The position numbers and the translations under genes are program-made. From a virus, in IMG/VR virus record IMGVR_UViG_3300047409_000559, positions 1 through 38,793 of that record: 38,793 nucleotides of DNA; one strand, written 5' to 3'. This document shows positions 1 to 38,793 of the stretch, piece after piece. A model generated the notes under the pieces. It did no database searches. It was given only the letters and a program-made list of their open reading frames with translations, and was not told where the DNA came from. Position 1 is the first letter of the stretch; the number at the start of each line of letters is the position of its first letter.

Positions 1-127
1 GGCTCAGCGTGTGTGTCGAGGCTCAGCCACTGCTCGGCGAGTGACGCGTGGCCGGCGCGTTCGGCGATCAAGGATTGTGCGAAGTGGACATACGAGCTCA
101 CCACGTCCTTGCTCAGATGGCCGATGA
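1..127. repeat. Terminal direct repeat, copy 1 (circular-contig overlap)
   Basis: The first 127 bases match bases 38667-38793 exactly; I checked this base by base. Both copies lie inside the integrase reading frame, which becomes continuous when one copy is removed. An overlap of exactly 127 is the usual maximum assembly k-mer, so this is most simply the mark of a circular assembly graph and not a biological terminal repeat. Confidence 0.95.
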
Positions 128-959
128 TGCGCCGCAGGCCGAGCTCGTCGCCGGGATAGGTCACCAGGTACCAGGTGGCGAACGTGTGGCGCAGACGGTG
201 TGGGCCGGCGTCGGCAACGCCAGCGAGTTTTCCGAGACGTTCGATCACCTGGCTGCCACCTGGTGCTTCGAGTGGATAGCCATCGCGACCCAGGAATAGC
301 CGTTGTCCCGATCGGTCTGATGCGGGCCGCTCGCCCAGATAGCGCCGCAGGGCGCGCGCGGTGCGGCCGCCGTCTCGCCGCGCGTCGACACCGATGGGCA
401 CCAGCCGCTCGCGTCGCCCCTTGGCCTCGGCGCCGACCACGATCAGGCGCTGGTCGAGACGAACATGATCGAGCGTGATGGTGCAGGCCTCGCCGATGCG
501 CATGCCCGTGTCGAGCAGCAGCAGGAATAACGCCTCGTCACGTGCGGGCATCTGCGACGAGCGACACGCGCCCCACAGGGCGATGACCTCGGTCTGGGTG
601 AAGGGTTGGCGCAGACGCTGGGCGATCTTGACCCGCCGCACGGCGTGCAGCGGATCGTCGGGCAGGATGCCTTCGCGCTCGAGGAAGCGTGAGAACAGGC
701 GCATGATGTCGACGAACACCATGCCGGCGACCTCACCGCCACGACTGCGTCGCCGATCGCTGTGGCTCTGGTACCACAGCAACGCCTGGCGGACGTTCGG
801 CGACGTCAGCGCGTCGAGGGTGGGCGCGATTCCGCGGGCGTCGAGATAGCGCAGAAACACGCATTCGAAGTACAGGTACTGGCGCTGGGTCGCTACCGTG
901 CGACCCTCAGATGCGACGACGAGTTGATGGTAGGCAACGGCATCGCCCAGGTTTTTCAC
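1..959 (-). CDS. int: Tyrosine recombinase integrase (residues 1-319; the rest lies at the other window end)
   Basis: Site-specific recombinase for prophage integration and excision. I translated the reverse strand from a GTG at 959-957, preceded by a GGGAGGGAAGG ribosome-binding site. It stays open to base 1 and continues in frame at 38666-38582 once the duplicated ends are joined, giving 347 residues. The N-terminal part (about 1-115) looks like a SAM-like core-binding domain. The catalytic domain shows the full tyrosine-recombinase set: R154 (TGMRIGEA), K180 (AEAKGRRERL), H254 and R257 (HRLRHTF), H281 (GHLS) and the nucleophile Y290 (VSSYVHF). A short tail carries a CTQC pair. All catalytic residues are present, so the enzyme should be active. 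A LexA-like box sits 27 bp upstream of the start. The gene is broken only by the linear cut of a circular sequence. Confidence 0.95.
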   Translation of the reverse strand, partial: MKNLGDAVAYHQLVVASEGRTVATQRQYLYFECVFLRYLDARGIAPTLDALTSPNVRQALLWYQSHSDRRRSRGGEVAGMVFVDIMRLFSRFLEREGILPDDPLHAVRRVKIAQRLRQPFTQTEVIALWGACRSSQMPARDEALFLLLLDTGMRIGEACTITLDHVRLDQRLIVVGAEAKGRRERLVPIGVDARRDGGRTARALRRYLGERPASDRSGQRLFLGRDGYPLEAPGGSQVIERLGKLAGVADAGPHRLRHTFATWYLVTYPGDELGLRRIIGHLSKDVVSSYVHFAQSLIAERAGHASLAEQWLSLDTHAE

Positions 960-1342
960 GGCCTTCCCTCCCCAGGGAGTCTCTAGAACGATTGTTCTAG
1001 CAGGAAGGGTGTGGCGGTCTGGGCGATGCGCAAGAGGCGGACGTGAGGCGGGGCGGCGGTTAAGCGTCACAGACGAGTCAAGGGCCAACTAGGTGGCTAC
1101 TAGCACGGGGCTGACGGACCGATAAGACCCCGTTATCTCGTCGTCAACGTTTTTGAGGAGCCTGTTAGGAGCCTGTTGAGACTTCCTAACTGCGGTATCG
1201 TCGGGAGTCCTAACTGTGCGTTCGGCAGAGTCGAGCTCAGCTAAGGGGACCGGCGAGAATAAAGTTGCACATTCCAGGGTCGCGTCCCCTCAGTTTGATC
1301 CCGGATCCGACCGTTGTCGGAGCGGATTGTGAAACGTTATTC
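960..1342. other. Repeat-rich non-coding stretch between int and repressor; candidate attP/arm-site region
   Basis: No convincing gene. Besides the LexA-like box it holds: a tandem 11-bp repeat AGGAGCCTGTT (1156-1166, 1167-1177); the heptamer GTTAGGA/TCCTAAC three times (1164-1170 forward, 1184-1190 and 1208-1214 reverse); a hairpin TCCGAC-CGTT-GTCGGA (1306-1321) downstream of the repressor gene; and a long imperfect inverted repeat (1241-1266 with 1333-1358) whose arms share GGGGACCGG and whose right arm enters the repressor 3' end. Such clustered short repeats beside an integrase gene are typical of attachment sites with arm-type binding sites, but no core can be proven without the host attB. 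Confidence 0.4.
983..1000. promoter_or_regulatory. LexA/SOS-box-like inverted repeat upstream of int
   Basis: A perfect inverted repeat, CTAGAAC-GATT-GTTCTAG. Its core GAAC-N4-GTTC is the LexA recognition pattern known from Bacillus and Actinobacteria. It lies just upstream of the integrase ribosome-binding site and start (959), where LexA bound there would block int transcription. Control of int by host LexA is inference; the sequence match itself is exact. Confidence 0.6.
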
Positions 1343-1750
1343 CTACCGGTCCCCTAAGAGGTGGGCCATATCTCGGGCGCCGTCGATGCCGCGCGTGAAA
1401 GCTTTGATGATCGTGCCCCAGTAGACGCGTGGGAGCCCGTGCAGGATGTCGGCCATTTCGGCCGTCGTTGCCTGGATCGCCAGCTCCTCGGCGTTGAGCT
1501 CTGAGCGCTCTCTGGCGCGAGTGCGCGCGGTGTTGTCGTAGCCGGCCAGGCGTTCGAGATAGGCGCGCTCGACGCCGAAGAAGTCGGCGAGCTTCCACAC
1601 GTTGAGCTGGTCGATGCCCTTGCCGCGGCGCCAGCGGGAAACGTTGCCCTCGTACTCGCCGAGCGCGCGGGCCAGTTGAGCTGGCGTGAGGCCTCGTTCG
1701 CGCCTGAGTCGTTCGATCGCGTCAGAGAACGATGCGTCCTGGTCAGGCAT
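1343..1750 (-). CDS. XRE/Cro-CI-type helix-turn-helix repressor
   Basis: A 135-residue DNA-binding protein. Residues about 9-66 form an XRE helix-turn-helix: helices around LTPAQLARALG and NVSRWRRGKG, followed by LNVWKLADFFGV, the usual CI/Cro layout. The remaining 65 residues show no LexA-type S24 protease signature, so autocleavage is not evident. The ATG at 1750 is preceded by AAGGA at about 8 nt, and a -35 TTGCGC / -10 TATACT promoter lies directly upstream. It is transcribed away from an excisionase-like gene, the classic position of the lysogeny repressor. It could equally be a Cro-like regulator; its role as immunity repressor is inferred from position. Confidence 0.85.
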   Translation of the reverse strand: MPDQDASFSDAIERLRRERGLTPAQLARALGEYEGNVSRWRRGKGIDQLNVWKLADFFGVERAYLERLAGYDNTARTRARERSELNAEELAIQATTAEMADILHGLPRVYWGTIIKAFTRGIDGARDMAHLLGDR

Positions 1751-1770
1751 GGAGCCGGTCCTTCCTGCCC

Positions 1771-1799
1771 AGTATACGCAAAGTGCCTGACTTGCGCAA
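1771..1799 (-). promoter_or_regulatory. Leftward promoter of the repressor gene
   Basis: On the reverse strand, -35 TTGCGC (1799-1794), a 17-bp spacer and -10 TATACT (1776-1771). The predicted start near 1764 leaves a leader of about 14 nt that still contains AAGGA before the ATG at 1750. Confidence 0.6.
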
Positions 1800-1860
1800 C
1801 GTGAGTAACTTGCGCGAGCGAGTGATAGGAGCTATCATACCGAACGTGACACCACACGTT
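1790..1860. promoter_or_regulatory. Operator-like repeats in the divergent switch region
   Basis: Three elements overlap the promoters. A direct repeat ACTTGCGC (1790-1797 and 1808-1815) covers or abuts both -35 boxes with 18-bp spacing. A palindrome TGATAG-GAG-CTATCA (1823-1837) covers the rightward -10. An inverted repeat AACGTG-N6-CACGTT (1843-1860) covers the GTG start. They are candidate binding sites for the repressor and the excisionase-like protein; which protein binds which site cannot be told from sequence. Confidence 0.5.
1810..1838 (+). promoter_or_regulatory. Rightward promoter of the excisionase-like gene
   Basis: -35 TTGCGC (1810-1815), a 17-bp spacer and -10 TATCAT (1833-1838). 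It mirrors the leftward promoter with the same -35 hexamer, and the two -35 boxes are 10 bp apart. A GTG lies 7 nt after the -10, so the mRNA would be leaderless or nearly so. Confidence 0.55.
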
Positions 1861-2073
1861 GTGAGAGATAGCATGGGGGAAGGCCACGTGTCCGATCTGC
1901 TCACGCCAGGCGAGGTCGCGCCCATGCTCAATGTCGCCGCGAGCACCGTTCGCGGTTGGCTCAAGCGGGGCGTCCTGCCTGGTTTTCAAACTCCAGGCGG
2001 CGTCTGGCGCATCCATCGCCGCGATGCGGAGCGACTCCGACCCCCCGAACCTCAGCCCGAGGCAGCCGCCTGA
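1846..2073 (+). CDS. Excisionase-like / MerR-type winged helix DNA-binding protein
   Basis: A small DNA-binding protein of 75 residues from GTG 1846. The core LLTPGEVAPMLNVAASTVRG followed by WLKRGVLPG and GVWRIHRRDAER is the excisionase-family helix-turn-helix with wing (AlpA/Xis-like). The start is uncertain: GTG 1846 lies 7 nt after a -10 box and would be leaderless; ATG 1873 and GTG 1888 (preceded by GGGGAAGG) are in-frame alternatives. It is divergent from the repressor and could act as excisionase or as the opposing lytic regulator. A related gene lies on the reverse strand at 5289-5480. Confidence 0.75.
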   Translation: MTPHVVRDSMGEGHVSDLLTPGEVAPMLNVAASTVRGWLKRGVLPGFQTPGGVWRIHRRDAERLRPPEPQPEAAA

Positions 2074-2096
2074 TCTAACTGCTAGACACCGTGCGT

Positions 2097-2162
2097 GGGT
2101 CCAACCGAAACCTGGACCCGCGGACATGAAAGAGGACGGATACCCGAAACGTACCCGTCCTC
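2097..2162 (+). promoter_or_regulatory. Twin leader hairpins sharing a CCGAAAC loop
   Basis: Two consecutive hairpins lie between the excisionase-like gene and the next small gene. The first is GGGTCCA / TGGACCC (2097-2103, 2113-2119), the second GAGGACGG / CCGTCCTC (2132-2139, 2155-2162). Both present the heptamer CCGAAAC in the loop (2105-2111 and 2144-2150). No U-tract follows, so they do not look like intrinsic terminators. They precede the GAGGAAG ribosome-binding site of the gene at 2187, which suggests an RNA-level control element or protein-binding leader. Confidence 0.45.
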
Positions 2163-2186
2163 AACAACTACGAAAGAGGAAGAACC

Positions 2187-2303
2187 TTGGACGCCCCACT
2201 CGATTCCGCAGTTGCATCCCAATCATACGCAATCGCCGTTAATACGCAACCGGCTCAGTTTACCGGTGACGTAACGATTACGTCAGGGTCACATCTCGCA
2301 TGA
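2187..2303 (+). CDS. Small protein (38 aa), unknown function
   Basis: TTG-started ORF with AGAGGAAG 6-7 nt upstream. Its stop overlaps the next start as ATGA at 2300. The product begins MDAPLDSAVAS and shows no membrane segment or known motif. Support comes from the ribosome-binding site and the overlap rather than from homology. It would be the first gene of the early rightward operon. Confidence 0.5.
   Translation: MDAPLDSAVASQSYAIAVNTQPAQFTGDVTITSGSHLA
2267..2285. promoter_or_regulatory. Perfect palindrome TGACGTAA-CGA-TTACGTCA
   Basis: An 8-bp perfect inverted repeat with a 3-bp centre, just upstream of the start at 2300 and abutted by a second short repeat (ACCGG 2249-2253 / CCGGT 2263-2267). 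It lies inside the 2187-2303 ORF. It is a candidate operator, or a hairpin near the ribosome-binding site of the gene at 2300. Confidence 0.4.
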
Positions 2304-2485
2304 GCGAGATCTGGGATGTGCAGAGCGACGTGCGCGCGCTGCAGTCTGAAAACCAGAGCCTGCGTACCGACCTCGACAACCTGCTCGAGGAAACCCGGCA
2401 GCAGCGCCAGGAGCTCGCCGACCTCAAGCGCTGGCTCACGGCGCTCAGGGATCGTATCGATCGGCGAGAGCTCGTGGGCGCATGA
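2300..2485 (+). CDS. Small coiled-coil protein (61 aa)
   Basis: Almost the whole protein is a predicted coiled coil: heptad-like leucine spacing runs through VRALQSENQSLRTDLDNLLE and on to LKRWLTALRDR. No catalytic motif. It overlaps its upstream and downstream neighbours by 4 bp, so it is translated with the early operon. Function unknown; dimerising accessory proteins of this kind are common in phage early regions. Confidence 0.7.
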   Translation: MSEIWDVQSDVRALQSENQSLRTDLDNLLEETRQQRQELADLKRWLTALRDRIDRRELVGA

Positions 2486-2664
2486 CCACCGAGTCGACCC
2501 ACACCGTCAATTACGAGCGGGTCGTCCGCTTTGCAGGGGAGCGGCACTTCGGTTACGTGGTGACCTGCTCCTGCGGTTTCAAGTGCGAGAAGCACTACGC
2601 GGGGACGGCCGCGGCGAAGTGCGCCAACGACCACGCGGGCAAATCCGGAGAGGCACAGGCGTGA
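2482..2664 (+). CDS. Small cysteine-containing protein (60 aa)
   Basis: The central CSCGFKCEKHY with a later CANDH gives a possible zinc-binding C-x-C-x3-C...C-x3-H arrangement. Its start overlaps the preceding stop (ATGA) and its stop overlaps the next GTG (GTGA). Not recognised further. Confidence 0.65.
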   Translation: MTTESTHTVNYERVVRFAGERHFGYVVTCSCGFKCEKHYAGTAAAKCANDHAGKSGEAQA

Positions 2665-2792
2665 ACTGGGACGAGATCGTCTACCGCGTCACCCTGCTGG
2701 CCGTGATCCTGGGCCTGGTCTGGCTGGTGTTGGCGCCCATGCCCAGCGGTGAGCCGCTCCTGCAACTCGTCCACCAGGCGTACATCGCATGA
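2661..2792 (+). CDS. Small one-TM membrane protein (43 aa)
   Basis: GTG start in a GTGA overlap. Residues about 8-27 (VTLLAVILGLVWLVLAPMP) form a single hydrophobic segment, with a short charged N-terminus and a short C-terminal tail. Function unknown; single-span proteins in early phage operons can act in lysis control or superinfection exclusion, but nothing here decides this. Confidence 0.6.
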   Translation: MNWDEIVYRVTLLAVILGLVWLVLAPMPSGEPLLQLVHQAYIA

Positions 2793-2950
2793 CGACCACG
2801 GCTGAGCGTGCGGTCGTGCCGCCGTCTGAGAAACCGATGGGTCGCATCCCGTGTCTGGACTGGACGTGCACGCGTGAGCACGAGTGGCTGCCGGTGGGAC
2901 CGACGCGGGCGGACTACCACCTGGTCGACGAGGACGCGTCGAAATCGTGA
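2789..2950 (+). CDS. Small hypothetical protein (53 aa)
   Basis: Joined to both neighbours by ATGA and GTGA overlaps. It contains CLDWTCTREHEW, a possible metal-binding C-x4-C-x3-H, in an otherwise acidic protein ending DEDASKS. Not recognised. Confidence 0.6.
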   Translation: MTTTAERAVVPPSEKPMGRIPCLDWTCTREHEWLPVGPTRADYHLVDEDASKS

Positions 2951-3192
2951 CGGTGGCCGTGCCCTCGATTCGGATGACCGCGGCGGTGGACGCGGCGTAC
3001 ACGAAGTACGTCTCGGACCACCACGGCGATCTCAGCGACGTCGAGGGATTCGCCAGCACGATGTTCAACGCCGGCGCTCGCCACGCGGTGACGGCGATGG
3101 TTTTGTTCGGCGATATCGTGCCGCAGCTCCACCGCATCGAGGGCAAGGTCAAGGCCTTGCTCGAGCTGCTGGAGGCGTTCGACGAGCCGTGA
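2947..3192 (+). CDS. Hypothetical protein (81 aa)
   Basis: GTG start overlapping the previous stop. The protein is largely helical: AAYTKYVSDHHGDL in the middle and a C-terminal helix IEGKVKALLELLEAF that looks like a short coiled coil. No recognisable domain. It lies directly before the RusA-like gene with a GTGA overlap. Confidence 0.65.
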   Translation: MTVAVPSIRMTAAVDAAYTKYVSDHHGDLSDVEGFASTMFNAGARHAVTAMVLFGDIVPQLHRIEGKVKALLELLEAFDEP

Positions 3193-3554
3193 CGGTGCAA
3201 GGCTTTGTCATGGCCGGTTGGCTGCCGGCGGCCACGGTGAACGGCCAGAGAGGCCACTGGAGCACGTATCAGCGCAAGCTCAGGGGTGCCCAGGTGCATA
3301 CCACCGTGTGCGCGCGTGAGGCCGGCATCATCCCGCTGCAGGGCCGCGCGAAGGTCACCATCACGCTGACGTTCCCGGTGCAGCGTCGTCGGGATACCGA
3401 CAACCTGTATGCCCGGTGCAAGGGCATTCTGGATGGGCTGGTCAGGGGCGGCATCCTCGCTGACGACGACACCGAGCACCTGGAGCTCGTGGTCCGCGGC
3501 GTTGTGTGCAGTGGCTACACGTCGACCATGATCGAGCTCGAGGACGTGGCGTGA
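3189..3554 (+). CDS. rusA: RusA-family Holliday junction resolvase
   Basis: Endonuclease that resolves branched DNA made during phage recombination and before packaging. The 121 residues match RusA length. The diagnostic region RRRDTDNLYARCKGILDGL followed by GGILADDDTEH gives the conserved aspartates (D69, D71, D82, and D92-D94) and K78 of the RusA active site, together with N72. The GTG start is in a GTGA overlap with its neighbour. It fits with the Rad52-type annealing protein encoded downstream. Exact symbol use is by family. Confidence 0.85.
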   Translation: MTVQGFVMAGWLPAATVNGQRGHWSTYQRKLRGAQVHTTVCAREAGIIPLQGRAKVTITLTFPVQRRRDTDNLYARCKGILDGLVRGGILADDDTEHLELVVRGVVCSGYTSTMIELEDVA

Positions 3555-3937
3555 GGGCTGTCGTTGCCGCGTCGATGCTGCTCACCGTGTTGACGGTCAG
3601 GACGGCCCACGCGCGGGACGTGGGCGACGATCCCATACCGGTCGTCAATCAGGACGATGCCCAGGACCAGGTCGTCGAGGCCGTCGTCGAGCAGCCGGTC
3701 GATCCGCGGGTGGCGTGCATCGAGATGAAAGAAAGCGGGGGCGCCAACGTGTGGAACCGCGGGGGCAGTGGCGCTGGCGGCGTGCTGCAGTACTTCCCGT
3801 CCACGTTCCACCGCGGAGCACTGGAGATGGGCCACCCCGAGTGGTCCCTGTGGGTGCCCTGGCAGGCACGGCTGGTGGCCGCCCACGACCTTCAGATGGG
3901 GAGACGGCGGCAATGGGTGGTCACCGGTTGCCCATGA
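3551..3937 (+). CDS. Secreted lysozyme-like / Rpf-type transglycosylase
   Basis: A 128-residue exported peptidoglycan-cleaving candidate. Residues 1-20 form a signal peptide (VRAVVAASMLLTVLTVRTAHA). The mature part has CIEMKESGG with E61 as likely catalytic acid, GGVLQYFPSTF, and PWQARLVA, the pattern of actinobacterial resuscitation-promoting-factor and transglycosylase-like domains. Cysteines 56 and 127 could form the disulphide seen in such domains. Its start overlaps the resolvase stop, and its stop overlaps the next gene, which encodes a one-TM protein. This may be an early-encoded endolysin or a wall-remodelling protein. Placement in an early operon is unusual for lysis. Confidence 0.7.
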   Translation: MRAVVAASMLLTVLTVRTAHARDVGDDPIPVVNQDDAQDQVVEAVVEQPVDPRVACIEMKESGGANVWNRGGSGAGGVLQYFPSTFHRGALEMGHPEWSLWVPWQARLVAAHDLQMGRRRQWVVTGCP

Positions 3938-4125
3938 ATAGAGCGGCCCGTCAGAAATACCTCGATGAGATCTACGCGATGGACAACGCCGGCCGTCGGC
4001 GCCGCAGTCTGACCGAGGTCATTGTCGTCGCCACGATATGGGGAGTGATCCTCGGGGTCAGCGTGCTGATCCTGGTGGGGTCGGTCTTTCTCATAGTCGC
4101 GGTGGTGAGGCAGTTCTGGTCATGA
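3934..4125 (+). CDS. Small one-TM protein (63 aa), holin-like candidate
   Basis: Basic N-terminal half (MNRAARQKYLDEIY and a GRRRRS cluster) followed by a long hydrophobic stretch, about residues 32-60 (VIVVATIWGVILGVSVLILV and on). The start at 3934 is in an ATGA overlap with the lysozyme-like gene; a longer in-frame ATG at 3912 is less likely. The pairing with a wall hydrolase suggests a holin or spanin-like role, but one TM segment and a cytoplasmic basic head fit several functions. Confidence 0.6.
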   Translation: MNRAARQKYLDEIYAMDNAGRRRRSLTEVIVVATIWGVILGVSVLILVGSVFLIVAVVRQFWS

Positions 4126-4916
4126 CGGTACGGACGAGCTCTGACGCGTCGATTCTGAGCCAGTTGATCGGGCTGCACTACTACCACGAGCCGATCATGC
4201 TCGACGCCACGTGGGGTTTCGGGCGGATCTGGCGTGGCTGTCCGTATCAGCCGACCACGCGTTTCGACGCCAGAGCCTTGCCTGGCGTCGATGTCGTCGG
4301 TGAGTGGAGCCAGTTACCGGACCTGTTCGCGCCGGCTGCATTTCAAGCCATCGTCTGGGATCCGCCCCACCAGACTGACGGCGGCATGGGCGCGCTGGAT
4401 GGCGACTGGGGCAACAACTACGGCACCACCGGCGAGAACGTCCGCGGCTTTCCGAACATCACGCACCTGTACCCGGGCTTTCTCGAAGCAGCACGTGTGG
4501 TCCTGCAGCCAGTGGTTGGCACCGTGTTCTGCAAGATCGCCGACCAGGTACATCAGCAGGAGCAGCAACTGCAGGCGGTCGATTTCGTGATCGCCTGCCG
4601 TGCGGCAGGCTGGACGGTGTGCGAGATGGTGCCGAAGATGCGGCGACCTGGCGCGACCGATCCACGCTGGCGGCGGCAATTGCACATCCGCAAGGCCTGG
4701 TCGTACTGGATCTGTGCCCATCCTGGACCGACGTGTCCGGCGGTGGGGGTCGCGCTGGTGCAGCCCTGCCAGGGCTGCGGTCGTGATTTTCGGACGCAAC
4801 GGAGCGACGCCAGGACGTGTGGCGATCGCTGCCGAAAGCGCCTCCAGCGACCTCGAAATGTCCCACTTATCAGAAGTGGCAGCCAATTGATAAATGGGAC
4901 AAATCCGACCCCATGA
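4122..4916 (+). CDS. DNA methyltransferase with DPPH motif and C-terminal zinc finger
   Basis: Likely S-adenosylmethionine-dependent DNA amino-methyltransferase of 264 residues. MLDATWGFG (residues 26-34) is the SAM-binding motif I, and VWDPPH (78-83) is the catalytic motif IV, the DPP[YWFH] signature of N6-adenine or N4-cytosine enzymes. The C-terminal 60 residues carry CQGCGRDF and CGDRCRKR, a four-cysteine zinc finger that could bind DNA. Start and stop overlap neighbours by ATGA. No restriction partner is nearby, so it probably protects phage DNA or acts in regulation. A 14-bp inverted repeat lies inside its 3' end. Confidence 0.8.
   Translation: MTVRTSSDASILSQLIGLHYYHEPIMLDATWGFGRIWRGCPYQPTTRFDARALPGVDVVGEWSQLPDLFAPAAFQAIVWDPPHQTDGGMGALDGDWGNNYGTTGENVRGFPNITHLYPGFLEAARVVLQPVVGTVFCKIADQVHQQEQQLQAVDFVIACRAAGWTVCEMVPKMRRPGATDPRWRRQLHIRKAWSYWICAHPGPTCPAVGVALVQPCQGCGRDFRTQRSDARTCGDRCRKRLQRPRNVPLIRSGSQLINGTNPTP
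4859..4901. repeat. 14-bp inverted repeat in the methyltransferase 3' end
   Basis: TGTCCCACTTATCA (4859-4872) and TGATAAATGGGACA (4888-4901) are complementary at 13 of 14 positions with a 15-bp spacer. In RNA made from the reverse strand the one mismatch becomes a G-U pair. It lies 12 bp before the start of the next gene. It could be an operator for methyltransferase autoregulation or an RNA hairpin. Confidence 0.5.
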
Positions 4917-5110
4917 ACCTGTCGATTGACGACCTGAGCGCCTTCGGACGGGCGCGACTTGAAGACGACTACCGCGGTGTTGAGCGACGAGACGGTGGCA
5001 AGACGTCGCGGGCGGATTTCGCGCTGGGGTGGATGGCGCTGGCTGTTCGCTACAAGCTCTGGACGCTGTTTACGCCCGAAGCCCGGGCGCGGATTGAGGC
5101 AGCGGCCTGA
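4913..5110 (+). CDS. Hypothetical protein (65 aa)
   Basis: Starts in an ATGA overlap with the methyltransferase and ends in TGATG with the next gene. Compact, mostly helical (RADFALGWMALAVRYKLWTL) with a charged N-terminal half. No motif recognised. Confidence 0.65.
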   Translation: MNLSIDDLSAFGRARLEDDYRGVERRDGGKTSRADFALGWMALAVRYKLWTLFTPEARARIEAAA

Positions 5111-5286
5111 TGGCGAACTACCTGGACGATCTCGCTGCCCAGATGCAGGTGGCGGCAGACCGGCTGAGCCAGGAGCCGGGCCATTTCCAACAACATTTCG
5201 CCAAGCATCTTTTGGAAGACAAGAAAACCGTTTTGCTCCTGGCCCTGCGCGAGCCTGCCGAACCAGCGGAGGTTACGCCGGGGTGA
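5110..5286 (+). CDS. Hypothetical protein (58 aa)
   Basis: Last gene of the first early operon, joined to the previous gene by TGATG. Helical, amphipathic sequence (YLDDLAAQMQVAAD; HLLEDKKTVLLLALRE). It ends 2 bp before the convergent excisionase-like gene. Not recognised. Confidence 0.6.
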   Translation: MANYLDDLAAQMQVAADRLSQEPGHFQQHFAKHLLEDKKTVLLLALREPAEPAEVTPG

Positions 5287-5288
5287 GG

Positions 5289-5480
5289 CTAGGGCTGGCG
5301 GTGAGAGTCGATGAAGCGTTCGAGCTCGGCGCGTTCGATGCGGTAGCCGGTCTGGCGCGAGACCAGGACGCCGACCAGGTCGCCGTTGCGCAGCCAGCGC
5401 CGGACGGTGTCGGCGGTGACGTGCAGCTCGAGCGCGACGTCGTCCACGGTCAGGAATCGCTGTTCGTCGGCCACCACCAT
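5289..5480 (-). CDS. Second excisionase-family helix-turn-helix protein
   Basis: A 63-residue DNA-binding protein: FLTVDDVALELHVTADTVRR then WLRNGDLVG and GYRIERAELERFI, an excisionase/AlpA-like winged helix. The ATG at 5480 is chosen because it lies 9 nt after an extended -10 and begins MVVADEQRF directly before the fold; an upstream in-frame ATG at 5546 would overlap the divergent promoter. It is convergent with the first early operon and divergent from the recombination operon. It may repress that operon or serve as the excisionase; the paralogue at 1846-2073 competes for that role. Confidence 0.8.
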   Translation of the reverse strand: MVVADEQRFLTVDDVALELHVTADTVRRWLRNGDLVGVLVSRQTGYRIERAELERFIDSHRQP

Positions 5481-5489
5481 AAGGGTGCA

Positions 5490-5498
5490 AGTATACCA
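5490..5498 (-). promoter_or_regulatory. Extended -10 promoter of the second excisionase-like gene
   Basis: Reverse-strand TGG-TATACT (TATACT at 5495-5490). No good -35 at 17 bp. The predicted start near 5483 leaves a leader of only about 3 nt before the ATG. Confidence 0.5.
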
Positions 5499-5541
5499 CC
5501 GAGTCGCGCAATCACACAGTGTAGCACCATACCAATTCGAG

Positions 5542-5547
5542 TACAAT
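5542..5547 (+). promoter_or_regulatory. -10 element of the recombination/replication operon
   Basis: TACAAT, 8 nt before an ATG (5556) that opens a 10-codon leader peptide. No clear -35 hexamer. The predicted transcript is almost leaderless. Confidence 0.5.
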
Positions 5548-5555
5548 CAAGACAC

Positions 5556-5588
5556 ATGAAGAACAGTTATGAAGGGAGTGGGGGATGA
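5556..5588 (+). CDS. Ten-codon leader peptide coupled to the Rad52-like gene
   Basis: ATG at 5556 opens MKNSYEGSGG and a TGA that overlaps the next start as ATGA (5585-5588). Its codons for the end of the peptide contain the GGGAGTGGGGG purine run that serves as ribosome-binding site for the next gene. With the -10 element 8 nt upstream, ribosomes could load at the mRNA 5' end and pass on by coupling. Small and without homology, so support is positional. Confidence 0.45.
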   Translation: MKNSYEGSGG

Positions 5589-6082
5589 CCACCACGCTGT
5601 CGACGCGCGAACGCGAAGTCCTCGATCGGTACACCGACACCCAGCCGACTCAGCCGGTGCCGACGGTGGCTGAGAAGCCTGAGAAGCCGGCCCCGGTGCT
5701 GGTCAAGGATGACGGCACGCCAACGTCAGTGGGCTGGCGCAAGATCGGCGAGCGGCTCCGGGCACCTATGGACGACGTCAAGCAGCGCCCAGGCCGCGGC
5801 ACCCAGAAGTTCGACTATGTGACCGCGCGCCAGGTCGCCGATCGACTCGACGACGTGGTGAACCCCGGCAACTGGGAAACGCGGTTCTGTGTGCTCGACC
5901 CTGGGAAACAGGTCGTGGAATGCACGATCACCATCTTCGGCCAGCACAAAAGTGACGTCGGGTATCCCAACAATCCCAGCCGTCCGGAGCTCGAAGAGGA
6001 GCCATTCAAAGCGGCGTACTCCGACGCGTTCAAGCGTGCAGCAGTCCAGTGGGGAGTGGGGAGATTTCTGTATGACGACTGA
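5585..6082 (+). CDS. Rad52/Rad22-family single-strand annealing protein
   Basis: Recombinase that anneals complementary single strands in phage recombination. In 165 residues, the conserved core runs from FDYVTARQVADRLDDVV and WETRF to FKAAYSDAFKRAAVQWG and VGRFLY, the Rad52/22 signature in which a helix with SDAFKRAA precedes a G-x-G-R-x-LY strand. The N-terminal 50 residues are Pro- and Thr-rich and probably disordered. GGGAGTGGGGG precedes ATG 5585. It belongs with the RusA-like resolvase. It overlaps the next gene by 11 bp. Family placement is by pattern; ERF/Redbeta types are less likely. Confidence 0.8.
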   Translation: MTTTLSTREREVLDRYTDTQPTQPVPTVAEKPEKPAPVLVKDDGTPTSVGWRKIGERLRAPMDDVKQRPGRGTQKFDYVTARQVADRLDDVVNPGNWETRFCVLDPGKQVVECTITIFGQHKSDVGYPNNPSRPELEEEPFKAAYSDAFKRAAVQWGVGRFLYDD

Positions 6083-6278
6083 CGCGATTGCCATTCTGCG
6101 CCGGTGCAGCCGGTGCTTTGACTATCGGAGCATCGATCAGTTCGCACCCCTGGGGAAGGTGTGCCAGCGGTGTGTGCTGAAGGGCTCAGCGCACGGGCAC
6201 CACGCGCGTATCCGTGGCTACGCCTTGACACCCAAGGCCCGCGCGTATCTCAACGAAGGGAGGTCCGCGGCTGCCTGA
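6072..6278 (+). CDS. Zinc-ribbon small protein (68 aa)
   Basis: CSRCFDYR and VCQRCVLKG place two CxxC knuckles about 23 residues apart, a zinc ribbon. A basic histidine-rich middle follows (HGHHARIRGY). It overlaps the Rad52-like gene by 11 bp in another frame and shares TGATG with the initiator gene. Probably a nucleic-acid-binding accessory protein; not recognised by name. Confidence 0.65.
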   Translation: MTTDAIAILRRCSRCFDYRSIDQFAPLGKVCQRCVLKGSAHGHHARIRGYALTPKARAYLNEGRSAAA

Positions 6279-7150
6279 TGGCCCGCAAACGTTACGTCAG
6301 TACCGACATCTCCACGGATTCTCGGATCCGCCGTCTCGCCGAACGCAGTGAGTTCGCCGCGCTGCTCTACACCTGGATGATTCCCCACGCCGCCGACGAC
6401 GCCACGCTGGTGTCCGATACCGACGAGCTGCTCATGCTCGTGGTGCCGGGCTTCAGGTGGCGCACCGCGGAGGACGTGGCCGTCGCTATCGACCACATGG
6501 TGGCGCTGGGGCTGGTGCTGCGCGAAGGCGACCGCCTGCGGTTTCCTGAAAAAGCCTTCTACAAAGCCCAGAGCTACATCACCGCCGAACGCCGCGGCCA
6601 TGCGGTAGAACCAGCACCCCCACCAGCCTCCAGCAACGGTACCGCGGATCAGCGTATTTCGCCGCAAAACACCGCAGAGTTGCAAACTGCGGCGGTACCG
6701 CCGCAAAACCCCACTTCGTTTAAGTCTTCGTCTTCGTTTAAGTCTTCGTCTTCGTTAACCCCCCCCGCTGCTGACGCAGCCCCCCCGCGGGGGGCACCAG
6801 CGGCGGCTGAAAGATTTTCAATCGAAGAGCAAGATCGCATCGACGCGGTGACGGTCGTCCTCGAGTCGTTCGGCATCTCCCACGATCCCGGGTTGTGGCG
6901 GAAAACCCTCGACACCTACGGGGGCCTCGACCTCCAGGCCGAAGCCCTCAAGCAAGCCGATTGGATGCGCCGCCACAAGATCAAAACGTGCTCCACCGCT
7001 CGCTACCTCGAGTGGCTGAACCGGGTCCGCAACGACACACGCCCCACCCGCTCGGCAGCCGACGCCGCTGCCGACGCGGAGGCCGCCAAATTGGCGTACT
7101 TCGAGCAGGAATTCGGCTACCTGCGGAACAAGACCACCGTGGCGTCCTGA
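6278..7150 (+). CDS. Phage replication initiator (winged-helix N-terminus, DnaD-like organisation)
   Basis: A 290-residue replication protein. Residues 1-100 (STDSRIRRLAERSEF; LLYTWMIPHA; FYKAQSYI) resemble the winged-helix N-terminal domain of phage replisome-organiser proteins. The middle (about 110-175) is a low-complexity linker with FKSSSSFKSSSS and Pro/Ala runs. The C-terminal domain (about 180-290) ends in a helical region with KTCSTARYLEWLNRV, of the type that recruits a helicase loader. The next gene encodes such a loader. The DNA of the linker carries repeats that could be the origin, as in lambda O. Confidence 0.7.
   Translation: MARKRYVSTDISTDSRIRRLAERSEFAALLYTWMIPHAADDATLVSDTDELLMLVVPGFRWRTAEDVAVAIDHMVALGLVLREGDRLRFPEKAFYKAQSYITAERRGHAVEPAPPPASSNGTADQRISPQNTAELQTAAVPPQNPTSFKSSSSFKSSSSLTPPAADAAPPRGAPAAAERFSIEEQDRIDAVTVVLESFGISHDPGLWRKTLDTYGGLDLQAEALKQADWMRRHKIKTCSTARYLEWLNRVRNDTRPTRSAADAAADAEAAKLAYFEQEFGYLRNKTTVAS
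6655..6800. other. Candidate replication origin inside the initiator gene
   Basis: Several elements cluster here: CCGCAAAAC twice (6662-6670 and 6702-6710); an 18-bp perfect palindrome TGCGGCGGTACCGCCGCA (6688-6705); an 18-bp tandem repeat with AT-rich TTTAA cores, about 2.4 copies (6715-6758); and a CCCCCCGCGGGGGG palindrome (6781-6794). Iterons plus a locally AT-richer stretch inside the linker of an initiator gene match the lambda-type origin layout. Confidence 0.5.
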
Positions 7151-8109
7151 TGCGCTCACTCACCGCCCTGCTCCATCCCACCGCCGCCGACCGTACCCCC
7201 GTCTCGACCTGGCCGCTCGAGAACATCCTGCGCCTGCCCCACACGCTCACCCTCCAGGCCCTCCTCGCCACCGTCGCCCTCGACGACCCTGGCGGCCTCG
7301 ATCGCCTCCGCCGTCTCGAACGCCAGCTCGTCGATGCCCACGAACGTGACCTCCTGGCCGCGTCCTTGCCGCCGGGCTGCTGGTGCTACGGCGCCGGCGG
7401 CAAGGACGAACGCGCCGTGCTCCTGCCCGGCGACGACGTGCCGCTGGTGCTCAGCACGTACTGCGGCTGCGCCATCGGCCAGGCCCGCAAACTCGCCGAT
7501 GACGACCTGCGCCAGCAGTCCAGAACCTGGCAGCACCAGGCCCGCCTGATGGGCATCTGGGAGGGCGCCAGAATCCCCGAGCGGTTCGCCAACTGCAGTT
7601 TTCTCACGTTCCCCTCCACGCCCCAGACGTCGCTCGCCATCGCCTCGTTGCGGGCCTGGCTGGTGAGTCCCGGCTGGGCCATCGTGCTGATGGGCAATTT
7701 CGGCGTCGGCAAGACCGGCCTCGCCATCAGTGCCTTGCGCGAAGTCGCCGAGCTCCAGCGCCGCCCCGGCCTGTTCGTCAAAACGCCCGACTTGCTCGCT
7801 CGCATCAAGGCCACCTACGCCAAAGACGCCACCACCACCGAAGCCACCGTGCTCGACAGCCTCCGCACCGTGGACTACCTGGTGCTCGACGACATCGGCG
7901 CCGACAAAGACACCGACTGGGCTACCTCCATGCTGTTCCAGGTGCTCGACGATCGCCACGACCACCAGCGCAAAACCATCGTTACCACCAACCTCGACCA
8001 CATGCATCTGGGCATGCATCTCGGCGCACGCACCATGCGCCGCTTCGAGGAGGACACGGTGTTTCTGACGGTGGACGGCCCCAACCTGCGACGGAGTGAC
8101 GCCGCGTGA
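7150..8109 (+). CDS. IstB/DnaC-like helicase-loader ATPase
   Basis: AAA+ ATPase of 319 residues that probably loads the host replicative helicase at the phage origin. Walker A is GNFGVGKT (182-189), Walker B LVLDDIG (244-250), sensor TTNLD near 275, and an arginine-finger region GARTMRRFEED near the C-terminus. The N-terminal half has cysteine pairs CWCYG and YCGCAIG that may bind zinc. Shares TGATG with the initiator, and a GTGA overlap leads on to the next gene. The order initiator then loader is standard for lambdoid replication modules. Confidence 0.85.
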   Translation: MRSLTALLHPTAADRTPVSTWPLENILRLPHTLTLQALLATVALDDPGGLDRLRRLERQLVDAHERDLLAASLPPGCWCYGAGGKDERAVLLPGDDVPLVLSTYCGCAIGQARKLADDDLRQQSRTWQHQARLMGIWEGARIPERFANCSFLTFPSTPQTSLAIASLRAWLVSPGWAIVLMGNFGVGKTGLAISALREVAELQRRPGLFVKTPDLLARIKATYAKDATTTEATVLDSLRTVDYLVLDDIGADKDTDWATSMLFQVLDDRHDHQRKTIVTTNLDHMHLGMHLGARTMRRFEEDTVFLTVDGPNLRRSDAA

Positions 8110-8240
8110 AACGGAGGAGCTCACGCGGCAAGTGGCAGCGGGAGTTGAGCCTTCGGTATGTGTCGCGGCACTGCCTGATACACGACTTCGCCGAACAACC
8201 GGTGCTCCGACTGGTGACAGGATCGGCACAGAGCGTATGA
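8106..8240 (+). CDS. Small basic protein (44 aa)
   Basis: GTG start in GTGA, stop in ATGA. Very basic N-terminus (VKRRSSRGKWQRELSLRYVS). No domain recognised. Support is mainly the overlap on both sides. Confidence 0.45.
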   Translation: MKRRSSRGKWQRELSLRYVSRHCLIHDFAEQPVLRLVTGSAQSV

Positions 8241-8365
8241 ACCTCGTGTGTCTCGTCCTGGGTCACCGCTGGCGGTTCTGGGTCCGTTCTCCCAGCCGTC
8301 TCCTGGCCCTCGATCGCTGCCAACGTTGCGGGAAAACCACCCCCCACTGGTCACGTCCCTCGTGA
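8237..8365 (+). CDS. DUF1660-like small zinc-binding phage protein (42 aa)
   Basis: MNLVCLVLGHRW and a later CQRCGKTTPHW resemble the short prophage proteins that begin with C-x3-GHKW and end in a CxRCG knuckle. Function unknown. Overlaps its neighbours by ATGA and GTGA. Confidence 0.55.
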   Translation: MNLVCLVLGHRWRFWVRSPSRLLALDRCQRCGKTTPHWSRPS

Positions 8366-8883
8366 AGTACCGAACCATCGTGGCCGATCCTCCCTGGCAC
8401 TACCCGTTTGGACATCCGGCACGCCAGCAGTACAAACACCCGTACCCCACACTGTCGATTGGCGAACTGTGCGAATTGCCGGTGAGTGATTGGGCCGATC
8501 AGTCAGCGCACTTGTTCTTGTGGACCACGAACGAGCATCTGCGTTACGCATTCCAGGTGCTCGGCGCGTGGGGCTTCACGTTCAAAAATGTCATCGTGTG
8601 GTGCAAGCCCGGTCTGGGAATGGGTGGCACGTTTCGCAACAGCCACGAACTGGTGCTGCTCGGAGAACGCGGTAAGTGTGAGCTGAAGCGGCGCGACGTC
8701 GGGACATGGCACGTCTTCCCAAACCCGAGAGAAAACAGCGCGAAGCCCGAGGGGTTTATTGATCTCGTCGAGTCTGTCTCGCATGGCCCGTACTTAGAAC
8801 TCTTTGCTCGCCGTCACCGCATGGGATGGGACGTGTGGGGCAACGAATCCGCCAACACCGCCAATCTGGAGTCAGCCTCGTGA
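8362..8883 (+). CDS. MT-A70-family adenine methyltransferase
   Basis: A 173-residue methyltransferase. VADPPWHY (residues 7-14) is the DPPW catalytic motif of the MT-A70 family, followed by AHLFLWTTNEHL, VIVWCKPGLGMG, and GPYLELFARR with GWDVWGNE at the end, all in the usual order. Phage members methylate adenine in DNA, so it probably modifies phage DNA against restriction. GTG start within a GTGA overlap. It is a different family from the enzyme at 4122-4916. Confidence 0.88.
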   Translation: MKYRTIVADPPWHYPFGHPARQQYKHPYPTLSIGELCELPVSDWADQSAHLFLWTTNEHLRYAFQVLGAWGFTFKNVIVWCKPGLGMGGTFRNSHELVLLGERGKCELKRRDVGTWHVFPNPRENSAKPEGFIDLVESVSHGPYLELFARRHRMGWDVWGNESANTANLESAS

Positions 8884-9059
8884 CTGACTACGCCCTGGTC
8901 ACTCTCCGCGACCTGGCCCGCAAAATGATCACCCTCGAAGCCAAAGCCCGAGCCGCCCTCGACCACGGCGACGACCTCCGCGCCCGCCAGCTCTGGTTTC
9001 AGCGCGTCCAGATCACCCGCGAACGGTCCGCAAAACTGCGGGAGTACTGGCGCCGATGA
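8880..9059 (+). CDS. Small helical protein (59 aa)
   Basis: GTG start in GTGA, stop in ATGA. Charged helical sequence (LRDLARKMITLEAKARAALD; RQLWFQRVQITRERSAKL) with no recognised motif. Confidence 0.6.
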   Translation: MTDYALVTLRDLARKMITLEAKARAALDHGDDLRARQLWFQRVQITRERSAKLREYWRR

Positions 9060-9313
9060 CCACCAACCCCGTGGTCCTGGTCGAAGAGCTCGAGCAGCTT
9101 CGCCACGAGCTCGCCAACGCCAAAACCCACATCACCCTGCAAGAATCCATCAACCACCTGCTCGAGCAACACATCGCCTCACAGGACACCGTCATCCGAG
9201 CCGCCCGCGAGGTCGTCCGCTGCGCATCCGCCGGCTGTCGCGATGCCCGCGGTGCCTCTGCCACGTTTCACCTCGCCAATGCCCTCAGAATCCTCGACCA
9301 TGCATCATCCTGA
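9056..9313 (+). CDS. Small coiled-coil protein (85 aa)
   Basis: Residues 8-50 form a likely coiled coil (LVEELEQLRHELANAK; INHLLEQHIASQD); the C-terminal half has CASAGCRDARG and a short helix. ATGA overlap with the previous gene. Not recognised. Confidence 0.6.
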   Translation: MTTNPVVLVEELEQLRHELANAKTHITLQESINHLLEQHIASQDTVIRAAREVVRCASAGCRDARGASATFHLANALRILDHASS

Positions 9314-9500
9314 ATCCATGCAGCTCTACCAGGTCGGCGATCGCGTCTACGTCTCGCTCAGCGGCATCACCGCCGGCTCTGGCACCGTCCAGGATCTCTG
9401 GCCCCGTGGTCTGCTCTTGATAAAATTCGACTCGGACGGCGTCGTCGCACCCTACCTGCCAGACGACGTCCGCCCATTGCCCACCCCTAAACCCACGTGA
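9300..9500 (+). CDS. Small beta-rich KOW/SH3-like protein (66 aa)
   Basis: YQVGDRVYVSLSG followed by SGTVQDLWPRGLLLIKFD is a KOW/SH3-barrel-like pattern (V-G-D-x-V-x-V, then a G-T-V strand). The start is uncertain between ATG 9300 (14-bp overlap) and ATG 9318. Such folds often bind nucleic acid; no role can be assigned. Confidence 0.5.
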   Translation: MHHPESMQLYQVGDRVYVSLSGITAGSGTVQDLWPRGLLLIKFDSDGVVAPYLPDDVRPLPTPKPT

Positions 9501-9712
9501 CCACTACGCACGTCTGCTGTCAGCACTGCCTCATGTCCCTTGGCCTCGGCCCACGCCTGCAGCGCATCCTCGCCCATCTCATCGCCCACCCCGAATGGGA
9601 GCACAACCCCGACATCGAGGTCATTCGTTTCAGAATCCTCGACCGCGGCGCCGACACCTCCCGCGTCACCTTCCGTACGGAAAGTCGAGAATCACTCAGT
9701 GACGTCAGGTAA
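9497..9712 (+). CDS. Hypothetical protein (71 aa)
   Basis: GTG start in GTGA. VCCQHCLMSLGLG gives a possible metal-binding cluster near the N-terminus; the rest is mixed helix/strand (RLQRILAHLIAHPEW; IEVIRFRILDRG). The HNH gene start overlaps its last 14 bp. Confidence 0.55.
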   Translation: MTTTHVCCQHCLMSLGLGPRLQRILAHLIAHPEWEHNPDIEVIRFRILDRGADTSRVTFRTESRESLSDVR

Positions 9713-10166
9713 ATCCATCCTGTCCCTTGCTGAACGGTTGTGGACTCGCGTCGACACCTCCGGCGATTGCTGGTTATGGACAGGGCCGTGCAACTCAGGT
9801 GGTCATGCCGATCGGCGATATGGAACGATCAATGTCAATCAGCGACATCTCTATGTCCACCGAGTGGCGTACGAGATTGCTTATGGGCCAATCCCTCATG
9901 GCCTGGAGATAGATCATCTTTGCCGAAATACTGCTTGTGTGCGCCCCGATCATCTCGAGGCTGTCTCCCATCGAATCAATGCCTTGCGCGGCGAGGGTAT
10001 GTATGCCAAGCAGGCCAGGAAAGGGCAAAACCTGAACTGCAGTCGCTGCGGCGCTGCGCGCGAGTTTTATGGGGGAGTGTTCCGATGTGTCGCCTGTGCT
10101 CGAGAAGCGAACCGCCGAACTGCCCGTGCGAGATATTGGCGTGGAAGAATAGCCGCGCCAGCCTAA
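9699..10166 (+). CDS. HNH endonuclease (HNH_3-like), mobile-type
   Basis: A 155-residue endonuclease. WLWTG at the N-terminus, VHRVAYEIAYGPIP, LEIDHLCRNTACV and RPDHLEAVSHRIN form the HNH_3 pattern with its zinc-binding cysteine; a C-terminal CSRCG...CVAC zinc ribbon follows. The GTG at 9699 is the nearest start. The coding DNA is noticeably less GC-rich than its neighbours, which suits recent transfer. It sits directly before the terminase genes, a place where HNH proteins can also assist packaging cleavage, so homing versus packaging role is open. Confidence 0.8.
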   Translation: MTSGKSILSLAERLWTRVDTSGDCWLWTGPCNSGGHADRRYGTINVNQRHLYVHRVAYEIAYGPIPHGLEIDHLCRNTACVRPDHLEAVSHRINALRGEGMYAKQARKGQNLNCSRCGAAREFYGGVFRCVACAREANRRTARARYWRGRIAAPA

Positions 10167-10219
10167 AGGCGGCTACCATTCCCCCACAGACACCGCCGAG
10201 TGACCTCGGCCACGTCCTG

Positions 10220-10247
10220 CCCCGACTCGTTCGAGTTGGGGTTTTTT
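10220..10247 (+). terminator. Strong intrinsic terminator closing the early region
   Basis: Stem CCCCGACTCG / CGAGTTGGGG (10220-10229, 10232-10241) followed by six T (10242-10247). It ends the replication operon and lies only 17 bp before the small terminase start, so late transcription must begin after it or read through it. Confidence 0.85.
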
Positions 10248-10263
10248 CTTGCCTGAATAACCC

Positions 10264-10632
10264 TTGATCGACCCAACCCTTGGTGTATCGGTTCGTTGCC
10301 GGGCGCGCAGCTCCCGGTCGGGAGAGCCATGTCAGCATTACCCGATGCGCGGCAGCACGGTCTGTCAGACCCATGGCGGGCGTGCTCCCCAGGTCAAAGC
10401 CTCAGCCGCTCAGCGCATCCGTGACCTCGCGCCAACTGCCCTCGACGTCATCGAGGCCCTGCTGAGTGAACCTGACGCGCCGGGCATTCGTCTCGCTGCT
10501 GCCCGCGACCTTCTCGATCGTGCTGGGTTCTCACCCAAGCAACGCATCGAGCACAGTGGAGAGGTCGCCAATGGCGATCGCCTTACCCCCGAGCAGCGCG
10601 CCGCCGTCGCCAAAGCCATCCTGGGAGACTGA
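10264..10632 (+). CDS. terS: Terminase small subunit (putative)
   Basis: DNA-recognition subunit of the packaging motor, assigned by position before the large subunit and by content. The N-terminus has CRARSSRSGEPCQHYPMRG and CQTHGGRAP, a Cys/His cluster often fused to phage small terminases; after it come helices with ALDVIEALLSEPDA and AARDLLDRAGF, which resemble the DNA-binding part. 122 residues from TTG 10264; the next codon is ATC and no ribosome-binding site is visible, so the start is uncertain. Confidence 0.65.
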   Translation: MIDPTLGVSVRCRARSSRSGEPCQHYPMRGSTVCQTHGGRAPQVKASAAQRIRDLAPTALDVIEALLSEPDAPGIRLAAARDLLDRAGFSPKQRIEHSGEVANGDRLTPEQRAAVAKAILGD

Positions 10633-12097
10633 TGCCGTCAACGAGGCGGCCCAGGATCACCTCGGCCTGTACGGCTATATCGCCCACGGTCACAAGCCGG
10701 CCACCGTCCACCGCCGCTGGATCGACGGCGCCACCGCCATCCTCAATGGCACCGGCCCGACCCGAAAACTGCTCATCGTGGCCCCGCCGGGCCATGCGAA
10801 AAGTACCTGGCTCAGTCTCATCCTGCCGCCCTGGTACCTGGGCAATCACCCCGACCACAGCCTGCTCTTCTTCACGTCCAGCGACACCATGGCTCGTCAA
10901 TTCGGTGGCACCGTGAAATCGACCCTGGAGCAAAACGATGCCCACACCGCCGTATTCGGTGACGTATCCGCTCGACCTGATGCTGGGCGTGGCTGGTCAA
11001 CCGATGGTCTGTACCTGCGCGGTGTGCCAGCAGGCTCGAAAGATCCTAGCTACCGCGCCCTGGGTTACGGCGCTGCTGTCGTTGGCGCACGAGCCCACGG
11101 CATCATCCTCGACGACCCCCTCACCCAGGAACAGGCCCGATCCCCCGTCGAGCAGCTCAAGGCCCGCCAGTACCACGACCTGACCGTCGATTCCCGCCTC
11201 CACCCCGACGGCTGGGAACTGGCGATCATGACCCGCTGGCACGACAACGACCTCGCCGCGCACCTCGCCAGTAAATCCGAGTGGGCCGTGCTCACCCTCC
11301 CCGCCCTGGACCCCGACGACAACGCCCTCTGGCCCGAGAGATTCAGCGCCGATTGGCTGAAAGCCAAACGGGCCGAAATCGGCGGCGCCCAGTTCAGCGC
11401 CATCTACCAGGCCGATCCTCGAGCCCTCGGCGGCCTCGTCTTCAAGGAATCCTCGTGGTTCCGGCCCATGCCCACTGACCTCGACCGAGCCACCCTCACC
11501 ATCGTGCAGTTCTGGGATACCGCGTTCAGCGATCGCCAGACCGCCGACTACTCCGCCTGCTGCACCCTGGGCATTCACCCCGACGGTCGTATGTTCCTGC
11601 TCGAGCTGTTCCGCGCCCGTCTCACCCCCGCCGACCTCGAAGCCGCCATGCTGGCCAGGATCGCGCTGTGGCGCCCGTCAGCCGTCGGCGTCGAAGAAGT
11701 CGCGTTCCGCCAGGCCGCCATCGCCGACATCGTCCAGCGTCTCGCACAGCGCGCCTCTGCCCGTGTGCAGGCCGTCAAGCCCATGGGAGACAAGGTGGCT
11801 CGAGCCTACCTGCCCGCCGGCCGCGGCGAAGCCGGCCTGCTGTACGCCGACCGTGCCGCTCCCTGGTTCCCGCCCTTTGAATCTGAGGCCCTCGGCTTCC
11901 CGCTGAGCTCGCATGACGACCAGGTCGACGCGTTGTCTGGCGCGGCCCAGATGGCCGTCGACCACCTGGCTACGCGAGCCCGCGCGCACGACCTCGCCGA
12001 CCTGGCCAGCAACACGCTGCCCATCGTGCGCCATACCGGCAATGGCGTCCCCCGCCTCGACCCGAAGCTCGAGGGCATGTTCGGCATCCGCCGATGA
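10571..12097 (+). CDS. terL: Terminase large subunit
   Basis: ATPase-nuclease of the DNA packaging motor, 508 residues. Walker A is APPGHAKST (71-79), Walker B GIILDDP (177-183), coupling motif MTRWHDNDL (220-228). The RNase-H-like nuclease shows FWDTAF (D316), GVEEVAF, and HDDQVDALSG near the end. The ATG at 10571 is chosen for its GGAGAGG ribosome-binding site 6 nt upstream; it overlaps the small subunit by 62 bp. It is joined to the portal gene by ATGA. Confidence 0.93.
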   Translation: MAIALPPSSAPPSPKPSWETDAVNEAAQDHLGLYGYIAHGHKPATVHRRWIDGATAILNGTGPTRKLLIVAPPGHAKSTWLSLILPPWYLGNHPDHSLLFFTSSDTMARQFGGTVKSTLEQNDAHTAVFGDVSARPDAGRGWSTDGLYLRGVPAGSKDPSYRALGYGAAVVGARAHGIILDDPLTQEQARSPVEQLKARQYHDLTVDSRLHPDGWELAIMTRWHDNDLAAHLASKSEWAVLTLPALDPDDNALWPERFSADWLKAKRAEIGGAQFSAIYQADPRALGGLVFKESSWFRPMPTDLDRATLTIVQFWDTAFSDRQTADYSACCTLGIHPDGRMFLLELFRARLTPADLEAAMLARIALWRPSAVGVEEVAFRQAAIADIVQRLAQRASARVQAVKPMGDKVARAYLPAGRGEAGLLYADRAAPWFPPFESEALGFPLSSHDDQVDALSGAAQMAVDHLATRARAHDLADLASNTLPIVRHTGNGVPRLDPKLEGMFGIRR

Positions 12098-14151
12098 CTA
12101 CCTCCGACTCCGACTACAACCAGGCCAAAGACCTGGTCACGCTGTGGACGCAAAACGCGTCCCGCTTCCAGCAGAGCCGCGACCTGATCGCCGATTGCGC
12201 CCAGTGGTCCCTGCAGAATCGCGCCCCCTCGGTCCCCACTACCGACGGCCGCCGCCAGGGTTTTTCACTGCAACTCCCCAACGCCACCACCATGCCGCAA
12301 GATGTCGCATCGTTCGTGGCCCGCCGTCAGCCCGCGCTGGTGCGGACCCCGCTCGGCTCAGGCTCACGCGCTGCCCGCACCGCCTCAGACATCGAGATCT
12401 GGCTGCAGGAGGCGTTCAAGAGCAAGATCAAGATCGACGGGGAGCCGCTCTGGGAGGTCTTATGCGCCCACGGTACCAGCGATGCCGAGTACGCCGTCCT
12501 CGTCCAGCCCGCCCCATCCCATTACAGCGGGTTGCTCGAGCTCTTCGACGACCAGGGCAACATTCGCGGCGAGTGGTCGCGCAACGCCAACAACCTGGAC
12601 CCCGAAGAATATGCCGAAAAGACTGGCTCCAAGAAGGGCTACCGACCGAGCACCGGCAAGTCGACCGCGGCCCAGAAGGCGTACGCGAAGGACTACAAGG
12701 CCCGCCGCTGGCCGTTCGTGGTGAGGGTGTTGTCGGCCCCGGAGTACCTCCCCCTGGGCCGCAACCCGTTGAGCGGCCGACTGGACACTGTCCTGATCCG
12801 GTCGGTCTGTTCAGCGACCCACCTCAAGACGCAGGGGTTCGAGTGGTGGTCGTATGCCAGCGGTGGCGCCCACGAGGCCAACGTCGACGGTAGCGGCAAA
12901 ACGTACTGGCTGTACGAGCTGCACTCGAGCAACCCCTGGCACATCGTCTATCAGATCGTGGGCATGGACGGCACCCAGTACACGGCCACCATGGGCGGCA
13001 ACCCCGCCCAGATGGGCCTGGACATGGAAGACCTGTACGGCATCCAGGCCCTGCCCGCCGGCGTGTTCTACGGCTGGCACCGCGCCCACGAAAAGGATCC
13101 CGATAAACGCGGCATCCCGTTGCTGGCCCCGTTCCGGGGGATCATGGGCGCGGCCAACCGCTCACTGGCGGGCATCGTCGAGCACAACTACCGCACCGGC
13201 TACGGCGGCTGGGGCATTCAGTTGAATCCCGCCATGCTCGAGGCGTGGGTCGAAATGGGCAAGCCCACCCAGTTCGACCTCAAAGACGACAGCATTCACC
13301 TGCTGCTCGGCGAGCCCACCTCGCTGGTGCATCAGGGCGTGGGTGGTGACGCCTGGAAGATCCTCGAGTACCTGCAGGGATTGGTGGCCCAGTTCGACGA
13401 AAGCCAGCGTGTCAGGACCAGTGCCGACGCCTCGAGCATTGCCCAGACCACCAGTCTGGCCAGCGCCGACACCATCCTGGGCCAGATCACCGCGGGCGCC
13501 CTGCAGGCGTACCAGCTCGTCGCCGAGTCGCTGCTCGAGCAGTGCGCGGCACTGTCCGAGGCCACTGGCGGCCCGATCCCGGTGTACTGCCACGTCACCG
13601 ACCAGGGCACCGAGCAGACCTACGTCGAGCTCAGCGCCAAGGATCTGATGGGCGATTATCGGGTGGACGTGGAACAGCCCACCGCCAAGGGCAGCAACCT
13701 GCCGAAAGCCCAGGCGGGTGTCGGCTGGCAGCAGATGGGCCTGATCGGAAAAGCAGAATGGAGATCCGACTTCTACGGCGATCCACAGCCAGAACAGGCA
13801 TTGGATACGATCGCGGCCGAGGCGTACGTCGACAGTCCCGATGGCCAGAAAGAGCTGGCCCTTCTGATAGCCCGTATCCAGGGTGACCAGATGGCGCAGA
13901 AAATCAAGGGCCTGCAAGCCGCGGGCAGTCTCAGTGCCGGCGGCACGCCCACTGAGGCGATCCCTGCTCAGCCAGCAGGCATGCCTACGGCGCCCCAGCC
14001 AGGCATGGGCCAGAACGGCGTGCCGCAGCCGCAGATGCCCAACCAGGCCGCCAGCGCGTTGGGCGGCATGACGGCTGCCGCGGTGAACCCTGGGGAACAG
14101 ACCAAAGTCGTACAGGCCACCGGCACCGGTGCGCAGACCTCCACGCCCTGA
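12094..14151 (+). CDS. Portal protein
   Basis: Dodecameric DNA-entry channel at the capsid vertex, assigned from its position right after terL, its 685-residue length and its make-up. The N-terminal third is alpha/beta with YEL/YQ strand-rich parts ([20 protein letters not shown]). Then come a helical stem region ([21 protein letters not shown]) and a long crown with [20 protein letters not shown]. The last 70 residues are Pro/Gln-rich and likely disordered. ATGA with terL; TGATG with the next gene. Confidence 0.8.
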
Positions 14152-15077
14152 TGCCCACCGACTACTCGAAGATCCCCAACACGCTCGAGCGCAGGGCCAC
14201 CATGATCGTGGAAATGCTCAATGACAAGGCCCAGCACATCGTGGATGCCCTCGACGAGCCGCCGCCCGGTACGCAGGAGCCCAGCACGGATCAGGTGCGC
14301 GACATGTGGACGTTCTCACCCTTTGGCGATCGCGCCCCGTTCGTGTACTGGCAACTGCACGACCTGGCCCTCGAGTCGCTCATGAACGAAATCAGCCAGA
14401 TGCCGAACCTTGCGCCGCAGGATCGCCTCGACAAGATCCAGCAGGCCCACCAGATGGCTGAGCGGTCGGCGTTGGACAAGGCGTACCCGCATCGTTCGGC
14501 CTTGCTGATGCTGGGGGTGACCACGCCCGAACGCAGCGTGCAATTGGCCCAGCGCGCCGCGCGCATCGCTGCTCAGCCAGCGCCAGCACAATCAGCACCC
14601 GAGCCGATGACTGATCTTGGCCTGCCGGTCCCTCGAGCCCTCGGCGGCCCAGTCAAGGCGGGCCGCCCCTACCTGGTGGGTGAGCAAGGCCCCGAGATCG
14701 TCGTTCCACAGGCTGACGCGCAGGTTGTCCCGAACCCATCCATGCCAACGCCCTCCGACAGTCTCACCAATCCTGATCGGATGCTCGAGACGGGAAACAT
14801 CGATCTGAACAATCGTCCGATTGTTCACAACCCTGATGGGTCCATTAGCACCGTGCGATCGATCACGATCCAAGACGACGACGGCTCAGCGGTGCTGCTT
14901 CCGACGGTGAGCGAAGATGGCCGGATCATGTCGAACCGCGAAGCCATCGATCAGTATTTTGCGACGGGTAGACACCTTGGCAAGTTCTCATCAGAGAATG
15001 CCGCGGACGCGTACGCCCAGCAATTGCATGAAGCACAAGCGGCCATCTATCTGCCGAGGAGTACCGGGAAACCGTAG
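14151..15077 (+). CDS. Virion-associated protein with tape-measure-type loop and phage NPDG domain
   Basis: 308 residues in three parts. The N-terminal helical domain (1-150) is not recognised. A loop [20 protein letters not shown] (about 166-185) is a motif commonly found near the C-terminus of tail tape-measure proteins. The C-terminal domain (about 215-305) with [20 protein letters not shown] and [18 protein letters not shown] is a recurrent domain of phage virion proteins. Between them is TPSDSLTNP, a motif repeated in the giant protein at 18720-24329. It could be an ejected or connector-associated protein; the function is not known. Confidence 0.65.
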
Positions 15078-15080
15078 CCC

Positions 15081-16901
15081 ATGCCTGACAACCCGTACGC
15101 GCGGTCGATCGAAACCGCGGCCAACACGCTGGCCGCCGCCAATGCCGACTGGGATCGCATCAACCAGGCCATGGAGGCCATCCCGGCCACTGACAAGGCC
15201 ACGGGCGGCCCCAGGGAGAACGAGTACGCCAGCCTAGCGAAGCAGCTCGACGCGGCAGCCAAACGGTCGGCCACCAGTGAGGCGGCCTATCAGACTGCCA
15301 TCACTGAGTCAGACAAGGCCGCCGTCCAGGCCAAGACCTACCAACCCAAGGGCACCCCGCGCGACCGACTCGACACCACCAGCGGCAACGTGCTGGTCAC
15401 CATTCGCGAGATCGCCGACGGTCAGGGCGGGTGGACCCTCGACAAGACGACGCCCATCACCAAAGTCAACGTCTCGGGCGCACCCGGCGACCAGAAGGTG
15501 ACCGCCGCGCCGACGTCGCGGATGATCCTGGTCGATGGTGTCCTGAAAGACAACCCCGCGTACGAGCCGCCGAAACCGGCCGCCGGTGGCGCCGTGCCGA
15601 CGTCCGAGTTCATCTACGACGGCGCTGGCAACCCTGTCAGAAACCCGGCGTACGTGCCGCCCAAGACACCGGACGAGGCGCTTACCACGGGTGGCAAAGC
15701 CGTCGACGCGGCCACGGCAGCCAATGCAGCCGCCACCGCCTCGGCCAACCTGACCACGCTGCAGACCAACGCTGACGTGGCCAAGGCCAACCTGGAGGAC
15801 GCCCAGCGACGAGCTCGTCAGGCGCCGTCCGATGCCCAGGCCCAGCAGGCCATCCAGAACGCGCTGGACACGGCGCAAACTCAGAACGACACCGCGCAGC
15901 AAGCCCTGGCCCAGGCCCGAGCCCTGGCACCTGGGGCCGTCGCCCAGCAGGGCGCCACCCTGGCCAGCACCCAGGCCGCCACGGCCGCCAGCAACGCCAC
16001 GGTGCAGCAGGGCCTGCAGGGGCCGATTCTGTACGGGCTGCAGGACAGGATCAAACAGATCCACGACCTGATCGCCGCGGGCTCGATCACGCCCCAGGAC
16101 GCGGACCAGATGATCGCCGCCGCCAAACGCGGCACAACCCCGTACGACATTCAGAAACAGCAGGCCACCGACGCCCTGACGGCACGCGGCCAGGACGTCA
16201 CCAACCGCGACAGTCTGGCCAGCACCTACGGCAACCTGATTGGTAGCGCCGGGACCATGTTCGGCGACCTCAACAAAAACGGTCAGCCAGGCTCGGATGC
16301 CAGTGGTCGCGCGTACCTGGCCATGATGGGCATGGCTCAGGACTACCTGAAATCCCAGCAGGTGCCGGCAGCCACTCCCACGGATTACCTGGGGACCGGT
16401 CCTAACCCGAATCCCAGCCCCATTGGCAACATGGTCAACCAGGCCCAGAAGCAGCTCGACGCGGGCGGTCCTGCCGTCGCGACAACGCCGGCGGCTATGC
16501 CGCAGACGACGTACGGGGGTCTGGCGCAGGGTGGGGCGAACCTGGGTGGGATGAATCTGTACCCGACGCCTGGCTCATCAGGGGCGCCGATCGGTGGTCT
16601 GGCACAGGGCGGCACCGATTCGACTGGCCACACCATCACGATCAACATCGGCGGCACCGGCGCGGGCACCCCGGCGCCGGTCGTGGCCCCAGGCGTGGCC
16701 GGGACGGGGCTCAACCCCAGCGTGCAACCGCTGGCTGGCTTCAGCAACCGCACGGTGGGCGGTGCCCAGGATCTGTACGGCGCTGGCCCGTCGAGCGTGA
16801 GCGGTCTGGTCGGCGCTGCCGCTCGAGCGGTGCCTGGCACACCCGCCGACGTGGCGTCCCTGTATCCAAATGCGGCTGCCAGGCACGGCATGCAGTACTA
16901 G
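15081..16901 (+). CDS. Ala/Gln-rich virion protein, probable internal or ejection protein (606 aa)
   Basis: N-terminal half is long helical coiled coil (AANTLAAANADWDRINQAME; NADVAKANLEDAQRRARQA; ALDTAQTQNDTAQQALAQAR). The C-terminal 150 residues are Gly/Pro-rich with two GGLAQGG repeats and a TITINIGGTG strand. The location between portal and scaffold matches internal core/ejection proteins of short-tailed phages. No catalytic motif. Only 3 bp separate it from the preceding gene. Confidence 0.6.
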   Translation: MPDNPYARSIETAANTLAAANADWDRINQAMEAIPATDKATGGPRENEYASLAKQLDAAAKRSATSEAAYQTAITESDKAAVQAKTYQPKGTPRDRLDTTSGNVLVTIREIADGQGGWTLDKTTPITKVNVSGAPGDQKVTAAPTSRMILVDGVLKDNPAYEPPKPAAGGAVPTSEFIYDGAGNPVRNPAYVPPKTPDEALTTGGKAVDAATAANAAATASANLTTLQTNADVAKANLEDAQRRARQAPSDAQAQQAIQNALDTAQTQNDTAQQALAQARALAPGAVAQQGATLASTQAATAASNATVQQGLQGPILYGLQDRIKQIHDLIAAGSITPQDADQMIAAAKRGTTPYDIQKQQATDALTARGQDVTNRDSLASTYGNLIGSAGTMFGDLNKNGQPGSDASGRAYLAMMGMAQDYLKSQQVPAATPTDYLGTGPNPNPSPIGNMVNQAQKQLDAGGPAVATTPAAMPQTTYGGLAQGGANLGGMNLYPTPGSSGAPIGGLAQGGTDSTGHTITINIGGTGAGTPAPVVAPGVAGTGLNPSVQPLAGFSNRTVGGAQDLYGAGPSSVSGLVGAAARAVPGTPADVASLYPNAAARHGMQY

Positions 16902-16916
16902 GGGAGGCACGGACTG

Positions 16917-18716
16917 ATGGCGACACAAGCCGAGATGCAGGCGGCGGTCCTCAAGGCCGGCTATAACGGCCCACTGACCGACGCGGCCATCGCCGCGGCC
17001 TACGATCGGGCAGGCAAGGGCATTGCTGCCGACCAGTACGGCAACGTCATCGGCCAGACGACCGGCGTGACGACGCCGACCACCACCCCCGTTCAGGGTG
17101 ACAATGGTCTACCTGGCACCCCTGCCCAGCAACAGGCTGTCCTTGCCGCGGCAGCCCAGAGCGCCGGCACCACGCGCGAAGCCCTGGCCGAGTCGGCGCG
17201 TCAATTCAATGCCACCTTGGCGCAGCAGCAGCTCATGTGGCAGCAGCAGGGTCTGCCGACATTAGAGATCGCCCAGCGGTCGCAAGCGCTCGAGGACGAG
17301 CAGTTTCGTGCCCAGCTGGCACTGGCGCAGCAGACCCAGGCCCAGGCCAACGCCGCCACGGTGGCTGGCCTGACGGGCTATTACAACGCGCCCGACATCA
17401 CCCCGACCGGCAGCGCGGTGCAGCAGATGCAGTACGGCCAGCCCGTCGGTGGCGGGGGCGGCTATCCGACGGCGACAGCCGCAACACCGGGAGCCGCCGG
17501 TGGCGCGTTCACCCCGTCGACCCAGGCCCAGTACCTCCAGGCCAGGACGCAGCAGCTCCAGGGTCAGGGCATGGGCGCCGCGCAGGCCCAGCAGACCGCC
17601 CAGTCGGAATGGTCCCAGGGCTACGCCCAGTCGGGGAACGTGGCCTACGGTTTACCCCAGGGCATCAGTTTCACGGCCCCGGCCACGCCAACCCAGGCCG
17701 CGGCGGCGCCGGCTGCGAGCACGTGGCAAGCCCCGACCTCGGCGCAATGGATGACTGCCCGCACCGCCCAGTTGCAGCAGAACGGTATGGGCGCGGCCCA
17801 GGCCGCGCAAACGGCGCAATCCGAGTGGGCGCAAGGGTATGCCCAGAGTGGCAACGTGGCCTACGGCATGCCCCAGGGCATCAGCTTTACCCCGCCACCA
17901 GCGTCTGCCGCGCCAACGGCCCAGGCCCCGGCCGCGACGGGTGGTGGGGCGAGCTCGCAGGACCAGTACATGTCCGCGCGCATGCAGCAACTCATGAGCG
18001 TGGCCGGTATGGGCCAGGGCCAGGCTCAGCAGACCGCCGCGGCCGAATGGGCGCAGGGCTACGCGCAGTCGGGCAACGTGGCGTACGGGATGCCCACTGG
18101 CTACAGCGCCACCGGCGCCCCACCGGCCGCGACGGGTGGGGTAGGAGCAACGGGCGGGACGTCGGGAGTGCCCAACGGCACGACAACCCCGCTCGGCACC
18201 CAGACACTGGCTGGTGCTGCCCAGCAGGCTCAACTCTCGGGCATGTACAACGGCGCCCCCACCGAGGCCGCGCGCGAGTTCAACAGTACGCAGGGTTTGA
18301 ATTACCTGACCACCGCCGCCAGCCTCAATGGGCCAGCCAACGTGTTCGACCAGGCGTCATTCCTGCGCGGCGCGAGCTCGCAGCCCAACATGCCCTCATT
18401 CCTGGGCGCACTGGCCAGCAACACCAGTCTGCCCTCGTTCAACGGGGTTGGCAGCCAGCAGGCTACACCCGTGACCATGCAGTCACTGGCGGGTGGTCTG
18501 AGCGGTGGCGGCATGAACACCGACCAGGCCCTGTCTCAGATCGGCAGCATTTTTCAGAAGGGTCCGAGCCAGTTGGCCGCGGGCAGCATTGAAAGTCTCA
18601 GCCCTTCAGAGTTGGCCATGTTCAAGGCTGGCGGCGCGAAATTGGGCTACAGCCCGGATGACTGGCTGAAACAGTACGCATCGTCAGGGGTTGGTCAGGG
18701 CAGCGGCGGGGTCTAG
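16917..18716 (+). CDS. Virion protein with three tandem YAQSGNVAYG repeats (599 aa)
   Basis: GGGGAGG lies 9 nt before ATG 16917. The N-terminal third is Ala/Gln-rich and helical. In the middle, a unit of about 75 residues occurs three times: QYLQARTQQLQGQGMGAAQ then QTAQSEWSQGYAQSGNVAYG, and its variants, each ending in a Pro/Ala spacer. The C-terminal part is Asn/Ser/Gly-rich. Not recognised; probably an internal virion (ejection) protein in line with its neighbours. The repeats are also visible in the DNA. Confidence 0.6.
   Translation: MATQAEMQAAVLKAGYNGPLTDAAIAAAYDRAGKGIAADQYGNVIGQTTGVTTPTTTPVQGDNGLPGTPAQQQAVLAAAAQSAGTTREALAESARQFNATLAQQQLMWQQQGLPTLEIAQRSQALEDEQFRAQLALAQQTQAQANAATVAGLTGYYNAPDITPTGSAVQQMQYGQPVGGGGGYPTATAATPGAAGGAFTPSTQAQYLQARTQQLQGQGMGAAQAQQTAQSEWSQGYAQSGNVAYGLPQGISFTAPATPTQAAAAPAASTWQAPTSAQWMTARTAQLQQNGMGAAQAAQTAQSEWAQGYAQSGNVAYGMPQGISFTPPPASAAPTAQAPAATGGGASSQDQYMSARMQQLMSVAGMGQGQAQQTAAAEWAQGYAQSGNVAYGMPTGYSATGAPPAATGGVGATGGTSGVPNGTTTPLGTQTLAGAAQQAQLSGMYNGAPTEAAREFNSTQGLNYLTTAASLNGPANVFDQASFLRGASSQPNMPSFLGALASNTSLPSFNGVGSQQATPVTMQSLAGGLSGGGMNTDQALSQIGSIFQKGPSQLAAGSIESLSPSELAMFKAGGAKLGYSPDDWLKQYASSGVGQGSGGV
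17515..18120 (+). repeat. Three coding tandem repeats
   Basis: Three diverged copies of roughly 200 bp, beginning near 17519, 17737 and 17957. Each encodes an ARxxQL helix followed by EW[SA]QGYAQSGNVAYG. The best-conserved part is the last 40-50 bp of each copy. Confidence 0.7.
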
Positions 18717-18719
18717 CCG

Positions 18720-21700
18720 ATGCCGGTCAACTTCGCGCTGACCCCCGATCAGCTCAACGGCTTCCAGGCCGACCAGTGGGCACAGAAGGCCAATACCGCC
18801 GTGGCCGACGCCTGGCAGGCGCAACAGGTGGCGAACCTGCAGCCCATGCCCGTGCCACCCCCGCCGGCTCTGACCGCGCCCACGCCCAGCGACAGCCTCA
18901 CTCAACCGATGCAGGCGGCGCCGCAACCTGCCCCTTTAGTCGGCACCGTTCCAGAGGGCACGCCCAGTACTGACGCGTCTGTACCCCCGCCGGTAGCGAC
19001 CTCAGCCCCATCACCTGTTACCGCGCCACTCGTCTTTCCCAGCGCACCACCGCCGACCCAGCAGCCGATCGCGCCAGCGCCACCACCTTCGCCCGACGAG
19101 ACGATCAGCAACCCCTTTGGGGAAGCGTTCCGCCAACTCCAGGGCATCACCCAACCGCAAGCATCCGCGCCACCGCCGTCGCCCATACCTACGTGGTCGG
19201 CGCCCACGGGCAGTGACACGCTGACGAACCCCATCCAGACGCAAGCCAACCAGGCCACTGGTGGCGACCTGGAAAGCATCGTGCGCGACAGCGCCGCCCG
19301 CTACGGCATTGATCCCGACACGGCCGTACGCGTGGCTATGAGTGAAGGCGGCCTGTCCGAAGGCGCGCGACCGGGCGACTCGGGCTCGAGCTTCGGGCCG
19401 TTCCAGCTCCACTACGGCGACGTCGCCAGCGGTGGCAATGCCGTGAGTGGCCTGGGGGATGCGTTCACCGCGGCCACGGGTTTGGACGCCCGCGATCCTA
19501 ACAACGCGGCCGCGGCCATCGACTACGCCCTGAGCAACGTGGCGAAATCGGGCTGGGGGCCATTCCACGGCGCGGCGCGCGTGGGCATCGGTCCCATGGA
19601 TGGCATTGGCGGCCGACCGTCGAACCTGGCCCCCACGCCGTCCGATGCGCTGACCAACCCACTGGGCAGTGGGCCGGCTGCGAGAACCTCGCAATTCGGC
19701 CTGGGGTTGAGCGCCCAGGCCGCGTACGCCGCGTGCGGACCCGCCGCTGCCATCGCGTTTGCCAACACCTACGGCCGGTTTCCTACGCCCTCCGAAGCCA
19801 TGCAGCTCGCCAGCAGCGTGGGCTGGACCGCCGATTCGGGCATGGCCGGCGTGTCGTCCGAACAGCAGTTGCTCGGCAAGATGGGCATTCCCACCAAGCT
19901 CGAGTCGACGGTCGATTGGAACCACGTGGCCGCCGATGCCGCCAACGGCAACCCCGTGATACTCGACACGCCCGGCCACTATTTCTACGTCAGTGGTGTC
20001 CGCCAGGGACAGAACGGGCTCGAGTTCAACGTCGGCACCAGCGGCACCGACTTGCGCCAGGGCAGCCAGTGGATGAGCGCGGCCCAGATCGGCGGCGTGG
20101 GCATGGGCGCTGTCCGTGCCGCGCTGTATGCGGACAACCCCACCAGTGCCACGCCCAGCGTGGCCGCGCCCGCCCAGCCGTCTACACCTGGTCCTGCCCA
20201 GCAGGCATCCCAGTGGATGACCAAGGCCAACCTGGTGGCCGGCGTCACTCCCGACGAGACGATCTCCAATCCGTTCGGCGACGCGCTCCGACAGGCAGGC
20301 GACATCGCGGGCGGCATCGGCTCAGCCGTCGGGAATGCAGCCAGCAGCGTCGGCTCAGCCGTCCAGGGTGCCCTGGCTCCGCAGCCACTCACCGCTGCTC
20401 AGCAGCCCACGCCCAGCGACAGTCTGACGAACCCCACCCTCAGCACGGTGCCGCCGGCTGACCGCTCCACGGTACCGTCGACACCCGGCGCCACCGAGGG
20501 GCCAATCTCCCCAGGCATCCCCATCGTAAGCGGCGCGGGCAACCTGGCCGCCAACGCGATCAACACCGTCGGCGATGCGGTCAAGTCGAACATCGAGAAC
20601 GACCCCAGTCTGCCTGCCGTGGCATTGCGGGCGCTCACCGGTGGCGAGAGCTCCACGGCGATCTCGCGCGACCTGATGGCGAAATACGGCACCACCATCC
20701 CCGATGACCGGTTCACCCCCGATGACCGGGAGCGCGCCGGCAACCTGGTCATGCTCATTGGCGGCATGGAGCTTGGCGGCGGCAAAGAAGCCGTGGACGC
20801 GCTGGGCAACAAGATCGCTCCGCTCGAGGAACAGGCCGCGCAGATGGCTGGCCGTACGCTCGAGGGTGGCGCGGGACTGCTGGGCCTTGGGCGGGATGCG
20901 GGCGCAGCCGGCGCCGTCCCAGAGCCGCCCGTCAATCCCTTCGCCCTGCACACCGAGCCTGCGCCAGGCCGCGTCCCTCTCAACGACGAGGATATCGCGA
21001 CGCACGTCGAAGACCTGGCCTCGCGCTACGAAGCCAATGACGCGCGTATTCAGCAGTTGCAGGACGTCATCGCCAACAAAGGCAAGGGCGAGTACTCCGG
21101 CAACATCGTGCGCCCGTCGTGGGCTATCGGGTGGTCGGACGATGCGCTACGCGCGCTGGCCAAACGCGAGGGCCTCAACCCCAACGATCCGACGTGGGGA
21201 TCACGCGCGCAGGACGCCGCCTATCAGTCAGGGCTCAAGGGCACCGGCACCACGCCGCTCACACCGCCCCAGGCTCGGGCGGAGATCGCGCGGCTGGCCG
21301 CGGAGAATCAGCAATTGCTGGACGCCACTGATCTGCCCGAAGGGGCGGCGACCCTGTACCGCGGAGCACCCCAGGCCGCAACCGAGCTCCCATTCGATCG
21401 GCCGTATACTGCCCCCGATGACGCCGGCGCAGCAGGAGCGAATCCGCGCAGCGCAAGCCAAAATCCGGCGACTGCACCAGGCAGCACTGGAGCGGCAGCG
21501 CCGCTTCGAGCAACAGAACCCGGCGCAGTCCCAGCCCCAGCCGAAGCCACAACCCCGGCCGTAGTTTCTCCCGCCGCGGTCGTCGAGCGAGGCGCGGGTG
21601 GCCAGCCACCACTCTTGCCCACCACCGGTCTACCGCCTGGGCCGCCACCATCCCCCATCACCCCGGTGTTGCAGCGGCTGGACGCGATGTACGCGCCGGC

Positions 21701-24329
21701 CAAGGTGCCCAATCCTGCCAGCATCCCCGCACGCTTAGAGGCTGCCCGTCAGAGCATCGCCACCAACATCACCCGTGGCTTTTCCGATCGTCAGGTCGAC
21801 ATCAACCACATCCAAGAAGCCTACGGCCGCTCTCTCGGCCGCCCACTCAACGCCGACGAGATGGCCGCAGAGCTCCAGCGTCTGTCCGCGGGTGGTTCCG
21901 CCATGGTCGACGTGCAGCAAGGACTCAGGCCCGCGCTGCAGGCGGTGGGCAACGACTACAACGCGCTCCGGAACTACGTCACCTTGCGGTCCAACGTCCA
22001 GGTTGCCGACGCACTGGGCAACGACGCCCGCCACTTTTCGGGGGGTCTCACCAAGGCCGACTCTCAGCAGGGCATCGCCGAACTGCAGCAAACCCTGGGG
22101 CCTGATCGCTTCGCGAAAGTTCAGCAGGCCGCCGACCAGGTCACGCAGTTCTCGAACAGTCTGCGGCAGCGTCTGGTCGATAGTGGCGTTCTGAGCACCG
22201 AGCAGGCGGCCCAGATGGAAGCCAAGTATCCCGACTGGGTAAAAACGCGCATCCTCGACTACATGCGAGATCCCGTCGGTGGTCAGGGCGCGGGCACCAA
22301 GATTGGACTGGCGTCGAACGATGTGCATGCGTATACGCAGGCCGGTACGCAGCTCGCCCGTGAGGATCCGATCGCCTCGACGGTGGCCTACGCCCACCAG
22401 GTCGAACAGATGGCGAGGAAAAACGAGGCATTTACCGCGTTCCGACAGATGGATCAGCAGAGCGCCGCGCCGGCTCTACGGAAAGTCCCGCAGGATTACT
22501 CACCCACCGCCAACCAGACGACCATGGTCGGTTTCGAGGATGGCCAGAAGGTCAAGTACGTGACCGATAACAAGGCGCTCGGCGAGGCGATCAACGGCGC
22601 GGGGGTGATGTCAACGCCGGGATGGACGAGCGCCTGGTCAAAAATCTTCCGGTCGCTGGCCACCTCGAGGAACCCCGCGTTTCTGGTCGGCAATGCTGCC
22701 CTGGACATTCCCACGGCGACGCTCCGCACGGCGATCAGAGAGGGTGGCCCACAGCACGTGCCGGGCATCCTGGCCGACATGGCCAATGGGTATGCCGACG
22801 CGTTCCAGGGGATTCTGAGCAGCACGTACCACGGCGCCACGGCCGATTTTCTCAAAGCTGGCGGGGGTCAGTCGGGCTACTTCACGGGCAGTGAAGGCGC
22901 CGCGGCGCAGAGCGTGGCTGCCCTGCGCCGGTCCAACGTGTTCCAGATCCAGGGCAAGGGTGATCTGCTCAGACTGGCGAAAGACCTCGTCACCCTGAAA
23001 CCCATCGAAGCGCTGGGCGAGCGGGTAGAGCTCGGGCCGCGGGTGATGGCCTACCAGCGTGCCCTGAAGCGTGGCGAGAACCTGACCAAAGCCGTCATCG
23101 ACGGTCGCACCGTCACCGTCGATTTTTCTCAAGGCGGCACCGTCACCAAGTACCTCAACAACTTCATCCCGTTTTTCAACGTGGCGGCCCAGGGACCGGT
23201 GCAGGTGGCGCGCGCGTTCCGAGACAATCCGAAGGCGTTCGCGGCCACCGTCGGCACCGTGCTGGGAATGCCCACGCTTGCCGCCGAGGCGTGGAACCGC
23301 TCGGACCCGCAGCGTGCCGCCGACTACAAAGACATCCCCGACTACATCAAAAACCAGGGCATTGTCGTCATGCTGCCGGGAGAGGCGCCGAAGGATGCCC
23401 AGGGCAATCGCAAGCCACTCTATGCCCTGATCAAGACCAGGGAGTGGTCGCCGTTCGTGTCGCTGGCGAGGGATGCCGCGGCGCGGGCGTTGGGCGACGA
23501 CACGAAATCGTGGCAGAACATCGCGCTGTCAGCAGCGTCTGGAGCGAGCCCGAACAATGCCACCAGCTTTGGCCAGGCCGCCGCTGAACCGCTGAGTGGC
23601 ATTCCGGCGATTCCCGCCGCGGCGCAACTTGCGCAGAACCGCGACTGGTTCCGCAATTCCACGATCGTCACGCAGCGCAACGATGACAACGCCAGCGCGG
23701 CGTCCAAGACGCTGGCCCCGATCATCCAGGCCGCCGTCGACAAGCTGGGTATCAACGCGACGGTGAGGCCGTCCGCGCTCGATTTTCTCATCAAAGACCA
23801 GGGCGCGGGAGTTGGCAGCGCGGGGTTAGCCGCGGCTGACATGGCGGCGGGTACGCCACGGAAAGACAACTCGCCCCAGAGTTTGCCGGTGGTGGGTGGC
23901 CTGATAAATCGGTTCGTGGGCTCGTCGACGGGCCAGATGTTCCAGAATGCCAGCGACCAGCCCGTATCGGTCCCCGTCGAAAAGGCACTGAACGCGGCCG
24001 GGATTCCGACGCCCAGCATTCCCACGTCGATCCGGGTGAAAAACCAGTTGACGGGCAGTCTCAGCCCGCCGATGCAACTCTTGCAGACGGAACGGGTCGA
24101 CTATCAGCGACTGATGTCTGACCGACTCGACCAGCGACTGGCGCCGATGCTGGCCGATCCGAACTGGTCGAAGCGCACCATCGAGAGCCAGAAGAAGGCG
24201 CTCGATGTCCAGGTCCAGGCCGCGCGCGACTACGCCGAGAGCACGGTGTACGGGAAGATGGATCCCACCGACCGTCAGGCCAGAATGGCGGCGGGACGTC
24301 TGGCGTCCGCGCCCAGGCCGAAGCCCTAG
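18720..24329 (+). CDS. Giant polyvalent virion protein: lytic transglycosylase, C39-like peptidase, LPD38-like region (1,869 aa)
   Basis: Probably an ejected internal protein that opens the cell wall and supports DNA entry. Order: Pro-rich N-terminus (1-180); lysozyme/transglycosylase-like domain about 184-290 with E209 in AMSEGG and SSFGPFQLHY; C39-like peptidase about 325-465 with C339 (AACGPAAA) and H420 (GHYFYVSG); low-complexity and helical linkers (470-900); then a long helical region with RNPAFLVGNAALDIPTATL (near 1310) and FIPFFNVAAQGPVQVARAF (near 1484), as in large polyvalent proteins (LPD38). The motif [TG]SD[SAT]LT[NQ]P occurs four times and PDETISNPFG twice. An overlapping ORF with better codon composition lies at 21418-21564. 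No frameshift is evident. Confidence 0.8.
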   Translation: MPVNFALTPDQLNGFQADQWAQKANTAVADAWQAQQVANLQPMPVPPPPALTAPTPSDSLTQPMQAAPQPAPLVGTVPEGTPSTDASVPPPVATSAPSPVTAPLVFPSAPPPTQQPIAPAPPPSPDETISNPFGEAFRQLQGITQPQASAPPPSPIPTWSAPTGSDTLTNPIQTQANQATGGDLESIVRDSAARYGIDPDTAVRVAMSEGGLSEGARPGDSGSSFGPFQLHYGDVASGGNAVSGLGDAFTAATGLDARDPNNAAAAIDYALSNVAKSGWGPFHGAARVGIGPMDGIGGRPSNLAPTPSDALTNPLGSGPAARTSQFGLGLSAQAAYAACGPAAAIAFANTYGRFPTPSEAMQLASSVGWTADSGMAGVSSEQQLLGKMGIPTKLESTVDWNHVAADAANGNPVILDTPGHYFYVSGVRQGQNGLEFNVGTSGTDLRQGSQWMSAAQIGGVGMGAVRAALYADNPTSATPSVAAPAQPSTPGPAQQASQWMTKANLVAGVTPDETISNPFGDALRQAGDIAGGIGSAVGNAASSVGSAVQGALAPQPLTAAQQPTPSDSLTNPTLSTVPPADRSTVPSTPGATEGPISPGIPIVSGAGNLAANAINTVGDAVKSNIENDPSLPAVALRALTGGESSTAISRDLMAKYGTTIPDDRFTPDDRERAGNLVMLIGGMELGGGKEAVDALGNKIAPLEEQAAQMAGRTLEGGAGLLGLGRDAGAAGAVPEPPVNPFALHTEPAPGRVPLNDEDIATHVEDLASRYEANDARIQQLQDVIANKGKGEYSGNIVRPSWAIGWSDDALRALAKREGLNPNDPTWGSRAQDAAYQSGLKGTGTTPLTPPQARAEIARLAAENQQLLDATDLPEGAATLYRGAPQAATELPFDRPYTAPDDAGAAGANPRSASQNPATAPGSTGAAAPLRATEPGAVPAPAEATTPAVVSPAAVVERGAGGQPPLLPTTGLPPGPPPSPITPVLQRLDAMYAPAKVPNPASIPARLEAARQSIATNITRGFSDRQVDINHIQEAYGRSLGRPLNADEMAAELQRLSAGGSAMVDVQQGLRPALQAVGNDYNALRNYVTLRSNVQVADALGNDARHFSGGLTKADSQQGIAELQQTLGPDRFAKVQQAADQVTQFSNSLRQRLVDSGVLSTEQAAQMEAKYPDWVKTRILDYMRDPVGGQGAGTKIGLASNDVHAYTQAGTQLAREDPIASTVAYAHQVEQMARKNEAFTAFRQMDQQSAAPALRKVPQDYSPTANQTTMVGFEDGQKVKYVTDNKALGEAINGAGVMSTPGWTSAWSKIFRSLATSRNPAFLVGNAALDIPTATLRTAIREGGPQHVPGILADMANGYADAFQGILSSTYHGATADFLKAGGGQSGYFTGSEGAAAQSVAALRRSNVFQIQGKGDLLRLAKDLVTLKPIEALGERVELGPRVMAYQRALKRGENLTKAVIDGRTVTVDFSQGGTVTKYLNNFIPFFNVAAQGPVQVARAFRDNPKAFAATVGTVLGMPTLAAEAWNRSDPQRAADYKDIPDYIKNQGIVVMLPGEAPKDAQGNRKPLYALIKTREWSPFVSLARDAAARALGDDTKSWQNIALSAASGASPNNATSFGQAAAEPLSGIPAIPAAAQLAQNRDWFRNSTIVTQRNDDNASAASKTLAPIIQAAVDKLGINATVRPSALDFLIKDQGAGVGSAGLAAADMAAGTPRKDNSPQSLPVVGGLINRFVGSSTGQMFQNASDQPVSVPVEKALNAAGIPTPSIPTSIRVKNQLTGSLSPPMQLLQTERVDYQRLMSDRLDQRLAPMLADPNWSKRTIESQKKALDVQVQAARDYAESTVYGKMDPTDRQARMAAGRLASAPRPKP
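21418..21564 (+). CDS. Possible overlapping gene: basic Gln/Arg-rich coiled-coil peptide (48 aa)
   Basis: Lies in the +1 frame inside the giant virion gene. It starts at ATG 21418, 7 nt after TATACT (21405-21410), and ends in TAG. The product begins MTPAQQERIRAAQAKIRRLH and ends in a Gln/Pro tail, a plausible basic helix. Third-position GC by my count is 38 of 48 codons here against about half in the main frame over the same bases, the reverse of what a shadow ORF normally gives. It may be a real overprinted gene or a remnant of an older gene end absorbed into the fusion. Confidence 0.35.
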   Translation: MTPAQQERIRAAQAKIRRLHQAALERQRRFEQQNPAQSQPQPKPQPRP

Positions 24330-24505
24330 CTGTCTGAGTGGTGCAGTTGCGCGACGGCCAGGTTGACCGCCTGGCGACGGCGTTCTGCCTCTCGATTGGC
24401 GGCCTTCTCACGCGAATGGTTGACGAGTTGCTCGACGACGATCGAGATCGTGGTGATGACCAGAAACGCGAGGCCGACAATGCCGATGATCTGCTCGAGA
24501 GTCAT
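24326..24505 (-). CDS. Small one-TM membrane protein (59 aa), second gene of a reverse-strand pair
   Basis: The ATG at 24505-24503 is in an ATGA overlap with the upstream gene, and the TAG at 24328-24326 overlaps the convergent stop of the giant gene through a CTAG. The product begins MTLEQIIGIVGLAFLVITTI, a single TM segment at residues 5-25, followed by a highly charged helix (REKAANREAERRRQ). Function unknown. A reverse-strand membrane pair inside a late operon is the arrangement of a moron gene expressed from the prophage. Confidence 0.65.
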   Translation of the reverse strand: MTLEQIIGIVGLAFLVITTISIVVEQLVNHSREKAANREAERRRQAVNLAVAQLHHSDS

Positions 24506-24762
24506 AGTTGGAACCGTGGCCGACGGAGCACGTAGACACTCGACGGAGCACCAGTCATGGCGCTGCTTACCGTTCCGACACGTTCGATTTCCCAGCCCTC
24601 CGCGAGCCGACCTCTGAGACTGGGCGTTGTCGTCTCGTCGCTGCTGGTCAGTGTGGTGACCTCGGTTCGGTCGTAGAGTGGGACCACTCCTGAGATAGCC
24701 AGAACAGAGACGATTCCGAGTAGCCAGCCTCCAGTCAGGGTGATGGCGAGCTTGCGTTTCAT
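24502..24762 (-). CDS. Membrane-anchored small protein (86 aa), first gene of a reverse-strand pair
   Basis: MKRKLAITLTGGWLLGIVSV forms an N-terminal signal anchor. The outer part ends in EGWEIERVGTVSSAMTGAPS and SVYVLRRPRF, which resembles the small W-E-x-x..v..LRRP domains of DUF4177 type. The ATG at 24762 lies 11 nt after a -10-like TATAAC, so the leader is very short. Translationally coupled to the 59-residue gene. Possible roles include superinfection exclusion or lysis inhibition; none is shown. Confidence 0.7.
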   Translation of the reverse strand: MKRKLAITLTGGWLLGIVSVLAISGVVPLYDRTEVTTLTSSDETTTPSLRGRLAEGWEIERVGTVSSAMTGAPSSVYVLRRPRFQL

Positions 24763-24773
24763 GGGTGAGCGTG

Positions 24774-24779
24774 GTTATA
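24774..24779 (-). promoter_or_regulatory. -10-like element of the reverse-strand membrane-protein pair
   Basis: TATAAC on the reverse strand, with the ATG 11 nt downstream. No -35 hexamer is clear. It would drive the pair independently of the late operon. Confidence 0.4.
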
Positions 24780-24805
24780 CGCCGCGCTTCGAAAAAGGGA
24801 GGTGT

Positions 24806-24866
24806 GTTTCGTTCTCGCGTCGGGTTACGAAACGGTTAAGGGTGCGTGGTTTGCAAGAATCTTGCA
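24806..24866. promoter_or_regulatory. Operator-like inverted repeats between divergent units
   Basis: GTTTCGT (24806-24812) with ACGAAAC (24827-24833), and TGCAAG-AAT-CTTGCA (24852-24866). They lie between the reverse-strand membrane pair and the rightward scaffold/capsid genes, where a regulator would be expected. Confidence 0.4.
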
Positions 24867-24933
24867 GACCGTCGAGTTTGTACCCGTGTGATACCGTGTA
24901 GTCACCCCAGCCGCTGACGCAAGTTAGCCAGCG

Positions 24934-24965
24934 AGGCCCCGACCGTCAGGTCTGGGCCTTTTTTT
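24934..24965 (+). terminator. Intrinsic terminator before the scaffold gene
   Basis: Hairpin AGGCCC-C-GACC-GTCA-GGTC-T-GGGCCT (24934-24959) followed by seven T (24959-24965). It lies 34 bp upstream of the scaffold start, so it either ends transcription from the giant gene or gates entry to the capsid genes. Confidence 0.85.
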
Positions 24966-24999
24966 GTCTCACTCGCTGACTGTGGCTCAGGGTCCAGGC

Positions 25000-25896
25000 A
25001 TGGCCGAAGGTCCAGTCCCAAGCGCACCCCCGGCACCAGCCCCGACTGAATCGGCCCCGTCCTCGTCGACGGGACCGATTACGTCGATGGCTGATCTCGA
25101 CGTGCGTATGGCCGAGATCAAGGCTGGCTCAAACTTATCAACCGCACCTGTGCAAGGCGCGGACCACGCACCACCGCCGCAAGGCCGACCCGCCGACCCC
25201 GTGCAGGGCGACGCGCCGGAAGCCGACGACGGATCTCCCGATCCCACCGATACCGCCGACAAGCCCAAACCCGGCGGCCGGTTCGAGCGCATCCGCGCCC
25301 AATTGACCGCGGCCGAAGAAAAGGCCCGCACCCTCGAGGGACAGCACCAGCAGCGTGAGGCGCAGTATGCCCACGCTCTGCGGCAGTTCGTCGACCTGGT
25401 GCTACCCGACGCGCAGCTCGAGCAACTCAGAATGCAGGCCGAGGCCGGCGACTGGGAAGCCAAGCAAAGGGTCGACCTCGCGCGCCAGTGGCGCAGGATG
25501 GTGGCGCCAATCGCCGATCTGGCGGAACGAGCGCACCAGCAGCAATTCAATCAAGACCTGGCCGCATTACGCACCCTCGACGGTATGGACGCCGACAGCC
25601 ATCAAAGGCTGCTCAATGCCCAGACACCGGGCGAAAAGCTGAAGTTGATGCATGACGTGGCCTACAAGGCGGCGACCGCGGAACACAAGGAACGGATTGC
25701 CGCGCTGGAGGCCGAGGTGCAATCTCTGAAAACCAACCGGGCCGCGAACGGCCAGCAGCCGGCGAGTGGCGGGGGTCGTTCCGTGAACGGCTCAGGCGTG
25801 CTGGCGGGGTGGCTGGGCAGTGACGGCCTGCCGACCGAGGAAGCCATTAGCCGCGCCCGTCAGGGCGGGTTCCGCGAGTTGGGAGCCCGAACCTAA
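25000..25896 (+). CDS. Capsid scaffolding protein (putative)
   Basis: 298 residues, acidic, Pro-rich N-terminus followed by coiled coil (RFERIRAQLTAAEEKARTLE; AEHKERIAALEAEVQSLK) and a short C-terminal tail with SRARQGGFRELGA, the usual scaffold plan in which the C-terminus binds the capsid protein. It stands before the capsid gene. ATG 25000 is preferred over GTG 24982 and TTG 24964, which lies in the terminator T-run. The coding end overlaps the stop of the convergent HNH gene. Confidence 0.75.
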   Translation: MAEGPVPSAPPAPAPTESAPSSSTGPITSMADLDVRMAEIKAGSNLSTAPVQGADHAPPPQGRPADPVQGDAPEADDGSPDPTDTADKPKPGGRFERIRAQLTAAEEKARTLEGQHQQREAQYAHALRQFVDLVLPDAQLEQLRMQAEAGDWEAKQRVDLARQWRRMVAPIADLAERAHQQQFNQDLAALRTLDGMDADSHQRLLNAQTPGEKLKLMHDVAYKAATAEHKERIAALEAEVQSLKTNRAANGQQPASGGGRSVNGSGVLAGWLGSDGLPTEEAISRARQGGFRELGART

Positions 25897-26825
25897 TGCA
25901 CCAACAGGGGCTGATGGGTTGGTGCTGGACCTGCATTCTTCTTCGAATTGCATGGCCCACAGGCAGGGACAATGTTGCGCGCGGTGTGCTCGCCACCCTT
26001 CGACAGTGGCACCACGTGGTCCATGGTCAGGCGCTTGGTCTTTTTATCGCAGTACACACACCGAAACCCATAGGCGAGTTTCAACGCGGCCCATTGTTCT
26101 CGGGTGAGGTCATTAGCTCCGGATGTTGCTCGCGCACGGCGACGATTTTGGCGGACGGCCTTGGCTTCCGGGTGCAACACCCCCCACTCGTTAAGTCGTT
26201 CGATCTCAGCAGCCTTTTGCTCTGGAGAGCGTCGGGCACGAGAAGCTCTCGACCATTCGGTCACCCGCTCTTTATTCTCCGCGTGGTAACGCTTCTGGCC
26301 GGGGTAGGCGCGGGCGTTATGGCACTGCTTGCAGCGTGCGTACAGGCCATCCGCATGGCGGTTGTCTCGGTAATAGTCGTCAGCCGACCTCGTGAGCTTG
26401 CACACAGGACAGCGTTTCTCGGCAGGCACCACGATGATGGGGGGTCGGTACGCCCGAGTGCAGGCCAGGCACCAGGACGAGCGTCCGGTGGCTTTTCGGG
26501 ACTGGACGCCGAAGTCGTCCACGGGCTTGACTTCATCGCATTTACTGCACCGTTTCTCGGCCACGGCGCGAGGCACCGGACGGTAGGTGCTCCGACAGGC
26601 CTTGCAGGGCATGTGCGGACTGCCGCGCTGCATGTAGAAGCCGTCCATCGGGACCATCTGATTACAGCCGGTACACACCTTCGCCAACCAATGCACTGGC
26701 ATCGCCCGTCGATGGGCAGCCATGCACGTTTTGCAGATCGCCCTCGGCGCGCCGGTCTCCGACCGGACGTCTCGATAGAAACTCGACAACGACTTGAACA
26801 GTCCGCAGGCGCTACACCAGTGCAT
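25893..26825 (-). CDS. HNH endonuclease with multiple zinc ribbons
   Basis: 310 residues on the reverse strand between scaffold and capsid genes. The N-terminal 180 residues contain repeated CxxC pairs (WCSACG, CKTC, VCTGC, CKAC, RCSKC, WCLAC, RCPVC, RCKQC) that form about four zinc ribbons. The C-terminal HNH domain reads FRCVYCDKK, LTMDHVVPLSKGGEHT, NIVPACGPCNSKK. ATG 26825 lies exactly 6 nt after TACAAT, so it would be leaderless; ATG 26843 is an upstream alternative. Its stop overlaps the scaffold stop. A mobile insertion that displaced the normal capsid leader is the simplest reading. Confidence 0.85.
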   Translation of the reverse strand: MHWCSACGLFKSLSSFYRDVRSETGAPRAICKTCMAAHRRAMPVHWLAKVCTGCNQMVPMDGFYMQRGSPHMPCKACRSTYRPVPRAVAEKRCSKCDEVKPVDDFGVQSRKATGRSSWCLACTRAYRPPIIVVPAEKRCPVCKLTRSADDYYRDNRHADGLYARCKQCHNARAYPGQKRYHAENKERVTEWSRASRARRSPEQKAAEIERLNEWGVLHPEAKAVRQNRRRARATSGANDLTREQWAALKLAYGFRCVYCDKKTKRLTMDHVVPLSKGGEHTARNIVPACGPCNSKKNAGPAPTHQPLLVH

Positions 26826-26831
26826 GTGCTC

Positions 26832-26837
26832 ATTGTA
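26832..26837 (-). promoter_or_regulatory. -10 element giving a leaderless HNH transcript
   Basis: TACAAT on the reverse strand, 6 nt before ATG 26825. The same arrangement (TACAAT, 6 nt, start) precedes the HNH gene at 28377. Confidence 0.5.
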
Positions 26838-26877
26838 CAGCATAGCGTAGGTTGCGGGAGAGGCTAAGGGTAGAATA

Positions 26878-27834
26878 ATCGCAACTTCGACATATGGAAC
26901 CCTGACGGCTGAACAGCGCACCTTCTACGTTGGGGTGCTCATCAAACGGCTTCTGCCGTATCTGCCCCTGATTGGCGACGGCCAGAAAGTCACCATCCCC
27001 AAACACATGGGCCTGGTGGCCAACTTCAGAAAATACGGTGTGTTGTCGCTGGCCACCACGCCACTGTCCGAGGGTGTCACGCCCGCGGGCAACTCCCAGG
27101 TGGTCACCGCGGTCACGGCCACAGCTGCCCAGTACGGGGATTTTCTCACCGTCAGCGACGTGCTCGAGACGGCGGGCATCGACGACAGCGTCGTCCAGGC
27201 CGTCGAGCAGTTGGGCGAGCAGGCGGGCCAGACGATCCACCGTCTGGTCGTCAACGAGCTGGGCGCGGGCTCGACGGTGCGCTACCCCTCGACCGCCGTC
27301 AGCCGGGTCACGGTGGCCGTGGGCATGAATATGAGTGTGGCACTGATCCGATTGGCGGTCAGAGACCTGGAAAATGCCAACGTCCCGAAATTTTCCGACG
27401 GTTTTTACCACGCCGCGGTGACTCCCGCGCAGAAGTACGACCTGATCACAGATCCAGCGTGGCAGGACATTTACCGGTACACCAACACCCGACCGATGAT
27501 GGCCAACGAAGTCGGCGAGGTGTACGGCGCGCTGGTTCGTGAAACCACCGATCTGCCGATCTACCCGACGGGTGGCGCGGCGGGCATCCCGGTGCATGCG
27601 GCCGTTCTATATGGACCGAATGCGTACGGCGTCATCGACCTCGAGTCGATGGGCGTGGGCAGCATCAACGACGAGACCAACAAGGGGGTGAATGTGTTCA
27701 CCACGGGCCTCGACGTGCCGTCGAAGTCGGACCCATTGCACCAGCGGGCGTACGTCGGCTGGAGCGTGGTATTCGTGGCCAAGGTGCTCGACGTCCTGCG
27801 CGTCATCCGCGTCGAGACGGCAGTAAGTCCGTAG
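26878..27834 (+). CDS. Major capsid protein, N4-gp56 family (no canonical start codon at the expected N-terminus)
   Basis: Main shell subunit with HK97-like fold. Recognised from TYGTLTAEQRTFY, LIKRLLPYL, KVTIPKHMGLVANFRKYG, LATTPLSEGVTP, AQYGDFLTVSDVLE and LGEQAGQTIHRL, the N4-gp56 pattern. In-frame codons before the first GTG (26935) already encode this conserved N-terminus, but the frame holds no ATG, GTG or TTG between the stop at 26848 and that GTG. Family alignment places the start at ATC 26878, before GCA ACT TCG, 7 nt after AAGGG. I give 318 residues from that ATC; starting at GTG 26935 would lose 19 residues of the core N-terminus. HNH genes flank it on both sides. Confidence 0.82.
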   Translation: MATSTYGTLTAEQRTFYVGVLIKRLLPYLPLIGDGQKVTIPKHMGLVANFRKYGVLSLATTPLSEGVTPAGNSQVVTAVTATAAQYGDFLTVSDVLETAGIDDSVVQAVEQLGEQAGQTIHRLVVNELGAGSTVRYPSTAVSRVTVAVGMNMSVALIRLAVRDLENANVPKFSDGFYHAAVTPAQKYDLITDPAWQDIYRYTNTRPMMANEVGEVYGALVRETTDLPIYPTGGAAGIPVHAAVLYGPNAYGVIDLESMGVGSINDETNKGVNVFTTGLDVPSKSDPLHQRAYVGWSVVFVAKVLDVLRVIRVETAVSP

Positions 27835-27843
27835 GGAACAACC

Positions 27844-28377
27844 CTAACTAACATGTTGCCAATACTCACGTCTAACGATGTCACTAATAATCGTCTGATT
27901 TACGCCGTATTCCAAGGCCAACTGAGTCTGGCTTATGGGATGGGTCACTCGCGGGACGCCCTTCTGTGGCCGGCCCGTGGGTGGGCCGTAGCGCTGGCGA
28001 ATCTCGGTGACTTGTTGCTCGGTGAGTTTGGCAGAGCCTTGGCGCGAGCCGCGCGCACGCTGAGCGGCCGTTGGCTGTGGGGGCTTGACCCCGCGGCCAC
28101 GACTGACCATGTCTCGGGAGTTCTCGACGACTGTGCCCAGGTACAGGTGGTCAGGGCGAACGCAGCGTGGCGTGTCGCAGTGATGAAGCACCCACGACTC
28201 CGGCCAGGTGCCGCTATGCAGCATCCAGGAAACACGAGGAGCCAACGCGGTGTGTCCGCGGCGGTCCCCGACCTGGATGCTGCCGTAGCCCCTGCTCATC
28301 AGCGCACCGGTCCACAACCAGCACGTTTCCGTCTTCTGGACCTTGGCCCAGAAGCGTTCCGCAAGAGGTCGTTTCAC
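27844..28377 (-). CDS. HNH homing-type endonuclease with C-terminal HTH
   Basis: 177 residues, reverse strand, 9 bp after the capsid gene. WAKVQKTETCWLWTG, RVSWMLHSGTWPE, VLHHCDTPRCVRPDHLYLGT give the HNH_3 nuclease; the C-terminal part LTEQQVTEIRQRYG and QTQLALEYGVNQTIISDIVR is a DNA-binding helix-turn-helix of the kind attached to homing nucleases. GTG 28377 lies 6 nt after TACAAT (leaderless). The same WLWTG family as the HNH at 9699. Confidence 0.85.
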   Translation of the reverse strand: MKRPLAERFWAKVQKTETCWLWTGALMSRGYGSIQVGDRRGHTALAPRVSWMLHSGTWPESWVLHHCDTPRCVRPDHLYLGTVVENSRDMVSRGRGVKPPQPTAAQRARGSRQGSAKLTEQQVTEIRQRYGPPTGRPQKGVPRVTHPISQTQLALEYGVNQTIISDIVRREYWQHVS

Positions 28378-28383
28378 ATGCCG

Positions 28384-28389
28384 ATTGTA
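28384..28389 (-). promoter_or_regulatory. -10 element giving a leaderless HNH transcript
   Basis: TACAAT on the reverse strand, 6 nt before the GTG start at 28377. Confidence 0.5.
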
Positions 28390-28418
28390 TTGAACTCCGT
28401 GAGGCCGTAGGTCGCCGT

Positions 28419-28901
28419 ATGGTTGAGATTCGCAAAATTCCCCCCGACGACTCGGACCAGGCGTCCGACCCGCGCGACGTGGAAATGGACGCGATGCGTC
28501 AGCAGATCCAGGGTCTCACCACCCTGGTATCCGCCGTGCTGGCCGCCCGCGACACCTCGGTGGTCGCGCCACCCCCACCACCGGTACCGCTCGAGTTGAA
28601 GGAAACCGAACGCGACCGCATCCTGGCCGCGTGGGCGAGCGAGCCGCGCGTCGAGATGACCATCAGCCCCGACGAAAATGACCGGCGCGCGGCGTCCGCG
28701 CTGGCGGCGAAGGGCCTGCCGGCGGAGTTTCCCCCGCACATCTTCCAGGTGAACGGGGTGCAGCTCTGCGTGCCGGTGGGCGAACAGACCAGCGTGCCCC
28801 AGAGCATCGCAGCGTTGCACGCCTACACCCAGAACCCGTGGAAGGCGCGGCAGAAACAGCCGCCGCTGACCTTCGACGTGATTCAAGCCCGTATGGGCTA
28901 G
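28419..28901 (+). CDS. Head-associated hypothetical protein (160 aa)
   Basis: ATG 28419 with TAGGT 6 nt upstream. N-terminal helix (EMDAMRQQIQGLTTLVSAVL), Pro-rich linker, then a mixed region with FQVNGVQLCVPVG and QSIAALHAYTQNPW. Located right after the capsid gene (with the HNH removed) and before decoration-like genes. Not recognised. Confidence 0.6.
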   Translation: MVEIRKIPPDDSDQASDPRDVEMDAMRQQIQGLTTLVSAVLAARDTSVVAPPPPPVPLELKETERDRILAAWASEPRVEMTISPDENDRRAASALAAKGLPAEFPPHIFQVNGVQLCVPVGEQTSVPQSIAALHAYTQNPWKARQKQPPLTFDVIQARMG

Positions 28902-28916
28902 GAGACTTTTTCAGTC

Positions 28917-29357
28917 ATGGCAGAACATCGAGAATCCCACGACCCCGCGCCGGAGGAAAAGACCCCGGAAAAGCCCGAGGCGGCGACGAGGACGGCGACG
29001 GCTCCGAAAGAACTGCGCCCTGACCCTGACGTCGAAGTGTCGGCGTTGCACGCGACCCCGGCCGATCTGCAGCAGCGGTACGTCGTCTCGCGGCTGTACA
29101 CCGAAGGGTTCGCCCTGCATGGCCGTCAGGTGGACGCGATCGGGCTGTGGGGCGACGGTATGGTCTACCCCGCCAACGGCACGCTGGTCGACGTGGACAC
29201 GCTCGAGGTCGTCGAGGCGTTCGCGGGCTACGAGTTCCCGGATGGGCCGGTGTACGCCAATTCACGGGATATCCCGGCCGCGTTGCTCGAGGCCCTGCGC
29301 GCGGGTGTTGGCACGCCGCCAGTCGCGCGTGGGCGTGCAGCGTCAGGCGAAAAGTAA
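28917..29357 (+). CDS. Hypothetical structural protein (146 aa)
   Basis: AGGAG ribosome-binding site before ATG 28917. Charged disordered N-terminus (about 1-45), then a compact part with YVVSRLYTEGFALHGRQVDA and GYEFPDGPVYANSRDIP. Not recognised; context suggests a head protein. Confidence 0.6.
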   Translation: MAEHRESHDPAPEEKTPEKPEAATRTATAPKELRPDPDVEVSALHATPADLQQRYVVSRLYTEGFALHGRQVDAIGLWGDGMVYPANGTLVDVDTLEVVEAFAGYEFPDGPVYANSRDIPAALLEALRAGVGTPPVARGRAASGEK

Positions 29358-29360
29358 GCA

Positions 29361-29603
29361 GTGACGTCACCCGTCGCCGAGTACACCTGCACCTGCCCAG
29401 GTTTTAAGAGTCTGAAACTCGAGCAGATGTGTGTGCGGTGTCTGGCCACCTATGCCGAGGGGTTGCCGCATGCGCTCGCGGGGGAGGCACTGACGCTGGA
29501 GATGCGGCGGGTGGCCGTGTGTTTGAAACGGGTGATTGAGGCCGATCCACTGCTGGGCGAACAGTACGTCCACGTGGGTGGACGGCTGGTAGAGAGGAAC
29601 TGA
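29361..29603 (+). CDS. Small cysteine-rich protein (80 aa)
   Basis: GTG start 3 bp after the preceding stop. YTCTCPGFKSLKLEQMCVRC gives a C-x-C...C-x2-C zinc-like cluster, followed by a helical part. Its stop directly abuts the next ATG. Function unknown. Confidence 0.6.
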   Translation: MTSPVAEYTCTCPGFKSLKLEQMCVRCLATYAEGLPHALAGEALTLEMRRVAVCLKRVIEADPLLGEQYVHVGGRLVERN

Positions 29604-29936
29604 ATGCCGAAAAATTCCGTAACGGGGGAGGCGGGGCGTCTGCCCGAGGTGAACGCGGGGGCGGTCGCCCTCGCCACCGGTGGCACGGTCGACACCAGCG
29701 TGGACGTGATACGGCTGATACCCGCGGCGGCGATCACGGGCGTGATCCTGGCGAAAGGGACGATCCCCGGTCAGCGCTGCGTGCTTATGAACACGGGGCT
29801 GGCGGCATCGACCATCACCATGGCCGCCGCCGGGACGTCGTTCTGCGCTGACGGAGTGACCACGGTCATTCCAGGCTTGCGGGCCAGCGAGTTCTGGTGG
29901 GACGCCTCGAGCCAGCTCTGGTACCGGGTCGCGTAG
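29604..29936 (+). CDS. Beta-rich head decoration-type protein (110 aa)
   Basis: Strand-rich sequence with GTVDTSVDVIRLIPAAAITG, CVLMNTGLAASTITMAA and FWWDASSQLWYRVA. Pattern and position after the capsid gene fit a capsid decoration or cement protein; this is inference from composition. Confidence 0.55.
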   Translation: MPKNSVTGEAGRLPEVNAGAVALATGGTVDTSVDVIRLIPAAAITGVILAKGTIPGQRCVLMNTGLAASTITMAAAGTSFCADGVTTVIPGLRASEFWWDASSQLWYRVA

Positions 29937-29946
29937 GCGGGGTTCC

Positions 29947-30369
29947 ATGGCGAACGCGCTGTTCAATCCGTCGCGCGAGGGATTCCTCTTAGGCGAGATC
30001 GACTGGGATACGGCGACCCAGAAGGTCGCGCTGGTGCGGTCGTACACGTTCAACGCGGCCCACAAGTTCGTCAGCGACGTGACCGGCGCCAGCGGGGTGC
30101 TGCACGCGACCTCGGCGGCGCTCGCCAGTAAGACCGGCACGTCGGGCACCGCGGACGCGGCCGACATCGTGTTTACCGCGCCGGCCGCCAACGCCAGCGG
30201 TCACTCGCTGCTGTATTTCCAGAGTTCCGCCGTGGGTGGTGGTGCTGATGTGGCCGCGTCAGCGCAGCGACTGATTGCCTGGGTGGACACGGGCACCGGG
30301 CTACCGGTGGTGCCCAATGGCGCCGACGTGACGTGTGTCTTTAACGTTTCGGGTTTGTTCACATTATAG
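29947..30369 (+). CDS. Conserved phage structural protein, beta-sandwich type (140 aa)
   Basis: MANALFNPSREGFLLGEIDW, KVALVRSYTF, DAADIVFTAP, RLIAWVDTGTGLPVVPNGAD and a final VSGLFTL match a widespread phage structural family whose N-terminus reads MANALY...REAFLxGxIDW. Its exact virion place is not established; head decoration or a connector accessory are both plausible. Confidence 0.7.
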   Translation: MANALFNPSREGFLLGEIDWDTATQKVALVRSYTFNAAHKFVSDVTGASGVLHATSAALASKTGTSGTADAADIVFTAPAANASGHSLLYFQSSAVGGGADVAASAQRLIAWVDTGTGLPVVPNGADVTCVFNVSGLFTL

Positions 30370-30384
30370 AAAAGGTTGTAGTTG

Positions 30385-30648
30385 GTGACTGTCGCGTATT
30401 ACGACTGTCCCGTGGTCGGCGACGGCCTCTCGACCGAGACTGCATTGAGCCCGTCACTCGCGGCCGAGATCGAGGCCGAAGCCTGCCCGTGGGCGCAGAT
30501 CAGGAGCAGTGACGGCACCATGACCACGATCCAGGTGTCCGACCAGCGCGCCGACGGCAGTACTGCCGTCGGGCTGCACGACTCACTCGAACAGCAAGCT
30601 CCCTTTGCGACTCAGTTGCTGGCTGTAGCGCTCGCCCCCCGCCGATGA
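30385..30648 (+). CDS. Hypothetical protein (87 aa)
   Basis: GTG 30385 is chosen over the TTG one codon upstream because of AAAGG about 9 nt before it. VAYYDCPVVGDGLSTETALS and a C-terminal FATQLLAVALAP are visible. ATGA overlap with the next gene. Not recognised. Confidence 0.6.
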   Translation: MTVAYYDCPVVGDGLSTETALSPSLAAEIEAEACPWAQIRSSDGTMTTIQVSDQRADGSTAVGLHDSLEQQAPFATQLLAVALAPRR

Positions 30649-31625
30649 CCACGCTGTTTTCCGACAACTTCAATAGAACCAATTCGACCACGATCGGGGG
30701 CAACTGGTCCGAGGTCGCCAGCGGCGACTGGGAGATCATCAGCAATGCCGTCCGCGAGCCCAGTGCCCATCTGAGCGCGGCGTACCTGATCAACACCACG
30801 TCCACGGGTACCGCCGATTACTCGATGCAGGCGGACATTACCCAGGGCGCGCTGGTCAGCGGCAGCAACCGTGGCATGGGTATCGTCGCGCGCTACATCG
30901 ACATCAACAACTTCTACCTGGCGTGGATCAACGAGTTCGGCACGCCCGTCCAGTTGTATTCGGTGGTCGGTGGAGTGTTTACCGTCATCGGCTCGTGGAC
31001 GCCTGGCGCCACGATTCCCGACCCGCTCACGATGCGGCTCGAGTGCCAGGGCACCACGATCCGCGTGTTCATCAATGGCACCTCGCGCATCTCGGTCACC
31101 GACTCGGGGTTGAGCTCGGCCGGCAACTTTGGGTTGCGCGTGTATAGCGGCTCAGACTTTAGTGACCACCGTTACGACAACGTGGCGGTGGCTGATTTCG
31201 CAGCCGGCGGCACGACGGTTAATCCTGGCTACATTTCGACGGCAGAGGTCGTGTACGCCCCGGCCGTCACACGCCAGGTGCTGCCCGGCACGATCGCCAC
31301 CGCGGAGCAGGTGTACGGCCCCACGGTCACGGTGGGCACCGTGTCTGGCCAGGTCAGCCCTGGCACGATCACCAGTGGCGAGGTCGTCTACGGCCCGACC
31401 ATCACCCTGGGCCTGGCCGTCAGCCCCAGCCCGATCCTCTCGGCCGAGGTGGTCTACGCACCCGTCATCCTGCAGGCGCTGGCGCCGCCGACGGGCAGCT
31501 CCGCCCCCACCCAGATACCGGTCGCGGGCAGGGCAACGGGCAGTAATTACCTCGACTGGCCGCAGCACAGCATCACCTCGAGCGACGTCCCGCCCCTGGT
31601 CGGCAATGCAAAGGCGGTGACCTGA
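30645..31625 (+). CDS. Lectin/LamG-like jelly-roll virion protein with four C-terminal repeats (326 aa)
   Basis: Residues 1-180 form a concanavalin/LamG-like beta sandwich (LFSDNFNRTNSTTIGGNWSE; MGIVARYIDINNFYLAWI; GNFGLRVYSG), a fold used for carbohydrate binding. Residues about 190-285 hold four repeats built on PG[YT]I[SA]TAE[VQ]VY[AG]P, suggesting a beta-helical stalk. Likely a receptor-binding or capsid-surface fibre. Its stop lies at the questionable start of the next gene. Confidence 0.7.
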   Translation: MTTLFSDNFNRTNSTTIGGNWSEVASGDWEIISNAVREPSAHLSAAYLINTTSTGTADYSMQADITQGALVSGSNRGMGIVARYIDINNFYLAWINEFGTPVQLYSVVGGVFTVIGSWTPGATIPDPLTMRLECQGTTIRVFINGTSRISVTDSGLSSAGNFGLRVYSGSDFSDHRYDNVAVADFAAGGTTVNPGYISTAEVVYAPAVTRQVLPGTIATAEQVYGPTVTVGTVSGQVSPGTITSGEVVYGPTITLGLAVSPSPILSAEVVYAPVILQALAPPTGSSAPTQIPVAGRATGSNYLDWPQHSITSSDVPPLVGNAKAVT

Positions 31626-32821
31626 TCAGCAATACCATTTCGCTCAACGAGCCCCTCGTCGACACGCTGATCGGCACGTGGACGGGGATGGAGCTGTGGC
31701 ACGGCAGCGTGCAAGCCGGCCCATTCACGCTGCTGTCAGCGATTCCCTACGTGCTGCACCAGACCGTCTACACCTACGTCGATTCGGCGGGCGTGTCGAC
31801 CGACTGGTACCAGGTCAGGCGGTACGCGCCAGGCCCCACGTACGGCCCGTTCTCGGCGGCCTGGCCGGTCACCGCGCCGGCGTCCGCGCGGCGCTCATTG
31901 CTGGCCCTGCGGCGTCTGGTCGCCCAGGCGTTGCACAGCCTGACCGTGGCTACTACCACGGCGGCCGGCAACCCACTGGGCACCAGTGTCCTCTCGGCGA
32001 GACTGGCCAACGCAGTGACGGCGAATCGCTACAAACACGCCTGGGTGATGCCGACGACGGGTACCCAGGCCACGGTGATGCGCCGGGTCCGCAGCGAGGA
32101 CGCCCTGAACCTGACCACCGGTGAATTGATGGTGGCGCCGGCGTTCCCCGGCCAGGTGACCAGCGGCGTCGACGTCGAGCTCCACCGCCTGCTGCCGCCC
32201 GACGACGACGACGGCTGGACGGGGCTACGGTCGTTGATCAACCAGGCGCTGGGCGAATGCTGGGTCACTCAGCGGCTACCCATGACGGGGGTCAATGGCC
32301 AGGCCAGTTACAGCCTGGCGGCGTATGAGGAATGGCTCGATCCTGACGCGGTGCTCGAGGTGCGCCGCGCGGCACTGGACGGCACGCTGAATTCGTTTGC
32401 GGCGGGCCAGTTCGTGGCCGTCGGCGACGTGGACGCCCTGAGCGTGCAGATCGCACCGACCCTGCCCACGGGCAATGCCGCCACGGTCGAGGTGTTCCGC
32501 CCCACCGATACCTGGATCCGCGTGGGCGGCGTGTGGGGACCGTCCACCGTGGGCCTGCAGAACGACAGCGACGAATGTTTGCTCACCCCGGACCTGGTGG
32601 TGGCGGTGACGCTGGCGCACGCGTACGACGCGCTGGCGACGGGTCCAGAGGGCGCCAGATATGACGCGCTGGCCACCAAGGCCCGCACGGCGGCCAACGT
32701 GGCCAAACTGATGCAACTGAGCCACAAGCAGCGGCCACTGGGCAGCGAATTGACCACGGGCTACGGCTGGCACGGCGACGGAAAAGAGTGGCCCATAGGT
32801 CAGGGCTGGGGCACCTGGTAG
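31625..32821 (+). CDS. Connector/tail-adaptor protein with N-terminal Fn3-like domain (no canonical start at the expected place)
   Basis: In-frame coding continues upstream of the first ATG (31688), adding ISNTISLNEPLVDTLIGTW, which reads as a natural N-terminus. The best ribosome-binding site, AAAGGCGGTGA (31610-31620), is optimally spaced for ATC 31625, which overlaps the previous stop as TGATC, where most junctions here have TGATG; CTG 31622 (CTGA overlap) is the alternative. Residues 20-80 look like fibronectin III (ELWHGSVQAGPFTLLSAIP; TDWYQVRRYAPGP). The C-terminal half (SLINQALGECW; ASYSLAAYEEWLDPDAVLEV) resembles phage connector proteins. 398 residues from ATC. Confidence 0.65.
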   Translation: MSNTISLNEPLVDTLIGTWTGMELWHGSVQAGPFTLLSAIPYVLHQTVYTYVDSAGVSTDWYQVRRYAPGPTYGPFSAAWPVTAPASARRSLLALRRLVAQALHSLTVATTTAAGNPLGTSVLSARLANAVTANRYKHAWVMPTTGTQATVMRRVRSEDALNLTTGELMVAPAFPGQVTSGVDVELHRLLPPDDDDGWTGLRSLINQALGECWVTQRLPMTGVNGQASYSLAAYEEWLDPDAVLEVRRAALDGTLNSFAAGQFVAVGDVDALSVQIAPTLPTGNAATVEVFRPTDTWIRVGGVWGPSTVGLQNDSDECLLTPDLVVAVTLAHAYDALATGPEGARYDALATKARTAANVAKLMQLSHKQRPLGSELTTGYGWHGDGKEWPIGQGWGTW

Positions 32822-32824
32822 ACC

Positions 32825-34741
32825 GTGCCCCCAATCGCGTTCCCGTGCGAACTCAAAATAGACGGGGAGTCATACCGCGCGAGGCCCTTGTCCACGCCGA
32901 CGAGTTATGTAGTCGAGTACATACCCCAGGTGAAAGGACAAGTGGCCATCCGCATGACGGCCGAGATTCGGCCCAGTGTGCAGATCGACCCATTGAACGA
33001 GACGGACTGGAGCGACGGCCGCGGCTGGGGTACCAACGTGGACAACGCGGACGGCATGATGCTGCCCGGCCCCCAGGTCACCTCGGTCCCACTGCCGATC
33101 GCTCCCGGCGCGGACATCGCCGACTGGGCCGAGCAGGACGGCAACATCTACCTGGTCGGCGGACGGTACGCCTACAAGATCGCCGGCGGCAGTGGATCTC
33201 CTACCCAGGACCAGGATCTGGGGGCCGGGTTCGTGGCCGTCAGCATCGAGCCCTGGAAAACCAACCTCATCGTGGGCGGCCGTACCACGGGAAACATCTG
33301 GCAGCTCCCGAGTCTGGGAGCATGGTCGAACACGATGGTGGCCGGCGCCGTGCAGCGCGGAAAGTCGACGACCGTGTGGTGGAACACCGACGGCTTGTCG
33401 AGCCTGCGCATGGTGTCCGAGGTCAGCCCGACCACGTTGTCGTATGTGGCGGCGAACCCCATGAACGCGCCCGATTGGAAAGTGCCGTTGGCGCTGGGGG
33501 CGTACCCGGTGAGAAGCATGGTGGCGACCCGCGCCCACGCCTATGCGGTGACCACCGGCGGCATCTTCGACTTTGGCTCAGACGGGACGGCGCCGAACCT
33601 GACCCCCGACGTCGAGCAGACCGTCATGGACACCAATGGGGTCGCCTCGCTGAGCAGTGACGGGTACCTGTACTTCAACGCGGGCTACACCCTGAAACGT
33701 TTGAATGTGCAGAACGCCCAGACCTACGGCACGTCCGAAGATTGCGGCTGGGCGTCCCAGGTGCCCCCGCAATGCCCCATGAGCGGGTACTGCACCGCGC
33801 TGGTGAAGTACGGCAAATGGATCTTTGCCAGCGTGTACGACGGTGCCAACACGTGGGTGTGCAAGGCCAGGGTGGCCATCACTGGCGACGTCGTGGGGCC
33901 GCTGGTCTGGTTCGTAGCACCGATCTACCTGCCCGGCCTCAAGGTCACGTCCATGCACGTGAGTGGGCTGGTGACCATGAATCCGCGGCTGTGGATGGCG
34001 ACGGTGGATGGATCCGGCGTGCGCAGTCTGAGCTGGGCGTACCTGCCGCTGGACTCGGCGTACCGCGACCTCCGCCAGGCCCGCGCGTATCGCTTCGCCA
34101 CCAGTTTCCAGTACGACTCCCCCGAGACGGACCACGGCGACGACAGTCTGCCGAAGTTTCTCCGAGAGTTCGTGGGTGAGGGGGAGACGCTGGGCACGGG
34201 CCAGCAGATCGCGCTGAGCGTGGCCACCGACGGCTCGAGCGCCTACACCCCGATCGGGACGTACCGCCGCAATCCGCGGGCCACGGTGCGGCCGGTGTTA
34301 CCGGTGATGGCCAATCGGTACGTGCTGCGGCACGTGGGCAGCGGCACCAGCACGACGCCGGCGGTGTTGAGAAAACAGAGCCGCCGCACGATCCCCAGGC
34401 CCGACCTGTTGCAGGTGCGCACGTATCAGGTGGTGGTCGGCCAGGAGGTGCGGTACGGGGACGGTGCGGTGGACGGGCGCACGCGCAACCAGGCCCAGAG
34501 CAAGCTCGAGGGCTTGCAGGGCAAAGGCCCGGTGCCGTTCGTGGACGAAAACGGGATCGCGCTGACCACGCTGATCGTGGCAGGGATGACGATGACCCAG
34601 GTCGAGGCCACCCTCGGGGATGCGTCGGCACGGCGCGTGATGACGGTCGATATCCAGGTGGCGGTGCTGGCGACCACCGGTACGCCCTGGCTGTGGAACG
34701 ATGGCACGACCTACGGTCAGGTCGGAAAGAGTTGGTCTTAG
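32825..34741 (+). CDS. Tail nozzle/hub-like beta-rich protein (638 aa)
   Basis: GTG start 3 bp after the previous stop. Strand-rich throughout with blade-like repeats (GNIYLVGGRYAYKIAG; TNLIVGGRTTGNIWQLP; HAYAVTTGGIFDFG; GYLYFNAGYTLKRL), consistent with the beta-propeller of T7 gp12-type nozzle proteins. Position between connector and fibre genes agrees. No enzyme motif. The assignment is by fold-like pattern and order, not by a diagnostic motif. Confidence 0.6.
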   Translation: MPPIAFPCELKIDGESYRARPLSTPTSYVVEYIPQVKGQVAIRMTAEIRPSVQIDPLNETDWSDGRGWGTNVDNADGMMLPGPQVTSVPLPIAPGADIADWAEQDGNIYLVGGRYAYKIAGGSGSPTQDQDLGAGFVAVSIEPWKTNLIVGGRTTGNIWQLPSLGAWSNTMVAGAVQRGKSTTVWWNTDGLSSLRMVSEVSPTTLSYVAANPMNAPDWKVPLALGAYPVRSMVATRAHAYAVTTGGIFDFGSDGTAPNLTPDVEQTVMDTNGVASLSSDGYLYFNAGYTLKRLNVQNAQTYGTSEDCGWASQVPPQCPMSGYCTALVKYGKWIFASVYDGANTWVCKARVAITGDVVGPLVWFVAPIYLPGLKVTSMHVSGLVTMNPRLWMATVDGSGVRSLSWAYLPLDSAYRDLRQARAYRFATSFQYDSPETDHGDDSLPKFLREFVGEGETLGTGQQIALSVATDGSSAYTPIGTYRRNPRATVRPVLPVMANRYVLRHVGSGTSTTPAVLRKQSRRTIPRPDLLQVRTYQVVVGQEVRYGDGAVDGRTRNQAQSKLEGLQGKGPVPFVDENGIALTTLIVAGMTMTQVEATLGDASARRVMTVDIQVAVLATTGTPWLWNDGTTYGQVGKSWS

Positions 34742-35926
34742 ATGAGCAGTTTTGTAGATCCGCAGAATGGCGACCTGGCAACCGCGGAGCACGTCGCGCA
34801 GCTCGTCGAGGATTTCCAGGGGCTGCGCAACATCCCAATTTCGCTGTCGGGCATCAACGACGCGGCCACGTACGCGTTGACGTTGAAAAACGCGGGCACG
34901 GGCTCGAGGGATCTGATCGCCTATGCGGCGGATGGCACGACGGTGCTGCTCCAGGTGGACGCGACGGGGGTGACGCTGGGCGCGCCGGTCAATGTGCCAC
35001 CGGGGAGTATCTCGGGCTCGGCGATTGCCGCGGGCTCGATCACCAATGCCATGCTGGGCCCGGACGTCGCGCGCGCCAACCTACTGTGTAATGGTTCGAT
35101 GGACGTGTGGCAGCGTGGCAATGGGCCGTTCACGATCGGCGGCGTGTACGGCACTGACCGGTGGATGGGTGCGCCAGCCGGTACGGACACGCTGTCCATC
35201 AGTAAAGACACCGCCAACGTGGACGTCGGGTCCAACGCGTGTGCCGCCTGCACCTTTGTCCTGGGAACAGGGGCGGGCACCACACAGTTTCGTCAGTACC
35301 TGCTCATCACGACTGACCCGTACCCGTTGCGCGGCCGTACGATTTCTTTGAGTCTGCGTGTCCGCACCAGTACGGCCAATGCCGTTCGCGCGAGCGTGGT
35401 ATCCGACGGCACCGGGGCGGTCCAGTTGTGGTCGGGGTTCCACACCGGCGGCGGTGCCTACGAGACCCTCACCGTCACGTACAGCGTGCCGACGAACGCC
35501 ACGTACGTCGGCGTCATGGCGACCTTTACCGCCTCCTGCACGGCGTACGTGGACAACGCCATGCTGGTGGTGGGCAGCCAGGCGGCCAACTACGTGCCCA
35601 TGCACCCGGCCGACGACCTCGCGCGGTGTCTGCGGTATTACGAGGTGCTCGGTGATCCAGCCGGTGGAGACTTGCTGCTAGGGGCGATTGCGACCGCCGG
35701 CGCGCAGATCATCCGTGGCACGTTCCCCTACAAAGCCGTCAAGCCCGTATCACCCACGGTCACCAAAGTCGGTACGTGGGGGCTGACCAACGCGGGCGGA
35801 CAACCGACCATGATCACGGGATCGAAAAACAACACGGCGTGGTATCTCGGCTCGACGGCCGCAGGAGAATACTTCACCTCCAACTCGGCGGCGACGACGT
35901 GTTTCACGGTGGAATCGAATCCTTGA
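34742..35926 (+). CDS. Tail fibre / receptor-binding protein with carbohydrate-binding-like domain (394 aa)
   Basis: The ATG directly abuts the preceding TAG. N-terminal attachment part (1-110) with a GSISGSAIAAGSITNAML shaft-like repeat. ARANLLCNGSMDVWQRGNG and YGTDRWMGAPA (about 117-145) are the hallmark of phage fibre carbohydrate-binding domains; a jelly-roll follows, then PADDLARCLRYYEVLG, the conserved start of the C-terminal tip domain. Likely host-recognition protein. Confidence 0.8.
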   Translation: MSSFVDPQNGDLATAEHVAQLVEDFQGLRNIPISLSGINDAATYALTLKNAGTGSRDLIAYAADGTTVLLQVDATGVTLGAPVNVPPGSISGSAIAAGSITNAMLGPDVARANLLCNGSMDVWQRGNGPFTIGGVYGTDRWMGAPAGTDTLSISKDTANVDVGSNACAACTFVLGTGAGTTQFRQYLLITTDPYPLRGRTISLSLRVRTSTANAVRASVVSDGTGAVQLWSGFHTGGGAYETLTVTYSVPTNATYVGVMATFTASCTAYVDNAMLVVGSQAANYVPMHPADDLARCLRYYEVLGDPAGGDLLLGAIATAGAQIIRGTFPYKAVKPVSPTVTKVGTWGLTNAGGQPTMITGSKNNTAWYLGSTAAGEYFTSNSAATTCFTVESNP

Positions 35927-35936
35927 CGAGGCAAGT

Positions 35937-36332
35937 ATGAGCGTAAAAGTCACCTCATTCGACGACCCCGCTGCATGGGAGTATGTCCACGATGACTTCC
36001 CCGGTGGCAGTCACGCGGGCACGCTCGATCCCGCCACGGTCACCTACGGAGAGAACGTGGACGGCACGCCCAACGAGATGGTGGTGGTGGTGCCGTGCCC
36101 ATTCGAGAACTGCGGCAGCGTGAGCTACTGGCCGCCAGGTGGTGGCGCCGACGCGCTGCTGGGCCAGTCGCTGCACGTCATGGTGGCGATGCAGCCGGGC
36201 CTGGGGCGTTCGGCCAAAAGTGCTGAGCAGGCCGCCGCCGAGGTCAAGCAGCGCGTGATCGACACCGACGGCGAGGCGCGCTGGATCTTGGATGACGCGG
36301 CGCTGGCGGTGCTGGAGGCTACTCAGGCATGA
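35937..36332 (+). CDS. Hypothetical protein downstream of the fibre gene (131 aa)
   Basis: GAGG 7 nt before ATG 35937. EMVVVVPCPFENCGSVSYWP has a cysteine pair in a beta region; the C-terminal half is helical with a coiled appearance (AAAEVKQRVIDTDGEARWIL). ATGA overlap with the next gene. Could be a tail accessory or fibre chaperone; unknown. Confidence 0.6.
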   Translation: MSVKVTSFDDPAAWEYVHDDFPGGSHAGTLDPATVTYGENVDGTPNEMVVVVPCPFENCGSVSYWPPGGGADALLGQSLHVMVAMQPGLGRSAKSAEQAAAEVKQRVIDTDGEARWILDDAALAVLEATQA

Positions 36333-36508
36333 CGTACAACATTGGGCCTGGCGTACAGGCAGCCATCGACGAGAACGGCGACGAGGCAAGATCTGACGAG
36401 CAGTATGTGATCCTTGACCCAGGGTCCAAGATCTCGCTCACGCTCGCAAGGGACGCGCAGTACTGGTATTACGAAGCCGATAACAAGGTCAACCGACTCG
36501 CTTTTTAG
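36329..36508 (+). CDS. Small hypothetical protein (59 aa)
   Basis: Begins in an ATGA overlap. MTYNIGPGVQAAIDENGDEA then YVILDPGSKISLTLARDAQY and a final NKVNRLAF, a beta-rich small protein. Its stop is 5 bp before the possible start of the next gene. Not recognised. Confidence 0.6.
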   Translation: MTYNIGPGVQAAIDENGDEARSDEQYVILDPGSKISLTLARDAQYWYYEADNKVNRLAF

Positions 36509-36513
36509 AGGGG

Positions 36514-36990
36514 ATCGAGCCGGCACCACCGGCGGTTCGATGGGATCCCTATACACCGATGGAGCCCCAGTTGCTCGACTGGACATGTGCCGCGTGCAGC
36601 CTGGATTGGCTCAAGGTGGCGACCGGCATGGAGGCTGCGAGTGATCGCTACACCACCACCATGCAGATCGGCTACACCGACCAGATCAATCCCTGGGCAG
36701 GTCTTACGAACGTCGACGGTCCGGGTGCGGCGTTGCAGCAGGTACTCGCGGAGTATGGTCAGGCCAGCCAGCAGGCGTGGCTGGATTTCGACGCCGTCTA
36801 CGCCCTGGCCCAGCAGACGACGGGCATGATGAGCGGCACTGCCTGGTTCCATTGGGTCGCCCTGAGGGGCGTGCAGGGCACCAACCTGTGGATTGCGAAC
36901 TCGGCCCCAAACTACATGGGCGTGTGGGACATCCTGAGCCGCTCAGACTTTGAACGCCTCGGCGGCTTTTCGGTTGTGTACTTGGTCTGA
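36514..36990 (+). CDS. C39-like cysteine-protease-fold protein, endolysin candidate
   Basis: From ATG 36559 the protein has 143 residues, but the frame upstream (EPAPPAVRWDPYTP) also reads as protein and begins at ATC 36514; neither start has a well-spaced ribosome-binding site, so the start is open. DWTCAACSLDWL supplies a candidate nucleophile cysteine and TAWFHWVALRGV a histidine, followed by NLWIANSAPN, the Cys-His-Asn/Asp order of C39/papain-like peptidases. It lies next to a holin-like gene, which supports a cell-wall lysis role. A second such domain is part of the giant protein. Confidence 0.55.
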   Translation: MEPAPPAVRWDPYTPMEPQLLDWTCAACSLDWLKVATGMEAASDRYTTTMQIGYTDQINPWAGLTNVDGPGAALQQVLAEYGQASQQAWLDFDAVYALAQQTTGMMSGTAWFHWVALRGVQGTNLWIANSAPNYMGVWDILSRSDFERLGGFSVVYLV

Positions 36991-37004
36991 AAGGGAGTTT
37001 TTCT

Positions 37005-37157
37005 GTGAACATTGCGATGCCACCGATAACCGTGGGGCTCATTCTCGCAATCATCATTTTGATCCTTGCCGTCATCGGCCTGGTCGGCGTCCTGCCGGTC
37101 AACCCGCTGATTATCTTCGGCATGTTCGCTGGGCTGGCAATTGCCCGTATGGTCTAG
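37005..37157 (+). CDS. Two-TM holin-like protein (50 aa)
   Basis: GTG 37005 with AGGGAG 8 nt upstream. Two hydrophobic segments, about residues 9-30 (VGLILAIIILILAVIGLVGV) and 33-48 (NPLIIFGMFAGLAIA), joined by a short LPVNP turn. The compact hairpin and the place at the end of the late module after a lysin candidate fit a class II-like holin. No charged C-terminal tail is present, which is unusual. Confidence 0.65.
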   Translation: MNIAMPPITVGLILAIIILILAVIGLVGVLPVNPLIIFGMFAGLAIARMV

Positions 37158-37260
37158 CCCGTACCGCGCGGGCGACACCCCGTCATTCACCGTGTCTGGG
37201 TCCGGTGAGGCGGCGTGTTTTGTGTCCAAAGTGATAGAGCACGTGAAACGTTTAGACGCA

Positions 37261-37286
37261 AAAGGAGCCCTTTTCGGAGCTCCTTT
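37261..37286. terminator. Bidirectional terminator between convergent units
   Basis: AAAGGAGC (37261-37268) and GCTCCTTT (37279-37286) form a stem with a 10-nt loop. On the reverse strand it is followed by TTTTGCG; on the forward strand the stem itself ends in TTT. It separates the late operon from the reverse-strand zinc-protein genes. Confidence 0.6.
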
Positions 37287-37331
37287 GCGAGGTTGATACC
37301 CCGGCGCAGAGAACGTTGGCCATTCTACGTC

Positions 37332-37577
37332 CTACTGGCGTAAAAAAGCGGTGAGGGGTATCGAGTTCAGCCAGGGACGAACCATGATGCATTCGACCCA
37401 CGCCTCAGGATTCCAGTAGGGGTTGAGGTCGCATTCGGGACACCAGTCGTCGCCGAACAGCGCCGGTTGCCTGCACATCGCACACACGGCTAAGTCCAGA
37501 CGGCACGTCTTACAGAGCCAGATCGGTGAGTCTGGTTCTGTCAGGCCGCAGCGGTCGCAGATCCACTTGTCAGACAT
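37332..37577 (-). CDS. Double zinc-ribbon protein (81 aa)
   Basis: Four CxxC knuckles: ICDRCG, LCKTC, VCAMC, WCPEC, making two zinc ribbons, followed by WNPEAWVECIMVRPW. ATG 37577 (MSDKWICDRCG) is chosen because it starts right before the first knuckle; a longer frame to 37661 begins with unconvincing sequence. Possibly nucleic-acid binding or a small regulator; unknown function. Confidence 0.65.
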   Translation of the reverse strand: MSDKWICDRCGLTEPDSPIWLCKTCRLDLAVCAMCRQPALFGDDWCPECDLNPYWNPEAWVECIMVRPWLNSIPLTAFLRQ

Positions 37578-37675
37578 TACGGGGGGATTTAGCGCTGCCA
37601 AGCGTGGTCCACCACGTCGGCCAGTGGGGGCAGTCGTCCTCGTCGCACCACTCTGGGTCACTGCCGGCCTTGTGT

Positions 37676-38125
37676 CTAGCTAGATTCGCGCAAGGTGTCA
37701 TAACTATCGAGTGCGGCACCGAGTGTGGACATCGCCCGCGTTAGCTCATGGTCATCGGCCAACTCAGGAGGAGCCTTAGCGAAGGCGAGAAAAGCACCAT
37801 TCGCCGCATGAGCAACCGCCCGAAGCCGCTCGACCTCGGCCTGGTGCTGCTGGCTGCCGTACCGCGCGTCGTCACGCTGGATCTGGCAGTACCCGAGTTC
37901 CTCTTTGAGACGCTCGACCTCAGCCTCAGCGCGGACCTTGGCGTCGATCTCAACCAGATACTCGGCATGCAATTCCTCGAAGCTCACGGGGCCGGTGCCC
38001 GTCGACGCACGCCGATACGCCTCCGCAACTACTCTCGCGTCCGTGGGCGCCTGGTCGATGCGCGGATCGTGGGCTGGCTGACACCCGTCGCCCACGTAGT
38101 GAGTTTGTCCGGGGTCAGAGCTCAT
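37676..38125 (-). CDS. Coiled-coil protein (149 aa)
   Basis: Joined by ATGA to the upstream zinc-finger gene. Central coiled coil (VEIDAKVRAEAEVERLKEEL; HQAEVERLRAVAHAANG) between an acidic polar N-terminus and a helical C-terminus. Not recognised. Confidence 0.65.
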   Translation of the reverse strand: MSSDPGQTHYVGDGCQPAHDPRIDQAPTDARVVAEAYRRASTGTGPVSFEELHAEYLVEIDAKVRAEAEVERLKEELGYCQIQRDDARYGSQQHQAEVERLRAVAHAANGAFLAFAKAPPELADDHELTRAMSTLGAALDSYDTLRESS

Positions 38126-38328
38126 GGAACGGGCCTGAAATGCTCGAGCGCCTGGTCGACCTCATCGTCATCGAGCTGGTGGCTGACATTGAACCGCACG
38201 GCTGAGAGGCACAGGTGACCATCCGGCAGACGGTCGTGTTCCAGGCAAAAACACCTGGTGCATAGACTGCAAAACGTTTGCACTGGTTCGTGGCATCCTG
38301 CCCTGTCGCACTGGTCAGGGATAGTCAT
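38122..38328 (-). CDS. AN1/B-box-like zinc-finger protein (68 aa)
   Basis: CDRAGCHEPVQTFCSLCTRC, then FCLEHD and GHLC, give a C-x4-C...C-x2-C-x2-C...H...H-x-C layout like small AN1-type fingers. ATG 38328 has AAGGAG 11 nt upstream. First gene of the reverse-strand cluster that ends at 37676 or 37332. A duplicated copy of its leader lies just upstream. Confidence 0.65.
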   Translation of the reverse strand: MTIPDQCDRAGCHEPVQTFCSLCTRCFCLEHDRLPDGHLCLSAVRFNVSHQLDDDEVDQALEHFRPVP

Positions 38329-38387
38329 TGTGGTCAGTGCTCCTTATCGGTGACCGGGCAGTGTGGTCAGTGCTTTTTATCGGTGAC
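38329..38387. repeat. 33-bp-period direct repeat duplicating a gene leader
   Basis: A 26-bp sequence (38329-38354) recurs at 38362-38387 with two mismatches. Read on the reverse strand, the proximal copy holds the AAGGAG and ATG boundary of the gene at 38328; in the distal copy these are AAAAAG and CTG. Each unit also holds GTCA...TGAC half-sites, so it could be an operator pair. Confidence 0.6.
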
Positions 38388-38478
38388 GATGTACATCTTG
38401 ACGTGGTCGGTGGGTGGGTGTACCCCATCTATACCGCGCGCGAGGTATGCAAAGAGGCCCCCGCACGGGTAGGGGAGA
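38388..38478. other. Short non-coding stretch upstream of the zinc-protein cluster
   Basis: No gene is supported. It contains a short inverted repeat ATACC...GGTAT within the segment 38431-38450, and probably the promoter region of the reverse-strand cluster; no hexamer pair with good spacing is visible. Confidence 0.3.
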
Positions 38479-38570
38479 TGACGGAGAGGCAGCCGTACTC
38501 TCAAGCAGGCTCGTATCGGTTGGACGCCCCAACGAGCCTGCTTGATCGAGCAACAGGCGCCTCCCCGTCA
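38479..38570. repeat. Nested inverted repeats downstream of int
   Basis: Inner pair TCAAGCAGGCTCGT (38501-38514) / ACGAGCCTGCTTGA (38532-38545) is perfect over 14 bp with a 17-bp spacer. Outer pair TGACGGAGAGGC (38479-38490) / GCCTCCCCGTCA (38559-38570) matches 11 of 12. No T-run follows on either strand. It lies just past the integrase stop and is either an attachment-site element or a large hairpin. Confidence 0.55.
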
Positions 38571-38581
38571 CCCCTCCATCT

Positions 38582-38793
38582 CTAGTGGCTGTGCGCCGCA
38601 CGGCGCGCACACTGGGTGCAGTGGAAGGCCCGCACGTTCCCTGGCCCGTCGTACAGCGCTGGTGCCGGCTCAGCGTGTGTGTCGAGGCTCAGCCACTGCT
38701 CGGCGAGTGACGCGTGGCCGGCGCGTTCGGCGATCAAGGATTGTGCGAAGTGGACATACGAGCTCACCACGTCCTTGCTCAGATGGCCGATGA
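38582..38793 (-). CDS. int: Integrase C-terminal part (continuation of the gene at 1-959)
   Basis: This is the 3' part of the integrase gene. Bases 38667-38793 duplicate 1-127, and 38582-38666 add the last codons, ending in TAG at 38584-38582. The piece holds the GHLS histidine, the tyrosine nucleophile (SSYVHF) and a C-terminal extension with a CTQC pair and a basic HSH end. It is not a separate gene: an apparent ORF beginning at an internal methionine is the same reading frame. Downstream lies a nested inverted repeat (38479-38570) that could be a terminator or an attachment-site element. Confidence 0.93.
   Translation of the reverse strand, partial: IGHLSKDVVSSYVHFAQSLIAERAGHASLAEQWLSLDTHAEPAPALYDGPGNVRAFHCTQCARRAAHSH
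38667..38793. repeat. Terminal direct repeat, copy 2
   Basis: Exact copy of bases 1-127. See the copy 1 entry. Confidence 0.95.

Follow-up and report, generated by a model that had tools for sequence, protein, structure and literature searches.

Hidden genes have been described within actinobacteriophage methylase genes, in HNH insertions of the ShiLan type; in the part of that account that bears on layout, the ShiLan insertion is open in the frame of the host gene and carries a hidden open reading frame (ORF) that starts 18 bp into the insertion and ends in its last bases (PMC11855218). In phiX174, gene E lies complete within gene D in a different frame, and the portion of PMC8227390 relevant here indicates that the older of two such frames can be inferred from codon usage. 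A third related system is formed by the LPD38 phage-type polyvalent proteins, for some loci of which the passages of PMC5512222 used here raise the possibility of recombining cassettes. Here, we describe a 166-base module within a polyvalent-protein gene that is probably dual-coding, in that sequence comparison points to its +1 frame being a small gene internal to an exchangeable linker.

The window, by which we mean the whole stretch of 38,793 bases that was analysed (GC 65%), is a tailed-phage virus record. For its terminase, the best matches listed were <32% identical and spread over many hosts, and no tRNA was found in the window. The gene that contains the module is a giant gene of 1869 codons. 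LPD38 (PF18857) was detected near the C-terminus of its product (28.7 bits, with a Pfam cutoff of 27), together with a weak match to Peptidase_C39_2 that was below the Pfam cutoff. The giant gene had no blastn match in the phage collection and no relatives among the genome contigs. Immediately 3′ of it, ~630 bases (24330-24963) contain no ORF of at least 100 codons on the + strand, though the adjoining genes are tightly packed.

The first-pass annotation had noted a 48-codon ORF in the +1 frame inside the giant gene, with TATACT 7 nt before its ATG and with higher third-position GC than the main frame, and each of these features is indeed present (Table 1). GC content at codon positions 1/2/3 over the nested ORF is 0.80/0.49/0.80 in the +1 frame and 0.79/0.81/0.50 in the main frame, which translates the module as a Pro/Ala/Thr/Gly-rich linker. 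Given that the +1 frame opens far 5′ of the nested ATG (the ORF is listed from 20704), the ATG is marked by an apparent onset of conservation rather than by the opening of the frame. The 8-base sequence CGGCCGTA is found at both edges of the module. It occurs five times on the + strand of the window, against the one or two occurrences per strand that we estimate from base composition. On the - strand, a 38-base match (16811-16848; 82% identity, E 6e-4) to a reverse-complemented portion of the nested ORF sits within a large upstream gene and is probably due to chance.

Table 1. Features of the window relevant to the nested ORF
Feature	Coordinates	Strand	Basis or remark
Terminase large subunit	10466-12097		
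Giant gene, 1869 codons, phage-type polyvalent protein	18720..24329	+	ORF list, Pfam
Module common to the window and two records with different flanking main-frame sequence	21399..21564	+	Alignments
CGGCCGTA, left copy of 8-base direct repeat at module edge	21399..21406	+	
TATACT, -10-like	21405..21410	+	Putative element, 7 nt before nested ATG
Nested +1-frame ORF, 48 codons (44-48 in relatives)	21418..21564	+	ATG 21418, TAG 21562-21564; substitution pattern, codon usage
CGGCCGTA, right copy of 8-base repeat	21556..21563	+	Overlaps nested stop codon
Major head protein	26935-27834		
Tail-fibre-like protein	34742-35926		

We gathered 18 related records using parts of the giant gene and the nested peptide as queries; 15 cover the position of the module, and the other three (L027, L031 and L034) begin downstream of it. 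Two of the 15, IMG/VR records 3300046718_000241 (hereafter L014) and 3300047319_001490 (L015), encode the nested peptide with 89% and 86% identity, respectively, and with its start and stop codons, so that both codons are kept in 3/3 full copies. In both records the peptide is likewise +1 relative to the giant gene, and the open small frame extends 5′ of the ATG in each of the three full copies. Both edge copies of CGGCCGTA are present in the window and in L015 (7982 and 8139), and only the left copy in L014. A further record, 3300046529_001096 (L017), retains a remnant in which a deletion has removed the ATG and the first half of the ORF and preserved the main frame. The remaining 12 records lack the module. 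Since the module is missing from 12/15 records and its start is lost in one more, the nested ORF is dispensable.

The sequence around the module differs among its carriers, on both sides in L015 and mainly downstream in L014. L015 shares 18720-20893 of the window's giant gene at 89% and then has differing main-frame sequence; beyond 20893, the module alone (21399-21563) matches, at 86%, and the two then differ up to a short match at the C-terminus. In L014, identity to the window is 89% over 20922-21548 and about 69% further downstream. The swap site lies mid giant gene, at 20890-21760 of the window and in the matching part of L014-L020, L022, L023 and L025. In L015-L018 an N-terminal part with 86-89% DNA identity to the window is followed by unrelated domains; at the swap site, L020 has a GNAT acetyltransferase domain and L018 a sub-threshold ART-PolyVal match. 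L022 and L023 have neither the module nor the neighbouring domain, and the edges of their empty site are not clean; where they have a short linker, L014 carries a domain-plus-module insert, in the region 7100-8400 of that record. The peptide FRAPE flanks this insert on both sides in L014. On these alignments, the module and the sequence immediately 5′ of it form a domain exchange point.

To ask which frame is constrained, we counted substitutions over 119 aligned bases, from the nested ATG to just before the repetitive tail. Differences at main-frame positions 1/2/3 were 6/2/2 between the window and L014, 9/1/2 between the window and L015, and 8/1/2 between L014 and L015. Main position 1 is the third position of the small frame. 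For these three pairs in turn, 2/8, 3/11 and 3/10 of the changed codons were amino-acid-changing in the small frame, as against 7/8, 10/11 and 8/10 in the main frame, and random placement of equal numbers of changes yielded as few small-frame amino-acid changes with P values of 0.0008, 0.0012 and 0.0022. A least-change count on the three-copy tree, with one three-state site counted twice, gave 17 inferred changes, distributed 12/2/3 over main positions 1/2/3. The 12/17 at position 1 corresponds to P = 0.002 against an expectation of one third and to P = 1e-5 against a linker control, the latter value being approximate because that control pools overlapping windows.

Other parts of the giant gene diverge mainly at position 3. 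Counts at positions 1/2/3 were 33/18/179 over 720 codons between the window and L015, 39/20/199, 48/28/191 and 38/22/194 in the comparisons with L016, L017 and L018, and 6/6/38 beside the module between the window and L014. Relative to control sequence from the same gene, the module differs with Fisher P values of 1e-5 (window and L015) and 0.003 (window and L014). Position 3 also leads in 97/97 linker windows, defined as at least 70% Pro/Ala/Ser/Thr/Gly/Val (23, 24, 25 and 25 in the four comparisons); thus, tolerance of Ala/Pro/Thr exchanges does not make position 1 lead elsewhere. In a frame-inversion scan of 14 record comparisons (7786 overlapping windows; 3017 had 10 or more differences with a single leading position and were retained), five windows were frame-inverted. 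Four of these span gene junctions near 12097 and 14151, and the fifth is the module in the window-L014 comparison; in the window-L015 comparison the module is an isolated match without surrounding context for such a scan. We conclude that the second frame carries the pattern of purifying selection, as read from only 17 changes among three full copies.

The extent of this pattern appears to follow the ORF. Three changed sites 5′ of the ATG fall at main positions 3, 3 and 1, and the constraint seems to set in at or after the ATG, three sites being too few for this to be firm. In a 54-base block of the L017 remnant, differences at small-frame positions 1/2/3 were 1/4/3 against L015, 1/4/5 against the window and 2/5/4 against L014, and among the intact pairs they were 1/1/3, 0/0/5 and 1/1/5. 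Small-frame constraint thus seems to disappear with the start codon, albeit on small numbers. Of the three options that the first-pass annotation had left side by side, namely an overprinted gene, the fossil of a gene end and programmed frameshifting, the first is the one we favour, given that start and stop are kept in all full copies, that most changes are silent in the small frame and that the pattern is lost without the ATG. Its refuting condition, relatives with only the main frame preserved, gave a divided answer: of the 15 records at this position, two retain the ORF, one has a remnant lacking the start and 12 do not have the segment.

Codon usage also singles out the small frame. Over the bases of the nested ORF, the codon adaptation index (CAI) and third-position GC (GC3) are 0.70 and 0.79 in the small frame and 0.45 and 0.46 in the main frame. 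Small-frame CAI is 0.70, 0.72 and 0.68 in the window, L014 and L015, main-frame CAI is 0.45, 0.43 and 0.51, and the mean for the giant gene is 0.70. The top 12 of 364 windows of the giant gene, ranked by excess of +1 over main-frame codon usage, start at 21360-21525 and all overlap the nested ORF. Any Ala/Pro/Gly linker is GC-rich at position 1, from which a high small-frame GC3 follows, and we therefore do not take the GC3 contrast alone as proof. The independent oddity is the low GC3 of the main frame: values of 0.46, 0.46 and 0.51 in the window, L014 and L015 were reached in 0 of 4000 synonymous shuffles each (mean 0.79). Another Pro/Ala-rich stretch, near 18945, has GC3 down to 0.60, which indicates that part of the dip at the module is typical of linkers generally. 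Composition by itself is insufficient to settle the case for a nested gene, and the relatives add more. From codon usage, we infer that the small frame is the older coding frame.

An older small frame is also what would be expected of a fossil, that is, of DNA that once coded in the small frame, as a free gene or the end of one, was captured out of frame and now serves as linker only, with a pattern that predates capture. The accessory nature of the module, its position at domain-swap borders and the lack of any translation signal seen are likewise consistent with such a history. However, silent divergence in the small frame (9/40 between the window and L015) is like that of third positions in the shared N-terminal part (179/720), so constraint seems to have acted while the module was embedded in the giant gene. 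Were the small frame dead since the shared ancestor, divergence would have been left on main third positions: about 10/40 would be expected to have changed after capture between the window and L015, and 2/40 did (P = 0.001 under the rate of the gene). The case against a fossil rests chiefly on this shortfall. In addition, changes at main position 1 occurred on all three branches, and a fossil would otherwise need three separate captures in one phase and with one left edge. The timing argument presupposes common descent of module and backbone; had giant genes exchanged the module, the dates would shift but the same-phase embedding of the copies would stand. With constraint that lasted as long as the divergence of the host gene, we regard a fossil as unlikely, although it is the strongest of the competing explanations.

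Programmed +1 frameshifting near 21399-21418 would produce a short form of the giant protein ending at 21564, with approximately residues 1-899, a basic helical tail and no LPD38 half. That in every full copy the small frame opens before the ATG, and that its stop sits in the linker separating the N-terminal part from the C-terminal part, would suit such a product. A conserved slip site, however, was not found (main codons preceding the ATG region are GCC CCC GAT in the window and L015, GCT GCC GAT in L014), the RNA fold of 21380-21580 resembles that of shuffled sequences (z-score 0.36) and so provides no stimulatory structure, and small-frame conservation seems to start at the ATG, which frameshifting does not need. 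We consider frameshifting improbable. Much the same holds for a plain linker, under which GC-rich DNA happens to leave the frame open and the pattern arises from a small sample of Ala/Pro/Thr/Ser exchanges, which fall at position 1. An open +1 frame is not in itself unusual, being kept in 92% (window), 86% (L014) and 99% (L015) of synonymous shuffles, and the changes number only 17; but a plain linker predicts at least as many changes at position 3 as at position 1, which is true of the gene's other linkers in the same phage pair and not of the module, and it leaves the main-frame GC3 outside the range of the shuffles, so that we give it little credence. We rejected an antisense gene, which would share the same third position and is nearly as conserved (12/29 changed codons amino-acid-changing, as against 8/29 for the small frame), since that frame has no start, is Cys/Trp-rich and contains a stop in L014; an RNA element was rejected because the fold is no better than that of shuffles and the changes show a period of three.

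On the favoured reading, of a small gene nested in the linker, the predicted product is a 44-48-residue protein with a basic helix of ~30 residues followed by a Gln/Pro-rich tail. AlphaFold2 modelled the 48-residue peptide as one helix at residues 3-33 (mean pLDDT 83.5) with a tail lacking regular structure. Of the basic amphipathic helix proposed by the first-pass annotation, the helix and its basic character (net charge +7) are borne out, and amphipathicity is suggestive only, since the hydrophobic moment of 0.46 is reached by 6.8% of shuffles. The peptide had no match in Pfam or PHROGs, nor in phage records (tblastn), genome contigs or PDB sequences, and the DNA of 21340-21600 had none among plasmids. 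A free-standing source was sought elsewhere in nine related viral records, and 3/9 matched, each only at the module. A degenerate RIRRLHQAA pattern found five stretches, of which two are the known records and three (L009, L012 and L013) are due to chance; the two known records were also all that emerged from another peptide scan and from a pattern built on the left part of the module.

We found neither a Shine-Dalgarno site before the nested ATG, where several other genes of the window have purine-rich leaders, nor a sigma-70-type promoter for the nested ORF. The -10-like element reads TATACT, TATACT and TACACT in the three copies, and the 7-base gap to the ATG is kept. TANNNT at this distance occurs at 1/458 ATGs in the window, the nested ATG alone; the other likely gene starts that were listed all lack it. 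Such an element would place a transcript start near the ATG, although its conservation is partly due to the Tyr-Thr codons of the main frame. Some high-GC bacteria commonly use leaderless starts with a TANNNT box; for the module, a leaderless start at TAYACT is a guess only. Leaderless initiation has also been proposed for the hidden ORFs of the ShiLan type (PMC11855218, in section 4.3).

These observations suggest a model in which the giant gene would read through the module with a shift of one base, as an unstructured linker that joins exchangeable domains, and in which the nested ORF would be an accessory gene, gained and lost with exchange of linker and domain. More speculatively, the nested ATG might be used through internal initiation on the giant-gene mRNA or on a short leaderless transcript from near TAYACT, and the modelled helix might bind nucleic acid, the giant protein or some other partner. 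A bolder version, which we offer tentatively and think somewhat doubtful, is that of a mobile "swallowed gene": a tiny cassette with a -10-like element, an ATG and a stop, taken up between two domains of a polyvalent protein and read one base off as linker. The same bases would then be a hinge, a domain exchange point with CGGCCGTA at both edges and a still-selected small gene, in the layout of ShiLan without the endonuclease. Linkers of giant mosaic proteins are usually regarded as filler. Should a selected gene indeed lie hidden in this one, a class of small phage proteins is being missed by gene finders limited to a single frame per locus, and such proteins can be sought in domain linkers; the codon-position test against linkers of the same gene is applicable to any polyvalent-protein family.

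The giant gene resembles the LPD38 phage-type polyvalent proteins of PMC5512222 in being large and multidomain, with LPD38 and exchangeable domains. An out-of-frame gene within a polyvalent protein is not described in the portion of that paper considered here, and we found no report of one in the open-licence literature, which is not proof of absence. With the ShiLan-type insertions (PMC11855218), the module shares a host gene whose frame stays open across the segment, a hidden ORF that occupies the segment in a different frame (from 18 bp in to the last bases in ShiLan, from 19 bp in to the end in the module), a patchy distribution and the lack of a Shine-Dalgarno site. However, the ShiLan ORF encodes a 195-residue endonuclease with HNH and zinc fingers and lies within an enzyme, whereas the module encodes 44-48 residues with no known domain and lies within an inter-domain linker, with no sign of homing and no clean empty site seen. 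Searches of Pfam and PHROGs for an HNH endonuclease domain in the nested frame were negative, and the prediction is of a single helix. Given that the layout is the same and the product different, we do not file the module as a ShiLan member. Finally, as in phiX174, a complete ORF lies within another gene in a different frame and its genealogy can be read from codon usage; but in the part of PMC8227390 that treats this pair the big gene, D, is the older, whereas in the module codon usage points to the small frame as the older and to the linker of the big gene as the newcomer.
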